This document shows positions 1 to 64,000 of a DNA stretch of 64,000 nucleotides, one piece after another. A model generated the notes under the pieces. That model was not told where the DNA came from. It worked only from the letters and a program-made list of their open reading frames with translations, and made no database searches. The stretch covers positions 62,001 to 126,000 of the forward strand of contig NZ_SETE01000003.1 in the NCBI RefSeq assembly GCF_004152935.1, in the 5' to 3' direction. Within the stretch, counting starts at the first letter, position 1. Every line of letters starts with the position of its first letter. The DNA is from Brumimicrobium glaciale. GTDB lineage: Bacteria; Bacteroidota; Bacteroidia; Flavobacteriales_D; Crocinitomicaceae. The position numbers and the translations under genes were made by a program.

Positions 1-157
1 TGATTGAGCCTGTCGAAAGCGTCGAAAGCAACAATTGAAACAAATAATTAGGTTTTATTTTAGAATCGTCAATTTCCGCTATCGTTTCTAATTAGGATTT
101 AGTTGATGAGTATATACAAATTGAAAACACAAATTAAAACTATTAAAACATATAGAC

Positions 158-370
158 ATGGAAGAACTTAGATTTAAAACAACTTTGAAATGTGGAGGAT
201 GTGAGGAAAAAATCACTCCAGGAATGAATGCAATTAATGAAGTTGAAGAATGGGATGTTGACCTAGACAGTGCAGATAAGATTTTAACTGTTGTAGTAAC
301 AAAAAACGTAGAAGATCAGATTATTGAAGTCGTAGAAAAAGTTGGTTTTGAAATCACAAAAATAGATTAA
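158..370 (+). CDS. heavy-metal-associated (HMA) domain protein
   Basis: A 70-residue cytoplasmic protein that is a single HMA fold. The metal-binding loop is seen near residues 11-15 as LKCGGC, the CxxC pair typical of copper chaperones and of the N-terminal domains of copper-exporting P-type ATPases. Length matches the CopZ/Atx1 class. By family it should bind Cu(I) or another soft metal and hand it to a transporter or enzyme. No partner gene is visible because the window begins just upstream. A nearly perfect hairpin follows the stop and separates it from the convergent secreted-protein gene. The metal is not determined by the sequence. Confidence 0.85.
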   Translation: MEELRFKTTLKCGGCEEKITPGMNAINEVEEWDVDLDSADKILTVVVTKNVEDQIIEVVEKVGFEITKID

Positions 371-371
371 T

Positions 372-419
372 TGATTTTTTGTGGATATGTTGAATTGCAA
401 CATATCCACAAAAAAATCA
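372..419. terminator. bidirectional hairpin terminator between convergent genes
   Basis: The arms TGATTTTTTGTGGATATGTT (from 372) and its complement ending at 419 form a stem of about 20 bp with a loop of about 5 nt and one bulged base. T-runs lie on the outer side on both strands, so it can end transcription of the HMA gene and of the minus-strand gene whose stop codon lies at 417-419. Confidence 0.8.
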
Positions 420-1784
420 TTGCTTTACAATTTTATATACATTCTGTTCCTCGTTATTAAAAACCCGCAAAGTGTAAATTCCTTTTTCGAGGTGATCGAT
501 CATTAACGTTACTTCTTCGGCAGTACTCAATGCTTTATTTTCTGACAATACGATTCGTCCATTCATGTCTAGCATTTCTATTTTTAAAGCTGAAGTATTT
601 GAAGAATTTATAATTTTCAAATGATTTGACGCTGGATTTGGTACAACGGAGATATTAACAAAATCATTTTTATCAATACTCACATCGGGCCACCAGCCAC
701 ACTCCATCACTGAAACTCCTACTGCAGTAGAGTCGTTAGGACAAAGAGAGTTGCTAACCACGTATGTATATCCATAATAGCCTGGAATTGATGGTGCGGC
801 TGTCATTGAGCCATTTAATGGATCTCCAGCATAGTCAAACCAAGTCCCATTTAAATCAACATTACCCAACAGTAAGTCAAATAGTGGAAATACTTCTCCT
901 TCACAAACAGCATAATCATTAACAGCTGTTCCTGAAGAATTATAATCAAGTACATTAAGTATTGCTACAGTTGTATCGTAACAAACCAATCGTTCAACAT
1001 AATAGGCTTCATAAGTTCCCGGAATAAGTATGGAGACATTTAAAATCGAATCTTGCGTCAAAAATCCTGAATGATATGGAAAGGCCCAATAGCCTCCGCC
1101 GTTTGGTTTTACAATAATATTACCGTTAAGATTAATTGATCCAACATCAAAACAAACATCTATTGACCCATCTTGACCCGTTGAACTTATACAATCGTCA
1201 ATTCTTACTTCATCTAATAAGATATCATTGTAAATTGGTTGATTAGTTGTTAGCGTTTGATTTACCATGAAACGAACTTGAATTGTTTGATTCATAAATG
1301 CATTCAAATCATAATTTACAAAAATCCAATCTGACGAGTCTCCTTTTAAAGTATCAAGATTGGTCCAAGTTGTGCCATCAAAAACATCAATTATTAATGG
1401 AGTATTGTCTCCTGGGAAATCGGTGTTATTACTGAACCATTCGAATGATAAATAAGGTGTTGTTAGTTGAGAAAGATCAATTTCTGGAGAAATCAAAATC
1501 ATACTGTCGGGATTCGGATTTGAACCATCTGATTTGGCAAATTCACCAGCGACTTTTCCATTGTTGGCAGCTCCGTAATCTCCTTGGTCATTGAAAATCC
1601 AGAAATTATCTGGACTTGTACTTGGGTCTGAAGAAAGATTCTCCCAACATAGTGGTTCTGTGCCATTATTAAATGATTCATAAAATGGAGCTGGAATTAC
1701 TGGACACAATGTTTGAGCATTGAGATTTAGTCCCAAAATTAGAATAATCAACAAAAGTAGGCTATTGCATGTACTAGTTTTCAT
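417..1784 (-). CDS. T9SS-secreted protein, anchor-J/MAM-like (paralog 1)
   Basis: A 455-residue exported protein. A signal peptide (residues 1-24, hydrophobic LLLLIILILGLNLNA) is followed by a jelly-roll domain of the 'choice-of-anchor J'/MAM-like type (about 28-195, with a tract reading LSFEWFSNN). A Cys-containing spacer (about 200-370) comes next, then a C-terminal T9SS type A sorting domain (about 378-455, with PNPASNHLKI, DMNGR, KGIYTLRV and terminal KIVKQ). Such proteins cross the outer membrane by the Por/T9SS machinery and are released or surface-anchored. It is most like the neighbour at 1893-3263; both ends are nearly identical while the middle differs. Ligand unknown; an adhesive or matrix role is inferred from the domains. 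Confidence 0.85.
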   Translation of the reverse strand: MKTSTCNSLLLLIILILGLNLNAQTLCPVIPAPFYESFNNGTEPLCWENLSSDPSTSPDNFWIFNDQGDYGAANNGKVAGEFAKSDGSNPNPDSMILISPEIDLSQLTTPYLSFEWFSNNTDFPGDNTPLIIDVFDGTTWTNLDTLKGDSSDWIFVNYDLNAFMNQTIQVRFMVNQTLTTNQPIYNDILLDEVRIDDCISSTGQDGSIDVCFDVGSINLNGNIIVKPNGGGYWAFPYHSGFLTQDSILNVSILIPGTYEAYYVERLVCYDTTVAILNVLDYNSSGTAVNDYAVCEGEVFPLFDLLLGNVDLNGTWFDYAGDPLNGSMTAAPSIPGYYGYTYVVSNSLCPNDSTAVGVSVMECGWWPDVSIDKNDFVNISVVPNPASNHLKIINSSNTSALKIEMLDMNGRIVLSENKALSTAEEVTLMIDHLEKGIYTLRVFNNEEQNVYKIVKQ

Positions 1785-1810
1785 AGTGTTAGTTGTTTAT
1801 CATAAGAAAT

Positions 1811-1840
1811 AAAAATTACGGAGAAAATATGAAAACACAA
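1811..1840 (-). promoter_or_regulatory. Bacteroidota-type promoter of paralog 1
   Basis: On the minus strand TTG (1838-1840) is followed after 19 nt by TAATTTTT (1811-1818), close to the Bacteroidota consensus TTTG-N19/21-TAnnTTTG. It lies 27 nt before the start codon. The same layout sits before the neighbouring paralog. Confidence 0.5.
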
Positions 1841-1892
1841 TAAATTGAAGCGACGCAATTAATTTCGGTAATAAATTGCATTTAAACATTTT

Positions 1893-3263
1893 CTATTGCT
1901 TCACAATTTTATATACATTCTGTCCTTCGTTATTAAAAATCCGTAAGGTGTAAATCCCTTTTTCGAGGTGATCAATCATTAGCGTTACTTCTTCGGCAGT
2001 ACTCAATGCTTTATTTTCTGACAATACATTTCGTCCATTCATGTCTAGCATTTCTATTTTTAAAGCTGACGTATTTGAAGAATTTATAATTTTTAAATGA
2101 TTTGATGCTGGGTTTGGGGAGATTGAAATGTTTTGGAAATCTTGTTTTGTTGTTGAAACTGGAGGTTCCCACCAGTCACAATCTGAAGCTACACTCACAT
2201 TTACAACTGCTGAATCATCTGGACAGTTGGCGTTAAGAATCACATAGGTGTAATCATAGATGCCAGGTATTGTTTGGGCATTCGGTAAAGAATTAGGCAA
2301 TGCAGTTCCTGTAAAATCATACCATGTACCGCCAGGTGAAACAAACCCTGACAACACACTAAATAATGGTATGGGTTCATTAGGACAAACCGTAGTTTCA
2401 CCATCAATACCGGCTGATTCATAATTATAAAAAGAAATGGTCGCTACGGTTGTGTCATAACAAACCAACCTTTCAATATAATACACTTCGTAAGTTGCTC
2501 CGACAGTCAAACTTGAAACATTAAAGTGTGCACCACTAATTAAACCAGGCTGACTTGGATAAGACCAATAACCACCACCATTTGGTTTCACGATGATATT
2601 GTCGTTTAAATCAACCACTCCATTTAATATACAAAATGTTTTGGAACCATCTTGACCAGTTGTGCTCACGCAATCATCAATTCTTACCTCATCTAATAAA
2701 ATATCATTATAAATCGGGTGATTTGTTGTCAATGTTTGATTCACCATAAAACGCACTTGAATGGTTTGATTCATGAAAGCATTCAAATCATAATTTTGGA
2801 ATCTCCATGCAGAACTATCTCCTGACAAAGTATCTAAATTCGTCCAAGCAGTTCCGTCAAAAATATCAATTATTAAAGGAGTATTGTCTGCTGGGAAATC
2901 TGTGTTATTACTGAACCATTCGAATGATAAATAAGGTGTTGTTAATGAAGAAAGATCAATTTCTGGAGAAATCAAAATCATACTGTCGGGATTTGGATTT
3001 GAACCATCTGCTTTGGCAAATTTACCAGCGATTTTTCCATTGTTAGTGGCTCCATAATCTCCTTGGTCATTAAAATTCCAAAAATTGTCGGGACTTGTAC
3101 TTGGGTCAGAAGAAAGATTCTCCCAACACAGTGGTTCTGTGCCGCTATTAAATGATTCATAAAATGGAGCTGGAATTACTGGACACAATGTTTGAGCGTT
3201 CAGATTTAGTCCAAAAGTTAGAATAATCAATAAAATCAGACTATTAAATATGTTAGTTTTCAT
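1893..3263 (-). CDS. T9SS-secreted protein, anchor-J/MAM-like (paralog 2)
   Basis: A 456-residue near-twin of the protein at 417-1784: signal peptide (1-24), anchor-J/MAM-like domain (about 28-195), variable central spacer (about 205-375) and T9SS type A sorting domain (about 380-456, ending KIVKQ). Over the first 200 and last 75 residues the two differ at only scattered positions, while the centre (beginning DGSKTFCILNG) is clearly diverged. This mosaic pattern suggests recent tandem duplication with gene conversion at the ends or diversifying change in the middle. Exported and probably surface-exposed; no enzymatic motif is visible. Confidence 0.85.
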   Translation of the reverse strand: MKTNIFNSLILLIILTFGLNLNAQTLCPVIPAPFYESFNSGTEPLCWENLSSDPSTSPDNFWNFNDQGDYGATNNGKIAGKFAKADGSNPNPDSMILISPEIDLSSLTTPYLSFEWFSNNTDFPADNTPLIIDIFDGTAWTNLDTLSGDSSAWRFQNYDLNAFMNQTIQVRFMVNQTLTTNHPIYNDILLDEVRIDDCVSTTGQDGSKTFCILNGVVDLNDNIIVKPNGGGYWSYPSQPGLISGAHFNVSSLTVGATYEVYYIERLVCYDTTVATISFYNYESAGIDGETTVCPNEPIPLFSVLSGFVSPGGTWYDFTGTALPNSLPNAQTIPGIYDYTYVILNANCPDDSAVVNVSVASDCDWWEPPVSTTKQDFQNISISPNPASNHLKIINSSNTSALKIEMLDMNGRNVLSENKALSTAEEVTLMIDHLEKGIYTLRIFNNEGQNVYKIVKQ

Positions 3264-3289
3264 AGAGTTAGTTGTAAATCATAAGAGAT

Positions 3290-3319
3290 TAAATTTACGA
3301 AGAAAAAATGAAAACACAA
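3290..3319 (-). promoter_or_regulatory. Bacteroidota-type promoter of paralog 2
   Basis: On the minus strand TTG (3317-3319), 19 nt, then TAAATTTA (3290-3297). Spacing and flanking sequence match the promoter of paralog 1, so the promoter was copied along with the gene. Confidence 0.45.
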
Positions 3320-3387
3320 TAGAATTTAATTCAAGAGCAAGAAAAGAGTAGGAAATTTGGGGGTTAGATTCTAAGACAGTGGTAAAG

Positions 3388-3418
3388 AAAAAGCGCCTCT
3401 CAAATGAGAGGCGCTTCT
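3388..3418 (-). terminator. rho-independent terminator after paralog 3
   Basis: A GC-rich perfect stem AGCGCCTCTCA / TGAGAGGCGCT (3392-3402 and 3405-3415) is followed on the minus strand by a T-run. It lies about 60 nt past the stop of the gene at 3478-5616. A near copy of this hairpin follows the paralog at 10571. Confidence 0.85.
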
Positions 3419-3477
3419 AAAATAATTTTAACGAGGCAACAAATAGTACGGACGCTATAAATTACGTCGGCACCATT

Positions 3478-5616
3478 TTATTGCTTCACAATCTTGAAAG
3501 TTTTTTGACCATCACTATTGTATACTCTAAGTGTATAGATTCCTTTTTCAAGGTGATCGATTGCTAAAGTAGCTTCCGAAGCATTGTTCAATGCTTTGTT
3601 TTCAATTAATACTGTTCTTCCATTCATATCAAACATCTCTACTCTTAAAGCAGCGGCGCTAGACGGATTAACGATATTCAATTGACTTGTTGCAGGGTTT
3701 GGATATACTGAAATATCAGTAAATAACTCTTCACCTAGCGATAAGAAATCACAAGTATCTAAAACTTTAATAGTAACGATTGAAGAATCGGCAGGACAAA
3801 CACCATTATTAGCTACATAGAAGTAGTTGTAATTACCTGGAATCGGTTCTGCTTTCGGTTGTGAGTTTGGAAGCATAGTATTTGTAAAATCAAACCAATC
3901 ACCACTTGTATCAACATTTCCTGTAAGGGCACCAAACAAATTGATTGGCTCATTCTTACAAACTGTGTCTGCGCCATCAAAACCAGCAGATGAAGGTTTA
4001 AATACGTTGATTGTTGCTGTAGTTGTATCATAACATACGTAGCGCTCAACATAAAATATTTCATAAGAACCTGCTGGTAAATATGTTACCCCAAGAATAG
4101 AGTCTTGGGATATGAAACTTTGTTGACTTGGGAAAGACCATTCACCTCCGCCATTTGGCTTAACAATGATGTTATCATTTAAGTTAACATTACTGTCTAA
4201 TCTACAGATATCAAATGATCCATCAACACCACCAAGACTGATACAGTCATCAATTCTTACATCATCTAATAAAATATCATTGTAATAAGAGAAACTTGTA
4301 GTGAGTGTTTTGTTAACCATGAAACGCACTTGAATAATATTACCTATAAAAGGGCTCAAATCATAATTTACAAACTCCCAGTCTGGACTATCTCCTCTCA
4401 AAGTGTCCAATAACGTCCATGAAGTCCCATCATACACTTCAATAATCAACGGAACATTATCTCCAGGGTTATTCGTATTGTTACTGAACCACTCAAAAGA
4501 TAAATAAGGAGTTGCTAATTGTGAAATATCAATCTGTGGAGTAATCAACATCACACTATCACCATAAGGTGAATTTCCATCAACTTTTACAAATTCACCA
4601 GCATTTCTTCCATTGTTAGCAGCAGCATAATCTCCTTGGTCATTAAAGTTCCAGAAATTATTTACACTAGTGCTTGGATCAGCAGAAAGATTATCCCAAC
4701 ATTGTGGTTGTGATGCATTGTTAAATCCTTCATAAAAAGGAGCTATCATAGGTGGTGACTGTACAAAAATCGCTGTTGAAGAATCTAAAAGACTGCTATT
4801 TGAACATGTCACTTCACATTTGTAATGGGTACTCGCTGTCTGAGTTATTGTCTCATTTGGTGATGTTGCTCCAGCAATGGGTGTCCAAGGACCAGTAGCT
4901 GTTGGTGCAGATAACCATTGGTAAGTAATTCCTGCTGCAGGAGTACTTCCAGAAAGCGAAAGACCAAAAGCTCCGCAAGCTAAAGAAGGAGCAATTGCAG
5001 TTCCACCACTTGGTGTACCTGTACAAGGAGCCGGAGAGGTATAATACATCTCAACTCTACTAATCGCACCAGAACCTGGCTCCCAAGAATAATTTGGAGC
5101 GGGTCCAGCTGTAATATTCCCTTGGTAAATCAATCGGTTCAAAGTTAAAGACTGCCCCAATATAGTACTTGGATAAGGACCTCCTGTCACTGAATAACTA
5201 TTACTTGTCCCAGCTTGACCCAAAATTCCAATAATATCTCCCTGATTTACCAATATGTTCACACTTTGAATAACATTATTGGGTGCTCCTTGGATATATG
5301 AAAGCGTAGTAAAATTAGTTGAACTTGTTGCATAAGTCACAGGAGTAGCATCATTAATTTTCATTATATGAATATTTTGTGTTCCTGGTCCAGCATCTGC
5401 AGGAACTCTAACTCCTGTAATGATAAAAGAAGTAGGGGCAGTAAACCAATAACCTCTAACGCTTCCTGAATAAGTATTACCAAAATTAGGTAAGGGCATC
5501 ATGGTTTGTGCCGTAGTTTGTGCATGAGTAGCAAACACCAATAATACCACGAACATATAACGCCAAACAGCATAATTCTTATTATGGTTTTTTAAGCAAT
5601 TGTGTAAAATTTTCAT
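3478..5616 (-). CDS. T9SS-secreted protein with Ig-like and anchor-J modules (paralog 3)
   Basis: A 712-residue exported protein. An N-terminal hydrophobic segment (about 18-37) is followed by a beta-rich domain of about 160 residues that I do not recognise (about 40-195) and an Ig/PKD-like module (about 197-285, with YQWLSAPTATGPW and YKCEV). Then comes the family module: anchor-J/MAM-like domain (about 290-460), spacer with a conserved VKPNGGGEWSFP stretch, and T9SS type A sorting domain (about 635-712). The last 420 residues are nearly identical to those of the next paralog, so the array shares a common C-terminal cassette fitted with different front ends. Surface or secreted; binding partner unknown. 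Confidence 0.85.
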   Translation of the reverse strand: MKILHNCLKNHNKNYAVWRYMFVVLLVFATHAQTTAQTMMPLPNFGNTYSGSVRGYWFTAPTSFIITGVRVPADAGPGTQNIHIMKINDATPVTYATSSTNFTTLSYIQGAPNNVIQSVNILVNQGDIIGILGQAGTSNSYSVTGGPYPSTILGQSLTLNRLIYQGNITAGPAPNYSWEPGSGAISRVEMYYTSPAPCTGTPSGGTAIAPSLACGAFGLSLSGSTPAAGITYQWLSAPTATGPWTPIAGATSPNETITQTASTHYKCEVTCSNSSLLDSSTAIFVQSPPMIAPFYEGFNNASQPQCWDNLSADPSTSVNNFWNFNDQGDYAAANNGRNAGEFVKVDGNSPYGDSVMLITPQIDISQLATPYLSFEWFSNNTNNPGDNVPLIIEVYDGTSWTLLDTLRGDSPDWEFVNYDLSPFIGNIIQVRFMVNKTLTTSFSYYNDILLDDVRIDDCISLGGVDGSFDICRLDSNVNLNDNIIVKPNGGGEWSFPSQQSFISQDSILGVTYLPAGSYEIFYVERYVCYDTTTATINVFKPSSAGFDGADTVCKNEPINLFGALTGNVDTSGDWFDFTNTMLPNSQPKAEPIPGNYNYFYVANNGVCPADSSIVTIKVLDTCDFLSLGEELFTDISVYPNPATSQLNIVNPSSAAALRVEMFDMNGRTVLIENKALNNASEATLAIDHLEKGIYTLRVYNSDGQKTFKIVKQ

Positions 5617-5983
5617 AAATAAATAGTATTAAATTAAGGTAGCTTCTAACTTATATATATTTAAACAAAGAGTAGAAGCTCCTTAGACTCTTTGAAGTCT
5701 TTTCATTATTTTATAAAGATTAATAATACACCCAAACTATAGTTAACTTTTTTTTAATTTCAATCACCAAAAGAGGCATATTTAATAAATTTATCGATCC
5801 TTTGGAGTCCATAAACCTAAAAGCTTTGTTTTGGTATATTTAAATTATAATTCGTTAAATATTAATTCAACCATCTGATTGTTCGTGTAGATACAGTGTG
5901 TCTCATTTGTAATTAGTGTTTTGTAAATAAATAGTGTTTATATCCATAAAGATATCGTGCAAATAATCAAAGACATCTATAAC

Positions 5984-6015
5984 CAAAAGTACAATTTTTT
6001 CTTCATTAGAACAAA
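5984..6015 (-). promoter_or_regulatory. consensus Bacteroidota promoter with a long leader
   Basis: On the minus strand TTTG (6012-6015), 20 nt, then TACTTTTG (5984-5991): an exact match to TTTG-N19/21-TAnnTTTG. It points at the gene starting at 5616, leaving about 360 nt of untranslated RNA, or it drives a separate small RNA. Confidence 0.55.
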
Positions 6016-6470
6016 TTGAGGAAAAACTGAATTTTGGAATCCTGAAATCCTTGTTATCAAGGCAGTATGATTATTAACCGGTAAAAGACGCATTAACTTT
6101 TTACAGCTGAAATCCTTCTATAAGAGGTATGAATCAGGGTTCCGATTTTTTTTGAACAGAACTTCGATTTTATTTCCTTTAATGAAGCGTTGATAAATTT
6201 GAATGTCAAAGTGACAATGGCTTTTACCTTTGACCCCTGTTATATTTCTAAATCTGGAAAAAATACATTTGGAACTACTTACTCTTGGAGTAGCTGTGCT
6301 GGAAAAACCATATGGGGATAGGAACTATGTGGTTTGGTAATATTGGATTTGTAAAGATCAACTCCTGACATTTAAAAACTTCACAAGCTTTGTATTTTTC
6401 TTATCAAAGACTTAAAAATATTTAGTTTTCTTGTGTACACTAATTATAAGTTAATGAAAAATAAAACATA

Positions 6471-6505
6471 AAAAAATAGAGATACAAATTCATGTATCTC
6501 TATTT
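6471..6505 (-). terminator. terminator after paralog 4
   Basis: A perfect 11-bp stem ATAGAGATACA / TGTATCTCTAT (6476-6486 and 6493-6503) with a 6-nt loop. On the minus strand it is followed by a T-run (plus-strand A-run 6471-6476). It sits about 20 nt past the stop of the gene at 6527. Confidence 0.75.
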
Positions 6506-6526
6506 CTATTTTAAGTAATTAATATT

Positions 6527-9500
6527 TTACTGTTTCACAACTTTGAAAGTCTTCTGACCATCGTTGTTGTATACTCTAAGTGTATAGATTCCTTTTTCAA
6601 GGTGATCGATTGCTAAAGTAGCTTCCGAAGCATTGTTCAATGCTTTGTTTTCAATTAATACTGTTCTTCCATTCATGTCAAACATCTCTACTCTTAAAGC
6701 AGCTGTGTTAGACGGATTCACGATATTTAATTGACTTGTTGCAGGGTTTGGATATACTGAGATATCAGTAAATAACTCTTCACCTAGCGCTAAGAAATCA
6801 CAAGAATCTAAAACCTTAATAGTAACGATTGAAGAATCTGCAGGACAAACACCATTATTAGCTACATAGAAGTAGTTGTAATTACCTGGAATCGGTTCTG
6901 CCTTTGGTTGAGAATTAGGAAGTGCTGAATTTGTAAAATCATACCACTGTCCACCAAAATCAACATTTCCGCCAATTGCAGCAAACAAATCGATTGGTTC
7001 ATTCTTACAAACTGTGTCTGCACCATCTGTACCAGCAGATGAAGGTCCGAATACATTGATTGTTGCTGTAGTTGTATCATAACAAACATAACGCTCAACA
7101 TAATATACCTCATAAGTACCAGCTGGTAAATAAGTTACCCCAAAGATTGAATCTTGCGTTAAGAAAGCAGGCTGGCTTGGGAAAGACCATTCTCCTCCAC
7201 CGTTTGGCTTAACAATAATGTTATCATTTACGTTAACATTACTGTCTAATCTACAGATATCAAATGATCCATCAACACCACCGAGACTGATACAGTCAGC
7301 AACTCTAAACTCATCCAATAAAATATCATTGTAGTAAGAGAAGCTTGTAGTGAGTGTTTTGTTAACCATAAAACGCACTTGAATAACATTACCTATGAAA
7401 GCGCTTAAATCATAATTTACAAATTCCCAATCTGGACTATCACCTCTTAAGGTATCCAATAACGTCCAAGACGTTCCATCATTTACTTCAATAATCAAAG
7501 GAACATTATCTCCAGGGTTGTTTGTATTGTTACTGAACCACTCAAAAGATAAGTAAGGAGTTGCTAATTGTGAAATATCAATTTGCGGAGAAATCAACAT
7601 TACACTATCGCCATAAGGTGAATTTCCATCAACCTTTGTAAATTCTCCAGCATTTCTTCCATTGTTTGCAGCAGCATAATCTCCTTGGTCATTAAAGTTC
7701 CAGAAATTATTTACACTAGTGCTTGTATTTGAAGACAAATTCTCCCAACATTGTGGTTGAACAGCATTGTTAAATCCTTCATAAAAAGGAGCTACAGCAA
7801 TTCCACAATCAGTGTAGAAAGTCAAAGGACCTCTCCAAGCACTTGAATCTCCTGCTCCACAATCAGACCTCACATAGAAGTCATAGTTTGCGCTTGGGTT
7901 CAATCCTGTAACTGTAAATGGATTTGTGTTGGCCACAACTTCAGTACCATTCCCTTGGATATATCCGTTTAAACCATATTCAATAATCCATGATGAAGCT
8001 GAATTTAATTCAGTCCAACTTAATTCTGCAGTTGTTGTAGAAACCGTTATAGTATCTAAATCTAAAGGAGGCAAGCATGATGGAGGAGTAATTACATTAA
8101 TAATATAATCCTCAGCTTCGGCACTGTTTCCGCTACATGGTAGTGGATTTGCAGTAAGGTCATCTGCAATTACACGCATTCTGTGTTGTCCTACTGTAGC
8201 TCCTAATGGAATTGCGAAGGATCCTGCTGCTGGAGTATTTGTATATCCCGCAGAAGAATAAGCTTGTTCTGATACATCAAATATAAAGTCATCATTCCAA
8301 TCTACATAAATAACAATTCCATAAGAGAATGTGCTACTTGTTTCGATAGAGAAATCGATTGTCTGTGTTTCATAAGCATCCATTACTATTGTAGTAAAAT
8401 CTGAATAACCTGGACTTGTTGTACCAGGCCCTGACGCAGGGTTACTAATATCTACAATTGCTCCATTTGTAATAAAAGAAGTAATGAATTTAGGACTCCC
8501 ATTGGTTACAGTATAATCACAATACTGATTAGAGAAAAGATAAGGTCCAGCCCAAGCACTTATATCTCCACCTCCACAATCTGTTTGCACGTAGAATTCA
8601 TAATCTGTATTTGGTGTAAGTGTGATATTATAAGGATTGGTGACACCATTTTGAAGATTACCTGCAGCAGATCCAGGTGTAAACCCAGCAACACCCCATT
8701 CAAGATTCCAAATAGAAGAACCGTTGTTTTCTGTCCACGTTAAGTCAGCTGATGTTCCTGTAATATTAGTTGCAAGAAGTCCAGTTGGTTTTAAACAAGT
8801 TGGGGCTTCAAAAATCGAAACATCATCAATAGCAATATCGTCATAAAAGTCAGTACCATTTATTTCGTCTACAACAAATCTAGCCTGAATATCACCAGTA
8901 ATTGTCAAGTTATTTAAATACACTTCAATTTCTTCCCAACTATTATTCATGGTATTTGAATTGCTTGTAAAGACGCCTATATTCCATGCAGCACCATCCC
9001 AAACGTCAACTGAAAAGTTTACATTTGTATAGCCTTCGTTGTCACTTATTAAGTAAAAGGTCAACATTGGAACATTTAATCCCGTAACATCAACAAAAGG
9101 AGTAATTAAAGAAGTACCTATTGAATTTGGGGATGAATCGTCAACCCATGCAAAATAACCACCACTTGCTGTTGTACCATTTAAAGTACCATTAGTTCCA
9201 ATGTGATTAAATCCACCTGTATTGTCAAACTTCCAATCTTCACCATTCGACAAACCTTGTTCCCAACATGTAGGAAGAGCGCCTCCATTTTCAAAATCTG
9301 AAATCCAAGGAGCTACCTCTGTTCCACAAAGTGTCATAACACTCAATGGACCTAAAACATAATCATCATTTCCACTGTTACAGTTTTCTGTGATGATTAC
9401 ATGGTAAACTGAATTTGCTGTTAAACCAGTTATGTTTTCAGTATTTGAAACTCCTGTAATTAAACCAGAAGAACTAAATCCTGTACCTGGTGTAAATCCT

Positions 9501-10326
9501 GCCGGGCCATACTCAATTTCATAATCATCATTTCCTGAACCGTGATCCCAAGTTACATCAAAACCAGTTGAGGTAACATTAGTGAATGTAGTATTTGAAA
9601 TAACACCACAAACTAAACCTAAAGGAAGTGATTGATTGTAAGTTGAGCTAATTTCACCAGCAGTTAAAGCGCGGTTGTATAAACGAAATTCATCCATCGC
9701 ACCATCTACACCGTTACTGCTAGAGTTACCCTGAGTTCCTACACCAAATCCATTACCTGTGAAACTTAAATTAGTTGCTTGGGTTAAAGAATTTACTGAA
9801 ACTCCATTTACATAAGCTTCACTAAGACCAGTTGACGCAGTATAAACAACTGTAATAATATTTGGCACAGTTGTTCCCAAAACGTTAGTTATTTGAAGAT
9901 CTGTCCATCCAGTTCCTCTCACAACAAGTCCGTTAGCTGGAGCTACTCCACCACCAAAACATCTAAAACCTGATGCTGTTGCGTCTCCAAAAAGATAACT
10001 TGTTCCAGTAGGCTGATTCATATCAAGCCAAAAAGAAATTGTCCAATCTCCTGTTAAAGCAGTCGGCCAATTGGTATTAATATTGTTGGCTGTCCCTGAT
10101 GTCCCAGTTCCAACAAGTGCAGATCCAAACTGCCCAACACCCGCTTGAGTGAAATTACCATTTATTGCTCCAGCTCCCGGGGTACCAGGATTAGCAAAAT
10201 TTTGAACTGTTGTTCCTGACTGGTCGAATTTATAATATAAGACCTCTGGAAGGTTGTTTGTCCAAATGCATGTAAAGCAAAAAGCATTGTGACAAACCCC
10301 ATAAATTTAATGTAGTTTGTTTTCAT
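6527..10326 (-). CDS. T9SS-secreted LamG/FN3/GEVED protein, frameshifted near the N-terminus (paralog 4)
   Basis: The largest paralog. The signal peptide (MKTNYIKF..LHAFGQ, start codon at 10324-10326) is in one frame and the mature protein in another. The long frame is open up to about 10258 and reads LPEVLYYKFDQSG, so the first in-frame ATG at 10019-10021 falls inside a LamG-like domain. Adding one base in the CAAACAACC tract (about 10252-10260) would join them. From the internal ATG the order is: rest of LamG (to 130), FN3 (137-228), anchor-J (235-408), FN3 (411-495), GEVED (500-655), FN3 (660-745), anchor-J (750-920), spacer, T9SS sorting domain (1085-1164). As written the product would lack a signal peptide. 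It may be a sequencing error, a pseudogene or a phase switch. Confidence 0.8.
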
Positions 10327-10503
10327 AATAATAGTTTTTTGCAAGATAGGGTAAATAAATAAATTGATAAAGTAAATTACTCTAAAATCAGAATATAAAT
10401 TTTCAGTACACCTCTATAAACCAGTGACAACGGGCGATAAAGTCATGATAAACAATTCCGTCTCTATCAAGTTTCCGCTTACTATGCACGCACTATTTAA
10501 TGC

Positions 10504-10532
10504 AAAAAACGCCTCCCAAATGAGAGGCGTTT
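10504..10532 (-). terminator. terminator after paralog 5
   Basis: A stem AAACGCCTC / GAGGCGTTT around CCAAAT, followed on the minus strand by a T-run, about 40 nt past the stop of the gene at 10571. It resembles the hairpin at 3392-3415 (shared GCCTC..AAATGAGAGGCG), which suggests it was copied with the gene. Confidence 0.8.
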
Positions 10533-10570
10533 CTTGTTAATTTAACAACATCTAAAGATTGCTTAAACTA

Positions 10571-13363
10571 TTATTGTTTTACAATTTTGAAGGTTTTTTG
10601 TCCATCGTTATTGTAAACTCTTAAAGTATAAATTCCTTTCTCAAGGTGATCAATTACTAAAGTAGCAACAGATGCATTACTTAATATTTTGTTTTCAACC
10701 AATACAACACGTCCATTCATGTCTAGCATCTCTACTTTTAAAGAAGCTGTGTTAGATGGGTTAGCTATATTCAATTGACTTGATGTTGGATTAGGATATA
10801 CTGAAATATCAGTAAACATCTCTTCTGCAACAGACAAAAAATCACAATCTGGTCTTACTCCTACCTCTACAGTTGCTGTATCCGCTGGACAAACACCATT
10901 ATTGGCAATATAAGTAAAGTTATATTGACCTGGGATATTTGCTGCTTTTGGCTGAGAGTTTGGAAGCGGTGTATTCGTAAAATCAAACCACTGTCCACCC
11001 ATATCTATGTTACCTGATAATGCTTCAAAAAGATTAATTGGTTCATTTTTACAAACAGAAAGTGATCCATCACTACCTGCAGAAGAACTTCCAAATACAT
11101 TGATTGTTGCGAAAGTCGTATCATAACACACCGTTCTTTCAACATAGAAAACATCGTAAGTACCTGTTGGTAAATAAGTCACTTCTAGAATTGAATCTTG
11201 GCTAAGGAAATTTGGCTGTCCAGGGAACGACCATTCACCTCCACCGTTTGGTTTAACTATAATGTTGTTGTTTAAGTCAACAGTATTGTCTAACCTACAA
11301 ACGTCTAATATACCGTCAACACCACCAAGATCGCTACAGTCATCAATTCTAACTTCATCCAGTAAAATGTCGTTGTAGTAAGAATAACTTGCAGTAACTG
11401 ATTTATTAACCATGAAACGTATTTGTACTAAATTGTTTGAGTATGCACTTAGGTCATAATTAACAAACTCCCAATTAGGACTATCACCTTTAAGTGTATC
11501 AATAAAATTCCAGTTGTTACCATCGAACAACTCAATAATTAAAGGAACGTTATCCCCTGGGTTATTCGTATTGTTACTGAACCATTCAAAAGATAAAAAT
11601 GGATTATTCAATTGAGAGATATCAATTTGAGGAGTAACTAACATTACACTATCAGCGTATGGTGAGTTCCCATCAACTTTGGTAAATTCTCCAGCATTTC
11701 TTCCATTATTTGCTGCTCCGAAATCTCCTTGGTCATTAAAGTTCCATGTGTTATTTACACTAGTACTCACTGTAGATGATGTATTATCCCAACACTGTGG
11801 TTGAACAGCATTGTTGAATCCTTCGTAATAAGGTGCAACAGCAATTCCACAAGCTGTATAAACAGAGAAAGGTCCTCTAAAAGCACTTAAATCTCCATTT
11901 CCACAATTAGATTGCACATAGAAATCATATTGCATACTTGGATTTAAACCTATAATTGTAAAAGGGTTACTTGTAGCAGCTGCCATTGTTCCGTTACCCG
12001 GAGTAAATCCACTTACACCATACTCTATATTCCAAGCAGTAGAACCGTTTAATTCATTCCACATTAATTCAACAGAGTTTGTAGTTGTGCTTACTGTATC
12101 AATATCTAATACAGGAAGACAGGATGGAGGCGAAACTATTTCTAAAGTATAATCTTCAGCTTCTGCACTACTTCCTGAACATGCACTAGGTGTACCTCCT
12201 AAATAATCAGAAACTACTCTCATTCTGTATTGACCAACTGGGGTTCCGGCTGGAATCATTACTGAACCAGAAGTAGGCATAGCAGTGTATCCTGAAGATG
12301 AGTAAACTTTTTCTGCTGGACTAAAAGCAAAATCATTGTTTAAGTCAACAAAAATAGAAGTACCATACGTTGAAGTATTACTTGCTTCGATTGTAAAATC
12401 AATAATTTGTGTTTCATAAGCTTGTAAAACAATTGTTGAGAAATCAGAATAACCAGAAGTAGTTATTCCAGCTCCAGAGCTTAAGTTACTAATATTCTGA
12501 ACTGCACCAATTGTTGTAAAAGAACTGATATGTTGAGGAGAAGAACTTGAAATTGTGAATGCACAATAATCATTAGAGAAGAAGAAAGGACCAGCCCATC
12601 CACTTAGGTCACCATTTCCACAGTCAGATTGAACGTAAAATTCATAATCCGTCATTGGTGTAACTGTAAAAGTGTAAGGATTATTAGCCACTCCATTTAC
12701 TGTAGTTCCGTTACCAGGTAAAAATCCGGCTGCACCATATTCTATATTCCAAGATGTAGCTGAGTTAATTTCAGTCCATCCAATCTCTGCAGAATTAGAA
12801 GTTAAACCTGAAGTATAAATGTTTTGTGGAGGTAAACAAGACGGAGCAGCAACTATTTCGATTGTATAATCCTCTGCTTCAGCATCAGACTGCCCACAAG
12901 GCCCAGGAGTTCCACCTCCTAAATATGCAGCAATAACTCTCATTCTGTACTGTCCCATCGCCGTTGCGGCAGGAACAGTAAATGAATTAGACAGTGGTAA
13001 TGATGTATACCCTGTTGTTCCATAAACTTTTTCAGCAGGATCAAAAGTAAAATCATTATTCCAATCAATAAAAATTGACACTCCATAAGTAGAAGTGTTA
13101 CTTGCTTCAATGGTAAAATCGACTGTTTGGGTCTCGTAAGACTGTAAAACAGTTGAAGTGAAGTCAGAATAGCCTGATGTTGTAGTGCCTTGACCTGATC
13201 CTATGTTATTAATATTCGTAACAGCTCCTGTCGTAACAAAGTTATTAATATGTTTAGGAGAACTTGATGTTATTATGTAATCACAATATGTTTGCGCATT
13301 AAGATTTGAGCCAAATGTAAAAGCTGTAAAAAGCATCAAACCTTTTAGTAAATTTTTCTTCAT
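10571..13363 (-). CDS. T9SS-secreted GEVED/FN3/anchor-J protein (paralog 5)
   Basis: A 930-residue exported protein. Signal peptide (1-24, ending FGSNLNAQT), GEVED domain (about 26-175, with VDFTIEASN, IFIDWNNDF and AEAEDYTIEIV), FN3 (178-262), second GEVED (266-415), FN3 (420-505), anchor-J/MAM-like domain (508-690), family spacer (VKPNGGGEWSFPG) and T9SS type A sorting domain (852-930). The two GEVED-FN3 pairs are internal repeats of each other. GEVED and FN3 modules are common in large secreted proteins of Bacteroidota, often beside adhesins or proteases, but no catalytic domain is seen here. It is the first gene of the five-gene array in the direction of transcription. Confidence 0.87.
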   Translation of the reverse strand: MKKNLLKGLMLFTAFTFGSNLNAQTYCDYIITSSSPKHINNFVTTGAVTNINNIGSGQGTTTSGYSDFTSTVLQSYETQTVDFTIEASNTSTYGVSIFIDWNNDFTFDPAEKVYGTTGYTSLPLSNSFTVPAATAMGQYRMRVIAAYLGGGTPGPCGQSDAEAEDYTIEIVAAPSCLPPQNIYTSGLTSNSAEIGWTEINSATSWNIEYGAAGFLPGNGTTVNGVANNPYTFTVTPMTDYEFYVQSDCGNGDLSGWAGPFFFSNDYCAFTISSSSPQHISSFTTIGAVQNISNLSSGAGITTSGYSDFSTIVLQAYETQIIDFTIEASNTSTYGTSIFVDLNNDFAFSPAEKVYSSSGYTAMPTSGSVMIPAGTPVGQYRMRVVSDYLGGTPSACSGSSAEAEDYTLEIVSPPSCLPVLDIDTVSTTTNSVELMWNELNGSTAWNIEYGVSGFTPGNGTMAAATSNPFTIIGLNPSMQYDFYVQSNCGNGDLSAFRGPFSVYTACGIAVAPYYEGFNNAVQPQCWDNTSSTVSTSVNNTWNFNDQGDFGAANNGRNAGEFTKVDGNSPYADSVMLVTPQIDISQLNNPFLSFEWFSNNTNNPGDNVPLIIELFDGNNWNFIDTLKGDSPNWEFVNYDLSAYSNNLVQIRFMVNKSVTASYSYYNDILLDEVRIDDCSDLGGVDGILDVCRLDNTVDLNNNIIVKPNGGGEWSFPGQPNFLSQDSILEVTYLPTGTYDVFYVERTVCYDTTFATINVFGSSSAGSDGSLSVCKNEPINLFEALSGNIDMGGQWFDFTNTPLPNSQPKAANIPGQYNFTYIANNGVCPADTATVEVGVRPDCDFLSVAEEMFTDISVYPNPTSSQLNIANPSNTASLKVEMLDMNGRVVLVENKILSNASVATLVIDHLEKGIYTLRVYNNDGQKTFKIVKQ

Positions 13364-13394
13364 GTATTTTAGTATATAGTTTAATAATTGAACC

Positions 13395-13422
13395 CAAACA
13401 TAGCCCTAAATCCGAATTTAGG
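13395..13422 (-). promoter_or_regulatory. -7 element and adjoining palindrome before paralog 5
   Basis: On the minus strand TATGTTTG (13395-13402) matches the TAnnTTTG -7 element. Directly upstream lies a near-perfect palindrome CCTAAATCCGAATTTAGG (13405-13422) in the -33/-7 spacer, a position where a repressor or activator could bind. The binding protein is unknown. Confidence 0.45.
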
Positions 13423-13649
13423 AGTTGAAAAAATGTTAAATATTTGGAAAAGATTTACACCTCTAAATGTTAAGTATAGCTGAGGACCTAGCGGTTTTAC
13501 ACAATCTTTTTATTACAGAATATCACCTCCAAATTAATAACCATTTGACAACATGATCAATAGAGGGTTAAAACGTTTTAAAACGCTATGGATGTTCTAA
13601 TGAAAATACTAAAATCAGAAAGAAGAAATATTTTAGTTTTATAAAAGCA

Positions 13650-13680
13650 AAAAAGGGAGCTCCGAAGAAACTCCCTTATT
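13650..13680 (-). terminator. terminator after the TonB-dependent receptor
   Basis: A stem AAGGGAG / CTCCCTT (13653-13659 and 13671-13677) followed on the minus strand by a six-T run, about 20 nt past the receptor stop. Confidence 0.75.
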
Positions 13681-13697
13681 CAATTGATTATTGTCTA

Positions 13698-16178
13698 TTA
13701 TAACTTCAATAACAAACGCAACATAATATTTCTTCCAGCTTGTGGATAGTAAAAATTCTCTTGTGTTCTGTCTCCACCTACTAAATAAGAAAAGGTGTAA
13801 CCATTGTTTTCGTACATTTCATTGAATAAATTATTGATTCGACCACCTATTGTGATTTCTTCGAAACCTAGAGCAGCAAAACTATAAGATAGATCTAAAT
13901 GACTTACGAAATAAGCATCCATAGAACGAGATTCATTTGATGTATTGTCAAGGAATTGTTTTCCAACGAATTTATTCATCAAGCTTATTCTTAATCCTTT
14001 TACTGGAGCGTAATTTAAAGCTAAACCTGTAATTATAGAAGGTGAAAATGCTAAATCTGTTGTTCCATATTCAATAACTGTTTGTGGAATTGTGTTGAAT
14101 GAAGCATCATAACTGTCCACATATTCCACAAAGTTTTTGATCTTGTTTTGACTCAATGAAAGATTAGCCGTAATACCTAATTTCTTCAGGATTTGATAAC
14201 CTCCTTCTAATTCTAATCCTAAACGGTAACTTTCGTCCACATTTGTTCTTGTGTAACCACCAACATCATTGATTTCTCCTGTTAAAACCAATTGATTATC
14301 ATACAACATATGGTAGATATTTGCATTTAAGAAAGCTTTCTTGTTTGTTAACCTGTAACCCGCTTCTAAATTGTATAAAACTTCAGCTGACGGTCTGTTG
14401 GCCAATGTTTTTTCACGGAAATCTTTTCTAACAGGTTCACGATTTGCAATTGCATAAGAAGCATAAACAGAGTTCTGTGCATTGAAACGGTAAGACAAAC
14501 CCGCTTTTGGATTAATAAAATTATAAAATACTCTTTGATCCAACTCAGCAATTTCTCCGTTAACTTCATCAATTCCTAAAAACTGATAATCGATGTGTCT
14601 GTATTGAGCATCAGCAAAAAACGTAAACTTCTTCCATTCATAACTTGCTTTAGCAAAGAGATTACCATCATATTTTGTGGATGTATTGTCGTAATATTTA
14701 TCTCCTTTTTTATTGTTCGGCATATATTCCGCCCAAATAACATCTCCAAAGTGATCTCCAACATACTTATTTAATCCTCCACCTAAAACAAGTTCAAGAC
14801 CTTTATTATTAGCATAATTGAAATTAAAAACTCCACCACCAAAATGATTATCTAACCACCTTCTTCTGATTAAATCCATTCTATCAATTGAATCACCATT
14901 CACAACGATAGGTGCATAACCATATTTAGAAAACTTATCATCGGTTTCATAATTTTCATAATATCCAAGACCTCTCGTATAATGTCCTGCAACTTTCATG
15001 TTCCAATTTTTGTTGAACTGATATGCATAATGCAATTGGTAATGATCTTGCTGATAATTGTCCGTTTCGTTTTCGTAGGTGTAAGCATTATAAGTTCTTC
15101 CAGAATTCAATAAGTTTTCCAAATCTGAATCAGACAAACCGTTGCGACCTGCGTAGTCAATCATGGCTTGTTCATCACCCTCTACTCTACTCTCAGGAGT
15201 TCCATACCAAGCTTGATATGTTTTTTCTTTCCCACTGAAGATATTTAATCTTAAAGTCGATTTTTTACCGTGATATGCTCCAGAAAGAAAATAAGATTTC
15301 AAATCTGCACTAGATCGGTCAATATAACCTTCAGATTTAATTCTCGAAAGTCGCGCATCAACTGTAAACTTGTTATTAATCATTCCTGTCCCTACGTTTA
15401 CAGAATTTCGGATGGTATTGAAAGAACCGCCAGAATTATCAATAACTGCGTAAGGTTTTTGCTTGAGTTTATTGGTTGCAATATTAATACTTGCACCAAA
15501 TGCTCCAGCACCGTTAGAAGATGTTCCCACCCCACGTTGAACTTGCATGCTTTCAATTGAAGAGGAAAAGTCGGGCATATTCACCCAGAAAACTCCTTGT
15601 GATTCTCCATCGTTCATTGGAATTCCATCTACCGTTACGTTGGTTCTTGTTGGATCTACTCCCCGAATTCTAAATCCAGTGTAACCAACTCCAGCACCTG
15701 CGTCTGATGTTACAACAGTTGATGGCATTGACGATAACAAATATGGCAAATCTTGACCATAATTTTGCTTTTCGATGTCTTCTGCACTAATATTTGTATA
15801 AGTTGTCGGCGTTTTTTTATTTGCCCTAACTGCACGCACATCAATTCCTTCTTGCATAAAGAAAGAAGGCTTCATAGAAAAGTTAACCACTTGATTTTTG
15901 TCCAACACGATGGTTTGAGACAATGTTTCATACCCAAATAAACTTGCTTTCAGTTCGTAGGTACCATTTTTAAGATTTTTGATGACAAAATCGCCATCTG
16001 ATTGAGTAATTGCTCCGGAATTCTGTCCAACAACGAAAACGGTTGCACCAGTAAGTGCTTCACCGACATCATTTTGGACTTTACCAGAGATTTGTAATTG
16101 TGCGATTGCACTTGATGACAGCAATAAAGCTGCTGTCAAAGCTTTCATAACATTTCTTGTTTTCATGTTGTAAAACAT
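13698..16178 (-). CDS. TonB-dependent outer-membrane receptor, probably for thiamine
   Basis: An 826-residue receptor. Several Met codons lie at the front; MKTRNV (16166) or MKAL gives a clean signal peptide ending SSSAIAQ. Next come a CarboxypepD_reg-like beta-sandwich (about 30-110, ISGKVQNDVGEALTGATVFV), a plug domain (about 125-240, with LPYLLSSMPSTVVTSDAGAG and TVDGIPMNDGESQGVFW) and a 22-strand-type barrel ending in RNIMLRLLLKL. Energised by TonB-ExbBD, it would pull a scarce ligand across the outer membrane. The TPP riboswitch in its leader points to thiamine or a precursor (known for TPP-controlled TonB receptors in Bacteroidota; substrate here inferred). No inner-membrane thiamine transporter is adjacent. 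It is a single-gene transcript with its own terminator. Confidence 0.9.
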   Translation of the reverse strand: MFYNMKTRNVMKALTAALLLSSSAIAQLQISGKVQNDVGEALTGATVFVVGQNSGAITQSDGDFVIKNLKNGTYELKASLFGYETLSQTIVLDKNQVVNFSMKPSFFMQEGIDVRAVRANKKTPTTYTNISAEDIEKQNYGQDLPYLLSSMPSTVVTSDAGAGVGYTGFRIRGVDPTRTNVTVDGIPMNDGESQGVFWVNMPDFSSSIESMQVQRGVGTSSNGAGAFGASINIATNKLKQKPYAVIDNSGGSFNTIRNSVNVGTGMINNKFTVDARLSRIKSEGYIDRSSADLKSYFLSGAYHGKKSTLRLNIFSGKEKTYQAWYGTPESRVEGDEQAMIDYAGRNGLSDSDLENLLNSGRTYNAYTYENETDNYQQDHYQLHYAYQFNKNWNMKVAGHYTRGLGYYENYETDDKFSKYGYAPIVVNGDSIDRMDLIRRRWLDNHFGGGVFNFNYANNKGLELVLGGGLNKYVGDHFGDVIWAEYMPNNKKGDKYYDNTSTKYDGNLFAKASYEWKKFTFFADAQYRHIDYQFLGIDEVNGEIAELDQRVFYNFINPKAGLSYRFNAQNSVYASYAIANREPVRKDFREKTLANRPSAEVLYNLEAGYRLTNKKAFLNANIYHMLYDNQLVLTGEINDVGGYTRTNVDESYRLGLELEGGYQILKKLGITANLSLSQNKIKNFVEYVDSYDASFNTIPQTVIEYGTTDLAFSPSIITGLALNYAPVKGLRISLMNKFVGKQFLDNTSNESRSMDAYFVSHLDLSYSFAALGFEEITIGGRINNLFNEMYENNGYTFSYLVGGDRTQENFYYPQAGRNIMLRLLLKL

Positions 16179-16213
16179 TTAACAAGAATCAGGGGCTAAT
16201 TCTTGGATTTATA

Positions 16214-16237
16214 ATAATCCGATTGTTATCGGATTCG
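16214..16237 (-). promoter_or_regulatory. hairpin between riboswitch and receptor start (likely expression platform)
   Basis: AATCCGAT-TGTT-ATCGGATT (16216-16235) is a perfect 8-bp stem lying between the TPP aptamer and the start codon. It may act in the switch as a terminator or antiterminator arm or as a block to ribosome access. It has the same arms as two intergenic palindromes at 40784 and 54398, so it could instead be a captured repeat. Confidence 0.4.
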
Positions 16238-16261
16238 AATTAACACTATTGTTTCTTGGTC

Positions 16262-16347
16262 ATCTTCCCGCCGCAGGTACTAGCCTGATCCGGTTCAATG
16301 GGTATAATCTCAGTCCGTCAGTTGACGGACACCCCTTAGAGACGCGG
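16262..16347 (-). ncRNA. TPP riboswitch (THI element)
   Basis: The minus strand shows the conserved TPP aptamer core: GGGGTGTCC, a short variable hairpin (CGTCAACTGACG), CTGAGATTATACCC (complement of 16300-16313), then GATCAGGCTAGTACC and a closing GCGGGAAG. The order and the two conserved loops match the thiamine pyrophosphate riboswitch. It lies about 85-170 nt before the start of the TonB-dependent receptor, so high intracellular TPP should lower receptor expression. Confidence 0.93.
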
Positions 16348-16355
16348 CAAAGATA
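16348..16355 (-). promoter_or_regulatory. -7 promoter element before the TPP riboswitch
   Basis: On the minus strand TATCTTTG matches TAnnTTTG and ends exactly where the aptamer begins, placing the transcript start at the 5' side of the riboswitch. No clear -33 TTTG is seen. Confidence 0.55.
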
Positions 16356-16498
16356 TGAATGAAATTTGATTCTTAACGATAAATTTTAAATAACTCATGC
16401 CGCTTCAAATAAACTAGTTCAATCGTAGAATGAAAAATTAAAAATGAAGAATGAAAAAGGTGAAATCCTAAAATACGACGATGTGTTTTGGAATATAA

Positions 16499-16951
16499 TT
16501 ATACCCCGAAAATTTCAAGAACCTTTTTATTTCTGAATTCAAAAATTTCTTTCACTTTACTTTTGACGAACAAAGCATGAGCGATTTTTCCGAAAATTCC
16601 AAAGGGAATAACGTAAGATAAAATGTCTTCCATTTCTACTCCGCCTTCTACTTTTCTGAAATGATGTTCATGGTGCCAGATTTTGTATGGGCCTTTTCTT
16701 TGTTCATCGACGAAATAAGATAAATGCTCAACTTTGGTGATTTCTGTAATCCAATTCATCGGAATATTTAACATTGGAGTTACTGTATATTCGATCATCA
16801 GACCTTCATACATTTTCTCTGGAATTTCATTTTTCACATGAAAACCCATATAAGAAGGAGTGATTTTTTTCAAGTTATTAGGTGATGAGAAAAAGTCCCA
16901 ACATGTTTCTAAATCCGTTGGAACAAATTGCTTATGTTTTAATTGATACAT
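16499..16951 (-). CDS. SRPBCC-fold (START-like) protein
   Basis: 150 residues beginning MYQLKHKQFVPTDLETCWDFF, the usual opening of SRPBCC/Bet v1-like proteins, in which the first strand is followed by helices containing W-FF. The interior matches the cyclase/dehydrase-type members: PMNWITEITKVEHLSYFVDEQ and a PYKIWHHEHHF strand. No signal peptide, so cytoplasmic; the fold makes a hydrophobic pocket for a lipid or small ligand. The ligand cannot be inferred. It stands alone between the riboswitch region and a divergent gene. Confidence 0.8.
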   Translation of the reverse strand: MYQLKHKQFVPTDLETCWDFFSSPNNLKKITPSYMGFHVKNEIPEKMYEGLMIEYTVTPMLNIPMNWITEITKVEHLSYFVDEQRKGPYKIWHHEHHFRKVEGGVEMEDILSYVIPFGIFGKIAHALFVKSKVKEIFEFRNKKVLEIFGV

Positions 16952-17121
16952 TTCTGTTGTGTTTTGGTATAGAACAGATAGGGAGGGATTTTGTTTTAGA
17001 AGATTAATGAAAAAAGAAAATCCATTTTTTATAATGATTAGTATTTGAGGAATAAAAGAATTAATTTTAATTTGTAGAAAACAGTACTCAGATAAATTAC
17101 ATAGCTAATAAATTAGATACA

Positions 17122-17532
17122 ATGCCCCTTGTTACAATAATGACATCTGATAATAATATTGACATTCATATGATGAAAGGTAAACTCGAAAGCGAGGAAA
17201 TCACATGTTATGTTTTTGATGAAAATATTGTGACCCTTAACCCTCTTTTCAATATTGCAGTAGGAGGAATTAAACTCAGGGTCCACGAATTGGATGCCGA
17301 AAAAGCAAAAGATATAATTAAAGAGATCAATTCAACTCCATCGAGAGATGAATTTCAAAATGTGATAAAATGTCCTCAATGTGGTTCTGAAAGTTTGTAT
17401 ACAAACTTTAGATCAATGAAAGGAATTTTCGGATTAATTTCAGCAATTATCTCTTTTATACTATCCATATTCCCGATTTACTTTAAATCAGTATATAAAT
17501 GCAAGGCGTGTGATTTCGAGTTTAAAGGGTAG
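17122..17532 (+). CDS. DUF2007 protein with C-terminal zinc ribbon
   Basis: 136 residues. The first 70 match the DUF2007 'putative signal-transducing' domain (MPLVTIMTSDNNIDIHMMKG, a small ferredoxin-like fold). They are followed by a split zinc ribbon (CPQC about 91-94, CKAC near the end) that flanks a hydrophobic segment (about 112-127, IFGLISAIISFILSIFPIYF), so it is probably membrane-tethered. The role of this family is not known. Convergent with the MscS gene, 39 bp away. Confidence 0.7.
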   Translation: MPLVTIMTSDNNIDIHMMKGKLESEEITCYVFDENIVTLNPLFNIAVGGIKLRVHELDAEKAKDIIKEINSTPSRDEFQNVIKCPQCGSESLYTNFRSMKGIFGLISAIISFILSIFPIYFKSVYKCKACDFEFKG

Positions 17533-17571
17533 AGAGAGGTCTAAAAAACTGTTTTAAAACATTTCTCTCCA

Positions 17572-18486
17572 CTATTCCTTCTCCTCCTTAGCAAACCTCA
17601 CAGGGAAATCTTTTTCATTTCCATACAATTTGATTTCTTGAATATCTGCTGGCATACTGAACCCTCCTTTTTCTAATGCTTCTTTGACGTTTCTAATTAC
17701 ATTTCCTTTTGTGATCAATGCGCTTTTTCTGAAGTCTTTTGTGTCTACCCAAAAGTAAACTTTTAGATTTACTGTGCTAGTAGCTAGTTCGTCTTCGATT
17801 ACAAAGTTTTCATGTTCTTCGTCTGAAATCACATCTGGCTCAACCCTTAAAGTGTTTAGAATTGCAATTTTTGCTTCGCTGATATTATTTTCATAAGCGA
17901 TACCCACAATAAATTCCCAACGGTAAAAACCATCTTCTGTGTAATTGGTAACAGGCTTTGTAAGCACATCGCTGTTGGGTATGTAGACATCCTTTCCATC
18001 AAAGGTTTTTAGTTTTGTGTAGCGAAATTCTAATGCTTTTACTTTTCCGAAGTTTTCTCCAATTTCAACCGTATCGTTAACATCATAAGGTCTGTTGAAA
18101 GCCAAAATTACGCCTGCTATAAAGTTCTCACCAATGTCTTTAAAGGCAAATCCTAATACAACCGCACCTGCGCCCGCTGCCGTTAAAACTCCAGTAGCTA
18201 TTGAGCCTAAACCAGCAGCTTTAAGTGCCAACATTATTGCAATTAAGATTAATGTTATTTTTATTGCTCTACTCAAAAAGCGACTCATTAATGGATCTTG
18301 CGTTTTTTTCGATATGCGTTTTAATGCAAATCGTCCTATGACAGAAGCTATTAAAACTCCCAAAATTATGATCAACAATCCTAAGCCAATTCCAGGCAAT
18401 TGATGGACAAATTCATTAAAGAATTCAACAAACGAATCTGCAATAGATTTTGCTGAAGCTGGTTCTGTAATTATAGGTTTTGCCAT
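17572..18486 (-). CDS. MscS-family mechanosensitive channel
   Basis: 304 residues. Transmembrane helices at about 31-55 and 70-92 precede the pore-lining helix (about 98-130), which shows the Gly/Ala-rich MscS pattern AGAGAVVLGFAFKDIGENF. The beta domain follows (about 131-195, with FNRPYDVNDTVEIG and VYIPNSDVL) and then the alpha/beta C-terminal domain with a charged tail. It should open under membrane tension to release osmolytes during hypo-osmotic shock. A second, shorter MscS protein is encoded at 28212-29054; the two differ in the N-terminal part and the C-terminal extension. Single-gene unit. Confidence 0.9.
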   Translation of the reverse strand: MAKPIITEPASAKSIADSFVEFFNEFVHQLPGIGLGLLIIILGVLIASVIGRFALKRISKKTQDPLMSRFLSRAIKITLILIAIMLALKAAGLGSIATGVLTAAGAGAVVLGFAFKDIGENFIAGVILAFNRPYDVNDTVEIGENFGKVKALEFRYTKLKTFDGKDVYIPNSDVLTKPVTNYTEDGFYRWEFIVGIAYENNISEAKIAILNTLRVEPDVISDEEHENFVIEDELATSTVNLKVYFWVDTKDFRKSALITKGNVIRNVKEALEKGGFSMPADIQEIKLYGNEKDFPVRFAKEEKE

Positions 18487-18928
18487 ATTTTTATTTTTTC
18501 TATTTAATGATTTCTATGTTTTCAGTTGAAAAAATAAAGATTTTAAACTTAATCTCAACAATTCATGATGATTTTCTTTTAAAAAGACACGGAGGTTAAA
18601 AAATCAAAGGTTTCTTTTAAAAGTAAAATCAGTCCTCTTATTCACGGGAAAACACTTTAAATTAATTGGAATAATTACAGATATCGAAATAAAACAAACT
18701 GCATAAATGTTAAGAAATCAGAAATATCATTTCCGAAAACTTGAAACGAAAGCCCCTTATTAAATGCTAATAAAAACGTTCTAAGTCTTTAAAAACAAGA
18801 TGAAAAGCAGAATTTTATTACCATTTCAAAAGGTGGTTTAGCGTTAAATCTGTATGAGTACCTTACTGTAGGAATGTCATTTATTTCACTTTTTTTTATT
18901 ATTTTCCGGTAAAAATAAAACAAATATC
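18487..18928. other. intergenic region before the YqaE-like gene
   Basis: AT-rich, with no open frame I could support. It contains the upstream region of the MscS gene (minus) and of the small membrane-protein gene (plus). No clear hairpin or promoter match was found. Confidence 0.5.
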
Positions 18929-19081
18929 ATGTCACTACTCACAATTATTTTGAACATTTTACTTCCGCCATTAGCTGTATTTTTAAATCACGGATTGAGC
19001 GGAAAACTATTAATTAGCTTATTACTCACTCTAGTTGGATGGTTACCTGGAGTAATTTATGCTTTTTATGTGAATCAATAA
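18929..19081 (+). CDS. YqaE/Pmp3-family small membrane protein
   Basis: A 50-residue open frame reading MSLLTIILNILLPPLAVFLN, then a Gly-rich turn and a second hydrophobic helix ending GVIYAFYVNQ. Two transmembrane helices, the LPP motif in the first and a W-LPG-IYA pattern in the second are the signature of YqaE/Pmp3/UPF0057 proteins, which are linked to salt or membrane stress. Length is typical (about 50-55). ATG-to-stop is intact and codon use looks normal. Preceded by a run of about 400 bp without genes. Confidence 0.85.
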   Translation: MSLLTIILNILLPPLAVFLNHGLSGKLLISLLLTLVGWLPGVIYAFYVNQ

Positions 19082-19663
19082 GTTTGGAGGTTAAATTCTC
19101 GCTTTTCGTTGAAAAGGATATTAATTGATTTAAAAACGAGATACAATTTACTCTGTAATTTTGTGATTTCGGAAAGAAAAATATCAAATAAAGAGGGCTC
19201 TGTATGAACTACTGTGGGTAAACAATTTTAATCCTTCGAAAAATTAATAGTTCGTCTACGAATTTAACTGTAACCTACAAGAGTTGTGTTTTACAAGTAT
19301 TTATCAAAATTATCATTTCATTTTCATAAGAAAGCACATGAAAGCCAGTATTTCGAATGGTTATTACCGGCGGGACGGCATATTAATAGCCAAGCACGTA
19401 AGTCCTTGGCTATTAACAAATAGATATAATACAAAACCACTCAAAATCATATAGCTCCATAATAAGTTGAATTGGGATAGGAAAACACTATTGAATTCAT
19501 AGAAAACCATTAATCAGAATCAACGAATTATAAGAATTATCTTATTTTTAATGAAACATCTGAACTTAGTCACAAATCCTGTGTTTTATGCAAGTAAAGT
19601 GACTCATTCAGATAAAAATGGAATGAAATAAACGCTTTAACTTTTATAGATAAGCAATAAATT
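19082..19663. other. 580-bp intergenic region with an orphan hairpin
   Basis: No gene found. It contains a perfect 12-bp inverted repeat at 19383-19416, described separately. The remainder is AT-rich leader for the SDR gene. Confidence 0.5.
19383..19416. repeat. perfect inverted repeat in an otherwise empty gap
   Basis: TTAATAGCCAAG (19383-19394) and CTTGGCTATTAA (19405-19416) form a perfect 12-bp stem with a 10-nt loop. It is about 300 bp from the nearest gene on either side and has no T-run on the plus strand, so a simple terminator for the YqaE gene is doubtful. Confidence 0.6.
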
Positions 19664-20446
19664 ATGATAAATAAAAAGACAGCATTAATTACAGGAGCCA
19701 GTAGCGGAATAGGTAAAGAATTTGCTCATATACATGCCGAAAAAGGCGGGGATTTAATCATCGTTGCGCGAAGTGAGGACAAACTGAATGCATTAAAAAA
19801 CGAACTTGAAAAAGCGTTTAAAATTAATGTATTTGTAATTCAAAAGGATTTAACGGCTCCTAATTCAGCTAAAGAAATCTATGAAGAAGTTCATTCTGCC
19901 GGATTAAAAGTAGATTATTTAATTAATAACGCAGGATTCGGTGGTTTAGGGAAATTCCATGAAAGAAAGTTAGAGGATGATTTAGCCATGATTAATCTAA
20001 ACATAAGTGCTTTGACTGCATTAACACATTATTTCTTACAAGATTTCACTAAAAATAATTCAGGAAAGATTCTTAATGTTTCTTCAACTGCAAGTTTAAT
20101 GGCTGGTCCACTTCAAGCTGTTTATTATGCAACCAAAGCTTATGTAACGTCATTTAGCAATGCAATTGCAGAAGAATTAAGCGGAACGAAGGTTACTGTC
20201 TCCAACTTAATGCCTGGCGCAACAGAATCAGAGTTTGGTAGAATATCTGGAATGGATAAAACAGTACTTTTTAATAAAACCGCCAGTGCAAGACAAGTCG
20301 CAGAACAAGGTTATAATGGTATGCTTAAAGGAAAGCTAGATGTTATTGCTGGTCTGCCTTTTAGCCAGAAATTAATGTTTAAAATGATTCCTTTTCTTCC
20401 TAAAAAGTTGCTGTTGAAGCAGGTTAAGAAGATGCAAGATATTTGA
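19664..20446 (+). CDS. short-chain dehydrogenase/reductase (SDR)
   Basis: 260 residues with the classical SDR layout: Rossmann nucleotide-binding motif TGASSGIG (8-15), structural NNAG (about 89-92), catalytic Ser in NVSSTASLMAGP and the YxxxK pair YYATK about 13 residues on. The variable C-terminal helices resemble the DltE-like/'classical' SDRs that reduce carbonyl groups with NAD(P)H. No residue fixes the substrate. Cytoplasmic, monocistronic, convergent with the end of the respiratory operon. Confidence 0.9.
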   Translation: MINKKTALITGASSGIGKEFAHIHAEKGGDLIIVARSEDKLNALKNELEKAFKINVFVIQKDLTAPNSAKEIYEEVHSAGLKVDYLINNAGFGGLGKFHERKLEDDLAMINLNISALTALTHYFLQDFTKNNSGKILNVSSTASLMAGPLQAVYYATKAYVTSFSNAIAEELSGTKVTVSNLMPGATESEFGRISGMDKTVLFNKTASARQVAEQGYNGMLKGKLDVIAGLPFSQKLMFKMIPFLPKKLLLKQVKKMQDI

Positions 20447-20503
20447 TTTCCACCATGGATTATAATCCTTGCTGGAATTCCACACTATTGCTGGATTTAT
20501 ATT

Positions 20504-21049
20504 CTAAATTTCCAATCCGTAATAAGGTGAAATCATAATGTATACCACAACTCCAGTAACGGCCACATACAGCCAAATTGGGAATGAAAAACGCGTCCAT
20601 TTCTTATGTTTCTCAAATGCTCCTTGCCACGCATAGAAATACGTGAAAAGCACTAAAGGAACTACACCAACACTTAAAATAATATGTGAAATTAGAATGG
20701 TGTAATAAACAATTGGGAATTGACCTCCGTAAGATGTACTGTCTGACGTAATGTGATAAACGATGTACAATACCAAGAACATCAATGAAAAACCTAATGC
20801 TGTTTTCATGAGATTTTCATGCAGCTTGTATTTTTTGTTTCTAACTGCTAATACTGCACTTACCAACAAAATAGCTGTTATTCCATTAATTGTTGCATAA
20901 ATTGAGGGTAAAAATGAAAAATCCATTCCTTCTGGCTTCACTTTAATTTCAAAAAGTAAAGCTACGGCCACAGGAATAACAATAGATAAAGCAACAATAA
21001 TCTTCTTGAAAGACTTTATTTGAGCTGGGGATTTCACTTTAGTTTGCAT
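20504..21049 (-). CDS. DUF420 membrane protein, last gene of the oxidase operon
   Basis: 181 residues with five predicted membrane helices (about 18-34, 47-66, 85-105, 117-140 and 155-175), matching DUF420 proteins, which are found next to cytochrome c oxidase and SCO genes in Bacteroidota. The Bacillus relative CtaM is needed for oxidase maturation, so an assembly role is likely by family and location. His residues lie in or near helices (LHENLMKTAL, YHITSD, SHIILS). The start overlaps the upstream SCO gene by 11 bp, showing co-transcription. Confidence 0.82.
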   Translation of the reverse strand: MQTKVKSPAQIKSFKKIIVALSIVIPVAVALLFEIKVKPEGMDFSFLPSIYATINGITAILLVSAVLAVRNKKYKLHENLMKTALGFSLMFLVLYIVYHITSDSTSYGGQFPIVYYTILISHIILSVGVVPLVLFTYFYAWQGAFEKHKKWTRFSFPIWLYVAVTGVVVYIMISPYYGLEI

Positions 21050-21725
21050 CTAGTAATTTTTTAGCGTCTTCAATTAACTGGTTTCGACTATCTTCATCTA
21101 GTCCATCATAAACGCCTCGAATATGTTGATTCTTGTCAATTAAAACGAAATTTGGACTGTGTGCATAACCTCCAGGGGAATTCTCATCGGCATTCGCGTG
21201 AATTTGAAATCCCTCTAACCCTAATGTGTGCGTTTCGGCTTCATCACCTGTTAAGAAGAACCAATTTTCAGCTGTAATTTCATGACGTTTTCTGTACAAA
21301 CGCAATCTTGCTGGTGTGTCTCTGTCTGGATCGATAGAAAATGATAGAAAATTCAGGTCTTTCTGGTAAGCACTTAATGAATCATTAACTCCTCGCATGG
21401 CTTTCGTCATAGGTGGACAAATGGTTGGACAATAAGTAAACATAAAGTCTACAATCCATACTTTATTATCAATATCATCTGAACTTAAGAAGATTGAATC
21501 TTGCGTTAAATAATTCCATTTTGGAACCTTATGAAACATAGTGTCACCAACTTCGTAACCTTCTATTGCTTCATAAACGATATCGTGATGACCAATAAAT
21601 GGTAGATTTACTCTTTTCTGTTCGTCTTTAGAATCAGAACAAGCGAAAAGTAAAGTGAATAAAAAGAGAGTTGATAAAGTTAAAGATCTATTTCTCTTCG
21701 TTTTTGATTTTGTCATCTTTGTCAT
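21039..21725 (-). CDS. SCO1/SenC-family copper assembly lipoprotein
   Basis: I chose the start at MTKMTKSK (21723-21725); an upstream Met at 21764 in the same frame gives an N-terminal tail without a function. The hydrophobic segment FLFTLLFAC ends in a lipoprotein Cys. The thioredoxin-like domain carries the SCO copper motif CPTICPP (CxxxC) and a downstream conserved His in GGYAHSPNFVLID. SCO proteins deliver copper to the CuA centre of cytochrome c oxidase subunit II. It overlaps the preceding SCO-like gene, so both are translated from one transcript. Confidence 0.88.
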   Translation of the reverse strand: MTKMTKSKTKRNRSLTLSTLFLFTLLFACSDSKDEQKRVNLPFIGHHDIVYEAIEGYEVGDTMFHKVPKWNYLTQDSIFLSSDDIDNKVWIVDFMFTYCPTICPPMTKAMRGVNDSLSAYQKDLNFLSFSIDPDRDTPARLRLYRKRHEITAENWFFLTGDEAETHTLGLEGFQIHANADENSPGGYAHSPNFVLIDKNQHIRGVYDGLDEDSRNQLIEDAKKLLDAN

Positions 21726-22377
21726 ACTGCTTCTGTAAAAGTGCAACGTGCTGCTTATAATCACGAATTAAACCTTCTTGATTACCTCTTCTAACAAGTC
21801 GCAATTGATTTTCTTTGTCCACAATAAGCATTGTTTCAAGGAAAGATTTTCCTGCAAATGTGCTGTCTGAAGTGGTAGAATAAAGATTTATTCCATTATT
21901 TTCTATATCGTAAATTTGCTTAGGGTCTCCTGTAACTAGATTCCAGATTGTAGAGTCATAACCTTCAATCACATCATTCAATGTATACAATAATTCATCG
22001 ATGTTATCTACTGGATTTCCATCTTGATCTGTTACAACAGAGATGATTTTAATATGACCTAAACTCTTCTGATTTTTTCTGTAGTCTTGATAAATTTGAA
22101 GATTAAACTTAAAAAGATCTATAGCACAGTGCTGTGGACAAGAAGTTTGAATAGTGGTAAAAAGCGTGATTTTACCTTCTTGCGTTTCATTGTTAACCAA
22201 CTTTCCATTTGCTCCAACAAATTCATATTCTGGCATTTCAGAATAAATTGGTAATGTTTGGAAGTTGTGTTCGCATTTCCCCATTGTGATCAAAACCAAA
22301 GCAGATGCTGGACCGAAAACAATTATCATCATAAGAAGCGGTTTAAGAAAACCGCCTCTTTTTTTATTTTTTGTCAA
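21688..22377 (-). CDS. second SCO-like thioredoxin-fold protein
   Basis: 229 residues. An N-terminal membrane helix (about 12-32, PLLMMIIVFGPASALVLIT) anchors a periplasmic thioredoxin-like domain with a CxxxC motif (SCPQHC, about 88-93) in the position of the SCO copper site. Overall similarity to SCO is lower than in the next gene: the motif lacks the canonical P-x-I-C-P context, and the tail has ETMLIVDKENQLRLVRRGN where SCO has its conserved His region. It may be a copper chaperone or a redox partner that keeps the true SCO reduced. Tandem SCO genes in this operon suggest divided roles. Confidence 0.75.
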   Translation of the reverse strand: MTKNKKRGGFLKPLLMMIIVFGPASALVLITMGKCEHNFQTLPIYSEMPEYEFVGANGKLVNNETQEGKITLFTTIQTSCPQHCAIDLFKFNLQIYQDYRKNQKSLGHIKIISVVTDQDGNPVDNIDELLYTLNDVIEGYDSTIWNLVTGDPKQIYDIENNGINLYSTTSDSTFAGKSFLETMLIVDKENQLRLVRRGNQEGLIRDYKQHVALLQKQYDKDDKIKNEEK

Positions 22378-22397
22378 AACAATATGTTTTTGAAAAA

Positions 22398-22757
22398 TTA
22401 CATTTTCATTCCTACAGCTGCACCTTCAGTCAACCCAACAAATATTAGGTAAAATATAAAAATAAGGTACGGCAAAAGAATGATCCATTTGAACGCTTTC
22501 TTCTCGTCACCAAGGTGCATAAAAGATAAGACAATGTATCCAGCTTTTACTACTGTTAGTATAATGAAGATTACTTTAATAGCATGCCAACTGAAGCTAT
22601 CTCCTTGTTTAAATATCAATCCGCAAATTACTTCGAAAAGTGTAACCAAAGAAAGTATCAATGTTACTTTCCAAATCTTTTTCCTCATTTTCTTACCCTC
22701 CTCTTCAGAATGGTGATTATATAAAGAATATTCTATAATGTCGTCTCTTTGTTCCAT
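22398..22757 (-). CDS. cytochrome c oxidase subunit IV-like protein
   Basis: 119 residues with three membrane helices (about 27-47, 55-78 and 90-110). The pattern VFIILTVVKAGYIVLSFMHL is typical of prokaryotic subunit IV (COX4_pro/CtaF), including the Lys and the conserved FMHL. Charged N-terminus on the inner side. It sits between subunit III and the SCO genes in the same direction, with 20-45 bp gaps, so it is part of the oxidase operon and should be a small structural subunit of the aa3/caa3-type oxidase. Confidence 0.85.
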   Translation of the reverse strand: MEQRDDIIEYSLYNHHSEEEGKKMRKKIWKVTLILSLVTLFEVICGLIFKQGDSFSWHAIKVIFIILTVVKAGYIVLSFMHLGDEKKAFKWIILLPYLIFIFYLIFVGLTEGAAVGMKM

Positions 22758-22800
22758 GTTTTAAAATATACAAGTGAATAACTGCGCTTACAATTAAAAT

Positions 22801-23877
22801 TTATATCAAGTAGAAGAATGTAAATACAAACACCCATACTAAATCGACAAAGTGCCAATAAAGTCCACCTTTTTCAACCATTTCATAATGGCCTCTTTTG
22901 TGGTAAGTACCTTTCAATACGTTTAAGAAAATAACGATGTTAAGGATAATACCAATTGTAACGTGGAATCCGTGAAATCCTGTTACGAAGAAAAAGAAGT
23001 GACCATAAGTTTGTGGTCCATATTCGTTTTCATGAAGGTTAGCTCCATAAACTACGTTTCCTTTTGAAAGTGCCTCATAATATAAAGCGACAGAACCTTC
23101 TTCTTCATGAATACGGGTTGTTTCGTCATCAGCAGAAGAAAGTGCGTGTAATGTCCCAGCTTCTTTAACAATCAACTGAAGACCTTGATCTGCATCTTTA
23201 TTAACTCGAGCTACTGTTCCATCGTGCAAAGTAATCATCATAGCACCTGCAGTACCTGATAAGTTTCTTTTTGCTGCTGCATGTTGAAATGCGTGCATTA
23301 AGTCACCATCTTCTTTGGTAATGTTGTCATTGGTAATTAACTCACCGATTCCTGCATAATGCGCTCCTGGTTTAACGATTTCGAAGCTTTGGATTTTTCC
23401 AAACTCTCCTTTAGCCGTTGCAACAGAACCGTCACTTAACTCCACTCTACCAAATTTAGTTCCGTGGATGAAGTGTGACCACTCCCAAGCTTGAGAACCA
23501 ACGAAAATAAGTCCACCTAAAACAGTTGCAAGCATCCATTTAGTAACTCCTTTTCTGTCCATTCTATGTCCTGCTTCAACAGCAAGTACCATAGTTACAG
23601 AACTTATAATTAGGATAAAAGTCATCAATGCTACATAAGCAAGTGGATAACTACCGTGTAAGAATGGTAAGGCATCAAATGTTTCTTCACCAATAGGCCA
23701 TGATCCTCCATAAGAGTATCTTGTAAAACCATAGGCGATTAGGAATCCTCCGAATGTCAAAGCATCCGATACAAGGAAAAACCACATCATTAATTTACCG
23801 TAACCTACGCTAAAAGGGGAACCTTTTCCGTCCCATCCTACGTTAGCATTAATTTCATTAGAAGCGTGTCCCGACAT
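22801..23877 (-). CDS. cytochrome c oxidase subunit III (with a large soluble insert)
   Basis: 358 residues. Membrane helices at about 28-50, 72-97 and 115-132 carry the subunit III pattern; WEWSHFIHG follows the third. A soluble insert of about 130 residues (140-270) interrupts the protein before the family resumes with QTYGHFFFFVTGFHGFHVTIG and a last helix region GLYWHFVDLVWVFVFTFFYLI. The His-rich stretches and W-H-F-V-D-L-V-W are hallmarks of subunit III. The insert is acidic and beta/alpha in look; its job is unknown. A second subunit III gene lies directly upstream, 25 bp away, as in other Flavobacteriia. Confidence 0.9.
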   Translation of the reverse strand: MSGHASNEINANVGWDGKGSPFSVGYGKLMMWFFLVSDALTFGGFLIAYGFTRYSYGGSWPIGEETFDALPFLHGSYPLAYVALMTFILIISSVTMVLAVEAGHRMDRKGVTKWMLATVLGGLIFVGSQAWEWSHFIHGTKFGRVELSDGSVATAKGEFGKIQSFEIVKPGAHYAGIGELITNDNITKEDGDLMHAFQHAAAKRNLSGTAGAMMITLHDGTVARVNKDADQGLQLIVKEAGTLHALSSADDETTRIHEEEGSVALYYEALSKGNVVYGANLHENEYGPQTYGHFFFFVTGFHGFHVTIGIILNIVIFLNVLKGTYHKRGHYEMVEKGGLYWHFVDLVWVFVFTFFYLI

Positions 23878-23902
23878 TTTTCAATTAGTTTTGTGTGCGA
23901 AT

Positions 23903-24961
23903 TTAATGAATAAAAAGTAAAAATAGTAATAAATATAACCATAAAACACCTAAAAAGTGCCAGAAGATAGATCCAGCGCCTAAAGATATGGCCATTTTAT
24001 AAGCATTCTCAGCTGTATATGAACGAATTGACATCACTATCAACATTATCAATCCAGCTACAACATGCAACAGGTGCAATATAGTAATTACGTAGAAATA
24101 AGCCGTACTCATGTCTTTATTTCCTCTTAAAAGTTTATTTTGAAGATTCGCACTAAGTGGTTTCCCCTTATACATTAACGTACGTTCTTTATAATCTAGT
24201 TCGTTTCCATTATAGTACAACTTAAAATCTTTACCCATTTCACCTTGCATAAAGAAATCTGCTCTATCATCTTTTACGTTTTGAGCTAAATCTCTTAATC
24301 TTCTAAAATCTAATTCTTCTAGTCGCTCACCATTTGGACGAATAAATTCGCCATCAATGAAAGTTAAAGGTTCACTCTTATATAATAATGTAAATTCACC
24401 ATAGTTGATATTCTTTCCTTTTAAATCGGATAAACTAGGAACAGTAAACTGATCAGCGAAAGCTTGTAAGTTTTTCTTATCGTCTCCTTCGATCTTTTTA
24501 TCATTAAGATAAAACTGATTATTATCAACAGTTAAATATTCTCCACCTTTTTTAATCTCGTAGTAATCTCCGTAACGGCCATCATCAACAATTACATTAG
24601 TTACCCAATGCGCACCGCTTTTAACGAGTGCTTTATATCCTAAAAATTGAAAAACACCAAATCCTATCCCTAACAATAGTGTTGTAACAACCATTAGACG
24701 TGCACGAGAAACATTCCCTGCTTTTGCCGCTCTTGTAGCACCAATGAGTACAATACTACTTAAGATAATAATTGCGGTACTTACAAAAAATGCTTTTGGC
24801 AAATCAACTTTCACCCAAAAGCTATCTCCCATAGAAACAATATAAGCGGAGGTAAGTCCGGCAAACATCATACTAATACTTACACAAACTATCCAAACTA
24901 AGTTTTTTTTAGCTTTCGCCTGTACCTCTCTTGGATATGAATCGTCAAAATTCCTTTTCAT
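23903..24961 (-). CDS. second heme-copper oxidase subunit III-type protein
   Basis: 352 residues. Three N-terminal helices (about 19-42, 58-76 and 90-112) and two C-terminal ones (about 285-310 and 328-351), the latter with FYVITILHLLHVVAGL and IFWHFLGVLWLYLLLFLLF, match subunit III. Between them lies a soluble segment of about 165 residues. It contains three degenerate repeats of a short beta unit (EYLTVDNNQFYLNDKKI, TLLYKSEPLTFIDGEFI, FKLYYNGNELDYKERTL). Helix patterns are those of oxidase assembly partners rather than of catalytic subunits; no metal ligands are expected. Subunits I and II are not in this window. Confidence 0.87.
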   Translation of the reverse strand: MKRNFDDSYPREVQAKAKKNLVWIVCVSISMMFAGLTSAYIVSMGDSFWVKVDLPKAFFVSTAIIILSSIVLIGATRAAKAGNVSRARLMVVTTLLLGIGFGVFQFLGYKALVKSGAHWVTNVIVDDGRYGDYYEIKKGGEYLTVDNNQFYLNDKKIEGDDKKNLQAFADQFTVPSLSDLKGKNINYGEFTLLYKSEPLTFIDGEFIRPNGERLEELDFRRLRDLAQNVKDDRADFFMQGEMGKDFKLYYNGNELDYKERTLMYKGKPLSANLQNKLLRGNKDMSTAYFYVITILHLLHVVAGLIMLIVMSIRSYTAENAYKMAISLGAGSIFWHFLGVLWLYLLLFLLFIH

Positions 24962-25007
24962 GACTTTATTTATTTTTTTGCTTCTTTCTTAAAATAGGTA
25001 ATTCACA

Positions 25008-25874
25008 CTATGTAAAAAAGAAATATTTATCAATGACATAAACAAACTGGATCAAAGGTAAATAAATGAATGATGCAAACATTAATTTTCTAGCGTCTTT
25101 GTCTTCTAATGTCAAATACAGTTTATATGCATATAAAAAGAAGAGCAATCCTAAAACTGAAGCTGCCAATACACTAAAAGGTCCTACGAAATTAAGTACC
25201 CATGGAAAAAGTGAAAATGGAATCAATAATAATGCTGAGAGTGCTATTCTAAATGCTGAAGTTTTAGATTTTCCAGACATTGAGGGCAATAAATAAAAAT
25301 TAGCTTTTTGATAATCGTCGTGTGCTACCCAAGCAATTGCCCAGAAATGTGGTAATTGCCAAACGAATTGAACAAAGAATAATGCGCCTGGCATTGCTGA
25401 AAACTCATTCGTTACTGCAATTGCTCCTAACATTGGAGGAATTGCTCCTGGAAATGCTCCCACAATCACAGCCCATGGTGTAACTTGTTTTAATGGAGTA
25501 TATATAAATGAATAAGAAACATAAGCGATCAAACCTAGAATCATTGAATTCAAATTTAGCTGATAAAGCATCCATGAACCAATAACCAAAGAAAGTATTA
25601 CAACAGTATATGCTTCAGCAAGGCTCATAGAACCACGTGGAAGTGGACGTTTTTCAGTACGCGCCATTTTTTTATCTAGGTCTCGCTCCCAAATTTGATT
25701 ACTCCCGTTACTTGCTGCTGTCACTAAAAGTCCACCTACTAAAAGGTAAAAAGCTTCTAACCATGTTCCGCCACCAGCAAATAAAAATCCTGACAACGCG
25801 GAGATAATCACAGAAAATGATAACCTGAACTTTGTGAAGAGTCCGTAATCTTTAAGTTTTGAATTCTCAGCCAT
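25008..25874 (-). CDS. ctaB: protoheme IX farnesyltransferase
   Basis: Start taken at MAENSKLKDYGL (25872-25874); the in-frame Met at 25958 adds an unrelated hydrophobic tail. About 288 residues with the UbiA-superfamily plan: first Asp-rich site NQIWERDLDKKMARTEKRPLP, a second helix set, and the loop AIAWVAHDDYQKANFYLLP containing the second Asp pair. It adds a farnesyl group to heme B, making heme O, the precursor of heme A for cytochrome oxidase. It is the first gene of the operon running ctaB, subunit III, subunit III, subunit IV, SCO-like, SCO, DUF420. Confidence 0.93.
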   Translation of the reverse strand: MAENSKLKDYGLFTKFRLSFSVIISALSGFLFAGGGTWLEAFYLLVGGLLVTAASNGSNQIWERDLDKKMARTEKRPLPRGSMSLAEAYTVVILSLVIGSWMLYQLNLNSMILGLIAYVSYSFIYTPLKQVTPWAVIVGAFPGAIPPMLGAIAVTNEFSAMPGALFFVQFVWQLPHFWAIAWVAHDDYQKANFYLLPSMSGKSKTSAFRIALSALLLIPFSLFPWVLNFVGPFSVLAASVLGLLFFLYAYKLYLTLEDKDARKLMFASFIYLPLIQFVYVIDKYFFFT

Positions 25875-25912
25875 GACCTTTAAACAGGTTTTTTTATTTC
25901 TAAAATGTGGGA

Positions 25913-25920
25913 CAAAATTA
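25913..25920 (-). promoter_or_regulatory. -7 element of the oxidase operon
   Basis: On the minus strand TAATTTTG matches TAnnTTTG, about 40 nt before the ctaB start. A TTTG lies slightly further upstream than the usual spacing (about 23 nt). Confidence 0.45.
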
Positions 25921-26147
25921 ATGATTATTTTAGCTAAACTTAACAAATTCCAAATCAATATTGATTCCTTGTCCTATGAATTGCCCTTTGACATTGTTTA
26001 TCTAGTGATTACACTACTTTTAAGCCTTCAAAAATTGATATTAAAATGCTGTTTTTCTCATGTTAAATTCAAGTTTAGATGAATCATCATTTTCCAAAAC
26101 CTGATAAAACTCAATTTTATATTCACATTAAAAACTTTAGGATTGAT

Positions 26148-26155
26148 TAGCTTTG
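26148..26155 (+). promoter_or_regulatory. -7 element before the PLP decarboxylase gene
   Basis: TAGCTTTG matches TAnnTTTG and ends 17 nt before the start codon at 26173. No -33 TTG is evident. Confidence 0.35.
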
Positions 26156-26172
26156 CAAAAAACTTATAGCAG

Positions 26173-27399
26173 ATGTATCAATATTGGGATAAAAAATCAG
26201 AGGAAGAAATTAAAGAAATTGTTTTCGGTTCTTTGGCTAAAAACATTAATTACGATGAGCAAAATGTATTGGGTGTTCCAGCATCTTACTTAGATAAAAC
26301 AGTTTTTAGTCAGGATGCAGCTTTTTTAAAAGATGCTCCATTTCTTTCTACCTTGATTAAGAACCCAAACCACATTGGATGTCATACTATAGGTGCTTCA
26401 GAACCATTCTTTGCTGGAACACATGAAATAGAGAAAGATTTAATTAAAATCTGTGCTCACGATATATTACATGGAGATAAAGAAGAAGAATTTGATGGCT
26501 ATGTTGCTTCTGGAGGAACAGAGGCTAACATGCAAGCCATTTGGATATACCGTAATTATTTCAAGCAAGAAAAAGGTTTAAAAAATGAGGAGATTTGTAT
26601 CCTGACTTCACAAGACAATCATTACTCAATGGACAAGGCTGGAAATGTTTTCAGTCTACCCGTTCAAAAAGTTGGAGTTTCAGAAAATGGTCGTTTTATT
26701 TCAGAAGAAAGTGTTCAGGCTGCTGTTGACATTCAAAAAGCAAAAGGTGTAAAAGCCTTTATCGTTGTTGCTAATATGATGACCACAATGTTTGGTTCTA
26801 TTGACGAACCAGAGTTTTATTCGACAGTTTTAGAAAGAGAAGGTTTAGACTATTTCATTCATGTAGATGGTGCTTATGGCGGTTTTTACTTTCCTTTTTC
26901 TCAAAAAGAACATCATTTAGACTTTAGAAATCCGAAAATTACATCTGTTACATTGGATGCACATAAAATGGCACAAGCTCCTTATGGGACAGGAATATTT
27001 GTGATCAGAAAAAACTATATGCGTTACGCCAACACCAAAGAAGCGAGTTATGTTGAGGGAGAAGATTCAACATTAATTGGAAGTCGATCTGGTGCAAATG
27101 CTGTTGCCGTTTGGATGATTTTATCGAAATACGGACCTTATGGTTGGATGGAGAAAATTTTCATTCTCCAGAAAAGAGCAGCTTGGATGTGTGAACAATT
27201 AGATGACTTAAAAGTTAAGTATTACCGTCATCCGTCTTCTAACATCATAACAATTAAAAGCGAATTTATCACAGCAGAAATCGCTAAAAAATACGGACTA
27301 GTCCCAGATAATCACCACGCTCCAAAATGGAATAAGATTGTGATTATGGACCATGTTACTATTGAAAGATTGAGTGAGTTGATTGAAGAGCTTAAATAA
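26173..27399 (+). CDS. PLP-dependent group II decarboxylase-like enzyme
   Basis: 408 residues of fold-type I PLP enzyme. Visible motifs: ASGGTEANMQAIWIYRNY (cofactor phosphate site), VDGAYGGFYFPF (Asp that binds the pyridine nitrogen) and TLDAHKMAQAPYGTGIF, where the Lys of DAHK should form the internal aldimine. This arrangement is that of the glutamate/tyrosine/aromatic-amino-acid decarboxylase group. The substrate is not decided by these motifs. Cytoplasmic, divergent from ctaB, with about 300 bp between them. Confidence 0.85.
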   Translation: MYQYWDKKSEEEIKEIVFGSLAKNINYDEQNVLGVPASYLDKTVFSQDAAFLKDAPFLSTLIKNPNHIGCHTIGASEPFFAGTHEIEKDLIKICAHDILHGDKEEEFDGYVASGGTEANMQAIWIYRNYFKQEKGLKNEEICILTSQDNHYSMDKAGNVFSLPVQKVGVSENGRFISEESVQAAVDIQKAKGVKAFIVVANMMTTMFGSIDEPEFYSTVLEREGLDYFIHVDGAYGGFYFPFSQKEHHLDFRNPKITSVTLDAHKMAQAPYGTGIFVIRKNYMRYANTKEASYVEGEDSTLIGSRSGANAVAVWMILSKYGPYGWMEKIFILQKRAAWMCEQLDDLKVKYYRHPSSNIITIKSEFITAEIAKKYGLVPDNHHAPKWNKIVIMDHVTIERLSELIEELK

Positions 27400-27449
27400 T
27401 TATTAATGGTAAATTATTAATTATTAACGCGGTAAATAATTACGAATTA

Positions 27450-27540
27450 TCAATTACGAATTTTGGTTGACTTTGAAGAATGAAAATTTTTTGTTGACTC
27501 GGAGGTAATTAATTACGAATTTTACAAATTATCAATTCAA
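27450..27540. repeat. dispersed ATTACGAATT-type intergenic repeat
   Basis: Runs of ATTACGAATT and the complementary AATTCGTAAT, also present at 35155, 43169, 54420, 60258 and 60436. Always between genes or at a gene end, and degenerate. Confidence 0.5.
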
Positions 27541-27884
27541 ATTCTTCGCCATAAAACATATCCCGCTCCACTAATAGCGTAGCACAAAACATCCCATGGA
27601 TCATAAACGTAGATTGGACTTTTTTGAGGGAGAATGTATTCAAAAAATATGGAGAACATTATAACGCTCAATAACACTAGCGGAATAGGTAATTCTAAAT
27701 TGGGTTTATTCTTAATTTTTCTGATGCTCCACAATGCAAAAGTGTTAACTAAAAAGATACTGAGTAAATCAGCGAGGTAATTGGAAACCAAAACAGGAAA
27801 AACTAAATCTGTTTGTTTTAAGCCATAATAGACTGCGTAGATAATGGCCAATACTATAAAAAGTGGATGTGTAATTGTTTTCAT
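27537..27884 (-). CDS. small membrane protein, possibly VanZ-like
   Basis: 115 residues with four hydrophobic helices (about 7-22, 30-52, 66-86 and 94-112). The C-terminal YVYDPWDVLCYAISGAGYVLW recalls the D-x-x-D-x-L-x-N-x-x-G stretch of VanZ-like proteins, but the similarity is weak and I do not assign a function. The start overlaps the stop of the upstream gene by one base (TAATG), so it belongs to the transcript coming from the enoyl-CoA hydratase gene. Confidence 0.6.
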   Translation of the reverse strand: MKTITHPLFIVLAIIYAVYYGLKQTDLVFPVLVSNYLADLLSIFLVNTFALWSIRKIKNKPNLELPIPLVLLSVIMFSIFFEYILPQKSPIYVYDPWDVLCYAISGAGYVLWRRI

Positions 27885-28180
27885 TACCCAACTGCTGCTG
27901 ACGCTATATACATGATAATCATCACGATTCCTGCGTACACAAAATATATCCCCATTAATATATAGTAGATTACTTTTAAGAATGGATTTTTCGATGTTCT
28001 TAAATACTCCATCGCTTTTTTCAGCTTCGAAGGTGGTTTCGGTGGATTAAGTTTTTCGTATTCCTTCTGTTTAATTTCGTCTTTTATTTCCTGACTAATA
28101 ATATATCCGCAATGTTCACAAATTTTTGTGTCGTTTGACCATTCTCTGCATTGCATACAAAGAGCTTTTTTCTTACTCAT
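27884..28180 (-). CDS. zinc-ribbon small membrane protein
   Basis: 98 residues. The N-terminus has two CxxC-type pairs (CMQC and CEHC, about 8-25), a zinc ribbon. It is followed by a Lys/Pro-rich linker and one long C-terminal hydrophobic helix (about 72-96, IYYILMGIYFVYAGIVMIIMYI). Unknown role. It lies 31 bp after the MscS gene and overlaps the next gene by one base, so it is operon-linked. Confidence 0.65.
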   Translation of the reverse strand: MSKKKALCMQCREWSNDTKICEHCGYIISQEIKDEIKQKEYEKLNPPKPPSKLKKAMEYLRTSKNPFLKVIYYILMGIYFVYAGIVMIIMYIASAAVG

Positions 28181-28211
28181 TATTTAACAGCTTAAAACAA
28201 TTCCTAAATAA

Positions 28212-29054
28212 TTATCCTTTTGACTCTTGTGGAGGAGTTGGCGCATAAACAATCTCACGTTTAGGAATCGCAATCTTAATTCCATTAGCATCGAGCGCCT
28301 TTTTCACATTTGCTAGTTGATCCCAATAAATTGGCCAATATTCTTCTGTATCTGACCATGCTCGACCAGTGAATCTCAAACAATATTCCTCAATTCCATC
28401 AAGAAAAGTATCTGGAGCAGGCTCTTTTAAAGCTGCTGGATTAGCGCTCATTGACTCGTGGATAATCGCGATAACTTTATCAATATCTTCGTCCAAGCCC
28501 ACACGAATTGTTAAGTCAACTCTTCTGGTCAGATTTATAGTTCTGTTGTCAACATTACTATTGGCAACATTTCCGTTGGGCATCGTAATCATTCTTCCGT
28601 CATACGTTTTTAAACGGGTGTAAAGAATATCGATTTTTTGGACGAAACCTAAAGTATTATTGACCTCTATTAAATCGCCAACTCGAAATGGTTTAAAAGC
28701 TAAAATTAAAACTCCACCAGCAAAATTGGCTAAACTTCCTTGCAACGCTAAACCAACTGCAATGGCTGCACCACCAAACATAGCAATGAATGATGTGGCC
28801 TCAATTCCAATTATAATTCCAATAGTTGCGAAAAGAACTCCATATAAAACGAAAGTGGCTAAACTTTCAATAAACGAACGCAAAGAAAGTTCAGTATTGG
28901 CTCTCCTCATGAATCTTTTGAGGAGCTTTTTGAGTATACGAATTAGGAAAACCCCTACAACCAATGCTACAATAGCTTCAATCACAACTGGCCCAATCTT
29001 CCATAAAAAAGCGACAAGTTTATCTAATACTCCTACATAAAATTCTTCGTTCAT
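28212..29054 (-). CDS. MscS-family small-conductance channel
   Basis: 280 residues: a first membrane helix (about 22-42), a second (about 66-88) and the pore helix (about 90-125) with the Gly/Ala pattern FGGAAIAVGLALQGSLANFAGG. The beta domain follows (FKPFRVGDLIEVNNTLGFV, TMPNGNVANSNVDN) and a compact C-terminal domain that ends soon after. Close in length to E. coli MscS (286). It is in a tight operon 8 bp after the enoyl-CoA hydratase gene. It should release solutes when the membrane is stretched. Confidence 0.92.
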   Translation of the reverse strand: MNEEFYVGVLDKLVAFLWKIGPVVIEAIVALVVGVFLIRILKKLLKRFMRRANTELSLRSFIESLATFVLYGVLFATIGIIIGIEATSFIAMFGGAAIAVGLALQGSLANFAGGVLILAFKPFRVGDLIEVNNTLGFVQKIDILYTRLKTYDGRMITMPNGNVANSNVDNRTINLTRRVDLTIRVGLDEDIDKVIAIIHESMSANPAALKEPAPDTFLDGIEEYCLRFTGRAWSDTEEYWPIYWDQLANVKKALDANGIKIAIPKREIVYAPTPPQESKG

Positions 29055-29062
29055 CTATTTGA

Positions 29063-29842
29063 TTACTTCTTTTTAAATGCATTTATAGCGTTAATCGTAA
29101 AATCAGAAAGAACAAGTTCTCCGCTCATTGCAGCACGATCTTGTAATAATGTATCCCAATTCTCTGTTCCTTCCCAGAAGATTCCTTTTAATAACCTCAT
29201 TGCCTCTGGATTAGAAGTCGCCAATTTATTTGCTAAAGTTTCAACTGCTGCATCCATTTCCTCAACAGTATCAAAAAGTTCTGCATACAATCCTTTTTCT
29301 CTTGCCCAATCTGCTGTTTGCCATTCCGTAGCATTTGTTGCCAACTGACTCATTGCAGAAACGCCAACTTTTCTAGCGACTGCTGGCCCAACCACAAATG
29401 GTCCGATTCCAATAGCTAATTCAGATAATTTCACTGCTGAAAACTTTGTAGCATAACAATAATCAACAGCTGAAGCAAGTCCTACTCCACCTCCAACAGT
29501 TTTTCCTTGCACTCTTCCGATGATTAATTTAGGACATTTACGGCAAGCGTTAATTACATTAGCAAATCCCATAAAGAATTTCTTTCCCGTTTCTAAATCC
29601 TTGATAGAAATCAACTCATCAAAACTAGCACCAGCACAGAATGCACGATCACCTTCAGATTTCAATACGATTACTTTGGCTTCGTCTTTTTGACCTAACT
29701 CCGTAATTGTATCTGCTAATTTCTTCAATACGCGACCTGGTAAAGAATTACTTAACGGATGATTAAATATCACGGTTGCAATTCCTTTGTCATTAATTGA
29801 ATACTTAACATCTCCTTGATTTATCGCGTCTGTTGTGCTCAT
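29063..29842 (-). CDS. enoyl-CoA hydratase/isomerase-family protein
   Basis: Start chosen at MSTTDAINQGD (29840-29842), which begins a normal crotonase fold; the upstream in-frame Met (29998) only adds a Lys/Asn-rich tail. About 259 residues. The oxyanion-hole elements ADRAFCAGASFDEL-like (here GDRAFCAGASFDEL) and VQGKTVGGGVGLASAVDYC are seen. The catalytic Glu pair of true enoyl-CoA hydratases is not obvious, so the reaction could be hydration, isomerisation or hydrolysis of an acyl-CoA. First gene of a four-gene unit with an MscS channel and two small membrane proteins. Confidence 0.85.
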   Translation of the reverse strand: MSTTDAINQGDVKYSINDKGIATVIFNHPLSNSLPGRVLKKLADTITELGQKDEAKVIVLKSEGDRAFCAGASFDELISIKDLETGKKFFMGFANVINACRKCPKLIIGRVQGKTVGGGVGLASAVDYCYATKFSAVKLSELAIGIGPFVVGPAVARKVGVSAMSQLATNATEWQTADWAREKGLYAELFDTVEEMDAAVETLANKLATSNPEAMRLLKGIFWEGTENWDTLLQDRAAMSGELVLSDFTINAINAFKKK

Positions 29843-30137
29843 TTTTGTCTTTTTTTGTTTGGATTCCAAAAATAGAGAATTGTCTTTACAATAGATAATT
29901 AATAATTGATAATTGTCAATTAACAGGGGGATTTGGTGAAAATAGGGCGTTTTTTGGTTGATAAATGATTGATTGGTTATTATTTTATCGGTTTTCAATC
30001 AAAATGCCTTTCTCTTTAATGTTTTGAAGTGAAGTGGTTTCTAGTAAAGCTTACATTTAAATTGATGAAATAAAAAAATCTATACGTAATTGTAGCTTGC
30101 AACGGGGTAGGAAAAACTACTGCTTCTTATGCAATGC

Positions 30138-30215
30138 TAAAATGGAACGCGGACCTTTGTCACGTATTTTAATCGGATTGACGCTGATCTTCGACCGCAG
30201 AATTACACGGGTTTT
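30138..30215. repeat. dispersed GGAACGCGG-type repeat, copy A
   Basis: AATGGAACGCGGACC, then a CTTCGACCGCAGAATTACACGG stretch. Related degenerate copies occur at 35078-35155 and 52487-52545. Confidence 0.5.
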
Positions 30216-30512
30216 TTCATCTTTGGTGAAGTAGATTTGAACGGATTTTGAAACCCGAAAATTATAAAGAAAAATAGGCTCAGTTCTAATTATCGTCACA
30301 TTTTGGGATGAAATTCTTTAGACCAAAAAATAAACTTAATTTCTTCAATTTTTACTTTGCTCATTTGGATAAACTGTATTTTAATAAACACAGGCTTTAA
30401 CACCAAGAACCCCCAATGACTGTCATCCTTTAATTACTATAAATCTATGATTTTAGTAATTGAAGGGTCTTGTTGGAGAGCGAGGCTAAAACCTAAATAA
30501 ATCTTCATTCAA

Positions 30513-30548
30513 ACTAAAAAGCACATCCTTTCAGACATGCTTTTTAGT
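30513..30548 (-). terminator. terminator of the nrdB-nrdA operon
   Basis: A perfect 11-bp stem ACTAAAAAGCA / TGCTTTTTAGT (30513-30523 and 30538-30548), 25 nt past the nrdA stop on the minus strand. Confidence 0.65.
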
Positions 30549-30572
30549 ATAAAATTCATTAATCAAAACTAA

Positions 30573-32942
30573 TTACCCACTGCACATTTCGCAATCATCT
30601 GGATCATCCAAAGAACAATTTACTTGCGCTTCTAATTCTAAAGCCGTTAACGGCTTGTTGGTTTCTGTTATATTTTCAGTGATGCTTTTGTCTACTGTAA
30701 ATTTAATTGCATCGGCCGCTGCTTTGGTTCTGAGATAATACATTCCCGTTTTCAAACCTTTTTTCCAACCATAGAAATGCATTGAAGTCAGTTTACCAAA
30801 ATTGGCGTTTTCCATGAAAATATTCAACGATTGTGACTGACAAATATATGCTCCACGGTCTGCTGCTAATTCAATAATTGCTTTTTGAGAAAGTTCCCAA
30901 GCCGTTTTGTATAAATCTTTTAAATGCTGAGGAATTTCTGGAATCGCTTGAATTGAGCCATTTGATGACATTAATTTCTGACGTATTGTGCTGTCCCAAA
31001 GTCCTTCTTTTACTAAATCTTTCAGTAAATGTTTGTTGACAATAATGAATTCTCCTGAAAGCACTCTTCTTGTGTAAACATTTGAAGTATAAGGTTCAAA
31101 ACACTCGTTATTTCCTAAAATTTGAGCAGTTGAAGCAGTTGGCATTGGAGCAACTAACAATGAATTTCGTACTCCGTGTTTAATTACTTCTTCTCTCAAT
31201 ACATCCCATTCCCAGCGGTCTGTTGGTTTCACGTTCCACATATCGAATTGGAAAATACCTTTAGAAATTGGTGAACCCTTCCATGTTTCATAAGGTCCTT
31301 CCGCTTTTGCCAAATCTTTTGAAGCCGTCATTGCAGCGTAATAAATCGTTTCAAAGATTTCCTTGTTCAGTTGTTTAGCCTCCGGAGAATCAAAAGGCAT
31401 TCTCAATAAGATAAATGCATCTGCCAATCCTTGCACTCCCAATCCAATTGGACGGTGGCGCATATTTGAATTTCTCGCTTCTTCAACAGGATAATAATTC
31501 CCATCGATAATGCGGTTCAAGTTAATTGTTGCTTGATAAGTAACTTCGAATAAAGCGTTGTGGTCAAAGCCGTCTTCTGTTACATATTTCGGCAAAGCCA
31601 GAGAAGCTAAATTACAAACTGCCACCTCATCTGGAGCAGTATATTCGATGATTTCAGTGCATAAGTTAGAGGACTTTATCGTTCCTAAATTCTGCTGATT
31701 TGATTTCTTATTCGCTGCATCTTTGTACAACATATAAGGCGTTCCAGTCTCAATTTGAGATTCTAAAACTTTAAACCATAAATCTTGTGCTTTGATTGTT
31801 TTCCGACCTTTTCCTTCGCTTTCGTATTTTGTATAAAGCGCTTCAAATTCATCTCCATAAGTATCAGAAAGTCCAGGACATTCGTTTGGACACATTAAAG
31901 TCCATTCGCCATTTTCTTCGACACGTTTCATAAATAAATCGGGGATCCATAAAGCATAGAATAAATCTCGTGCTCTGTTTTCTTCTTTTCCATGGTTCTT
32001 TTTCATGTCTAAGAAATCAAAAACATCTGCATGCCATGGCTCAAGATACATTGCGAAAGAACCTTTTCTTTTTCCTCCACCTTGATCAACATAACGAGCG
32101 GTATCGTTGAAAACACGCAACATTGGAATTAATCCATTGGACTGCCCGTTTGTTCCTCGGATATACGAACCTTTTGCGCGAATATCGTGAATCGCTAATC
32201 CAATTCCACCAGCTGATTGTGAAATTTGAGCACAATTTTTTAACGTATCGTAAATTCCCGAAATGCTGTCTTCTTTTATGGTCAATAAAAAACAAGAAGA
32301 CATTTGTGGTTTTGGTGTTCCAGCATTAAACAAAGTTGGCGTAGCGTGTGTGAACCAACCTTCTGACATATAATTGTAAGTTTTTATTACAGAATCAATG
32401 TCATTTTTATGAATCCCTACACAAACTCTCATCAGCATGTGCTGCGGACGCTCAACGATATTTCCATTCAATTTCAATAAATAAGAGCGTTCTAAAGTCT
32501 TAAAACCAAAATAATCGTAGTTGAAATCACGGTCATAGATTATTGAAGAATCTAATCTATCACTATTTTCCATGATAATTTCATAAACGTCCTCAGCCAG
32601 TAATGGAGCATCTAAATTCGTTTTTGGATCAACGTATTTGAATAAATCTTCCATCGTTTCAGAGAAAGATTTCTTGGTATTCTTATGCAAATTAGAAACT
32701 GAAATTCGAGAAGCCAACAACGCATAATCAGGATGTTCTATCGTTTTTGAAGCTGCAGTTTCAGCAGCTAAGTTATCTAGCACAACTGTTGTCACACCAT
32801 CATAAATCCCTTCAATCACTTTCATGGCAACCGTGTCAGGAGAAACCAAAGGATCTAGTCCATAAGCCATTTTAGAAATACGTGCTGTTATTTTATCAAA
32901 TTTCACTGGCTCTCTCCTGCCGTCTCTTTTTATTACTTCCAT
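30573..32942 (-). CDS. nrdA: ribonucleoside-diphosphate reductase, alpha subunit
   Basis: 789 residues. An N-terminal ATP-cone (1-90, [21 protein letters not shown]) for allosteric control precedes the ten-stranded barrel. Catalytic landmarks: a Cys in [18 protein letters not shown] with the active-site Cys plus Glu, and the C-terminal CEMC pair that re-reduces the active site. Together with NrdB it converts NDPs to dNDPs under aerobic conditions (class Ia). Encoded 43 bp after nrdB in the same direction. Confidence 0.96.
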
Positions 32943-32985
32943 TTATGTTTAATTCTTTTAGGTTTTTATTATTTAAACTCACAAA

Positions 32986-33960
32986 TTAAAAATCCTCGTT
33001 AGTTGAGAATGCCTGCTGATCATTTCCACCCATCACATTAGCTTTCTGATATTCTGCTACACGTTTTTCAAAGAAATTTGTTTTTCCTTGAATTGAAATC
33101 ATGTCCATAAAGTCAAACGGATTTTTTGCATTGAATACCTTCTCACATCTCAATTCAACCAATAAACGATCGGCAACGAACTCGATATATTGAGACATTA
33201 ATTCAGAATTCATTCCGATTAATCTTACTGGAAGCGCTTCAAGAATGAATTCTTTTTCAATTGCTACGGCGTCCATTATTATATCTTGTACTTGCGTTTT
33301 TGGCAATTGATTCACTAAGTGATCATTGTACAATAAACAAGCGAAATCGCAATGCAGACCTTCATCTCTAGAAATTAACTCATTAGAAAAAGTTAGACCT
33401 GGCATCAAACCACGTTTTTTCAACCAGAAAATTGAACAAAAAGATCCAGAAAAGAAAATTCCTTCTACGGCAGCAAAAGCAATTAAACGCTCGGCATACG
33501 TTCCTTCATCTATCCATCGCAATGCCCAATCTGCTTTTTTCTTCACACATTCCATTGTGTCCAAGGCATTGAATAATCCTGCTTTTTCCTTATCATCTTT
33601 GATGTAAGTATCAATCAACAAAGAATACGTTTCAGAGTGAATGTTCTCCATTGCTATTTGAAATCCGTAGAAGAATTTCGCTTCTGTATACTGAACTTCT
33701 GCAAGGAAATTCTCAGCTAAGTTTTCATTTACAATTCCGTCAGAAGCTGCGAAAAATGCCAAGACATGCTTGATGAAAAAACGCTCGTCATCGTTTAATT
33801 TTGTATCCCAATCGATAAGGTCTGGAGCTAAATCAATTTCTTCCGCTGTCCAGAAACTTGCTTCTTCTTTTTTGTAAAACGCCCAAATATCATCGTGCTT
33901 TATTGGAAATAGAACAAATCGGTCTTTGTTTTCCTCTAAAATCGGTTCTGGTAATGCCAT
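32986..33960 (-). CDS. nrdB: ribonucleoside-diphosphate reductase, beta subunit
   Basis: 324 residues of the ferritin-like R2 fold. The diiron ligands are seen in [19 protein letters not shown] (Asp), [15 protein letters not shown] (Glu and His), [12 protein letters not shown] and [12 protein letters not shown] (Glu and His). A Tyr for the radical lies close to the first His ([12 protein letters not shown]). It makes and stores the tyrosyl radical used by NrdA. First gene of the nrdB-nrdA unit, divergent from the ComF-like gene across about 350 bp. Confidence 0.95.
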
Positions 33961-34313
33961 AATTCTATATTGTTTTTTTTGAATAGTTGTCTGCTCAAAG
34001 AATGTTAAATAGCTTTCTCATTCTTCTACAAAAATTGACATTTAATTTCGCTAAAACAACCTAAAGAAATACACATAAAAAAAATTTAGATGTGTATAAT
34101 TTATCAACTCCTTGACTATCGCATCGAATGACGTTTATGAACAGCAAAACAAAAGATATGCACAAAAATAATTCTTGATTTATCGATTTTTTATCTTACT
34201 TTATGGAACGATGCACACTATTTATATGTAGATCAAAATCGATAAAAACCCATTATTGCTCAGTATTTTAGAGTAATCGGGGAATATAAAGAGCGTGTTT
34301 AAACGGTTTATAA
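33961..34313. other. divergent intergenic region nrdB / comF
   Basis: Holds the promoters of both divergent genes; no clear -7 match was found on either strand. A stretch at 34215-34230 only loosely recalls an NrdR box. No gene seen. Confidence 0.45.
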
Positions 34314-35030
34314 ATGAAAAACAAACTACTTAAATTCACAAATCAATATCTCGAAGGAGTGATGGCGTTAATCTTCCCTCATTTTTGCGTTGTTTGTGGA
34401 CATGAGTTGAACCAAAAGCGAGAACATTTTTGCTTTCTGTGTGAAGAGGATTTACACTTTACTTATTTCGAAAAATACCCAGATTATACTGTTGCTGACC
34501 AAGTATTTTGGGGGCGTTTAAAAATTGAAAATGTTTATGCTTTACTTTATTATGAAGAAAAAACTTCAACAAGAAAAATCCTTCACCATATAAAATATAA
34601 TGAAGGAAAAGAGTTAGCACATTTTATGGGAATAATGATGGCTAAAAAGTTAAAATCCAATCCTAAATATGCAGATATTGAAGTCTTGATTCCTGTGCCA
34701 ATACATTCTAAAAAGAAATTTTCTCGTGGCTATAATCAAAGTTTATTAATTGCTCAAGGTGTTAGTGAAGAACTTGGTATTCCAATTTTAGATGTTCTGT
34801 ATCGAAAAACACACGACAAATCTCAAACCCGAAAAAGCAAAGATGAAAGATACAAAAACGTAAAGGGAAAATTTGCACTAAAAAAGGGAGCCTTGATTGG
34901 AATAAAACATGTGATGATTATCGACGATGTTTTAACTACTGGGTCTACTTTGGAATTTGCTTCACGTGCAATTTATGAAGGTTGCGGAGATGTGAAGGTG
35001 AGTTTGGGAACGGTGGCTGTGGCGCATTGA
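34314..35030 (+). CDS. ComF-family phosphoribosyltransferase-like protein
   Basis: 238 residues. The N-terminal zinc ribbon (CVVCGH at about 25 and CFLC at about 40) and the PRPP-loop motif VMIIDDVLTTGSTLEFAS (about 197-214) define ComF. The motif YNQSLLIAQGVSEELG also matches the family. In naturally competent bacteria ComF acts with the helicase/DprA steps that move single-stranded DNA into the cytoplasm; presence does not prove competence. Single gene, no neighbouring com genes in this window. Confidence 0.9.
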   Translation: MKNKLLKFTNQYLEGVMALIFPHFCVVCGHELNQKREHFCFLCEEDLHFTYFEKYPDYTVADQVFWGRLKIENVYALLYYEEKTSTRKILHHIKYNEGKELAHFMGIMMAKKLKSNPKYADIEVLIPVPIHSKKKFSRGYNQSLLIAQGVSEELGIPILDVLYRKTHDKSQTRKSKDERYKNVKGKFALKKGALIGIKHVMIIDDVLTTGSTLEFASRAIYEGCGDVKVSLGTVAVAH

Positions 35031-35077
35031 TTGATTTTTCCGTTTGATAATGTTCGTATCATGGTACAGCCTTGCGC

Positions 35078-35155
35078 TGCATTGGAACACGGAACTTGTC
35101 CCGTATTTCAATCATGACCCAGATTTCCGACCGCAGATTATCGTAGATTTTTTTT
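35078..35155. repeat. dispersed GGAACGCGG-type repeat, copy B
   Basis: ATTGGAACACGGAAC, then CCGACCGCAGATTATCGTAG, a diverged copy of the element at 30138. It follows the comF stop. Confidence 0.45.
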
Positions 35156-35176
35156 TAATTCGTAATTGGCAATTAT
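35155..35176. repeat. dispersed ATTCGTAATT-type repeat
   Basis: AATTCGTAATTGGCAATTATT, a short copy of the family seen at 27450 and 60258. Confidence 0.35.
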
Positions 35177-35675
35177 TTAAGAACCTCTTGACATCAGTCT
35201 TTTAGATAACTCTTCTTTTTTATCTTTATCAATTGCATCACATAATTGGATATATTGATACACAATGTCAACATTATTTAAACACATTTTCATTAATCTT
35301 CCAGTAGCTAAAGAAGTGATTCCATCCTTCTCTATATTTGAAATAGTGTTTTTACTAAATACTAAAAGTAGATGCGGGGATTCTATATTGTTTTCTAAAA
35401 CTAATAATCTCATTAGGTGCAGCGGCTCCTTTTGCAATATAAAAAACATTCTTTAACGCTCTCATATTACGTTTAATTTGACTTTTAGTATAATATTTAA
35501 CCTTCTTTTCCCTATTGATTATCCCAGTATCTTCATCTACTTCATAATCCAAATAGTAAACCTCAGGATATTCAAGTTTCATTCCTTTATAAAATTTCAC
35601 AACAGAACCAGTTATCTCATTAGTCGACTCGTTTTCTCTTGTTAATATTTTATTCGTTTTCATGATCATCAACAA
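35177..35675 (-). pseudogene. frameshifted YgiT/SocA-type antitoxin-like gene
   Basis: Two overlapping frames make one protein in pieces. The upstream piece (to 35355) has a divergent zinc-ribbon-like front lacking the usual Cys pairs and a helical segment AAAPNEIISFRKQYRIPAS. The downstream piece (from about 35365) continues as FSKNTISNIEKDGITSLATGRLMKMCLNN, the rest of a helix-turn-helix. Together they resemble YgiT/MqsA- or SocA-type antitoxins. An extra T in the T4 tract (35364-35367, minus strand) or a small deletion breaks the frame. No toxin gene is adjacent. A 25-codon open piece on the plus strand just upstream (35698) has no recognisable match. Confidence 0.55.
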
Positions 35676-35857
35676 CTTGATGATTATTCAATAATTATGG
35701 ATGCAGATATCCAGATTATCGGAGTACCTGTTTGGTTAAGTGAAAAATCTTCTGAAGTTCAAAAGTTAATTTAAAGACTCTATGCAATGATTAGAAAACA
35801 AGAGACAATATTAAAACAAAAACATTTTATCAAAATAAATCACAATAATTTTCAAAT

Positions 35858-35880
35858 AACTAAACGATTGGTTAGTTTTG
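35858..35880 (+). promoter_or_regulatory. TetR operator 1 over a -7 element
   Basis: AACTAAACGATTGGTTAGTT (35858-35877) is a near-perfect 20-bp palindrome lying 20 bp before the TetR gene. TAGTTTTG (35873-35880) matches TAnnTTTG and overlaps its right arm, the layout expected for autorepression. Confidence 0.75.
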
Positions 35881-35897
35881 TAAAGATTTAAGTAGAG

Positions 35898-36461
35898 ATG
35901 GCAAGACAAAAAAAATATAGTGAAGAGGAGGTTGTTGAGAAAGCAATGAATCTTTTTTGGAAAAACGGATTTGAATCTACTTCAATGCAGATGCTCGAAA
36001 AAGAGATGGGCATCAACAAATTCTCAATTTATTCAAGTTTTGGAAGTAAGAATGGTTTGTTTATAGAATGTTTAAATTCCTACAAAATCGAACTCAATCG
36101 ATTAATGGACAAGTTAAGGGCTACCGAAAATGGTGCTGCAGACATTAAGCAATATTTTTACGACTTTCTTGAGTTTTCAAAAGGTTCTGATTTAGGAAAA
36201 GGTTGTTTAGTGACCAATACTTCAAATGAAATTGACATTTATACTGATGAAAAAATAACAGAAGTATTGATTAATTCCACCAATGATGTTAAGCAACTAT
36301 TTGCTTCCTCATTGCGTAAAGAATTGGAGAAAGACGAGCTAATTATAGAGCAACAAGCAGATTATTTACTTTTAGCAATGTTTGGATTGTCATCAGCAAG
36401 CAGGTTGTTTACCAAAACTCAATTGCATAATTATATAGAAAACACATTTAAAAATATTTAA
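35898..36461 (+). CDS. TetR/AcrR-family transcriptional regulator
   Basis: 187 residues. The N-terminal helix-turn-helix (about 1-55, MARQKKYSEEEVVEKAMNLF..FSIYSSFGSKNGLF) is typical of the family, followed by an all-helical ligand/dimer domain with one Cys near GKGCLVTN. Proteins with the KGCLVTN motif resemble TetR regulators that respond to oxidants or quinones. It should repress itself and the next operon through the two matching palindromes before it and after it; the inducer is unknown. Confidence 0.9.
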   Translation: MARQKKYSEEEVVEKAMNLFWKNGFESTSMQMLEKEMGINKFSIYSSFGSKNGLFIECLNSYKIELNRLMDKLRATENGAADIKQYFYDFLEFSKGSDLGKGCLVTNTSNEIDIYTDEKITEVLINSTNDVKQLFASSLRKELEKDELIIEQQADYLLLAMFGLSSASRLFTKTQLHNYIENTFKNI

Positions 36462-36477
36462 TATTTTTTTACCCTTA

Positions 36478-36497
36478 AACTAAACGAACGTTTAGTT
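36478..36497 (+). promoter_or_regulatory. TetR operator 2 before the CMD/EthD/DsbA operon
   Basis: AACTAAACGAACGTTTAGTT is a perfect palindrome except at the centre, with the same arms as operator 1. It lies 17 bp after the TetR stop and 28 bp before the next start. Confidence 0.75.
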
Positions 36498-36524
36498 ATT
36501 TTAATATATAAAACGATAAAAATT

Positions 36525-37091
36525 ATGAGCATATCAGAAAGAAGAGAAGAATTTAAGATTCACAGTATTGAATCAGCACCAGAAGAAAGCAAAGTTTTAT
36601 TAGAGCAATCTAAGAAAGCCAATGGTTATGTACCTAATCTTCATGGCGTTCTTGCTGAATCTCCAGGATTATTAAAAACATATTTAAATACGCATGAGTT
36701 ATTTGCTAATTCTTCATTTAATGCAGAAGAAATTACGGTGGTTTGGCAAACAATTAACGCAGAACACGAATGTCATTATTGCGTTCCTGCACATACTGCA
36801 ATTGCAAATTTCATGAAGGTGGACGAGGCTATTACGGAAGCTTTGCGTAACAGAACTGAAATGCCAACAGAAAAATTACAAGTATTACATAATATGACAT
36901 TGTCATTGACAAGAAATCGTGGAAATGTAAATCAAGAAGAATTGGACACTTTTTACGGAGCAGGCTATAACCAAAGGAATTTGTTTGATATAATTCTTGG
37001 TTTATCACAAAAAGTAATAAGTAATTACACCAATCATATTGCAGAAACACCTTTAGATAAAGGTTTTGAAAAGTATGAATGGAAAAAATAA
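36525..37091 (+). CDS. carboxymuconolactone decarboxylase-family (AhpD-like) protein
   Basis: 188 residues. The AhpD-like core carries EHECHYCVPAHT (about 84-95), the CxxC plus His catalytic set seen in peroxidase-type CMD proteins. By family it may be a thiol-based reductase or alkylhydroperoxidase rather than a decarboxylase. The preceding operator and its neighbours (EthD-like and DsbA-like) suggest a TetR-controlled oxidative or xenobiotic-stress operon. Confidence 0.87.
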   Translation: MSISERREEFKIHSIESAPEESKVLLEQSKKANGYVPNLHGVLAESPGLLKTYLNTHELFANSSFNAEEITVVWQTINAEHECHYCVPAHTAIANFMKVDEAITEALRNRTEMPTEKLQVLHNMTLSLTRNRGNVNQEELDTFYGAGYNQRNLFDIILGLSQKVISNYTNHIAETPLDKGFEKYEWKK

Positions 37092-37108
37092 TTCTAAAAT
37101 TTAAAAAA

Positions 37109-37423
37109 ATGATCAAAGTATCTGTAATGTATCCAAACGGAAAAGATGTGAAGTTTGATAAAGAATATTACCAAAACATCCATTTACCAATGGTATTAAA
37201 AACAGTTGGTGATGCAATAAAAGAATTAGAACTCGATTTTGGAATTGTAGGAAGAGTTGCTGGAGAACCGGCTCCTTATGTTGCAATCGCACATATGAAA
37301 TTTGAAGATATTGCGTCTTTCAATTCTTCATTTGCTCCGCATGCTGAACTATTAGCTGCTGATTTAAAAAACTACAGCAATATAAAAGGAGAGCTTCAAA
37401 TTAGTGAACTTAAAACATTTTAA
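37109..37423 (+). CDS. EthD-family protein
   Basis: Start chosen at MIKVSVMYPNG (37109); an earlier Met at 37079 would overlap the upstream gene. 104 residues of a ferredoxin-like (dimeric alpha+beta barrel) fold with the conserved KEYYQNIHLPMV stretch seen in EthD. EthD proteins were first linked to ether degradation but occur widely in small oxidoreductase operons; no catalytic residues are firmly known. Lies between the AhpD-like and DsbA-like genes with 17- and 3-bp gaps. Confidence 0.83.
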   Translation: MIKVSVMYPNGKDVKFDKEYYQNIHLPMVLKTVGDAIKELELDFGIVGRVAGEPAPYVAIAHMKFEDIASFNSSFAPHAELLAADLKNYSNIKGELQISELKTF

Positions 37424-37426
37424 AAC

Positions 37427-38071
37427 ATGAATGAGAAATTAAAAATAGACATCGTTTCTGATGTTGTTTGCCCTTGGTGTACCATTGGATACAAGCGCTT
37501 AGAAAAAGCCATTTCAGAACTAGGAATTGAAGACAAAGTTGAAATAGAATGGCATCCATTCCAACTTAACCCAAATATGCCTGTAGAAGGTCAAAACGTT
37601 AAGGAACATATCACTGAGAAATACGGTGCTACTTTAGAACAACAAAAGGGATCGGAGAAAAACATGATCGATGTTGGTGAAGAGCTTGGTTTTAAATTCG
37701 ATTATTTTGATGACATGAAAATGGTAAATACCTTCGAAGCTCATATCCTTTTAGATTACGCGAAAAAATTCGGAAAACAAACCGAACTTAAAATGCGTTT
37801 AACAACCGCCTTTTTTAGCGAAAGAAAAGATGTTTCCGACAGAATGATTTTGAAACAAGCTTTACTTGATGTTGGTTTAAATGCTGAAGAAGCGCTAGCT
37901 AATCTAGATAATGAAAAGGTTCGTCAGCAGATAGCAGAAGAAGAAACGCATTGGAAAAATTTAGGGATAAATTCTGTTCCAACTATTGTTTTCAATATGA
38001 AAAGTGCTGTTACCGGCGCTCAACCTGTTGATGTATTTAAAAAGGTATTGACAGATTTAATTTCAGCTTAA
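37427..38071 (+). CDS. DsbA-family (FrnE-like) thiol oxidoreductase
   Basis: 214 residues without a signal peptide, so cytoplasmic. A thioredoxin-like domain with CPWC (DVVCPWCTIGYKRLEKA, about 12-28) is interrupted by an all-alpha insertion, as in 2-hydroxychromene-2-carboxylate isomerase and FrnE. The cis-Pro loop is GINSVPTIVFN. FrnE of Deinococcus is a cytoplasmic disulfide isomerase needed for oxidant tolerance, and a similar role fits this operon, but the substrate is not shown. Confidence 0.88.
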   Translation: MNEKLKIDIVSDVVCPWCTIGYKRLEKAISELGIEDKVEIEWHPFQLNPNMPVEGQNVKEHITEKYGATLEQQKGSEKNMIDVGEELGFKFDYFDDMKMVNTFEAHILLDYAKKFGKQTELKMRLTTAFFSERKDVSDRMILKQALLDVGLNAEEALANLDNEKVRQQIAEEETHWKNLGINSVPTIVFNMKSAVTGAQPVDVFKKVLTDLISA

Positions 38072-38085
38072 AAAACACAAACTTA

Positions 38086-38132
38086 TTAAAAGTACGGCCT
38101 TAAATCATAATAATTCAAGACCGTACTTTTAA
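38086..38132 (+). terminator. terminator of the TetR-controlled operon
   Basis: TTAAAAGTACGG..CTT pairs with AAGACCGTACTTTTAA (about 16 bp with one mismatch) around a loop of about 14 nt, 15 nt past the DsbA-like stop and before the next gene. Confidence 0.7.
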
Positions 38133-38149
38133 ACTTAAAAAAAGATAAA

Positions 38150-38995
38150 ATGAATACTAAAATTAAATTATTGACTGGCGCTCTAAGTGTTTTAATAATG
38201 TCATGTAACACCGGCGAAGAAAAAAATCAGCAATCAACTTCTATAAAAGAAAACACTTCAAAAGAAGAAGCAAAGACGTTCCAAAACAAAGGACATGAAT
38301 TGGTCTACAACATGGTTCAGAAAGTGGGTAATTACAGCAAATTATATAATAAAAAAGATGTTGTTTATACCTATTCTTACACTACGCCTGATGGTAAAAC
38401 AGACATTACAACCGAGAAATATCTTTTTAATGGTGAGCTTTCCTACGGAGAATATAAAAAACATGAAAGAACTTTACCCGACTTAGAAGGGTCGATCGAG
38501 CAAGGATATGACGGGAATGAGTATTGGATAAAACATGATGAAAAAGTATTAACTGACGAAAAGTTGTTGGACAAAGTGAAATTTAATAGACCCACAAACT
38601 TTTACTGGTTCACAATGATGCAAAAATTATTGGATAACGGACTTCATTATGAGTATTTAGGCGAAAAAACAATAAGCGAAAATGACTATGATATCGTAAA
38701 AGTTACTTTCGATTTAAATGGAAAAGAGAATACAGATATTTATCAATTATACATTAACAAAGAGACATTATTGGTCGATCAATTCCTATTTACTGTTGTT
38801 GATTATGGTGTAATAGATGAGCCATTCTTAATGGTAATGGAGTATGAAGAAATTGATGGATTATTGATACCAACACAACGTAAATATAAGAAATCAACTT
38901 GGGATGCAGGAGTAACAGAAGGCCCTTGGATTAATGTAACATGGAGTGATATTCAATTTGGAAATGGTTTGACGATTGAAGATTTCAAAAAATAA
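38150..38995 (+). CDS. lipoprotein, possibly DUF6503 family
   Basis: 281 residues. The hydrophobic start LLTGALSVLIMSC ends in a lipobox-like Cys followed by a Thr/Ser/Lys-rich linker. The body (about 50-280) is beta-rich with Tyr- and Trp-dense strands and YQLYINKETLLVDQFLF; it resembles the outer-membrane-associated DUF6503/LolA-like layouts of Bacteroidota, but I am not sure of the family. Likely on the periplasmic face of the outer or inner membrane. First of a run of uncharacterised exported proteins up to 43067. Confidence 0.72.
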   Translation: MNTKIKLLTGALSVLIMSCNTGEEKNQQSTSIKENTSKEEAKTFQNKGHELVYNMVQKVGNYSKLYNKKDVVYTYSYTTPDGKTDITTEKYLFNGELSYGEYKKHERTLPDLEGSIEQGYDGNEYWIKHDEKVLTDEKLLDKVKFNRPTNFYWFTMMQKLLDNGLHYEYLGEKTISENDYDIVKVTFDLNGKENTDIYQLYINKETLLVDQFLFTVVDYGVIDEPFLMVMEYEEIDGLLIPTQRKYKKSTWDAGVTEGPWINVTWSDIQFGNGLTIEDFKK

Positions 38996-39119
38996 AAATC
39001 AGCTTTTAAATAACATCTTTCGATTGACAATCCACCACAATAGGAATTTCATAATTCGTAATAGATTATGAACCCATTCCATTCTATAATGTACCATGAT
39101 AAAACAAAAACATTTTATC

Positions 39120-39563
39120 ATGAAAAAATACATTTTAGTTTCCTTTTTATTCTTTGGTTTATTTGCACAATCTCAGACCAAAATCATTGCACATAAAAGT
39201 CACAGCGGGTCGGTGAAGAACTTTTCAAAAGCTTACAAAAACAATTTGTTTGATATCAATCGTTCGAATTTTGGCGGCCCATTTATTCGACCTCTAATAT
39301 ATCTTGATACAGTTATTGCAGTGAATGATTCTACAACGATTTTAAAAACTAGGCATGCAAACTTCTGCAGTATAGATGGAACAATTGATCAAAGAAATGA
39401 TTCTTCTAATTATACATACAGATCAGAAACAGTTTATAATCATCCATTATTTAAGCAGAAGAATTCTATTAAAAGTATAAAATCAGATAATGAAAGTCAA
39501 TATTATTATGATTATTCAAATCCTGTAAAAGATGTCGTATTCATAGGCTTTAAAGAGAAATAA
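39120..39563 (+). CDS. small secreted protein of unknown function
   Basis: Start at MKKYILVSFLFFGLF (39120), chosen because it opens a normal signal peptide ending AQSQ; an earlier Met (39096) adds residues that do not fit. About 147 residues. No known motif; it has a HKSHSGSVKNF stretch and two Cys-free beta-looking segments. Directly followed 3 bp later by the next gene, so the two are probably co-transcribed. I do not recognise a family. Confidence 0.6.
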   Translation: MKKYILVSFLFFGLFAQSQTKIIAHKSHSGSVKNFSKAYKNNLFDINRSNFGGPFIRPLIYLDTVIAVNDSTTILKTRHANFCSIDGTIDQRNDSSNYTYRSETVYNHPLFKQKNSIKSIKSDNESQYYYDYSNPVKDVVFIGFKEK

Positions 39564-39566
39564 CTC

Positions 39567-40784
39567 ATGATGAAAAGATTGAGTTCTTCAATATATTCCA
39601 TTCTGCTTTTAATTGGCTTTCTTGGCGTGATATTCATTCCTTTTTCTTTCAGAAATTTGAATTTACAAGAGGAAATAACGCGATTTATTTTTGAAGATTC
39701 ACTCTTATTTTTGGCTTCACTTTTTGAGGGGATTTCCATTACGAATCCAGCAATTTCTTCTGACTCAACATCAATGTATTTATTGGTGTTGATTTTACTT
39801 TTTATTGCAATTATATTTTCACTCCTACTTCCCCTCTTTAGTTTCTGGAAAAAACATAAGAATAAAATCCTCACCATTATTCAACTGATTTTGGTCTATT
39901 ACTTAGCGTTAATCATGCTAAAATATGGTTTCGACAAGGTCTTTAAAGCGCAATTCTATCTTCCAGAACCTAATTTACTTTTCACTCCTCTGGGAAAATT
40001 GGATAAAGATATATTGTATTGGAGCACGATGGGAAGTTCCTATTCTTACAATATTTTTATGGGATTGATGGAAGTAATTCCTGCTTTGCTGTTGCTCTTT
40101 AAGAGAATGAGAATCCTTGGTTTATTCATTCTTTCTGGAGTATTAATTAATGTAGTTTTTGTCAACTTTAGTTTTGATATTTCAGTCAAACTTTTCTCAT
40201 CTTTTCTGTTGTTCATTAACCTGTTGTTGCTTGCTCCATCAATTAAAAAGATAATTCAGTTTTTTGTTTTGAATAAGTCAACCTCTCTTCCTTATCTCAC
40301 AGGACAAAAGCTCATCGCATCTAAAACCATCCGATTTTCAATAAAAACCATTGCAATAACATTCATTTTCCTAGAAACGCTTCTACCGTATATTCAATCT
40401 GGAAATTTCAATGATGATACTGTGCCGAGAAATCCATTGCATGGTGCTTATGAAATTTCACAAACTGAATCAGAAGGATTGCCAGAAAACTTCAACATCA
40501 AACGATTCTTTATTCACCGACAGAATTATTTTATCTTTCAATACGAAGATGATTCCATGGAAGACTTTGCTTTGGAAATCAAACAAAATGAATTGATTTT
40601 AACTGATTATGAAGGAGAAATAATAAGATTGGAATATAAATATTCTGAGGATTCAAAAAGTCTAGAAATTAAATCTGATGTTTTTGGATGGACTATTTAT
40701 GCGAAGGAACTTAATTGGCGAGAATTGCCTTTGATGCAACCGCTTTTTCATTGGAATGTAGATGGAATAAATGAAAAATTATAA
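39567..40784 (+). CDS. DoxX-like multi-helix membrane protein
   Basis: 405 residues. Hydrophobic helices at about 8-28, 70-90, 103-118, 158-178, 182-200 and 205-224 are followed by a soluble C-terminal part (about 285-405). The middle (YGFDKVFKAQFYLPEPNLLFTP, then TMGSSYSYNIFMGLMEVIPA) recalls DoxX-type membrane proteins, in which short helices flank a Lys/Glu pair. The C-terminal part has a lipocalin-like look but no clear motif. Function unknown; possibly part of a transporter or redox membrane complex. Confidence 0.6.
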   Translation: MMKRLSSSIYSILLLIGFLGVIFIPFSFRNLNLQEEITRFIFEDSLLFLASLFEGISITNPAISSDSTSMYLLVLILLFIAIIFSLLLPLFSFWKKHKNKILTIIQLILVYYLALIMLKYGFDKVFKAQFYLPEPNLLFTPLGKLDKDILYWSTMGSSYSYNIFMGLMEVIPALLLLFKRMRILGLFILSGVLINVVFVNFSFDISVKLFSSFLLFINLLLLAPSIKKIIQFFVLNKSTSLPYLTGQKLIASKTIRFSIKTIAITFIFLETLLPYIQSGNFNDDTVPRNPLHGAYEISQTESEGLPENFNIKRFFIHRQNYFIFQYEDDSMEDFALEIKQNELILTDYEGEIIRLEYKYSEDSKSLEIKSDVFGWTIYAKELNWRELPLMQPLFHWNVDGINEKL

Positions 40785-40801
40785 TCCGATAGAGATCGGA
40801 T
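40784..40801. repeat. palindrome ATCCGAT-AGAG-ATCGGAT, copy 1
   Basis: ATCCGATAGAGATCGGAT has perfect 7-bp arms, immediately after the DoxX-like gene. The same sequence is at 54398-54415, and a variant with a different loop lies between the TPP riboswitch and its receptor. Confidence 0.75.
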
Positions 40802-40862
40802 GAAGAATGAAAAATGTTGCGTGAGTGAGATCGTTGGAAATGAGTTTAAATAAATAGAAATA

Positions 40863-41468
40863 ATGAAGAAATATTTGATGATTATAATTTTCACAATGGC
40901 TTTGAGTGTAACATTTGCTCAAATTGACAGCGTTGGAGTAAAATTTCAAGATTATCTAACAAAAGTTAATGAAAAAGATTCACTTGCTTTTGAGAGAATA
41001 AAAAAGGAGTTGGAGCTTCCAATAGCTCAAAGTTCGCTTGAACTAATAGAATTTGCAAATTCAATTGACCCGAATGCAAAATGGAATTTGGTAGGTCGTA
41101 AAATTGAAAGATGGGAATCCTTATCACCTTATGAATTGAAGGAGTTTTTATTGGAAGTTGATAGCAGCAAACTAAGCAAACCAATCAAAGAGGGAGAACC
41201 AGGCAATGAGAGAACTGATATATATGCTCCGATCTCAGTAGAAAATAATTCTTTCAATTCAGAATTCCTATTTGATGCGTTTAAGATCAAAGAAAAAAAT
41301 GATTTTCGGGATGAAATTATAACAGCTATTCTTATACCATTATCATCCTATTCATGGACACCTTTTTACTACCAAGATTTACTTATTCTAAAAAAGCAAC
41401 ATGAATATATTGGTCAATTAACAAACCATTATAAAACAGTTTTTTATTATTTTAGAAAGTTGGAATAA
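40863..41468 (+). CDS. secreted protein of unknown function
   Basis: 201 residues: signal peptide (1-19, MIIIFTMALSVTFAQ) followed by a helix-rich, charged body (LTKVNEKDSLAFERIKKEL) and a C-terminal YFRKLE. It ends directly at the start of the next open frame. No family recognised; it may act with its neighbours. Confidence 0.55.
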   Translation: MKKYLMIIIFTMALSVTFAQIDSVGVKFQDYLTKVNEKDSLAFERIKKELELPIAQSSLELIEFANSIDPNAKWNLVGRKIERWESLSPYELKEFLLEVDSSKLSKPIKEGEPGNERTDIYAPISVENNSFNSEFLFDAFKIKEKNDFRDEIITAILIPLSSYSWTPFYYQDLLILKKQHEYIGQLTNHYKTVFYYFRKLE

Positions 41469-41510
41469 ATGAAAAATTCGGGCTTTATTCGAACCAAAAC
41501 TCCATCAATC

Positions 41511-42237
41511 ATGAACACTAAAATAATAATATTTATCCTTTCAGCTCTCCTTTTTTCCTGTAATAGGAAGGAGGAAGTAGCGCAATCAGAATCCATTTCG
41601 GAGGATATTGATACTATAAAACCAATAACGCAAAAATTCTTTACAGATGTAATTCCAACACATTTTACGGATGGTGCAAAGATTGAAGCATTTGGGGAAT
41701 AAAATAGACCTTGACACAAATCTTGTGCTAAAAGAGGTTATTGATCCTTTTGGGAAAACCTATATACTTCGCCGAATTGACTCTATAGTTAAAATTGATT
41801 CTGTCGGGAAATCTAATGCGTTTTTTAGGAATGATTATTTAGTTAAATGTTTATAAGGCAGCAACCTACTGACTCTTCAAACATCCATAACCAAAATAAA
41901 AGTATCCATAGGAGGTTCGGGCGGAATGGATTCCTACAATTTCTATATAGATAAACTGATATATTTAAGTAATGAATGCAGAGGTTCTATGTCCACTGCG
42001 ATGTGTAACTCGGGTTATTTTAGTTTCAACTCCTATTTTTATCAAGATAAAATAATTGACCAAATACTTGAAACGAGCGCTGGTTTTTCATCTACTAGAT
42101 GTCCGTGTGGTTTTGAGTATAGTTTTAGTGAGAAGATAATGAACAGCAAAAATCCAGAATATGAGATAGATAGAATAAAAGCACTAGTAAAGAATTTATC
42201 AAATGATAAAAGTATACGAGTTCGAGTGATAGAATAA
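41511..42237 (+). pseudogene. decayed lipoprotein gene (frameshift plus stop codon)
   Basis: The frame starting at 41511 (MNTKIIIFILSALLFSC, a lipoprotein signal) runs into a stop at 41700. If one G is removed from the G4 tract at 41694-41697 the frame continues NKIDLDTNLVLKEVIDPFGK. It then meets a TAA at 41854-41856 and, read through, continues in the same frame as GSNLLTLQTSITKIKVSIGG and on to VRVIE at 42237. One frameshift and one nonsense codon therefore break a protein of about 240 residues of unknown family. It could be a sequencing artefact only if both changes were errors. Confidence 0.6.
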
Positions 42238-42392
42238 CTCGAATGTTTGAAACCAGCATATATCAAATTGGATTCTAAATTATCACAGCTACTTAAATTT
42301 CAACCAAGTTGGAAATCACAACCATTTGGAGAATTAACAAAAAAAATATAACTTTATTGAAACATTAGAAACCAAACATATAAAACTACATC

Positions 42393-43067
42393 ATGAGAAA
42401 TATTCTGATTTTTACATTTATTGTGGCTATTTCAGCATTATTCTCATGTGAAAAGAACAATTATTCACCTGTAATTGAAACTATTGAACCCTTGCCCTAT
42501 TTTCCTGCATTTCCTGGTTCCTATTGGATTTATGACAGTGGTGACACAATGAAGGTTGATAGTTATGTGGAATATGAATATAATACTGCTGATTACAATT
42601 CTAAACCTAACTACAAAACTTATAAATTCCCGAGATTAATTCTTAGTGGAATATATAACGACTATGTTCTTGGGGATGATATTTTCACCTATGTTAATGA
42701 ATATTCTATTTTAAAATCAAGTGCTTCTGGTAATTTAAATCCTCCTTTTAAAGAACTCCTCTCATTAACTGAGGGTTCAGAATTTACAATTGGAGCAGCG
42801 TATAAAAACAGTAAAGAAACCGGAAAAACCATAAAAGTCGATACTACAATAACGATAGGGACTACCCAGTATAATGATGTAATTGTAACCATTCAGTTTA
42901 ACGAAGAATGCATTTATGAGACTGGAGGAACTCCTGAAAGTTGCGCAACAATAAGAGAATATTACGCGAAAAATGTTGGATTAATAAAAAGAGAAAGGAA
43001 AGATTTCGGATCTAACACTGTTTTTGTTGATGATATTAACTTGGTAGAATACTATATAGCACCTTAA
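42393..43067 (+). CDS. lipoprotein of unknown function
   Basis: 224 residues. A hydrophobic start ending ALFSC (lipobox Cys about 19) precedes a beta-rich body with several Tyr and Thr strands, a PGSYWIYDSGDTM start and a C-terminal VEYYIAP. No family recognised. It stands apart from the decayed gene and looks intact. Confidence 0.6.
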   Translation: MRNILIFTFIVAISALFSCEKNNYSPVIETIEPLPYFPAFPGSYWIYDSGDTMKVDSYVEYEYNTADYNSKPNYKTYKFPRLILSGIYNDYVLGDDIFTYVNEYSILKSSASGNLNPPFKELLSLTEGSEFTIGAAYKNSKETGKTIKVDTTITIGTTQYNDVIVTIQFNEECIYETGGTPESCATIREYYAKNVGLIKRERKDFGSNTVFVDDINLVEYYIAP

Positions 43068-43168
43068 ACCTTCATTGAGAATTGAGAATTACAAAGATGA
43101 ACAGTTTAAATTTGAAGTGTTAAAGATGATCAATTGATAATTAGCTGAGCTGAGGGCTAAAGCCGTTC

Positions 43169-43192
43169 GTAATTCCTAGTTCGTAATTCCAA
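43169..43192. repeat. dispersed TTCGTAATTCC repeat at the phosphatase gene end
   Basis: TTCGTAATTCCTAGTTCGTAATTCC (first 20 bases from 43169) overlaps the last codons of the alkaline phosphatase gene, so the repeat forms part of its 3' end. Confidence 0.4.
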
Positions 43193-44585
43193 CCGCTTTC
43201 AACATCATATTATGCAAAAATGTATTCTTGATAAAAGGAGTTAATAATTCACTTCCAGGACCAAAGGCAGCACATTCTACAAAGTCAGCGGAATGACTCA
43301 TGTCTCCAAAGCCTACATTGGTATATTTTTTTTGAATTTGAGCGTATTTCTCGTAGGGCATTTTGTTGTAATCTTGAAGTTCCTTTTCGTTTAAACCTTC
43401 TACATAATCAAGAATTATTTTAGATTCTTCTTTCGAAATCGCAAAACCTTGAGCGTATTCTATCATTTCTGTCAAATTGTTTGAAGTCAAATTTGAATGA
43501 AGATTTTGCATTACATAAGTATTACTTTTTTTCATCGTTTGGAATCGTGCGAAATTCTCATCGGCTTTTCTTCCTTTGAATAAACCTGGATTTGCATTTC
43601 CGTGATCTGTTGTTACGATAATTAAAGTGTTTTTATCCTCAATTGCAAAATCTAAGGCTACTTTTAACGCTTCGTCAAAAGCGATTTGATCGTAAATTAA
43701 TCCTGGAGCATCGTTCGCATGAGCCGCCCAATCCACTTTTCCACCTTCTACTTGTAAAACAAATCCTTCTTTATGATTTTTCATTTTAGCTATGGCAACA
43801 GCAGTCATTTCGGATAAAGTTGGAACTGTATTCTGTAATTCAGCATCACTATTTTGATCGATAGTGTAAGGCAAAGGATCATCAGCAAAAACTCCTAAAA
43901 TCGGAGAATCAGAATTTAAAACAACATTCATTTGTGATTTTGACTTTACTACATCATAACCAGAAGCAGTAAATTTGCCATAAACATCTTTCTTATCTTC
44001 TCTTTTATCAGCAGAGAAATATTGATCTCCACCTCCCATCATGACATCAAATTTCAAATCCAAATATTGTTCAGCGATTTCTGGTTGGTTTCTTCTGCTT
44101 TTATTTACAACACAAAATGAAGCGGGCGTTGCATGTGTGATTGGAACTGTGGTAACACAACCCACTTTCTTTCCTTCGTTTTTAAACTTTTGTAGAATTG
44201 GCGTGTGCTTTTCTCCATTTGCTCCCATATTCAAAGAACCATTCGGAACACGCACTCCGCCTCCCCAAGCTGAACCTCCAGCAGCAGAATCTGTCACCAA
44301 AGAATCTGATGAAGCAGTGTCCATCATCCCTCTTTTGAAACGTCCATTTTTGTAATTCTCAACCCAAGTTGTGTGCTTTCCTGTGGTCGTCATCAAATGC
44401 ATATCCGCCATTGTCAACGTTCCAATACTCATTCCGTCAGAGACTAAAAAGATAATGTTCTTGGCTTGTTTATCAAGATCTGTAAGAAGTAAAGAAGTAT
44501 TGTCATCAGCAGCGAACAACATTGGAGATAATGCTAATCCAGCAGCTGTAAGTGAAGAATTTCGGAAGAAGTCGCGACGTTTCAT
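43176..44585 (-). CDS. alkaline phosphatase, Tat-exported
   Basis: Start chosen at MKRRDFFRNSSLTAAG (44583-44585); the upstream in-frame Met (44672) does not fit. The Tat-like signal (RRDFF) ends near LFAADD. The body of about 440 residues shows the alkaline phosphatase set: SDGMSIGTLTMADMHL with metal-binding Asp, the nucleophile Ser in DSAAGGSAWGGG, metal-binding EGGKVDWAAHAND and DHGNANPG, and a late GDMSHSADFVECAAFGPG His region. It hydrolyses phosphate monoesters in the periplasm or outside. Whether it is Pho-regulated cannot be read from the sequence. Confidence 0.9.
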   Translation of the reverse strand: MKRRDFFRNSSLTAAGLALSPMLFAADDNTSLLLTDLDKQAKNIIFLVSDGMSIGTLTMADMHLMTTTGKHTTWVENYKNGRFKRGMMDTASSDSLVTDSAAGGSAWGGGVRVPNGSLNMGANGEKHTPILQKFKNEGKKVGCVTTVPITHATPASFCVVNKSRRNQPEIAEQYLDLKFDVMMGGGDQYFSADKREDKKDVYGKFTASGYDVVKSKSQMNVVLNSDSPILGVFADDPLPYTIDQNSDAELQNTVPTLSEMTAVAIAKMKNHKEGFVLQVEGGKVDWAAHANDAPGLIYDQIAFDEALKVALDFAIEDKNTLIIVTTDHGNANPGLFKGRKADENFARFQTMKKSNTYVMQNLHSNLTSNNLTEMIEYAQGFAISKEESKIILDYVEGLNEKELQDYNKMPYEKYAQIQKKYTNVGFGDMSHSADFVECAAFGPGSELLTPFIKNTFLHNMMLKAVGITN

Positions 44586-44613
44586 GTTTTGGTTTGTTTT
44601 GGGTAAAGATAAA

Positions 44614-44700
44614 AAATTACGCAGAGATTCCCAGAGGGGCGAAGATTCGCAGAGAAAAAAAGAATTACGCAAAGATACGCGGAGGTGCAGAGTCCAGTAC
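44614..44700. repeat. dispersed TACGCAGAG-type repeat, copy 1
   Basis: Short G/A-rich periods such as TTACGCAGAGATTCCCAGAG and TACGCGGAGGTGCAGAG fill the gap between the phosphatase and the arsenite transporter. Similar decayed stretches at 46524-46600 and 57620-57780. Confidence 0.5.
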
Positions 44701-44815
44701 GACTGTCGTTACGAAAAAAGAAAAGTTACGCTAGAAACGTGGGGAAGAATTAGTCGAAATATCCAATTAAATAGAAGTTTTCATAGAGAAAAAGAATTCC
44801 GAAGTGATCTATATT

Positions 44816-45859
44816 CTATGCTTGAATTACTTTAAAATTCTTCTTCATCCACAAAGAAACCTTCACCAATAAAATCAATACAGGAACTTCCACCAACGGC
44901 CCAATAACTCCTGCAAAAGCTTGCCCTGAGTTGAGTCCGAAAACGGCGATGGAAACAGCAATTGCTAATTCGAAATTATTTCCTGCTGCGGTGAAAGCGA
45001 CTGATGCCGTTTTATCGTAGGAAGTTCCCATTGCTTTTGTAAAGAAAAAGCTAATGAAAAACATTAACGTAAAGTAAATCAATAATGGAATGGCGATAAT
45101 CACAACATCCATCGGAATTTCAACGATTAATTCTCCTTTGAGGGAAAACATAATGACAATCGTGAATAATAAAGCTATTAATGTCAGAGGAGAAATCGCT
45201 GGAATAAATTTTTCATTAAACCATTTCTCTCCTTTTTGTTTCATGAGGATTTGTCTACTTAAAATTCCCATTAAGAATGGAATTCCCAAATAAATAGCAA
45301 CACTTTCTGCAATAGTAGCAATTGAAATGTCGATAATCGCTCCTTCGAATCCGAAATAAGGCGGAAGAATTGTGATAAAAAGCCATGCATAAAAGCTATA
45401 AGCAAATACTTGAAAAATACTGTTCAATGCAACTAATCCAGCGCCATACTCACTATTTCCTTCAGCTAAATCATTCCAAACCATAACCATTGCAATGCAT
45501 CTGGCTAATCCGATTAAGATTAATCCAACCATGTATTCTGGATAATCTCGAAGAAAAATAATTGCTAATGCGAACATTAAAATTGGACCAACAATCCAAT
45601 TCAAAAACAGTGAAATGGAAAGGATTTTTGTGTTTTTAAAAACCTTTGGTAAGAGTCTATAATTGACTTTTGCCAAAGGTGGATACATCATTACAATTAA
45701 CCCAATTGCTATTGGAATATTGGTTGTTCCGCTGCTTAGAGAATTGACAAAATCAGGGAAAGTTGGAACGAAATATCCTATTCCTACACCGATTGCCATT
45801 GCAACAAAAATCCAAAGAGTTAGGTTCCTATTTAGAAAACTCATGTTTTTCATTTCCAA
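44816..45859 (-). CDS. acr3: ACR3-family arsenite efflux transporter
   Basis: 347 residues with ten membrane helices. The essential Cys appears in [18 protein letters not shown] (about 116-133), which is the ACR3 signature; the late helix region carries [20 protein letters not shown]. It exports arsenite (and perhaps antimonite) from the cell, driven by the membrane potential. It overlaps the upstream arsenate reductase gene by 10 bp, and the operon order is arsR, DUF6428, reductase, acr3. Confidence 0.93.
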
Positions 45860-46479
45860 TTTGGGACTTTTATTCGTGAGAAAACATAACTCATTTCATT
45901 CGCTATTTTCATACTGGTCAAACTGTATTCTTCCATTTTGTCTGGTGAATTATCAAACTCTTTGGGATCATTGTAATGAATTGGCACACGCTTTTCTGCA
46001 CCAAAAACAATTGGACAATCAGCATCCGCTTCAGAACAAGTCATCAACGCACAAAACCCATCTTTTGGATTTGCAGCATCGTCCCAAAGTTTAGAGAAAC
46101 CAATGATAGGTTGTTTCATTTCGGCATATTTGATTGCATGTTTTGGATTTTCGTCATCAGATAAGAAGTTGATATTAAATCCAGAAGCTTTCAAAGTATC
46201 AATCACAGCAGGAAATACAGCGGTTGCTTCTGTTCCGCCAGAATAACAATAAACATTCGAAATATTAAAGTAATGCGCAGCTGTTTGCGCCCAAATTTGC
46301 CCCAAATGACTTCTTCGAGAATTGTGCGTACAAATAAAATTGAGCTTAACAGCTTCTCGTTTGTCGACTTTTCCTTGAATAAATTCAATTAAAGGTTGAA
46401 GAGTGTTTTTCCTCACCTCATCAATCGATTCAAAATCTAATTGTGAAATTAAACCGTCTATCTTTCTATATAATTCCAT
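45850..46479 (-). CDS. LMW-phosphatase-type arsenate reductase
   Basis: 209 residues. The P-loop is present as [18 protein letters not shown] (Cys-x5-Arg, about 49-66), the low-molecular-weight phosphatase/ArsC motif, and further Cys appear in [20 protein letters not shown]. This pattern is typical of the arsenate reductases in Bacteroidota ars operons, longer than the classical thioredoxin-coupled form. It would turn arsenate into arsenite for the ACR3 pump. Starts about 215 bp after the DUF6428 gene, an interval filled with repeat-like sequence. Confidence 0.88.
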
Positions 46480-46523
46480 TGGTTAATCTAAATAGTTTGT
46501 CTTGCATCTTTGGTGCTTTTTTT

Positions 46524-46600
46524 ATTACACTGAGATGCACAGCGATGCACTGAGCTTGCCGAATGTGAGGTTTTTCACAGAGGGTCACAGAGAAGAAAAA
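46524..46600. repeat. dispersed CACAGAG-type repeat, copy 2
   Basis: ACTGAGATGCACAGCGATGC and TTCACAGAGGGTCACAGAGA in the gap between DUF6428 and the reductase gene. Related to stretches at 44614 and 57620. Confidence 0.45.
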
Positions 46601-46695
46601 AAGAGACATATAAAAGCAAGTTTGATTTCGTCTCAATCTGTGCCGATTTTTATCGGTAAACTCCCTACTCAAAACTCCCTACTCTCTACTGATTT

Positions 46696-47193
46696 CTAAC
46701 AGCATCCTCCTCCTGGCGTACAAGTCCCACCTTCATCAATCCCAGTATTTACCATTTGTAATTTCGGTTCTTTACGCTGCAGTTGCACTGCTGCGTCTTC
46801 TTCAATCCCACATTTGTCCTTCGCTAAGCAATCCGTCGCTTTATTCACTAACAAAAAGTTCTTTCCATCAAATTCCAATGCGAATTTCTCGATGGTTTGA
46901 CCTTGATATTCCACTTCAATTTCTTGATCTTTTAATTCTAGAACCTTTTCAGATAATTCGATAATGTTCAACAATTTCTCAGGATGCAATCTGTGATCGT
47001 AATCATCTGCATTCCATAATTGGAAATTAATTACTTCTTCATTTCTTATTGTTCCACCACAATCAATGAAATTCTTTGTGATTTTCCCCACTTCAGTTAC
47101 GTGAAAATGATTCGGTACTAATTCTCCATTCGGCAATTGAAAAGCTATTGTTTCCAAGTTTGTCAATACTGTTTTAACATCTGATAATTTCAT
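46696..47193 (-). CDS. DUF6428 protein of the arsenic operon
   Basis: 165 residues. A compact N-terminal domain (about 1-120, MKLSDVKTVLTNLETIAFQL) and a Cys-rich C-terminal end (TCTPGGGCC). It belongs to a family regularly found between arsR and arsenate reductase in Bacteroidota; the biochemical role is unknown. The terminal Cys cluster suggests metal(loid) binding or handing over of arsenic. Its region AAVQLQRK is encoded by a 21-bp palindromic sequence that also occurs in the intergenic hairpin upstream. Confidence 0.82.
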   Translation of the reverse strand: MKLSDVKTVLTNLETIAFQLPNGELVPNHFHVTEVGKITKNFIDCGGTIRNEEVINFQLWNADDYDHRLHPEKLLNIIELSEKVLELKDQEIEVEYQGQTIEKFALEFDGKNFLLVNKATDCLAKDKCGIEEDAAVQLQRKEPKLQMVNTGIDEGGTCTPGGGCC

Positions 47194-47225
47194 GTTCTTT
47201 ATTTATTTAATCGTATTTATATAAT

Positions 47226-47268
47226 GTTAGTGCGGCGCTGCAGTTGCACTGCTGCGCTTAGCACTAAC
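47226..47268. repeat. long hairpin in the arsR-DUF6428 gap
   Basis: GTTAGTGC and GCACTAAC (47226-47233 and 47261-47268) enclose an inner near-palindrome GCGCTGCAG-TTGCA-CTGCTGCGC (47235-47257). It overlaps the end of arsR and could act as an attenuator or an RNA-processing site. The inner 21 bases recur inside the DUF6428 gene at 46775-46795. Confidence 0.6.
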
Positions 47269-47593
47269 AACAATCTGATGATATTAAATCTTGATCAAAA
47301 AACTCCCCCAACATATCTTTCATCTTAGTCCAAGTCTCATTATTTATACAATAACAAACGCTTGTCCCTTCAACAGAACCTTGGATTAAGCCGATATTTT
47401 TCAATTCTTTAAGGTGTTGAGAAATTGTAGATTGCGCCAATCCAATTTCATCAACGATATCGCCACAAACGCAAGATTTGGATTCAAATAAATACTGTAG
47501 AATTTTTACTCTCGCTGGATGTCCGAATGCTTTTGCAAATAAAGCAATCTGAGTTTGCTCTTCGGTGAATCTGTTTTCTTTGATAATTTCCAT
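47264..47593 (-). CDS. arsR: ArsR-family metalloid-responsive repressor
   Basis: 109 residues: winged helix-turn-helix with ESKSCVCGDIVDEIGLAQST and HLKELKNIGLIQG. The CVC pair lies in the recognition-helix-proximal alpha-3 helix, the usual As(III)-binding site; another two Cys end the protein. It should repress the ars operon until arsenite binds. A perfect palindrome lies just before the start codon. Confidence 0.93.
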   Translation of the reverse strand: MEIIKENRFTEEQTQIALFAKAFGHPARVKILQYLFESKSCVCGDIVDEIGLAQSTISQHLKELKNIGLIQGSVEGTSVCYCINNETWTKMKDMLGEFFDQDLISSDCC

Positions 47594-47607
47594 AGATGTT
47601 TTTATTC

Positions 47608-47625
47608 AATCGTAAAATTACGATT
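47608..47625 (-). promoter_or_regulatory. likely ArsR operator
   Basis: AATCGTAA-AA-TTACGATT is a perfect 8+2+8 palindrome 15 bp before the arsR start. On the minus strand TAATTTTA inside it resembles the -7 element TAnnTTTG. A half-site (AATCGTAT, near 47203) lies before the DUF6428 start. Confidence 0.65.
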
Positions 47626-47769
47626 AAAGGATTTACTGTGCAAGGAAAAATTCAAATTAAAAGATATTTTCGTCAAATGTGGATTTGATTATGTTCTCGT
47701 AGAAATTGGCTTTTGGTTTATTAACAGCTGCGTTTTGGACTGATCATCCGTTTCACACCGCGTATGTTT

Positions 47770-48741
47770 TCAAAATGTAGTATTATATACTGCTTTATTC
47801 GCACGATAAACTTCACATTGTTCTGTTGGATATGGACGTCGTCCTTTAGGATATAGTCGCCAATTATAGCCATAATAAGGTGACAAACCCATTGATTTGC
47901 AATTCATGAATAACAAAAAGGGATCATTCAAATTATTACCGAAATAACTGTTAAATGGACTTACCTTTTCATTGCAATTTGACTCATCTACAAAATACCT
48001 GTCAATTGCTCTGGTCATAGCAATCGGTTCGATATTTCCTTTTTTCAATTCAATCATTAGAAAGTTATAGTTCTCAATTATCCAATCTCGGCCTAGATGC
48101 AAAACTACTCGGGAAACAGATTGATCCCAAGACCCATTCACACCAGCAGGAAAACCGTGCTTTCTCGAATATGTAATTAAATTAATTCCATTTTTAATAT
48201 CTTGAGCTCTCATAAGCTTGTAATGATATTCGACCAAAGTATCATTTTCACGTAATGAATAATACGGTTCAATGGAGTCGGAGATTAATCTTCTCAATCT
48301 TTGATCATGATAAGTCAATGAATCTATAAAATCGGTATGTTTCCAGTTTAAGGCCGCTTCTTTTCCATTATATTCCATGATTTCCACTATACTATTTCGA
48401 GTATTCAAAGCCATATTCTCGAAATAAGTAGTATCGGTCAAAAAGTAGCTTGAAAAAGCTGCCTTCTTTAGTTCCTTAATTGATTTCTTTGTTTTATTTA
48501 CCTCCCACAATGCCCTACAATAATTGTAATGGTGATCAGGTTTTCGAATGTCAACAATTTTAAAGGCTTTTTCGAACAAATCTAACGATTTGGGATAGTC
48601 CATTTCATAAAAATTGTATTCAGCCTCATTTACAAAGTTATAATAATCAATGTAATTGCCCTTTTTTGATTGTGAGAAAGAATAGGTTTGGGTACAAAAA
48701 ATAAAAATCGATAATAGAAGAAAAGGGTTAATCATTTTCAT
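47770..48741 (-). CDS. secreted protein of unknown function with TPR-like start
   Basis: 323 residues. Signal peptide (1-24, FLLLSIFIFCTQTYSFSQ) and an early helix pair (NEAEYNFYEMDYPKSLDLFEKAF) that resembles a single TPR unit; the rest is helical with Tyr-rich patches and an 'RLYPKGRRPYPTEQC' end. No family assigned. Exported, perhaps a periplasmic or surface protein. Confidence 0.6.
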   Translation of the reverse strand: MKMINPFLLLSIFIFCTQTYSFSQSKKGNYIDYYNFVNEAEYNFYEMDYPKSLDLFEKAFKIVDIRKPDHHYNYCRALWEVNKTKKSIKELKKAAFSSYFLTDTTYFENMALNTRNSIVEIMEYNGKEAALNWKHTDFIDSLTYHDQRLRRLISDSIEPYYSLRENDTLVEYHYKLMRAQDIKNGINLITYSRKHGFPAGVNGSWDQSVSRVVLHLGRDWIIENYNFLMIELKKGNIEPIAMTRAIDRYFVDESNCNEKVSPFNSYFGNNLNDPFLLFMNCKSMGLSPYYGYNWRLYPKGRRPYPTEQCEVYRANKAVYNTTF

Positions 48742-48854
48742 ACGTTTTTGATTTTAAACATTATTTCAATTAGACATAAACATTTACACACATCCAGCCG
48801 AAATCAAATATACTAAATTTCTCATTCCAAACAACACCCCAAACCCCCAAAGAA

Positions 48855-50069
48855 TTAACCCCAATCCATACCCAAAAAATCACTAACATGCACATGCCTA
48901 ACCCCTTCAACAGATTCCTTCCAGAAATCATCCATTGACACAACATATTTAGGATATTGGTCTTTAATTGCCAGTAAATTTCCAAATTCTCGTTTTACTG
49001 TTTGTTCGCTTTCTAGTTTATAACAAACTTGCACATAAATTTTCTCTCCTTGTTTCTCAGCTACAAAATCAATTTCTGTTTGGGCTAATTTACCTACGTA
49101 CACTTTATATCCTCTTCTTTTTAATTCCAAAAACACAATGTTTTCTAATATTCCTGAAATCATTTGGTCTTTATATCCCATGGTAGCATAAATCAATGAA
49201 ACATCACTAACAAAGAATTTCTCTTGTGTTTTTAGAATCTCTTTACCTTTAATATCATAACGTGAAACGCGATGAAGAATAAATGCGCCCTCCAATGCAT
49301 TGAGGTAATTGTAAACCGTATTGATATCCATTTTACGCTGTTGGCTTTTAAAATAATCGGCTACATTTTTCCCTGAGAAAGTATTCCCAATATTGTCAAA
49401 AGCAAATTTTATAACCCGTTCTAATAATTCAACATCTCGTATTTTATAGCGTTGGATGGTGTCGCGCAAAATAACAGAGGAATAAATATCATAAACCACT
49501 TTATACGCTGACTCACGTGTATAATCCATCGTATGAATAACAGGGAATCCACCAAAGCGCAAGTAGTTTAAAAATGATTCTTTTGTAGATTTATTCTCGT
49601 TAAAATAATGATTTCTAAAGGTTAGACATTCTTTAAACGACAAGGTATAAATTGGAATTTCGACATATCTCCCAGCCAAATAAGTGGCCAATTCTGAAGA
49701 AAGTAAATGCGAATTAGAACCTGTCAAATAAACATCTACATCAAAATCAACCAAAAAAGAATTAATGGCTTTTTCCCAACTTTCTACTTCTTGAATTTCA
49801 TCTAAGAGTAAATAATATCGCTTTTTAGATGTGATTCTTTCTTGTATATAATTATAAAGACTTCGTCCATCAGACAATTGAGAAAAATTAAAACTTTCAA
49901 AATTGACGTAAATAATTTGTGCTTCTTCAACTTTTCTATTGAGTAACTCTTTCTTTAACAGTTTTAAGACTGTAGATTTTCCTGATCTTCTAATTCCAGT
50001 GATAATCTTTACTTGTGGCTTGTCGATAAAGTCATTAATGTAAGCTGTATAAATTGGTCTTAAAATCAT
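48855..50069 (-). CDS. AAA ATPase with DUF4143 domain
   Basis: 404 residues. Walker A GIRRSGKST (about 24-32), Walker B YLLLDEIQEVE (about 91-101) and an AAA14-type arginine/Asn set (LTGSNSHLLSSELATYLAGR) are followed by the C-terminal DUF4143 domain (about 200-400, with a PD-(D/E)xK-like stretch TEIDFVAEKQGEKIYVQVCY). Such proteins are widespread in prokaryotes and poorly understood; some are suspected of roles in defence or as mobile cargo. Cytoplasmic, single gene. Confidence 0.88.
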   Translation of the reverse strand: MILRPIYTAYINDFIDKPQVKIITGIRRSGKSTVLKLLKKELLNRKVEEAQIIYVNFESFNFSQLSDGRSLYNYIQERITSKKRYYLLLDEIQEVESWEKAINSFLVDFDVDVYLTGSNSHLLSSELATYLAGRYVEIPIYTLSFKECLTFRNHYFNENKSTKESFLNYLRFGGFPVIHTMDYTRESAYKVVYDIYSSVILRDTIQRYKIRDVELLERVIKFAFDNIGNTFSGKNVADYFKSQQRKMDINTVYNYLNALEGAFILHRVSRYDIKGKEILKTQEKFFVSDVSLIYATMGYKDQMISGILENIVFLELKRRGYKVYVGKLAQTEIDFVAEKQGEKIYVQVCYKLESEQTVKREFGNLLAIKDQYPKYVVSMDDFWKESVEGVRHVHVSDFLGMDWG

Positions 50070-50290
50070 GAAGTGAGTTATTTTAATCCATAAATATACG
50101 ACTTTAAATCAAACCATAACCATAAATACTTTTAAAATAATACTGTTTTTATGGTTATAACCCTAAAAACTTTATCAAAAACTAATTAAAACAGATTACA
50201 ACTAGAAAAACTAATTCACATATAAACAATTGGCAATTCATAATAGAAGAACGAATAAGAATGATTTTCTATGTCAAATAAAAACAGTCT

Positions 50291-50788
50291 CTATTTCAAC
50301 AAAAGCTGCAAAAACAACAAATCCAACCATCTATCAAACTTAAATCCAACTTCTTTAAAAGTACCAATCTCTTTAAATCCAAACTTTTTGTGAAATTCAA
50401 TACTGCGTTCGTTTGAAGCATCTACTCCAGCAATCATTGTATGAAAACCATTTTTCTTGGCTAATGTGATAAGTTCTTGCAAAAGTTGTTTACCCATTCC
50501 GTGGGCTCTGTATTCTTTATCAACATAAATTGAATGTTCAACGCTGAAACGATAACCGTCAAAAGGTCTAAAAATTCCAAAAGTTCCATAACCAATTACT
50601 CCGATTTTACTTTCAGCGACAATCACCGGCATTCCATCTTTCTTTTTCTGTCTCAGCCAATTTAGCTGAAATTCATAAGTTCTTTCGTTGTAATCATAAA
50701 CTACCGTTGAATTCAGAATTTCATAATTTATGATTTCAAGGATTTTACCCACATCACCTTCTTCTGCATCCCTAATAATTATTTCCAT
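50291..50788 (-). CDS. GNAT N-acetyltransferase (phosphinothricin-type)
   Basis: 165 residues. The GNAT core shows the acetyl-CoA loop (KEYRAHGMGKQLLQELITLA, about 92-111), and the opening IIRDAEEGDVGKILEIINYE matches the phosphinothricin/methionine-sulfoximine acetyltransferase group. It would move an acetyl group from acetyl-CoA to an amine; the real substrate is not known. It lies downstream of the 102-bp tandem repeat. Confidence 0.85.
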   Translation of the reverse strand: MEIIIRDAEEGDVGKILEIINYEILNSTVVYDYNERTYEFQLNWLRQKKKDGMPVIVAESKIGVIGYGTFGIFRPFDGYRFSVEHSIYVDKEYRAHGMGKQLLQELITLAKKNGFHTMIAGVDASNERSIEFHKKFGFKEIGTFKEVGFKFDRWLDLLFLQLLLK

Positions 50789-50817
50789 GGTTTAATCAAC
50801 TACCTTTTTTATTTTTT

Positions 50818-51136
50818 ATTTTCTTTTTCCTCTTGAAAAGCACTAAGTAAACGATACCTCATATTAGAATGAAAAACTTTATTAAACTCGCATTTTTCAT
50901 TTATAATTTTTCACTTTTCATTTTCTTTTTCCTCTTGAAAAGCACTAAGTAAACGATACCTCAATTTAGAATGAAAAACTTTATCAAACTCGCATTTTTC
51001 ATTTATAATTTTTCACTTTTCATTTTCTTTTTCCTCTTGAAAAGCACTAAGTAAACGATACCTCAATTTAGAATGAAAAACTTTATCAAACTCGCATTTT
51101 TCATTTATAATTTTTCACTTTTCATTTTCTTTTTCC
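50818..51136. repeat. 102-bp tandem repeat, 3 copies plus a partial
   Basis: The unit begins ATTTTCTTTTTCCTCTTGAA at 50818 and recurs at 50920 and 51022, with a 13-base start of a fourth at 51124. Copies 2 and 3 look identical; copy 1 differs at a few bases. The right end contains the stop codon and last residues (KMKSEKL) of the EamA gene, so the repeat is partly coding. Confidence 0.9.
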
Positions 51137-52046
51137 TTTCCATATAACTCGACCTAGAAATCATGAAAACTCCACCGAAAATCATCAACATATACCCAAT
51201 TTTTTCCAAACTAATTGCTCCAATAAAGTTTTCTGTCCAGCCGATATAAGCAAACAGAAATGTAAAGAACATCACCAGAATTGGCTGAGTATAAATGTAA
51301 CTTCCACTCACACTCGGCGTAACATGCTTCAATGCAAAAGTGTTCAACAAATAAGTAAAAAACGTTGCCCCAATGATTATGTAAGCCGTTTTAGCCCAAA
51401 TATCTAAAGGAAACGAACTAAAATCAGCGGCTGCAAAGTCTGTCCAAACTTTGGGGTACATCATAATAAATATAAATCCAAAAATGAAGTTGTAAGTGAT
51501 GACCGTCATGGGTTTGTACTTGTTCATCAATGGTTTGACCAACACTAAATAGAGTCCAAATGAAAGTGCGTTGATAAAGATATACATGTCACCCAATGAG
51601 GAATCAAATTCAGGTTGTTTTCCGACGGTTGTCAATGCAATTGCTCCTACTGCTCCAATAAAAACACCAATTGCTTTCAGTTTGGTAATCTTTTCTTTGA
51701 GAATAAAATAGGACAAAACAACAACCAAAATTGGCGTTGAAGTCATTATGATTCCAACGTTCATAGGCGAAGTCAATGCTAATCCGTTAAAGAAAAACAA
51801 TTGATTTAAACACACTCCAAAAAGTCCGGTAATGGCTAATCTAGGCAAATCTTTTTTATCTACTTTTTCACGAATAAACCCAAAAAAGATAATGAGAAAA
51901 AGCACAGTGGTAATTCCGCCACGCAACAAGATAAATCCATTTGGACCTAAATAATCTGGCGTAACTCCTTTTGCCAATAAATGATTAGCGCCGTAAATCG
52001 CATTGAGCGTGAACAGCGCAATGTGTGCGAGTACAATTTTATTCAT
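51105..52046 (-). CDS. EamA/DMT-family transporter
   Basis: 313 residues in two EamA repeats with ten hydrophobic helices (first near 5-20, last near 275-295), including NQLFFFNGLALTSPMNVGII. Members export amino acids, nucleosides or drug-like solutes; the substrate is unknown. The C-terminal tail is Lys-rich (MERKKKMKSEKL), and its last codons sit in a 102-bp tandem repeat, so the tail may have been reshaped by the repeat. Confidence 0.87.
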   Translation of the reverse strand: MNKIVLAHIALFTLNAIYGANHLLAKGVTPDYLGPNGFILLRGGITTVLFLIIFFGFIREKVDKKDLPRLAITGLFGVCLNQLFFFNGLALTSPMNVGIIMTSTPILVVVLSYFILKEKITKLKAIGVFIGAVGAIALTTVGKQPEFDSSLGDMYIFINALSFGLYLVLVKPLMNKYKPMTVITYNFIFGFIFIMMYPKVWTDFAAADFSSFPLDIWAKTAYIIIGATFFTYLLNTFALKHVTPSVSGSYIYTQPILVMFFTFLFAYIGWTENFIGAISLEKIGYMLMIFGGVFMISRSSYMERKKKMKSEKL

Positions 52047-52052
52047 TAGCTA

Positions 52053-52409
52053 TTAACTGCTCTGATAAGCTTTCTTTGCTGCTTCAACAGTTGCTTTTGC
52101 ATTTCCAACAAAAACTTCATCTTCAAAAATGATAAATGGCCGTTTCAAGAAAGTATATTCTTCTAACATGTACTTTTTATAATCTTCTTCAGAAAGTTTC
52201 ATTTCATTGAGTCCCATCGAACGGTATTTCATTGCTCTTTTACTGAACATAGCTTCGTAAGAACCCACCTTTTTCTTGATGAAATCCAATGCTTTTTCGT
52301 CGATGTTTTCTTTCTTGATGTCTTGCAATTCAACATCATCACCCAATTCCAATTCTTTGAGGATTCTTTGATTGGTGTTGCAAGAAGAAAGATGATAAAT
52401 CTTTTTCAT
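52053..52409 (-). CDS. ArsC/Spx-family thioredoxin-fold protein
   Basis: Start taken at MKKIYHLSSCNTNQR (52407-52409), which opens the fold; the upstream in-frame Met adds an unlikely tail. 118 residues. The CNTN motif at Cys-10 is in the place of the ArsC/Spx active-site Cys (CxxS/CxxC), and KRPFIIFEDEVFVGNAK matches the RPIL-type loop. Without a second Cys it is either an arsenate-reductase-like enzyme or a redox regulator; no link to the ars operon is seen. Ends 6 bp before the EamA start, so the two are probably one transcript. Confidence 0.82.
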   Translation of the reverse strand: MKKIYHLSSCNTNQRILKELELGDDVELQDIKKENIDEKALDFIKKKVGSYEAMFSKRAMKYRSMGLNEMKLSEEDYKKYMLEEYTFLKRPFIIFEDEVFVGNAKATVEAAKKAYQSS

Positions 52410-52486
52410 AATCAAACGTTTGTTTTTTGAATTGCAAATATAGTGAAATGTGATGCTAAAGCAATTGAATAGCATGGTTAAGCGCT

Positions 52487-52545
52487 GAAATGGAACGCGG
52501 ATTATACGGATCTTCGATCGCGAATTTTCACGGATTTAAAATCAC
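52487..52545. repeat. dispersed GGAACGCGG-type repeat, copy C
   Basis: AATGGAACGCGGATTATACGG, then CTTCGATCGCGAATTTTCACGG. The best preserved of the three copies (30138, 35078 and here). First 20 bases quoted from 52489. Confidence 0.5.
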
Positions 52546-52599
52546 AACCCTTGGAATAAAGCACACTTCGACGAATTCATCATTCATCGTTCATCATTC

Positions 52600-53619
52600 C
52601 TAATTAATCTTCGCTTCCTTATGCTTCAAGCAGCTCATAGATTTTTCAACCATGTCTTTTGAACCAGCATAATATCCGCAACGTTGGTGCAATTCTGTTG
52701 GCACGATGTCTAGCGTTCTTTGGTGACCATCTGTTGATAATCCTCCAGCTTGTTCAGCGATAAATGCCAATGGATTACATTCATACAACAATCTCAAACG
52801 ACCTTCAGGCCAGTTGTTTGTCGTTGGGTAAATATAAACACCACCTTTTAATAAGTTACGGTGAAAATCAGCTACTAATGAACCAATATATCTTCCTGAA
52901 TAAGGTCTTCCTGTTGCCGCATCATCTTCACGACAATATTGGACATATTCTTTTACTCCTGGATCACAACGGTCTAAATTCCCTTCGTTGATAGAATAAA
53001 TTCTTCCTGTATCTGGAGATTTAATGTTTGGATGAGACAAGCAAAACTCACCAATTGATGGATCTAAAGTAAAGCCATTCACACCATTTCCAGTTGAATA
53101 AACCAACATTGTAGAAGAACCAAACAATACATATCCTGCCGCTACTTGGTCAGCTCCTTTTTGTAAGAAATCTTCCAAAACTGCTGGTGTTCCAGGCTCA
53201 GAAATTCTTCTATAAATTGAGAAAATTGTTCCAATAGAAACATTTACATCAATATTTGAAGAACCATCTAATGGATCAAATAAGACTACGTATTTACCAT
53301 TTATTGAATTTTCATCTTCGAAAGCGACGAAATCATCATTTTCTTCTGAAGCAATTCCACAAACTTCACCTCCAGATTTAAAAGCTCTAATAAAAGCTTC
53401 GTCTGCAATTACATCTAATTTTTGTTGTTCTTCTCCTTGAATATTCGTTTCACCTTTGGCTCCCAAAATATCAACAAGTCCAGCTCTATTTACATCGCGA
53501 TTCACAATTTTTGAAGCAACTGCGATGTCACTTAATAGGTTGGTAAGCTCTCCGGTTGCATAAGCAAAATCCTTTTGACGCTCTAAAACAAAATCATTCA
53601 GTGTGGTAATCTTCGACAT
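52600..53619 (-). CDS. fbp: fructose-1,6-bisphosphatase, class I
   Basis: 339 residues. Metal-site motif [19 protein letters not shown], an EGEEQQ-like acidic pair ([12 protein letters not shown]) and [10 protein letters not shown] match class I enzymes; the sugar-phosphate site is seen in [21 protein letters not shown]. It removes the C1 phosphate of fructose 1,6-bisphosphate in gluconeogenesis. Cytoplasmic, single gene, divergent from the Crp/Fnr regulator. Confidence 0.96.
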
Positions 53620-53721
53620 AATACTTTATTTATTTTGCAAATATCGTGATTTGTAATGACATCTCAACTAAGAATCGTAAAAAGGGTCTTGAAATCATAT
53701 CAAAGATGTCTAAAATTCGCT

Positions 53722-53729
53722 TATTTTTG
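53722..53729 (+). promoter_or_regulatory. -7-like element just before the Crp/Fnr gene
   Basis: TATTTTTG matches TAnnTTTG but ends only 4 nt before the ATG, so the transcript would be nearly leaderless. No -33 at normal spacing is seen; it may be a chance match. Confidence 0.3.
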
Positions 53730-53733
53730 AGAC

Positions 53734-54378
53734 ATGGAAATTCTTGAAAAATTCAAACATACTTTCGAACCAAAACTTTTGGAGGAATTTAAAAGTGTCG
53801 CTAAAGAAGTATCAGTTAAAGCTGGTGATGTAATTTTAGACTATGGTCAAATTGTAAGAAGCATGCCGATTATCGCTTCAGGAACTGCAAAGGTTTCGCG
53901 AATGGATGATCAAGGGAGGGAAATCTTGCTTTATTATGTGAATGCTAAAGAAAGTTGCGCCATGACTTTCACTTGTTGTATGGAGCAATTTCCTAGTGAA
54001 ATAAAAGCTGTAGCCGAAGATGATGTTGTCATGCTAACTGTTCCTATCGATGTGATGGATGAATGGCTGATGAAATATTCTTCTTGGAAAAGCTTCGTAA
54101 TGGGAACAATTCGTGATCGTTTTAATGAAATGTTGAATACGATTGATCAAATTGCATTTCAGAAATTAGATGAACGCCTAAAATATTACTTGCAACAAAA
54201 AGCAAAACATACAGGATCAAAATTATTGAATTTATCACACGAAGAAATCGCGAGAGATTTGGCGACTTCGAGAGTTGTGATTTCAAGATTATTGAAGAAA
54301 TTGGAAAACGATGATTTACTCTTATTGTACCGCAATCAGATTAAATTGTTGAATGCTTTTGAAATAGAGGAAAAGTAA
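53734..54378 (+). CDS. Crp/Fnr-family transcriptional regulator
   Basis: 214 residues. The cyclic-nucleotide-binding-like beta roll (about 15-125) carries three Cys (ESCAMTFTCCMEQFP, about 75-89). The C-terminal helix-turn-helix is HEEIARDLATSRVVISRLLKKLEND (about 170-194). The Cys set in the sensor domain resembles redox-sensing Bacteroidota members rather than cAMP receptors; no iron-sulfur ligand set as in FNR is complete. It should respond to oxygen, NO or redox state; regulon unknown. Confidence 0.9.
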   Translation: MEILEKFKHTFEPKLLEEFKSVAKEVSVKAGDVILDYGQIVRSMPIIASGTAKVSRMDDQGREILLYYVNAKESCAMTFTCCMEQFPSEIKAVAEDDVVMLTVPIDVMDEWLMKYSSWKSFVMGTIRDRFNEMLNTIDQIAFQKLDERLKYYLQQKAKHTGSKLLNLSHEEIARDLATSRVVISRLLKKLENDDLLLLYRNQIKLLNAFEIEEK

Positions 54379-54397
54379 TTTTTAATGGTTAATTATT

Positions 54398-54415
54398 ATC
54401 CGATAGAGATCGGAT
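54398..54415. repeat. palindrome ATCCGAT-AGAG-ATCGGAT, copy 2
   Basis: Identical to 40784-40801. It lies 20 bp after the Crp/Fnr stop and next to a run of TTCGTAATT repeats. Confidence 0.75.
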
Positions 54416-54419
54416 GGTT

Positions 54420-54468
54420 AACGCGAGCAGAATTCGTAATTCGTAATTTTATAATTCGTAATTAATTT
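54420..54468. repeat. dispersed ATTCGTAATT-type repeat
   Basis: AATTCGTAATTCGTAATTTT and ATAATTCGTAATTAATTT directly before the ABC ATPase gene. Confidence 0.45.
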
Positions 54469-55398
54469 ATGATTAGTGTAGAAAACATATCAAAGTACTT
54501 TAATCGAGAAACGATATTGCATGATATTTCATTTTCGTTGGAAAAAGGTGAGATTTTAGGTCTTTTAGGCCCAAATGGAGCTGGAAAAACAACTTTAATG
54601 CGAATTATCAACCAAATCATCTCTGCTGACAAAGGCTATGTTTCCTATGGTGGTGATTTGATCAAAGAAAAACATTTAATCAATATCGGTTATCTTCCTG
54701 AAGAAAGAGGATTGTATCAATCTATGTCGGTTGAAAAACAAATACTTTTTCTTGGAAAGCTGAGAGGTTTATCTTCAACAGAAGCCAAAGACCAAATGGA
54801 ATATTGGTTAAAAAGATTCGGGATTCAAGCATGGAGAAAAAAGAGGATTGAGGAACTTTCTAAAGGAATGGCACAAAAAGTTCAATTTATTTGCACCGTT
54901 CTTCATGAGCCTGATGTGTTAATTCTCGATGAACCTTTTAGCGGATTTGATCCAATAAATATTGAATTGATTAGAAAAGAATTACTGAATTTCAAAAAGA
55001 AAGGAAAGTCGATTATCATTTCTACGCACAACATGAATAATGTAGAAGAAATCTGTGACCGAGCAATTTTAATTAATGAAGGTCACATGGTTTTGCAAGG
55101 AACTATTCACGATTTACGTCAACAATTTAAAGAAGACTTATTCAAAATATCTTTCACTGGAAATATGATTTCTTTTGCAAATGCACTTTGGACGGGTTAT
55201 GAAATTATAGACAAGGAAGTTCACAGTGAAGATTCTTTTACCATTTATTTAAAAATGCGAGAAGGAAATAAAATCAATGATTTACTGAATGCCGTTATTG
55301 GCCAAGTAAATATAACTGGCGTTGAAGAAGTTTTACCAAGTATGGAAAATGTTTTTGTAAAATCTATTAACGCTCAAAACGAAGTCCTCAGTGAATAA
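54469..55398 (+). CDS. NatA-like ABC exporter ATPase
   Basis: 309 residues. Walker A GPNGAGKTT (about 34-42), signature LSKGMAQKVQF (about 131-141), Walker B VLILDEPFSGFDP (about 151-163) and the H-loop STHN (about 190). After about residue 215 a C-terminal domain of about 90 residues extends beyond the ATPase. It powers the permease encoded directly after it (8-bp overlap). The pair resembles NatA/NatB sodium or drug exporters, but the cargo is not shown. Confidence 0.92.
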   Translation: MISVENISKYFNRETILHDISFSLEKGEILGLLGPNGAGKTTLMRIINQIISADKGYVSYGGDLIKEKHLINIGYLPEERGLYQSMSVEKQILFLGKLRGLSSTEAKDQMEYWLKRFGIQAWRKKRIEELSKGMAQKVQFICTVLHEPDVLILDEPFSGFDPINIELIRKELLNFKKKGKSIIISTHNMNNVEEICDRAILINEGHMVLQGTIHDLRQQFKEDLFKISFTGNMISFANALWTGYEIIDKEVHSEDSFTIYLKMREGNKINDLLNAVIGQVNITGVEEVLPSMENVFVKSINAQNEVLSE

Positions 55399-56701
55399 AA
55401 TTATTTTAATAGCGCAGAGAGAAATTGCTGAACGTTTCCAAAATCGATCTTTCAAATGGTTGATGTTCCTTGGGCCGTTGGCTGTTTTGGGGTTAGTTTA
55501 TTTGTTCCTTTCCACAACAACTTCCACAAATAAAGATTGGAAGATTTTGATGATGGATAAAAAGGAAGTTTTTGACGGAAAATTAGCGACCAATCCACCT
55601 TCCAATTTAGAATTCGACTTCATCAATGCTTTTATTGATTATGAAGATTTCGCATACCAAGAAAAGTATCAAGATTATGACATTTCTGTTTGGATCAATG
55701 AGAAAATTGTAAGTAACAAAAAAGTAATCATCTCCTACAGAGAAAGGCCTCCAGAAAACATTCAACGTCAAATTATTTATTTGGTTGAACGCAGAATGGA
55801 AGAAATTATGGTGGATCAATTCACTGAATTATCGGTGAGTAAATTTCGAGAAATCAAGCAATCTTTAAACTTCAGCTTTAAGGATGTTTACGATCCTAAA
55901 AACGAGAAATCTACGACAGCAAGTTGGGTTGGATTTAGCTTTGGAACGTTGATTATTCTCTTCGTCTTTATGTTTGGAATGACAATCTTGAGAAGTGTTT
56001 CAAGAGAAAAATCCAATAGAATTGTTGAAGTTTTATTGTCAAGTGTAAATCCTAGACAATTACTCACAGGAAAAATATTGGGAGTTGGATTCTCAGCATT
56101 AGTCCAGTTTACCGTTTGGGCAGTAATCGTGGGAACAGGATTGTATTTGTTCCGATTGACTTTATTCCCTGATATGTTTAGTGCTGGATTTGTTGCAGAT
56201 GAAGTGGCAAAAACAGATTTTAGTTATGAATTGGCAAATCAAAGTCCATTTGTAGAATTAATTTACAATCAAATTCAATACATGAACATGCTGATTTTCT
56301 TCGGATTGTTCTTTATCGGTGGTTATTTATTCTACGGTTCATTCTTCGCTATGATTGGCTCTTCGATGGGCTCAGAATCGGATGGACAGCAATTTATTAT
56401 TCCATTGACATTGCTTTTATTCTCAGCGATTTTATCAGGCTATTATGTGGTTTATTATCCATCTACAACGTTAAGCACATGGCTTGGATTCATTCCATTT
56501 ACCTCGCCAATGGTGATGATGGTAGATTTGTCCAATGGTTTTGCAGATGGAAGCGCATGGAAATTAATTCTATCCATAATTATACTTTTCGGTTCCGCAT
56601 TTCTAATGATGATTATTGCAGGAAGAATCTATAAAAACGGAATTCTTCGCTTTAATCACAGATTGAAATTAAGAATGTTAATTAAATGGACTAAAAAATA
56701 A
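55391..56701 (+). CDS. NatB-like ABC exporter permease
   Basis: 436 residues. One helix near the start (about 23-40), a large extracytoplasmic domain (about 45-170), then a block of five helices (about 175-430) with MTILRSVSREKSNRIVEVLLSSVNP, typical of the ABC2 membrane domain. It overlaps the ATPase gene by 8 bp and is followed 3 bp later by the Ppx/GppA gene, so the three make one transcript. Confidence 0.9.
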   Translation: MNKIILIAQREIAERFQNRSFKWLMFLGPLAVLGLVYLFLSTTTSTNKDWKILMMDKKEVFDGKLATNPPSNLEFDFINAFIDYEDFAYQEKYQDYDISVWINEKIVSNKKVIISYRERPPENIQRQIIYLVERRMEEIMVDQFTELSVSKFREIKQSLNFSFKDVYDPKNEKSTTASWVGFSFGTLIILFVFMFGMTILRSVSREKSNRIVEVLLSSVNPRQLLTGKILGVGFSALVQFTVWAVIVGTGLYLFRLTLFPDMFSAGFVADEVAKTDFSYELANQSPFVELIYNQIQYMNMLIFFGLFFIGGYLFYGSFFAMIGSSMGSESDGQQFIIPLTLLLFSAILSGYYVVYYPSTTLSTWLGFIPFTSPMVMMVDLSNGFADGSAWKLILSIIILFGSAFLMMIIAGRIYKNGILRFNHRLKLRMLIKWTKK

Positions 56702-56704
56702 CCA

Positions 56705-57616
56705 ATGAGAGGCGCAGTCATAGATTTAGGAACAAACACCTTTGGACTCATCGTCTTTGAAACGAAAGCAGACAAAACAGAGATTTTAATTACCGACAAA
56801 TCATTTGTGAATTTAGGTGAAGGTGGAATAAATTCAAATATCCTTACTCCACGAGCAATGGAACGCGCCTACTTTGCAATCGATCATTTCGTTGAAACCT
56901 GTCGATCTTTTGGTGTTTATCCAGATAAAATTCATGGATTTGGAACTTCTGCTCTTCGTGACGCAACGAACGCGAAAGAATTCCTTGATAAAATTGAAAA
57001 ATTACATCAATTAAAAATCAGACTCATCAACGGAAAAAAAGAAGCTGAACTTGTTTACGCAGGTGTGAGCAGCATTCATCCATTTTCGGAAGAATCTTCT
57101 TGCATTATGGATATTGGAGGAGGAAGTACAGAATTTACGGTTACAAAATCCGACATAGTTCAAGAACAAAAGAGTTTCAATATTGGAATTTCAAGAATTA
57201 CACAATTATTTGAACTATCTGACCCATTGACAAAAGATGATATAAATCGAATTGAAATCTTTCTAGAATATCAAACCAAAAGTTACTTCGAAACACTTTC
57301 TGTTGATAGTTTAATTGGAGCAGCAGGAAGCTTTGAGACGTTCTTCAGCATGATTAATAAAACGGCATCTTACGACAACAATACAACCCATTTATTACCT
57401 TTCGACAAGTTAAAAACCATTTTAGATGAATTAATTCATTCGACCCGAGCAGAAAGAGATGCAAATTATTGGATCATAGATTACAGAAAAGAAATGATCA
57501 ACGTAGCGGCATTAAAAACCAAATGGGTCTTAGACTTTGTTGGAGCTACAAGTTGTTATTTTTCTCCTTCGGGATTGAAAGAAGGGATTATTGCTACGGC
57601 TTTTAAGAAGAAGTGA
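56705..57616 (+). CDS. Ppx/GppA-family phosphatase
   Basis: 303 residues of the sugar-kinase/ASKHA fold. ATP-binding landmarks: GAVIDLGTNTFGLIVFE at the N-terminus and IMDIGGGSTEFTV (about 138-150). Length fits the single-domain exopolyphosphatase/guanosine-pentaphosphatase class. It would degrade polyphosphate or pppGpp. Why it follows an ABC exporter is unclear; the 3-bp gap shows co-transcription. Confidence 0.9.
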   Translation: MRGAVIDLGTNTFGLIVFETKADKTEILITDKSFVNLGEGGINSNILTPRAMERAYFAIDHFVETCRSFGVYPDKIHGFGTSALRDATNAKEFLDKIEKLHQLKIRLINGKKEAELVYAGVSSIHPFSEESSCIMDIGGGSTEFTVTKSDIVQEQKSFNIGISRITQLFELSDPLTKDDINRIEIFLEYQTKSYFETLSVDSLIGAAGSFETFFSMINKTASYDNNTTHLLPFDKLKTILDELIHSTRAERDANYWIIDYRKEMINVAALKTKWVLDFVGATSCYFSPSGLKEGIIATAFKKK

Positions 57617-57619
57617 AAG

Positions 57620-57780
57620 AATGACGCAAAGTTACGCGGAGGCGCAAAAATACGCAGAGAAAAAGAAGAGTTTTCTTTATGTTGCCTTCGACCGGCTAAG
57701 TCAACGATACGAGCGGATCCAATATTAAAAACTTAACCGCAAAGACGGAAAGAAATCGCAAAGTTCGCAAAGGTTTTAAT
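57620..57780. repeat. dispersed CGCAGAG/CGCAAAG-type repeat, copy 3
   Basis: GACGCAAAGTTACGCGGAGG, then TACGCAGAG and ATCGCAAAGTTCGCAAAGG, in the gap after Ppx/GppA. Related to 44614 and 46524. Confidence 0.5.
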
Positions 57781-57905
57781 TTTTTAAAGCTACCGCGAGA
57801 TTACATTAATCTCCGAAACGATGCTTTCGGTAACTAGCTTGTCAAAGGTATGGATTATTCCTTCAAAAACTTTCCATTATACATCCTTCCGCTCTCGCCT
57901 TGCAA

Positions 57906-58178
57906 TCAAACAACATAAATTCCTTTATTCAATTTTTCTACATCTATTTGATTGATAGATTGACCATTCTTTTCAATAATCAATTCCCCTAAACAATTAT
58001 GAGCTAACCCAATTTTTGAATTAGAATTTTCAGTAACAAGGCGCAATTGTTTTGGAAATCCAAGGAGTTGACAATTGTCAATGACTGCTTTCCAAAACAT
58101 TTGCAACGCAGGTAATGGAATTTCTAAACAAAAATCATCGTATTTCCGCTCCGACTTCCATACCTTCACCCGGTGCAA
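57906..58178 (-). pseudogene. possible T9SS-domain fragment overlapping the end of metG
   Basis: A 90-residue open frame that overlaps the last 44 bp of metG in another frame. The C-terminal half (CLGELIIEKNGQSINQ, then VEKLNKGIYVV) resembles the end of a T9SS type A sorting domain (pattern G-x-I-Y). There is no signal peptide and no full domain, so it is more likely a remnant of a lost secreted-protein gene than a working gene. A shorter real start (Met near 58100) would leave about 64 residues. Confidence 0.3.
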
Positions 58179-60225
58179 TGAAACTCAAATTCCCTAACTT
58201 ATCCTCTGCCATTAAAATCATTCCGTTGGAAACTACTCCACGTAATTTTCTTGGCGGTAGATTCATCAAAACAGAAACTTTCTTTCCAACGATTTCTTCT
58301 ATATCAAACTGTTCTGCAATTCCAGAAACGATTGTTCTTTGGTCTAATCCGGTGTCGACAAGTAATTCCAATAATTTATCGGCTTTCTTTACTTTTTTAG
58401 CTGAAAGAATTTTTCCTACGCGAATATCGATTTTCAAAAATTCATCAAATTCGATGTCTTCTTTTTGAGGTGCTGTAGGCTTTTCTTCTTCCTCTGCTTC
58501 TGCTTCTTTTGCAGATTCATTGTCTTTTTGTGAAGCTATTAAAATTGCTTTTTCATTCTCCACAAACTCATCATCTATCTTTTGAAAAAGAATTGAAGGT
58601 GGATTCGTTTTCGTTCTAGCAGAAAGTAAATTAATTGATCCCGCTTGTGCCCAATTGAAAGTTTCCATGTTGAGGAAGTTTCTCATTTTCGCTGCAGTTG
58701 CTGGAATAAATGGATCAAAAAGTATTGCCAAATTCGCTGTAATCTGCAATGCAATGTGTAAAATCGTTTCTACACGCTTTGGATCCGTTTTAACTACTTT
58801 CCAAGGTTCAGTTTCCGCTAAGTAACGGTTACCAATTCTTGCCAAGCCCATTACTTCTCCTTGTGCTTCTCTGATTTTATAATTGTATAATAATTCTTCA
58901 ACCTTCGCTGGAATCTCTTTAATCGCATCAATTACTTTTTGATCTTCTGCTGTTAATTCTCCTAAGGTTGGAACAGCTCCGTCGTAATATTTGTTGTTCA
59001 AAACCAATGCACGGTTCACAAAGTTTCCAAGCACATCCGCTAATTCGTTATTTACACGCGATTGGAAATCCAACCAAGTAAATTCACTGTCTTTGCTTTC
59101 TGGTGCAATTGATGTCAATGTATATTTCAATTCATCCACTTTTTCAGGATGTCTTTCAAGGTATTCGTGTAACCAAACCGCCCAATTTCTAGAAGTTGAA
59201 AACTTAGCACCTTCAAGGTTTAGGAATTCTGACGCTGGAACGTTATCTGGCAATATAAATTCGCCATGTTCTTTTAATAGAATTGGGAAAATAACGGCAT
59301 GAAAAACGATATTGTCTTTTCCGATAAAGTGAACCAGTTTACGGTCACCTGTCCAGTAGTCTTTCCAATCTTTCCCTACTGACTTCGCCCAATCTTTGGT
59401 TGCGGAAATGTATCCAATTGGTGCATCTAGCCAAACATAGAGTACTTTTCCGTCAGCTCCTTCAACTGGAACAGGAATTCCCCAATCCAAATCTCTGGTC
59501 ATTGCACGTGGATGCAAACCACCATCAATCCAAGACAAACATTGTCCGTTCACTTGGTTTCTCCATTTCTTAGGATCATGTTGTTGAACTCCGTCCAAAG
59601 TTCCTTCTTTAATCCATTCTCTCAACCAATCTTCATGGCGCTCCATTGGCAAAAACCAATGAGAAGTTTCTCTTAAAACTGGAGTTTTTCCACTTAAAGT
59701 CGAAACAGGATTAATCAAATCTGTTGGACTCAAAGCACTACCACATTTCTCACACTGATCTCCGTATGCTTCAGCATATCCACACTTTGGACATTCACCA
59801 CTAATGTAGCGATCAGCTAAAAACTGCTCGTGGTCTTGATCGTAATATTGTTCGGTTGTTTTTTGTGTAAAAGCACCTTTCTTATCTAAAACCTTAAAGA
59901 AATCTTGTGCTGTTTCTTTATGTGTTTCAGCTGTTGTACGGTGAAAAATATCGAATTTAATGTCGAATTTCTTAAAAGCATTTCCAATGATGTCATGGTA
60001 TTTATCCACGATCTCTTGAGGTGAAATCCCTTCTTTTTTTGCTCGTAAAGTAATTGCAGCACCGTGTTCATCGCTACCACTAATAAACGCTACATCATGT
60101 TCTTTGTGTCTTAAGAATCGCACAAAAATATCAGCAGGTAAATAAACTCCTGCAACGTGTCCAAGATGTAAAGGTCCATTTGCATAAGGTAGTGCGGCTG
60201 TTACGGTATATTGCTTTTTCTCCAT
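58135..60225 (-). CDS. metG: methionine-tRNA ligase
   Basis: 696 residues. The HIGH-type motif is PLHLGHVAG (about 18-26), the zinc knuckle is CPKCGYAEAYGDQCEKCG (about 145-162) and the KMSKS-type loop is KFSTSRNW. After the anticodon-binding domain, a Glu-rich linker (about 555-580) leads to a C-terminal Trbp111/EMAP-like tRNA-binding domain (about 590-696, IDIRVGKILSAKKVKKADKL). It charges tRNA-Met. Well conserved, no sign of decay. Confidence 0.97.
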   Translation of the reverse strand: MEKKQYTVTAALPYANGPLHLGHVAGVYLPADIFVRFLRHKEHDVAFISGSDEHGAAITLRAKKEGISPQEIVDKYHDIIGNAFKKFDIKFDIFHRTTAETHKETAQDFFKVLDKKGAFTQKTTEQYYDQDHEQFLADRYISGECPKCGYAEAYGDQCEKCGSALSPTDLINPVSTLSGKTPVLRETSHWFLPMERHEDWLREWIKEGTLDGVQQHDPKKWRNQVNGQCLSWIDGGLHPRAMTRDLDWGIPVPVEGADGKVLYVWLDAPIGYISATKDWAKSVGKDWKDYWTGDRKLVHFIGKDNIVFHAVIFPILLKEHGEFILPDNVPASEFLNLEGAKFSTSRNWAVWLHEYLERHPEKVDELKYTLTSIAPESKDSEFTWLDFQSRVNNELADVLGNFVNRALVLNNKYYDGAVPTLGELTAEDQKVIDAIKEIPAKVEELLYNYKIREAQGEVMGLARIGNRYLAETEPWKVVKTDPKRVETILHIALQITANLAILFDPFIPATAAKMRNFLNMETFNWAQAGSINLLSARTKTNPPSILFQKIDDEFVENEKAILIASQKDNESAKEAEAEEEEKPTAPQKEDIEFDEFLKIDIRVGKILSAKKVKKADKLLELLVDTGLDQRTIVSGIAEQFDIEEIVGKKVSVLMNLPPRKLRGVVSNGMILMAEDKLGNLSFIAPGEGMEVGAEIR

Positions 60226-60257
60226 CGATTCGAATTTTTTCTAAATGCAAAGATAGT

Positions 60258-60296
60258 TATTCAATTACGAATTGTTTAATTACGAATTACGAATTT
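60258..60296. repeat. dispersed ATTACGAATT-type repeat
   Basis: AATTACGAATTGTTTAATTA and AATTACGAATTT in the gap before metG. Another copy lies at 60436. Confidence 0.45.
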
Positions 60297-60435
60297 TCAC
60301 TTATCCGCCAATAGTCTAAAAACTTGAGATACGAATGATGTAATGTTGAATTAAAAACGGCTCTCTTAATACAAGGTGAATTTAGAATAAACAAACTTCT
60401 TTTAAAAAAAAAGACTCCTCATTCGTTTCCATTTT

Positions 60436-60472
60436 TGAATTCGTAATTCGTAATTATTTTAATTCGTAATTG
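60436..60472. repeat. dispersed ATTCGTAATT repeat at the S9 gene end
   Basis: GAATTCGTAATTCGTAATTA, then AATTCGTAATTGTTTAG; the end overlaps the S9 peptidase stop and last codons (LNNYELK), so the repeat has become coding. Confidence 0.5.
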
Positions 60473-63264
60473 TTTAGTCCGTATTTCTTCCCTTTATCCA
60501 AAGCTGGAACACCATTAATTAACCATTCTGGTGCTGGTTTTCCTTGTAAATAGTAATCAAAGAACTGACGCATTCGAATACTTAAGTCCATGCGGTTTGC
60601 GTTTTTCATTAAATTATGTTCGTCTCCGTTATAATTCAGCATCCAAACTGGTTTGTTCAATCGTTTCATTCCAGTAAACATTTCAATTCCTTGGTACCAT
60701 GGAACCGCTCCGTCACCGTCATTGTGCATAATTAGTAAAGGTGTTGTGATATTCGGAATTCCAAATAAAGGGGAATTTTCAATATATAATTCTGGCGCTT
60801 CCCAAATTGTTTTACCAATTCTACTTTGAGTATGCTCATATTGAAATGCACGGCTGTAGCCACTTCCCCAACGAATTCCTCCGTAGGCAGAGAACATATT
60901 ACTTACAGGCGCTCCAGCCATTGCGGCAGCATATCTTTCCGTCATTGTAATTAATTGTGCAGTTTGATAACCACCCCAAGACTGACCTTGAAGTCCCATT
61001 CTTGTGCTGTCCACATTTGGATACATTTCGAGAACTTTATCCGTTCCACTCATGATGCTATTGTATGCGCCTCTTGCTGGATAACCCGGCTCATATCTAA
61101 TGTCTGGAATAAATACCAAATATCCTGCAGAAGCATATTCCGTAGCGAAAATAATAGAAGCTGTTGGCCTAGGAATATAGTGGTAGTTCTTTTTATCGCT
61201 GTACATTTCATAGAAATAAACCATCAAAGGATAAGATTTTGTTGAATCAAAGTCTTCAGGTTTGTACAATAATCCTTTTAACTTTTCTCCGTTGTAAGAT
61301 TCCCATTCCATTTGCTCCACTGTTGCCCAGTTGTATTCTGATTGTTGTGGATTCGTTTTAGAAATCTTCTGTGTATTTTCAAATTTAGAATTTGTTAAAT
61401 ACACCTCTGGATAATCTTCAATCGACATTTGACGGAAAATCAACTTGTCTCCATTACTTGCTTTTTCTATTGAAGTAATTTTGTGATCCGTTTCAAACCA
61501 TTTTACCAAATGTGGACTTAATCTATCATCAACATAAGTATAAATATATTCATTCATTGATTCTTGATCTATACCTATTATATAGGAATCGGATAAATTC
61601 ATGAATGTACTATCATAATCTAATTGTTTCAAACGATAAATCATGTTTATTGGATTACCTTCTTTCTTTGTAATTGGCGTCAAAACTGATGTCACATAAT
61701 TATACGTCCAAATATCAAATTCAGAATACAAAACTATTTCATCGTTACTTAAATAACCTGGCGAACCTTCTGGATTGGCCTCGAATGGCATTCCATTAAT
61801 ATCACTTTTCCAATTGATAGGATCTTTGATAAAGCAAGTCATGCAATTTTCAACTTTCGTTTCTACATCTAAGTAATAGTAATTGTTTTCAGCACTATTA
61901 AAGTAAGTGAAGCGAGATCCATTTGGATTTAATCCTATACTGTAATCGATATTTGCTTTAATCAATTCGTTTTTTCCAGTTTTCACATTCACTCTGTAGA
62001 AATCATCTGGCCAAGGATACCTCCAATTATTAGCATAAGCATATTGCTCATTTGATACACCCATTGCATAATCGCTATTTCCTTGATCCAAAATCCTAAC
62101 CGATAAAGTATCCGATTCCAATTGTAAAAGGATATTTTCTTTCAGGTGTAAAACAGTTAATAAATTTTCATTTTGATCACGTTTTAATTCATTCAATTGC
62201 TGTGGCTGCAAACGATTATTTTTATAATGCCATACATCAAGAACAGCTTTCTCATTGTCTAGCAAAGTATCTTTTTCTTCCTTAATAGGCATAGTTCTTA
62301 ATCCAAAGAAAAGTTTTGACTCATCTAAAGAGAAATATACTCTTCCTTTGGGCGCTGGCGTAAGACCATCTGGCAAATCAGAACGTCCATCTGTTACCAA
62401 AACTTCTGGTAATTCACTGTGTAATGACCATTGATAAACATCATAACTGCGCAGTGCTTTTGAAGTATCGGTTGAAGCCATAAAGACAAATTCATTTCCT
62501 CTATCACTGAATCCGTAATTCCCCAACTCTGTAAATTGAGTCGATAACTTTTTTACCTTTTGATTAACAAAATCGTATAATTGAACAGTTGAAAGCTCAT
62601 CACCTCCTTTTTTAATCACTTTTACAAAAAACAAATGCGTTCCTTGGTCATTAAATTTAAAATCAGTTACATTTTCAATTTTTTTACGTTCACCAGTTTC
62701 TGTATTCAACAAGAATAATGTATTTCCTTCTTTGTTTGTTTCAATTTCTTTTTTGCTCCTAAACCAGCGTTTCTTTTTCTTTGGTTTATTCTTTTTGATA
62801 TCCTTTATAGTATAAGCGAGAATATTTCCTTTTTTTGCGATTGCGTAATCTACAAGATTCGAAACTTTCACTAAACTATCTTTCTTAGTAAAATAAATCC
62901 CTAAGGTATCCTTAACCCATTTGTCTTTTTCAATATCATTAAGCTTCATATAACGCAATGTGTCGAAACCTGCATCAATTGAAAACGCAACAATTTTCTC
63001 ATTATCACTAAAAACTGCGTTTTTCGCCTTAGCTATTTCAACTTTGGTTTTACTCTTTGCTGTATATACAATGAGTTTACCATCTCCACGGTGCGGATTA
63101 ATTTCATAAGTCACATAACTTCCTAAAGAAGATACATTTTGATTTCTCAGAGAATTCCAGCTATTATATACTGTATGGTCAATGATTTTCTTTTGTGCAA
63201 AAACGGTTGTTACACTAACGAATAAGAGAATTAGAGAAATAAATAATTTCTGAATAGAGATCAT
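60454..63264 (-). CDS. secreted S9-family (prolyl oligopeptidase-type) peptidase
   Basis: 936 residues. Signal peptide (1-23, SLILLFVSVTTVFAQ), a long N-terminal seven-bladed-propeller region (about 30-660) and an alpha/beta-hydrolase domain. The catalytic Ser is in GQSWGGYQTAQL, Asp in MHNDGDGAVPW and His near GDEHNLM. By family it cleaves short peptides, often after Pro or small residues, in the periplasm or at the surface. The last seven residues are encoded in a dispersed repeat, so its C-terminus may vary between strains. Confidence 0.92.
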   Translation of the reverse strand: MISIQKLFISLILLFVSVTTVFAQKKIIDHTVYNSWNSLRNQNVSSLGSYVTYEINPHRGDGKLIVYTAKSKTKVEIAKAKNAVFSDNEKIVAFSIDAGFDTLRYMKLNDIEKDKWVKDTLGIYFTKKDSLVKVSNLVDYAIAKKGNILAYTIKDIKKNKPKKKKRWFRSKKEIETNKEGNTLFLLNTETGERKKIENVTDFKFNDQGTHLFFVKVIKKGGDELSTVQLYDFVNQKVKKLSTQFTELGNYGFSDRGNEFVFMASTDTSKALRSYDVYQWSLHSELPEVLVTDGRSDLPDGLTPAPKGRVYFSLDESKLFFGLRTMPIKEEKDTLLDNEKAVLDVWHYKNNRLQPQQLNELKRDQNENLLTVLHLKENILLQLESDTLSVRILDQGNSDYAMGVSNEQYAYANNWRYPWPDDFYRVNVKTGKNELIKANIDYSIGLNPNGSRFTYFNSAENNYYYLDVETKVENCMTCFIKDPINWKSDINGMPFEANPEGSPGYLSNDEIVLYSEFDIWTYNYVTSVLTPITKKEGNPINMIYRLKQLDYDSTFMNLSDSYIIGIDQESMNEYIYTYVDDRLSPHLVKWFETDHKITSIEKASNGDKLIFRQMSIEDYPEVYLTNSKFENTQKISKTNPQQSEYNWATVEQMEWESYNGEKLKGLLYKPEDFDSTKSYPLMVYFYEMYSDKKNYHYIPRPTASIIFATEYASAGYLVFIPDIRYEPGYPARGAYNSIMSGTDKVLEMYPNVDSTRMGLQGQSWGGYQTAQLITMTERYAAAMAGAPVSNMFSAYGGIRWGSGYSRAFQYEHTQSRIGKTIWEAPELYIENSPLFGIPNITTPLLIMHNDGDGAVPWYQGIEMFTGMKRLNKPVWMLNYNGDEHNLMKNANRMDLSIRMRQFFDYYLQGKPAPEWLINGVPALDKGKKYGLNNYELK

Positions 63265-63303
63265 AAAAATTTAATTTTTGTTAAAATGTAGCTATAAATA
63301 CAT

Positions 63304-63382
63304 TTTTCGACGAAAATATACATTTTTTAACTTAGTTAAGCCCCATTTCATTATTTAGATTCCTAAAAATTATGTATATTTG
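63304..63382. promoter_or_regulatory. divergent promoter region S9 peptidase / exported protein
   Basis: TTTTCG-A-CGAAAA (63304-63316) is a perfect odd-centred inverted repeat between the divergent genes. TATATTTG (63375-63382, plus strand) matches the -7 element for the gene at 63405. The -33 is not clear. Confidence 0.4.
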
Positions 63383-63404
63383 TTAAAAATTAAAAGATAA
63401 TATT

Positions 63405-64000
63405 ATGAAAAAGATTTACGTAATGGCAGCTTTTTTAGGGGCAACGTCATTTGCTTTTAACCAAAAAGCAATGAACAGTCCTTTACCAACAAAAGCACAA
63501 AATTCAAAAGCTATAGCTCAAACAGGTAATGTAGAGAAAGCACTTGGAGCGTCTTTATACACTAACGATTTCAGTACAGTTACTGATTGGACAGTGGGGA
63601 CAGATGAAATCCAAGGTAGCTGGGTTCTTGGTGTTGCGGCTGATTTGCCAAATGCACCTCAGTACTATGCAGCAATTAATTCAACGACTAAAGCAAACGG
63701 TTTTGCATTCTTTGAAGGAGTTCAGCATTTATTAAATGATCCAAATCCACCAGTAGCGAATCAAAACGCGTGGGTAGAGATGACGACATCAATTGATTTA
63801 TCAGGTGAAAGTTTCGTTACTTTTACATTCCAACAACGTTATAGATCATTCAACTCTGACATTACTTATGTTGAAGTAAGTTTAGATGGTGGTGTAACTT
63901 GGGAACAAGAAATCGATGTTAATGATGGTGTTATTGAAGCGGGAGCTCCAAACATTTCAGTTGATTTTGCTGTAAACAATTCTTCTACAGTTAAATTTAG
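63405..64000 (+). CDS. exported protein with anchor-J/MAM-like domain, cut by the window edge
   Basis: The start codon is ATG at 63405 (MKKIYVMAAFLGATSFAFN, a signal peptide), in frame to the end of the window at residue 198. The visible part carries a jelly-roll domain of the choice-of-anchor J type (YTNDFSTVTDWTVGTDEIQG at the front, and SLDGGVTWEQEI near the cut). This is the same fold as in the array at 417-13363 but clearly diverged. The missing C-terminus may well hold a T9SS sorting domain, but this cannot be seen here. Confidence 0.8.
   Translation, partial: MKKIYVMAAFLGATSFAFNQKAMNSPLPTKAQNSKAIAQTGNVEKALGASLYTNDFSTVTDWTVGTDEIQGSWVLGVAADLPNAPQYYAAINSTTKANGFAFFEGVQHLLNDPNPPVANQNAWVEMTTSIDLSGESFVTFTFQQRYRSFNSDITYVEVSLDGGVTWEQEIDVNDGVIEAGAPNISVDFAVNNSSTVKF

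What the first reader, a model, noticed from the sequence alone, without database searches (positions are those of the whole stretch)
417..13363. Five-gene tandem array of T9SS-secreted paralogs built from swapped modules
All five genes point the same way and share a C-terminal cassette (anchor-J domain, VKPNGGG spacer, T9SS sorting domain) with different N-terminal modules (none, unknown domain plus Ig-like, LamG/FN3/anchor-J, GEVED/FN3 pairs). Genes 1 and 2 are near-identical at both ends but diverged in the middle; genes 3 and 4 share about 420 nearly identical residues. Promoters and terminators were copied too. This looks like an evolving surface-protein repertoire shaped by duplication and recombination.
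Basis: partly seen in the sequence, partly recalled or inferred. Interest (0 to 1): 0.75.

Follow-up and report, generated by a model that had tools for sequence, protein, structure and literature searches.

The report
Surface-protein gene array homogenised by domain
Five neighbouring genes for probably secreted surface proteins in a marine-type bacterium share and overwrite particular protein domains with each other while other domains stay distinct, a bacterial example of gene conversion reshaping a surface-protein family.

Summary
Five same-strand genes (417-13363) share a J-Ig-T9SS-tail cassette under different N-terminal modules, in a Brumimicrobium-like genome. The array lies between a TonB-receptor-like and a P-type-ATPase-like gene. 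Three related species also hold family genes there; in a fourth (G001) the flanks are about 375 bp apart.

Recombination is well supported. Of 31 complete cassettes, >=95% tracts of >=150 nt occur in 9 of 65 same-genome pairs and 0 of 400 cross-genome pairs. Genes 1 and 2 have Ig modules orthologous to those of B. oceani o1 and o2, but J is alike within each genome (AU tests). A second array about 500 kb or more away shares J with gene 4. Gene 4 is a module mosaic whose signal peptide is out of frame as assembled. B. oceani carries a rearrangement with a breakpoint in the array.

Closest precedents: H. pylori homA/homB and babA/babB, and P. gingivalis gingipain adhesin domains. A new member of a known kind, seen at domain resolution.

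The parts
417..1784 (-). g1: signal peptide (by eye) + J + Ig pair + T9SS tail, 455 aa
1191..1784 (-). g1 signal + J, alike with g2
   Evidence: J 88% nt; signal+J pS 0.37 vs 0.65 to the B. oceani counterpart
675..1190 (-). g1 Ig pair, nearest to B. oceani o1 (75% aa in the alignment), unlike g2 (56%)
1893..3263 (-). g2: same architecture as g1, 456 aa
2148..2669 (-). g2 Ig pair, groups with o2/a1/q1 of other species
   Evidence: 98.2/99
1785..1849 (-). leader/promoter region of g1, 56 of 65 nt as the one upstream of g2 (3264-3329)
3478..5616 (-). g3: N-domain without Pfam match + Ig_7-like (below cut-off) + cassette, 712 aa
   Evidence: N-domain matches only B. oceani o3 among the family proteins compared
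3475..4745 (-). g3 cassette, 89.7% nt identical to g4 over 1271 nt
3388..3418 (-). terminator-like hairpin of g3, 28 of 31 nt as g5's
6527..10021 (-). g4: LamG-FN3-J(MAM)-FN3-GEVED-FN3-J-Ig-tail, 1164 aa read from an internal ATG; module mosaic
6524..7794 (-). g4 cassette tract shared with g3
7304..7813 (-). g4 cassette J, 90% nt identical to J of array-2 genes bA/bB, with >=95% sub-tracts of 162 and 240 nt
10022..10326 (-). 5' end of g4: signal-peptide-like start and LamG in different frames
10571..13363 (-). g5: GEVED-FN3-GEVED-FN3-J-Ig-tail, 930 aa; orthologue in B. oceani (89%) and B. aurantiacum (74%)
10504..10534 (-). terminator-like hairpin of g5
13698..16178 (-). TonB-receptor-like gene (name recalled, no family search), border of the array in the four array genomes

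Best explanation
The array is a tandem family of modular proteins with T9SS sorting tails, probably adhesin-like surface or secreted proteins, at a locus between a TonB-receptor-like and a P-type-ATPase-like gene. It evolves by three processes. (1) Duplication and joining of modules; g4 is a mosaic. (2) Homologous recombination within a genome that overwrites J, Ig or tail segments between neighbours and between two unlinked arrays (gene conversion). (3) Retention of gene-specific parts (most N-terminal modules; Ig modules of g1/g2) as orthologues across species. Shown: tail homology, location, mosaicism, tracts, tree conflict. Inferred: export and surface display, adhesin function, non-reciprocal homologous recombination as the agent, and why J is often the overwritten part (it recurs in many members, and it may be an interaction domain that works best when copies match).
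For: T9SS tails in 5 of 5; SprA in the genome, 2397 bits. Tracts >=95% and >=150 nt in 9 of 65 same-genome and 0 of 400 cross-genome pairs; nearest cassette in the same genome for J 18, Ig 16, tail 18 of 31, none of 2000 label shuffles as high. B. oceani o1/o2: signal+J without a difference over 191 codons, Ig 62% nt. bA/bB: 96-100% nt in eleven consecutive 40-codon windows, 28-86% before and 69-81% after; ocA/ocB: a different tract, again over J. AU tests: J rejects g1+o1 (3e-47), Ig rejects g1+g2 (4e-13) and o1+o2 (1e-5), tail rejects g1+o1 (0.004). g3's N-terminus is orthologous to o3 (73% aa), yet its cassette is at pS 0.23-0.31 to g4 and 0.55-0.69 to o3. g4's modules have different nearest relatives. 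Flanks about 375 bp apart in G001. B. oceani breakpoint in the array.
Against: Silent-site-only run tests are not significant for g1/g2 (p_global 0.50), g3/g4 (1.0) or o3/oX (0.99); all-site tests are (5e-4, 0.005, 0.014). Some cross-species runs also score: g2/o1 0.013 silent, g2/o2 0.047 all sites. Three of five cross-species pairs in the g1/g2 set are uneven too, more weakly. The AU tests do not reject trees without a g1+g2 clade for J or tail; g1 and g2 are not a clade in the J DNA tree but are in the protein J tree (97). g5/o5 show no recent conversion. Homogenisation is not confined to J. The nine tracts are not independent (bA, bB and g4 give three). Label shuffles ignore relatedness. 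Draft assemblies can merge near-identical repeats, which could inflate o1/o2 or ocA/ocB identity. Function rests on domains.
Confidence: 0.83

Rival explanations
1. Simple birth and death: g1/g2, g3/g4, bA/bB and ocA/ocB are recent independent duplicates in each species, without conversion.
For: Same-genome cassettes are often nearest; gene number and content differ between species. It remains possible for the G001 pair, which is 92-96% alike in all three domains.
Against: Diverged segments of the same pairs are orthologous across species (Ig of g1/o1 and g2/o2; N-termini of g3/o3 73% and bB/ocA 79% aa), so those genes pre-date the species split.
Confidence: 0.07
2. Purifying selection alone keeps J and tail alike while Ig diverges.
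For: In the g1/g2 set J is more conserved in protein than Ig.
Against: Synonymous differences also drop within a genome (signal+J pS 0.37 for g1/g2, 0.00 for o1/o2; 0.52-0.65 between species; tail 0.24 for g1/g2 but 0.59 for o1/o2, not reduced there), and sharp boundaries occur.
Confidence: 0.03
3. Programmed antigenic or phase variation, with a recombinase or silent cassettes.
For: Mosaic genes; out-of-frame 5' end of g4.
Against: All five genes face one way; no inverted repeats of >=40 nt were found in 1-14500 with a 14-nt seed. Recombinases and silent cassettes were not searched for, and strain data are lacking.
Confidence: 0.07

Closest known systems
Helicobacter pylori homA/homB and babA/babB outer-membrane protein gene pairs (PMC2795765, passages read; PMC3444412, search listing with start of abstract)
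   Same: Paralogues with a variable middle segment; the 3' segment is alike within a strain (concerted evolution), attributed to intragenomic conversion
   Different: There segment 1 of homA/homB diverges; another phylum and secretion route; here T9SS-tail modular proteins, more members, and exchange between two arrays
Porphyromonas gingivalis rgpA/kgp/hagA adhesin domains (PMC5266723, abstract and passages read)
   Same: [quoted passage not shown] domain rearrangement, with gene conversion proposed
   Different: Proteinases and a haemagglutinin compared among strains; here no catalytic domain above cut-off, a tandem array, and between-species evidence
Flavobacterium psychrophilum inversion flanked by a 10-kb inverted repeat with an adhesin and a PorP/SprF gene (PMC5808330, passages read)
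   Same: Chromosome rearrangement at T9SS-linked surface-protein genes
   Different: Inverted repeats between strains; here a breakpoint in a same-direction array, between species

Membership tests
T9SS type A cargo | C-terminal type A sorting domain above curated cut-off | tested here: met
   TIGR04183 44.6-57.5 bits vs 23; PF18962 49.7-56.5 vs 27, 5 of 5
T9SS type A cargo | N-terminal signal peptide | tested here: inconclusive
   Hydrophobic N-termini by eye in g1, g2, g3, g5; in g4 out of frame; no predictor run
T9SS type A cargo | T9SS machinery in the genome | tested here: met
   SprA, 2397 bits vs cut-off 200; other components not tested
T9SS type A cargo | T9SS-dependent export and tail removal | not testable with these tools
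   needs mutants
Choice-of-anchor J (NF038128) | score above cut-off 30 | tested here: not met
   24.9 bits in g1, not listed at E<=1 in g2-g5
MAM domain (PF00629) | score above cut-off 26.4 | tested here: inconclusive
   Met by g4's first J (43.0) and bB's internal J (64.1); not by the cassette J of g1-g5 or of the 15 cassettes of A1. Foldseek of a pLDDT 69.5 model lists the neuropilin MAM (rank 38, TMt 0.64) behind multidomain proteins with lower TM
Concerted evolution by gene conversion | paralogues closer than orthologues in segments, with tree conflict and tract boundaries | tested here: met
   contrary results given in the Against line
Antigenic/phase-variable array | variation among strains or within a culture | not testable with these tools
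   one genome per species held

The most novel reading that the evidence does not exclude
J acts as a genome-specific matching domain: a MAM-like module by which different T9SS surface proteins of one cell, or of sister cells, bind each other. Selection for matching drives its overwriting across both arrays, so each species carries its own J type while N-terminal and Ig binding modules stay distinct. This would be a surface self-association or kin-adhesion code kept by gene conversion.
Probability: 0.1. Interest if true: 0.8.

Novelty: new member of a known kind. Interest (0 to 1): 0.48.

Why it matters
This locus shows why: domains of one gene have different histories, so whole-gene orthology and annotation by best hit can fail. 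It also offers a natural test of which modules must match and which must differ.

Tried and rejected
Inverted-repeat switching: no inverted repeats of >=40 nt in 1-14500 with a 14-nt seed. g4 as a simple a2 x a4 fusion through J: its first J is 64-67% to an own array-2 gene and 36-37% to a4. J as the only homogenised domain: Ig and tail tracts also occur. Structure of whole g3: mean pLDDT 56.4, not used. VIA-align library not available. PDB sequence search: two matches, both to the tail region, 5jvk_A (2.5e-5) and 8glk_D (0.035). Literature: searches (5 papers, 2 of them then read in passages; 312 papers, 15 listed, none of those with T9SS; 1 paper; 4 listed) showed no direct report of this phenomenon in T9SS arrays; other listed papers were seen only as listings, and the library holds open-licence papers only. 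One search listed no hits for G003 and G004 although domain comparison gives 91% tails there, so that absence is not used. The blastn runs on the G014 array were empty; with other settings found 85-86% blocks. Rows dropped: of 60 genes with a domain hit, 59 with a tail hit, only the 31 with adjoining J, Ig and tail entered the trees and pair counts.
Full report
What is there. Five minus-strand ORFs fill 417-13363. In transcription order they are g5 (930 aa), g4 (1164), g3 (712), g2 (456) and g1 (455). Each ends in a T9SS type A tail above the curated cut-off, preceded by an Ig-like pair with VKPNGGG and a J domain. Ahead of that: g1 and g2 have only a signal peptide (by eye); g3 a domain without Pfam match plus an Ig_7-like domain below cut-off; g4 LamG-FN3-J-FN3-GEVED-FN3; g5 two GEVED-FN3 pairs. 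The NCBI choice-of-anchor J cut-off is not met; g4's first J meets Pfam MAM. A 15-row AlphaFold model of the g1 cassette (pLDDT 69.5, pTM 0.47) gave 234 PDB matches at E<=0.001. The top ranks are multidomain proteins with low TM-scores; the neuropilin-1 MAM domain is rank 38 with TMt 0.64, and a MAM-Ig module is rank 16 with TMt 0.38. A MAM-like J is therefore likely, not shown.

A flaw in g4. The listed start is internal. A signal-peptide-like frame begins at 10326 but does not run into LamG, which is open in another frame. An unbroken relative of this N-terminus exists in B. aurantiacum (a2). Sequencing error, true inactivation and use of another start cannot be told apart here.

Genome and place. 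The window is G000:C3:62001-126000. Relatives include B. oceani and B. aurantiacum; I identify G002 and G003 with them because contig lengths agree. The array lies between a TonB-receptor-like gene (13698-16178) and a P-type-ATPase-like gene left of the window (both names recalled). B. aurantiacum has five family genes between these flanks on one contig. G004 has family genes beside both flanks, across a contig break. B. oceani has them beside both flanks on two contigs. In G001 the two flanking genes are about 375 bp apart with no array. In G005-G008 the fetched stretches around the TonB-gene match show no gene matching g1-g5 at E<=1e-8; G009 had no TonB match at the threshold. A tree of rpoB, gyrA and the two flanking genes puts G001 outside the four array genomes (97.9/83; 88 from the flanking genes alone). 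The array may have formed here after that split; loss in G001 is not excluded.

Rearrangement. In B. oceani, beyond o3 come a 306-aa ORF without a match in the fetched C1 stretch and then genes that lie at C1:321-324 kb here; beyond o2 comes a split counterpart of the T9SS-tail gene at C1:312.6-315.3 kb. So both sides of the array break join material from one region of C1. The four ORFs between those places here were not traced in B. oceani. The unbroken order in B. aurantiacum suggests that B. oceani is derived.

Conversion between g1 and g2. Their Ig modules match B. oceani o1 and o2 respectively (75% and 69% aa, against 56% between g1 and g2 and 55% between o1 and o2). J is instead alike within each genome: 88% nt here, 100% in B. 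oceani. Synonymous differences agree: signal+J pS 0.37 and 0.00 within genomes, 0.52-0.65 between; the tail is reduced here (0.24) but not in B. oceani (0.59). AU tests reject g1+o1 for J and tail, and g1+g2 and o1+o2 for Ig; they do not reject trees without g1+g2 for J or tail. Segment tests on third positions give 0 of 200 shuffles for g1/g2 and o1/o2. Of five cross-species controls, three are also uneven but weaker, two are not. Silent-site run tests are not significant for g1/g2, and a few cross-species runs score as well. The J DNA tree does not join g1 and g2; the protein J tree does (97).

Conversion between g3 and g4, and between arrays. g3's N-terminus is orthologous to o3 (73% aa), but its cassette is far closer to g4. 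bA and bB lie in a second array on another contig, about 500 kb or more away if the chromosome is single (from contig positions). They share a segment of about 1.3-1.4 kb at 96-100% nt inside genes otherwise much more diverged; their B. oceani counterparts share a different tract, also over J. J of g4 is 90% identical to J of bA and bB, while bA and ocA J are 65%. Over the 31 complete cassettes of 9 genomes (of 59 tail-bearing genes in the fetched stretches), >=95% tracts of >=150 nt occur in 9 of 65 same-genome pairs and 0 of 400 others. Five of the nine lie mainly in J; the other four in Ig and/or tail. The nearest cassette is in the same genome for J 18, Ig 16 and tail 18 of 31; label shuffles average 4.3-4.4. 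These shuffles ignore relatedness, and the nine tracts are not all independent.

Module mosaic. g4's modules have different nearest relatives among the family proteins compared: LamG and FN3a B. aurantiacum a2 (67 and 74%, LamG with no other hit), J1 an own array-2 gene (64-66%, next 37%), FN3b array-2 genes (68-69%), GEVED and FN3c G004 and B. aurantiacum genes, cassette g3 (86-95%).

How it works. Shown: shared sorting tails, mosaic genes, genome-specific similarity of shared domains. Inferred: proteins are exported by the T9SS (SprA present) and act as adhesin-like surface or matrix proteins; repeated domains recombine; N-terminal and g1/g2 Ig modules are kept distinct, perhaps for different binding targets.

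Comparison. The pattern resembles concerted evolution of the 3' segment in H. pylori homA/homB and, as cited there, babA/babB (PMC2795765, passages), and domain rearrangement in P. gingivalis gingipain adhesin domains (PMC5266723, abstract and passages). An eight-gene array in another genus (G014) has two neighbour pairs 85-86% alike over 1.7-1.8 kb, so the mode may be common in the family. Literature searches showed no report of it for T9SS arrays in what was listed.

Limits. One genome per species, several draft assemblies, no strain comparison, no signal-peptide predictor; the run and segment tests are my own scripts, not GENECONV.

Noticed in passing
window 10022-10326: Signal-peptide-like start and LamG of g4 lie in different frames in this assembly.
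   Followed up: partly
L049:9385-13649, L050:13825-18732, L077:7651-17996: B. oceani rearrangement with a breakpoint between its g2- and g3-type genes; the partner place here lies beside another T9SS-tail gene, whose B. oceani copy is split into two ORFs.
   Followed up: partly
L045:6473-12998: Three tandem T9SS-tail genes with long blocks 88-92% identical between or within genes.
   Followed up: no
L049:7805-7906 and 10896-11002, L050:3410-3515, L086:4597-4689: About 100-nt intergenic repeat dispersed in B. oceani, two copies near the array.
   Followed up: no
L068:3755-5979: G005 P-type ATPase homologue is split over two ORFs.
   Followed up: no
L114/L115: Eight tandem genes of 1054-1189 aa in another genus of the family, with two neighbour pairs 85-86% alike.
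   Followed up: partly
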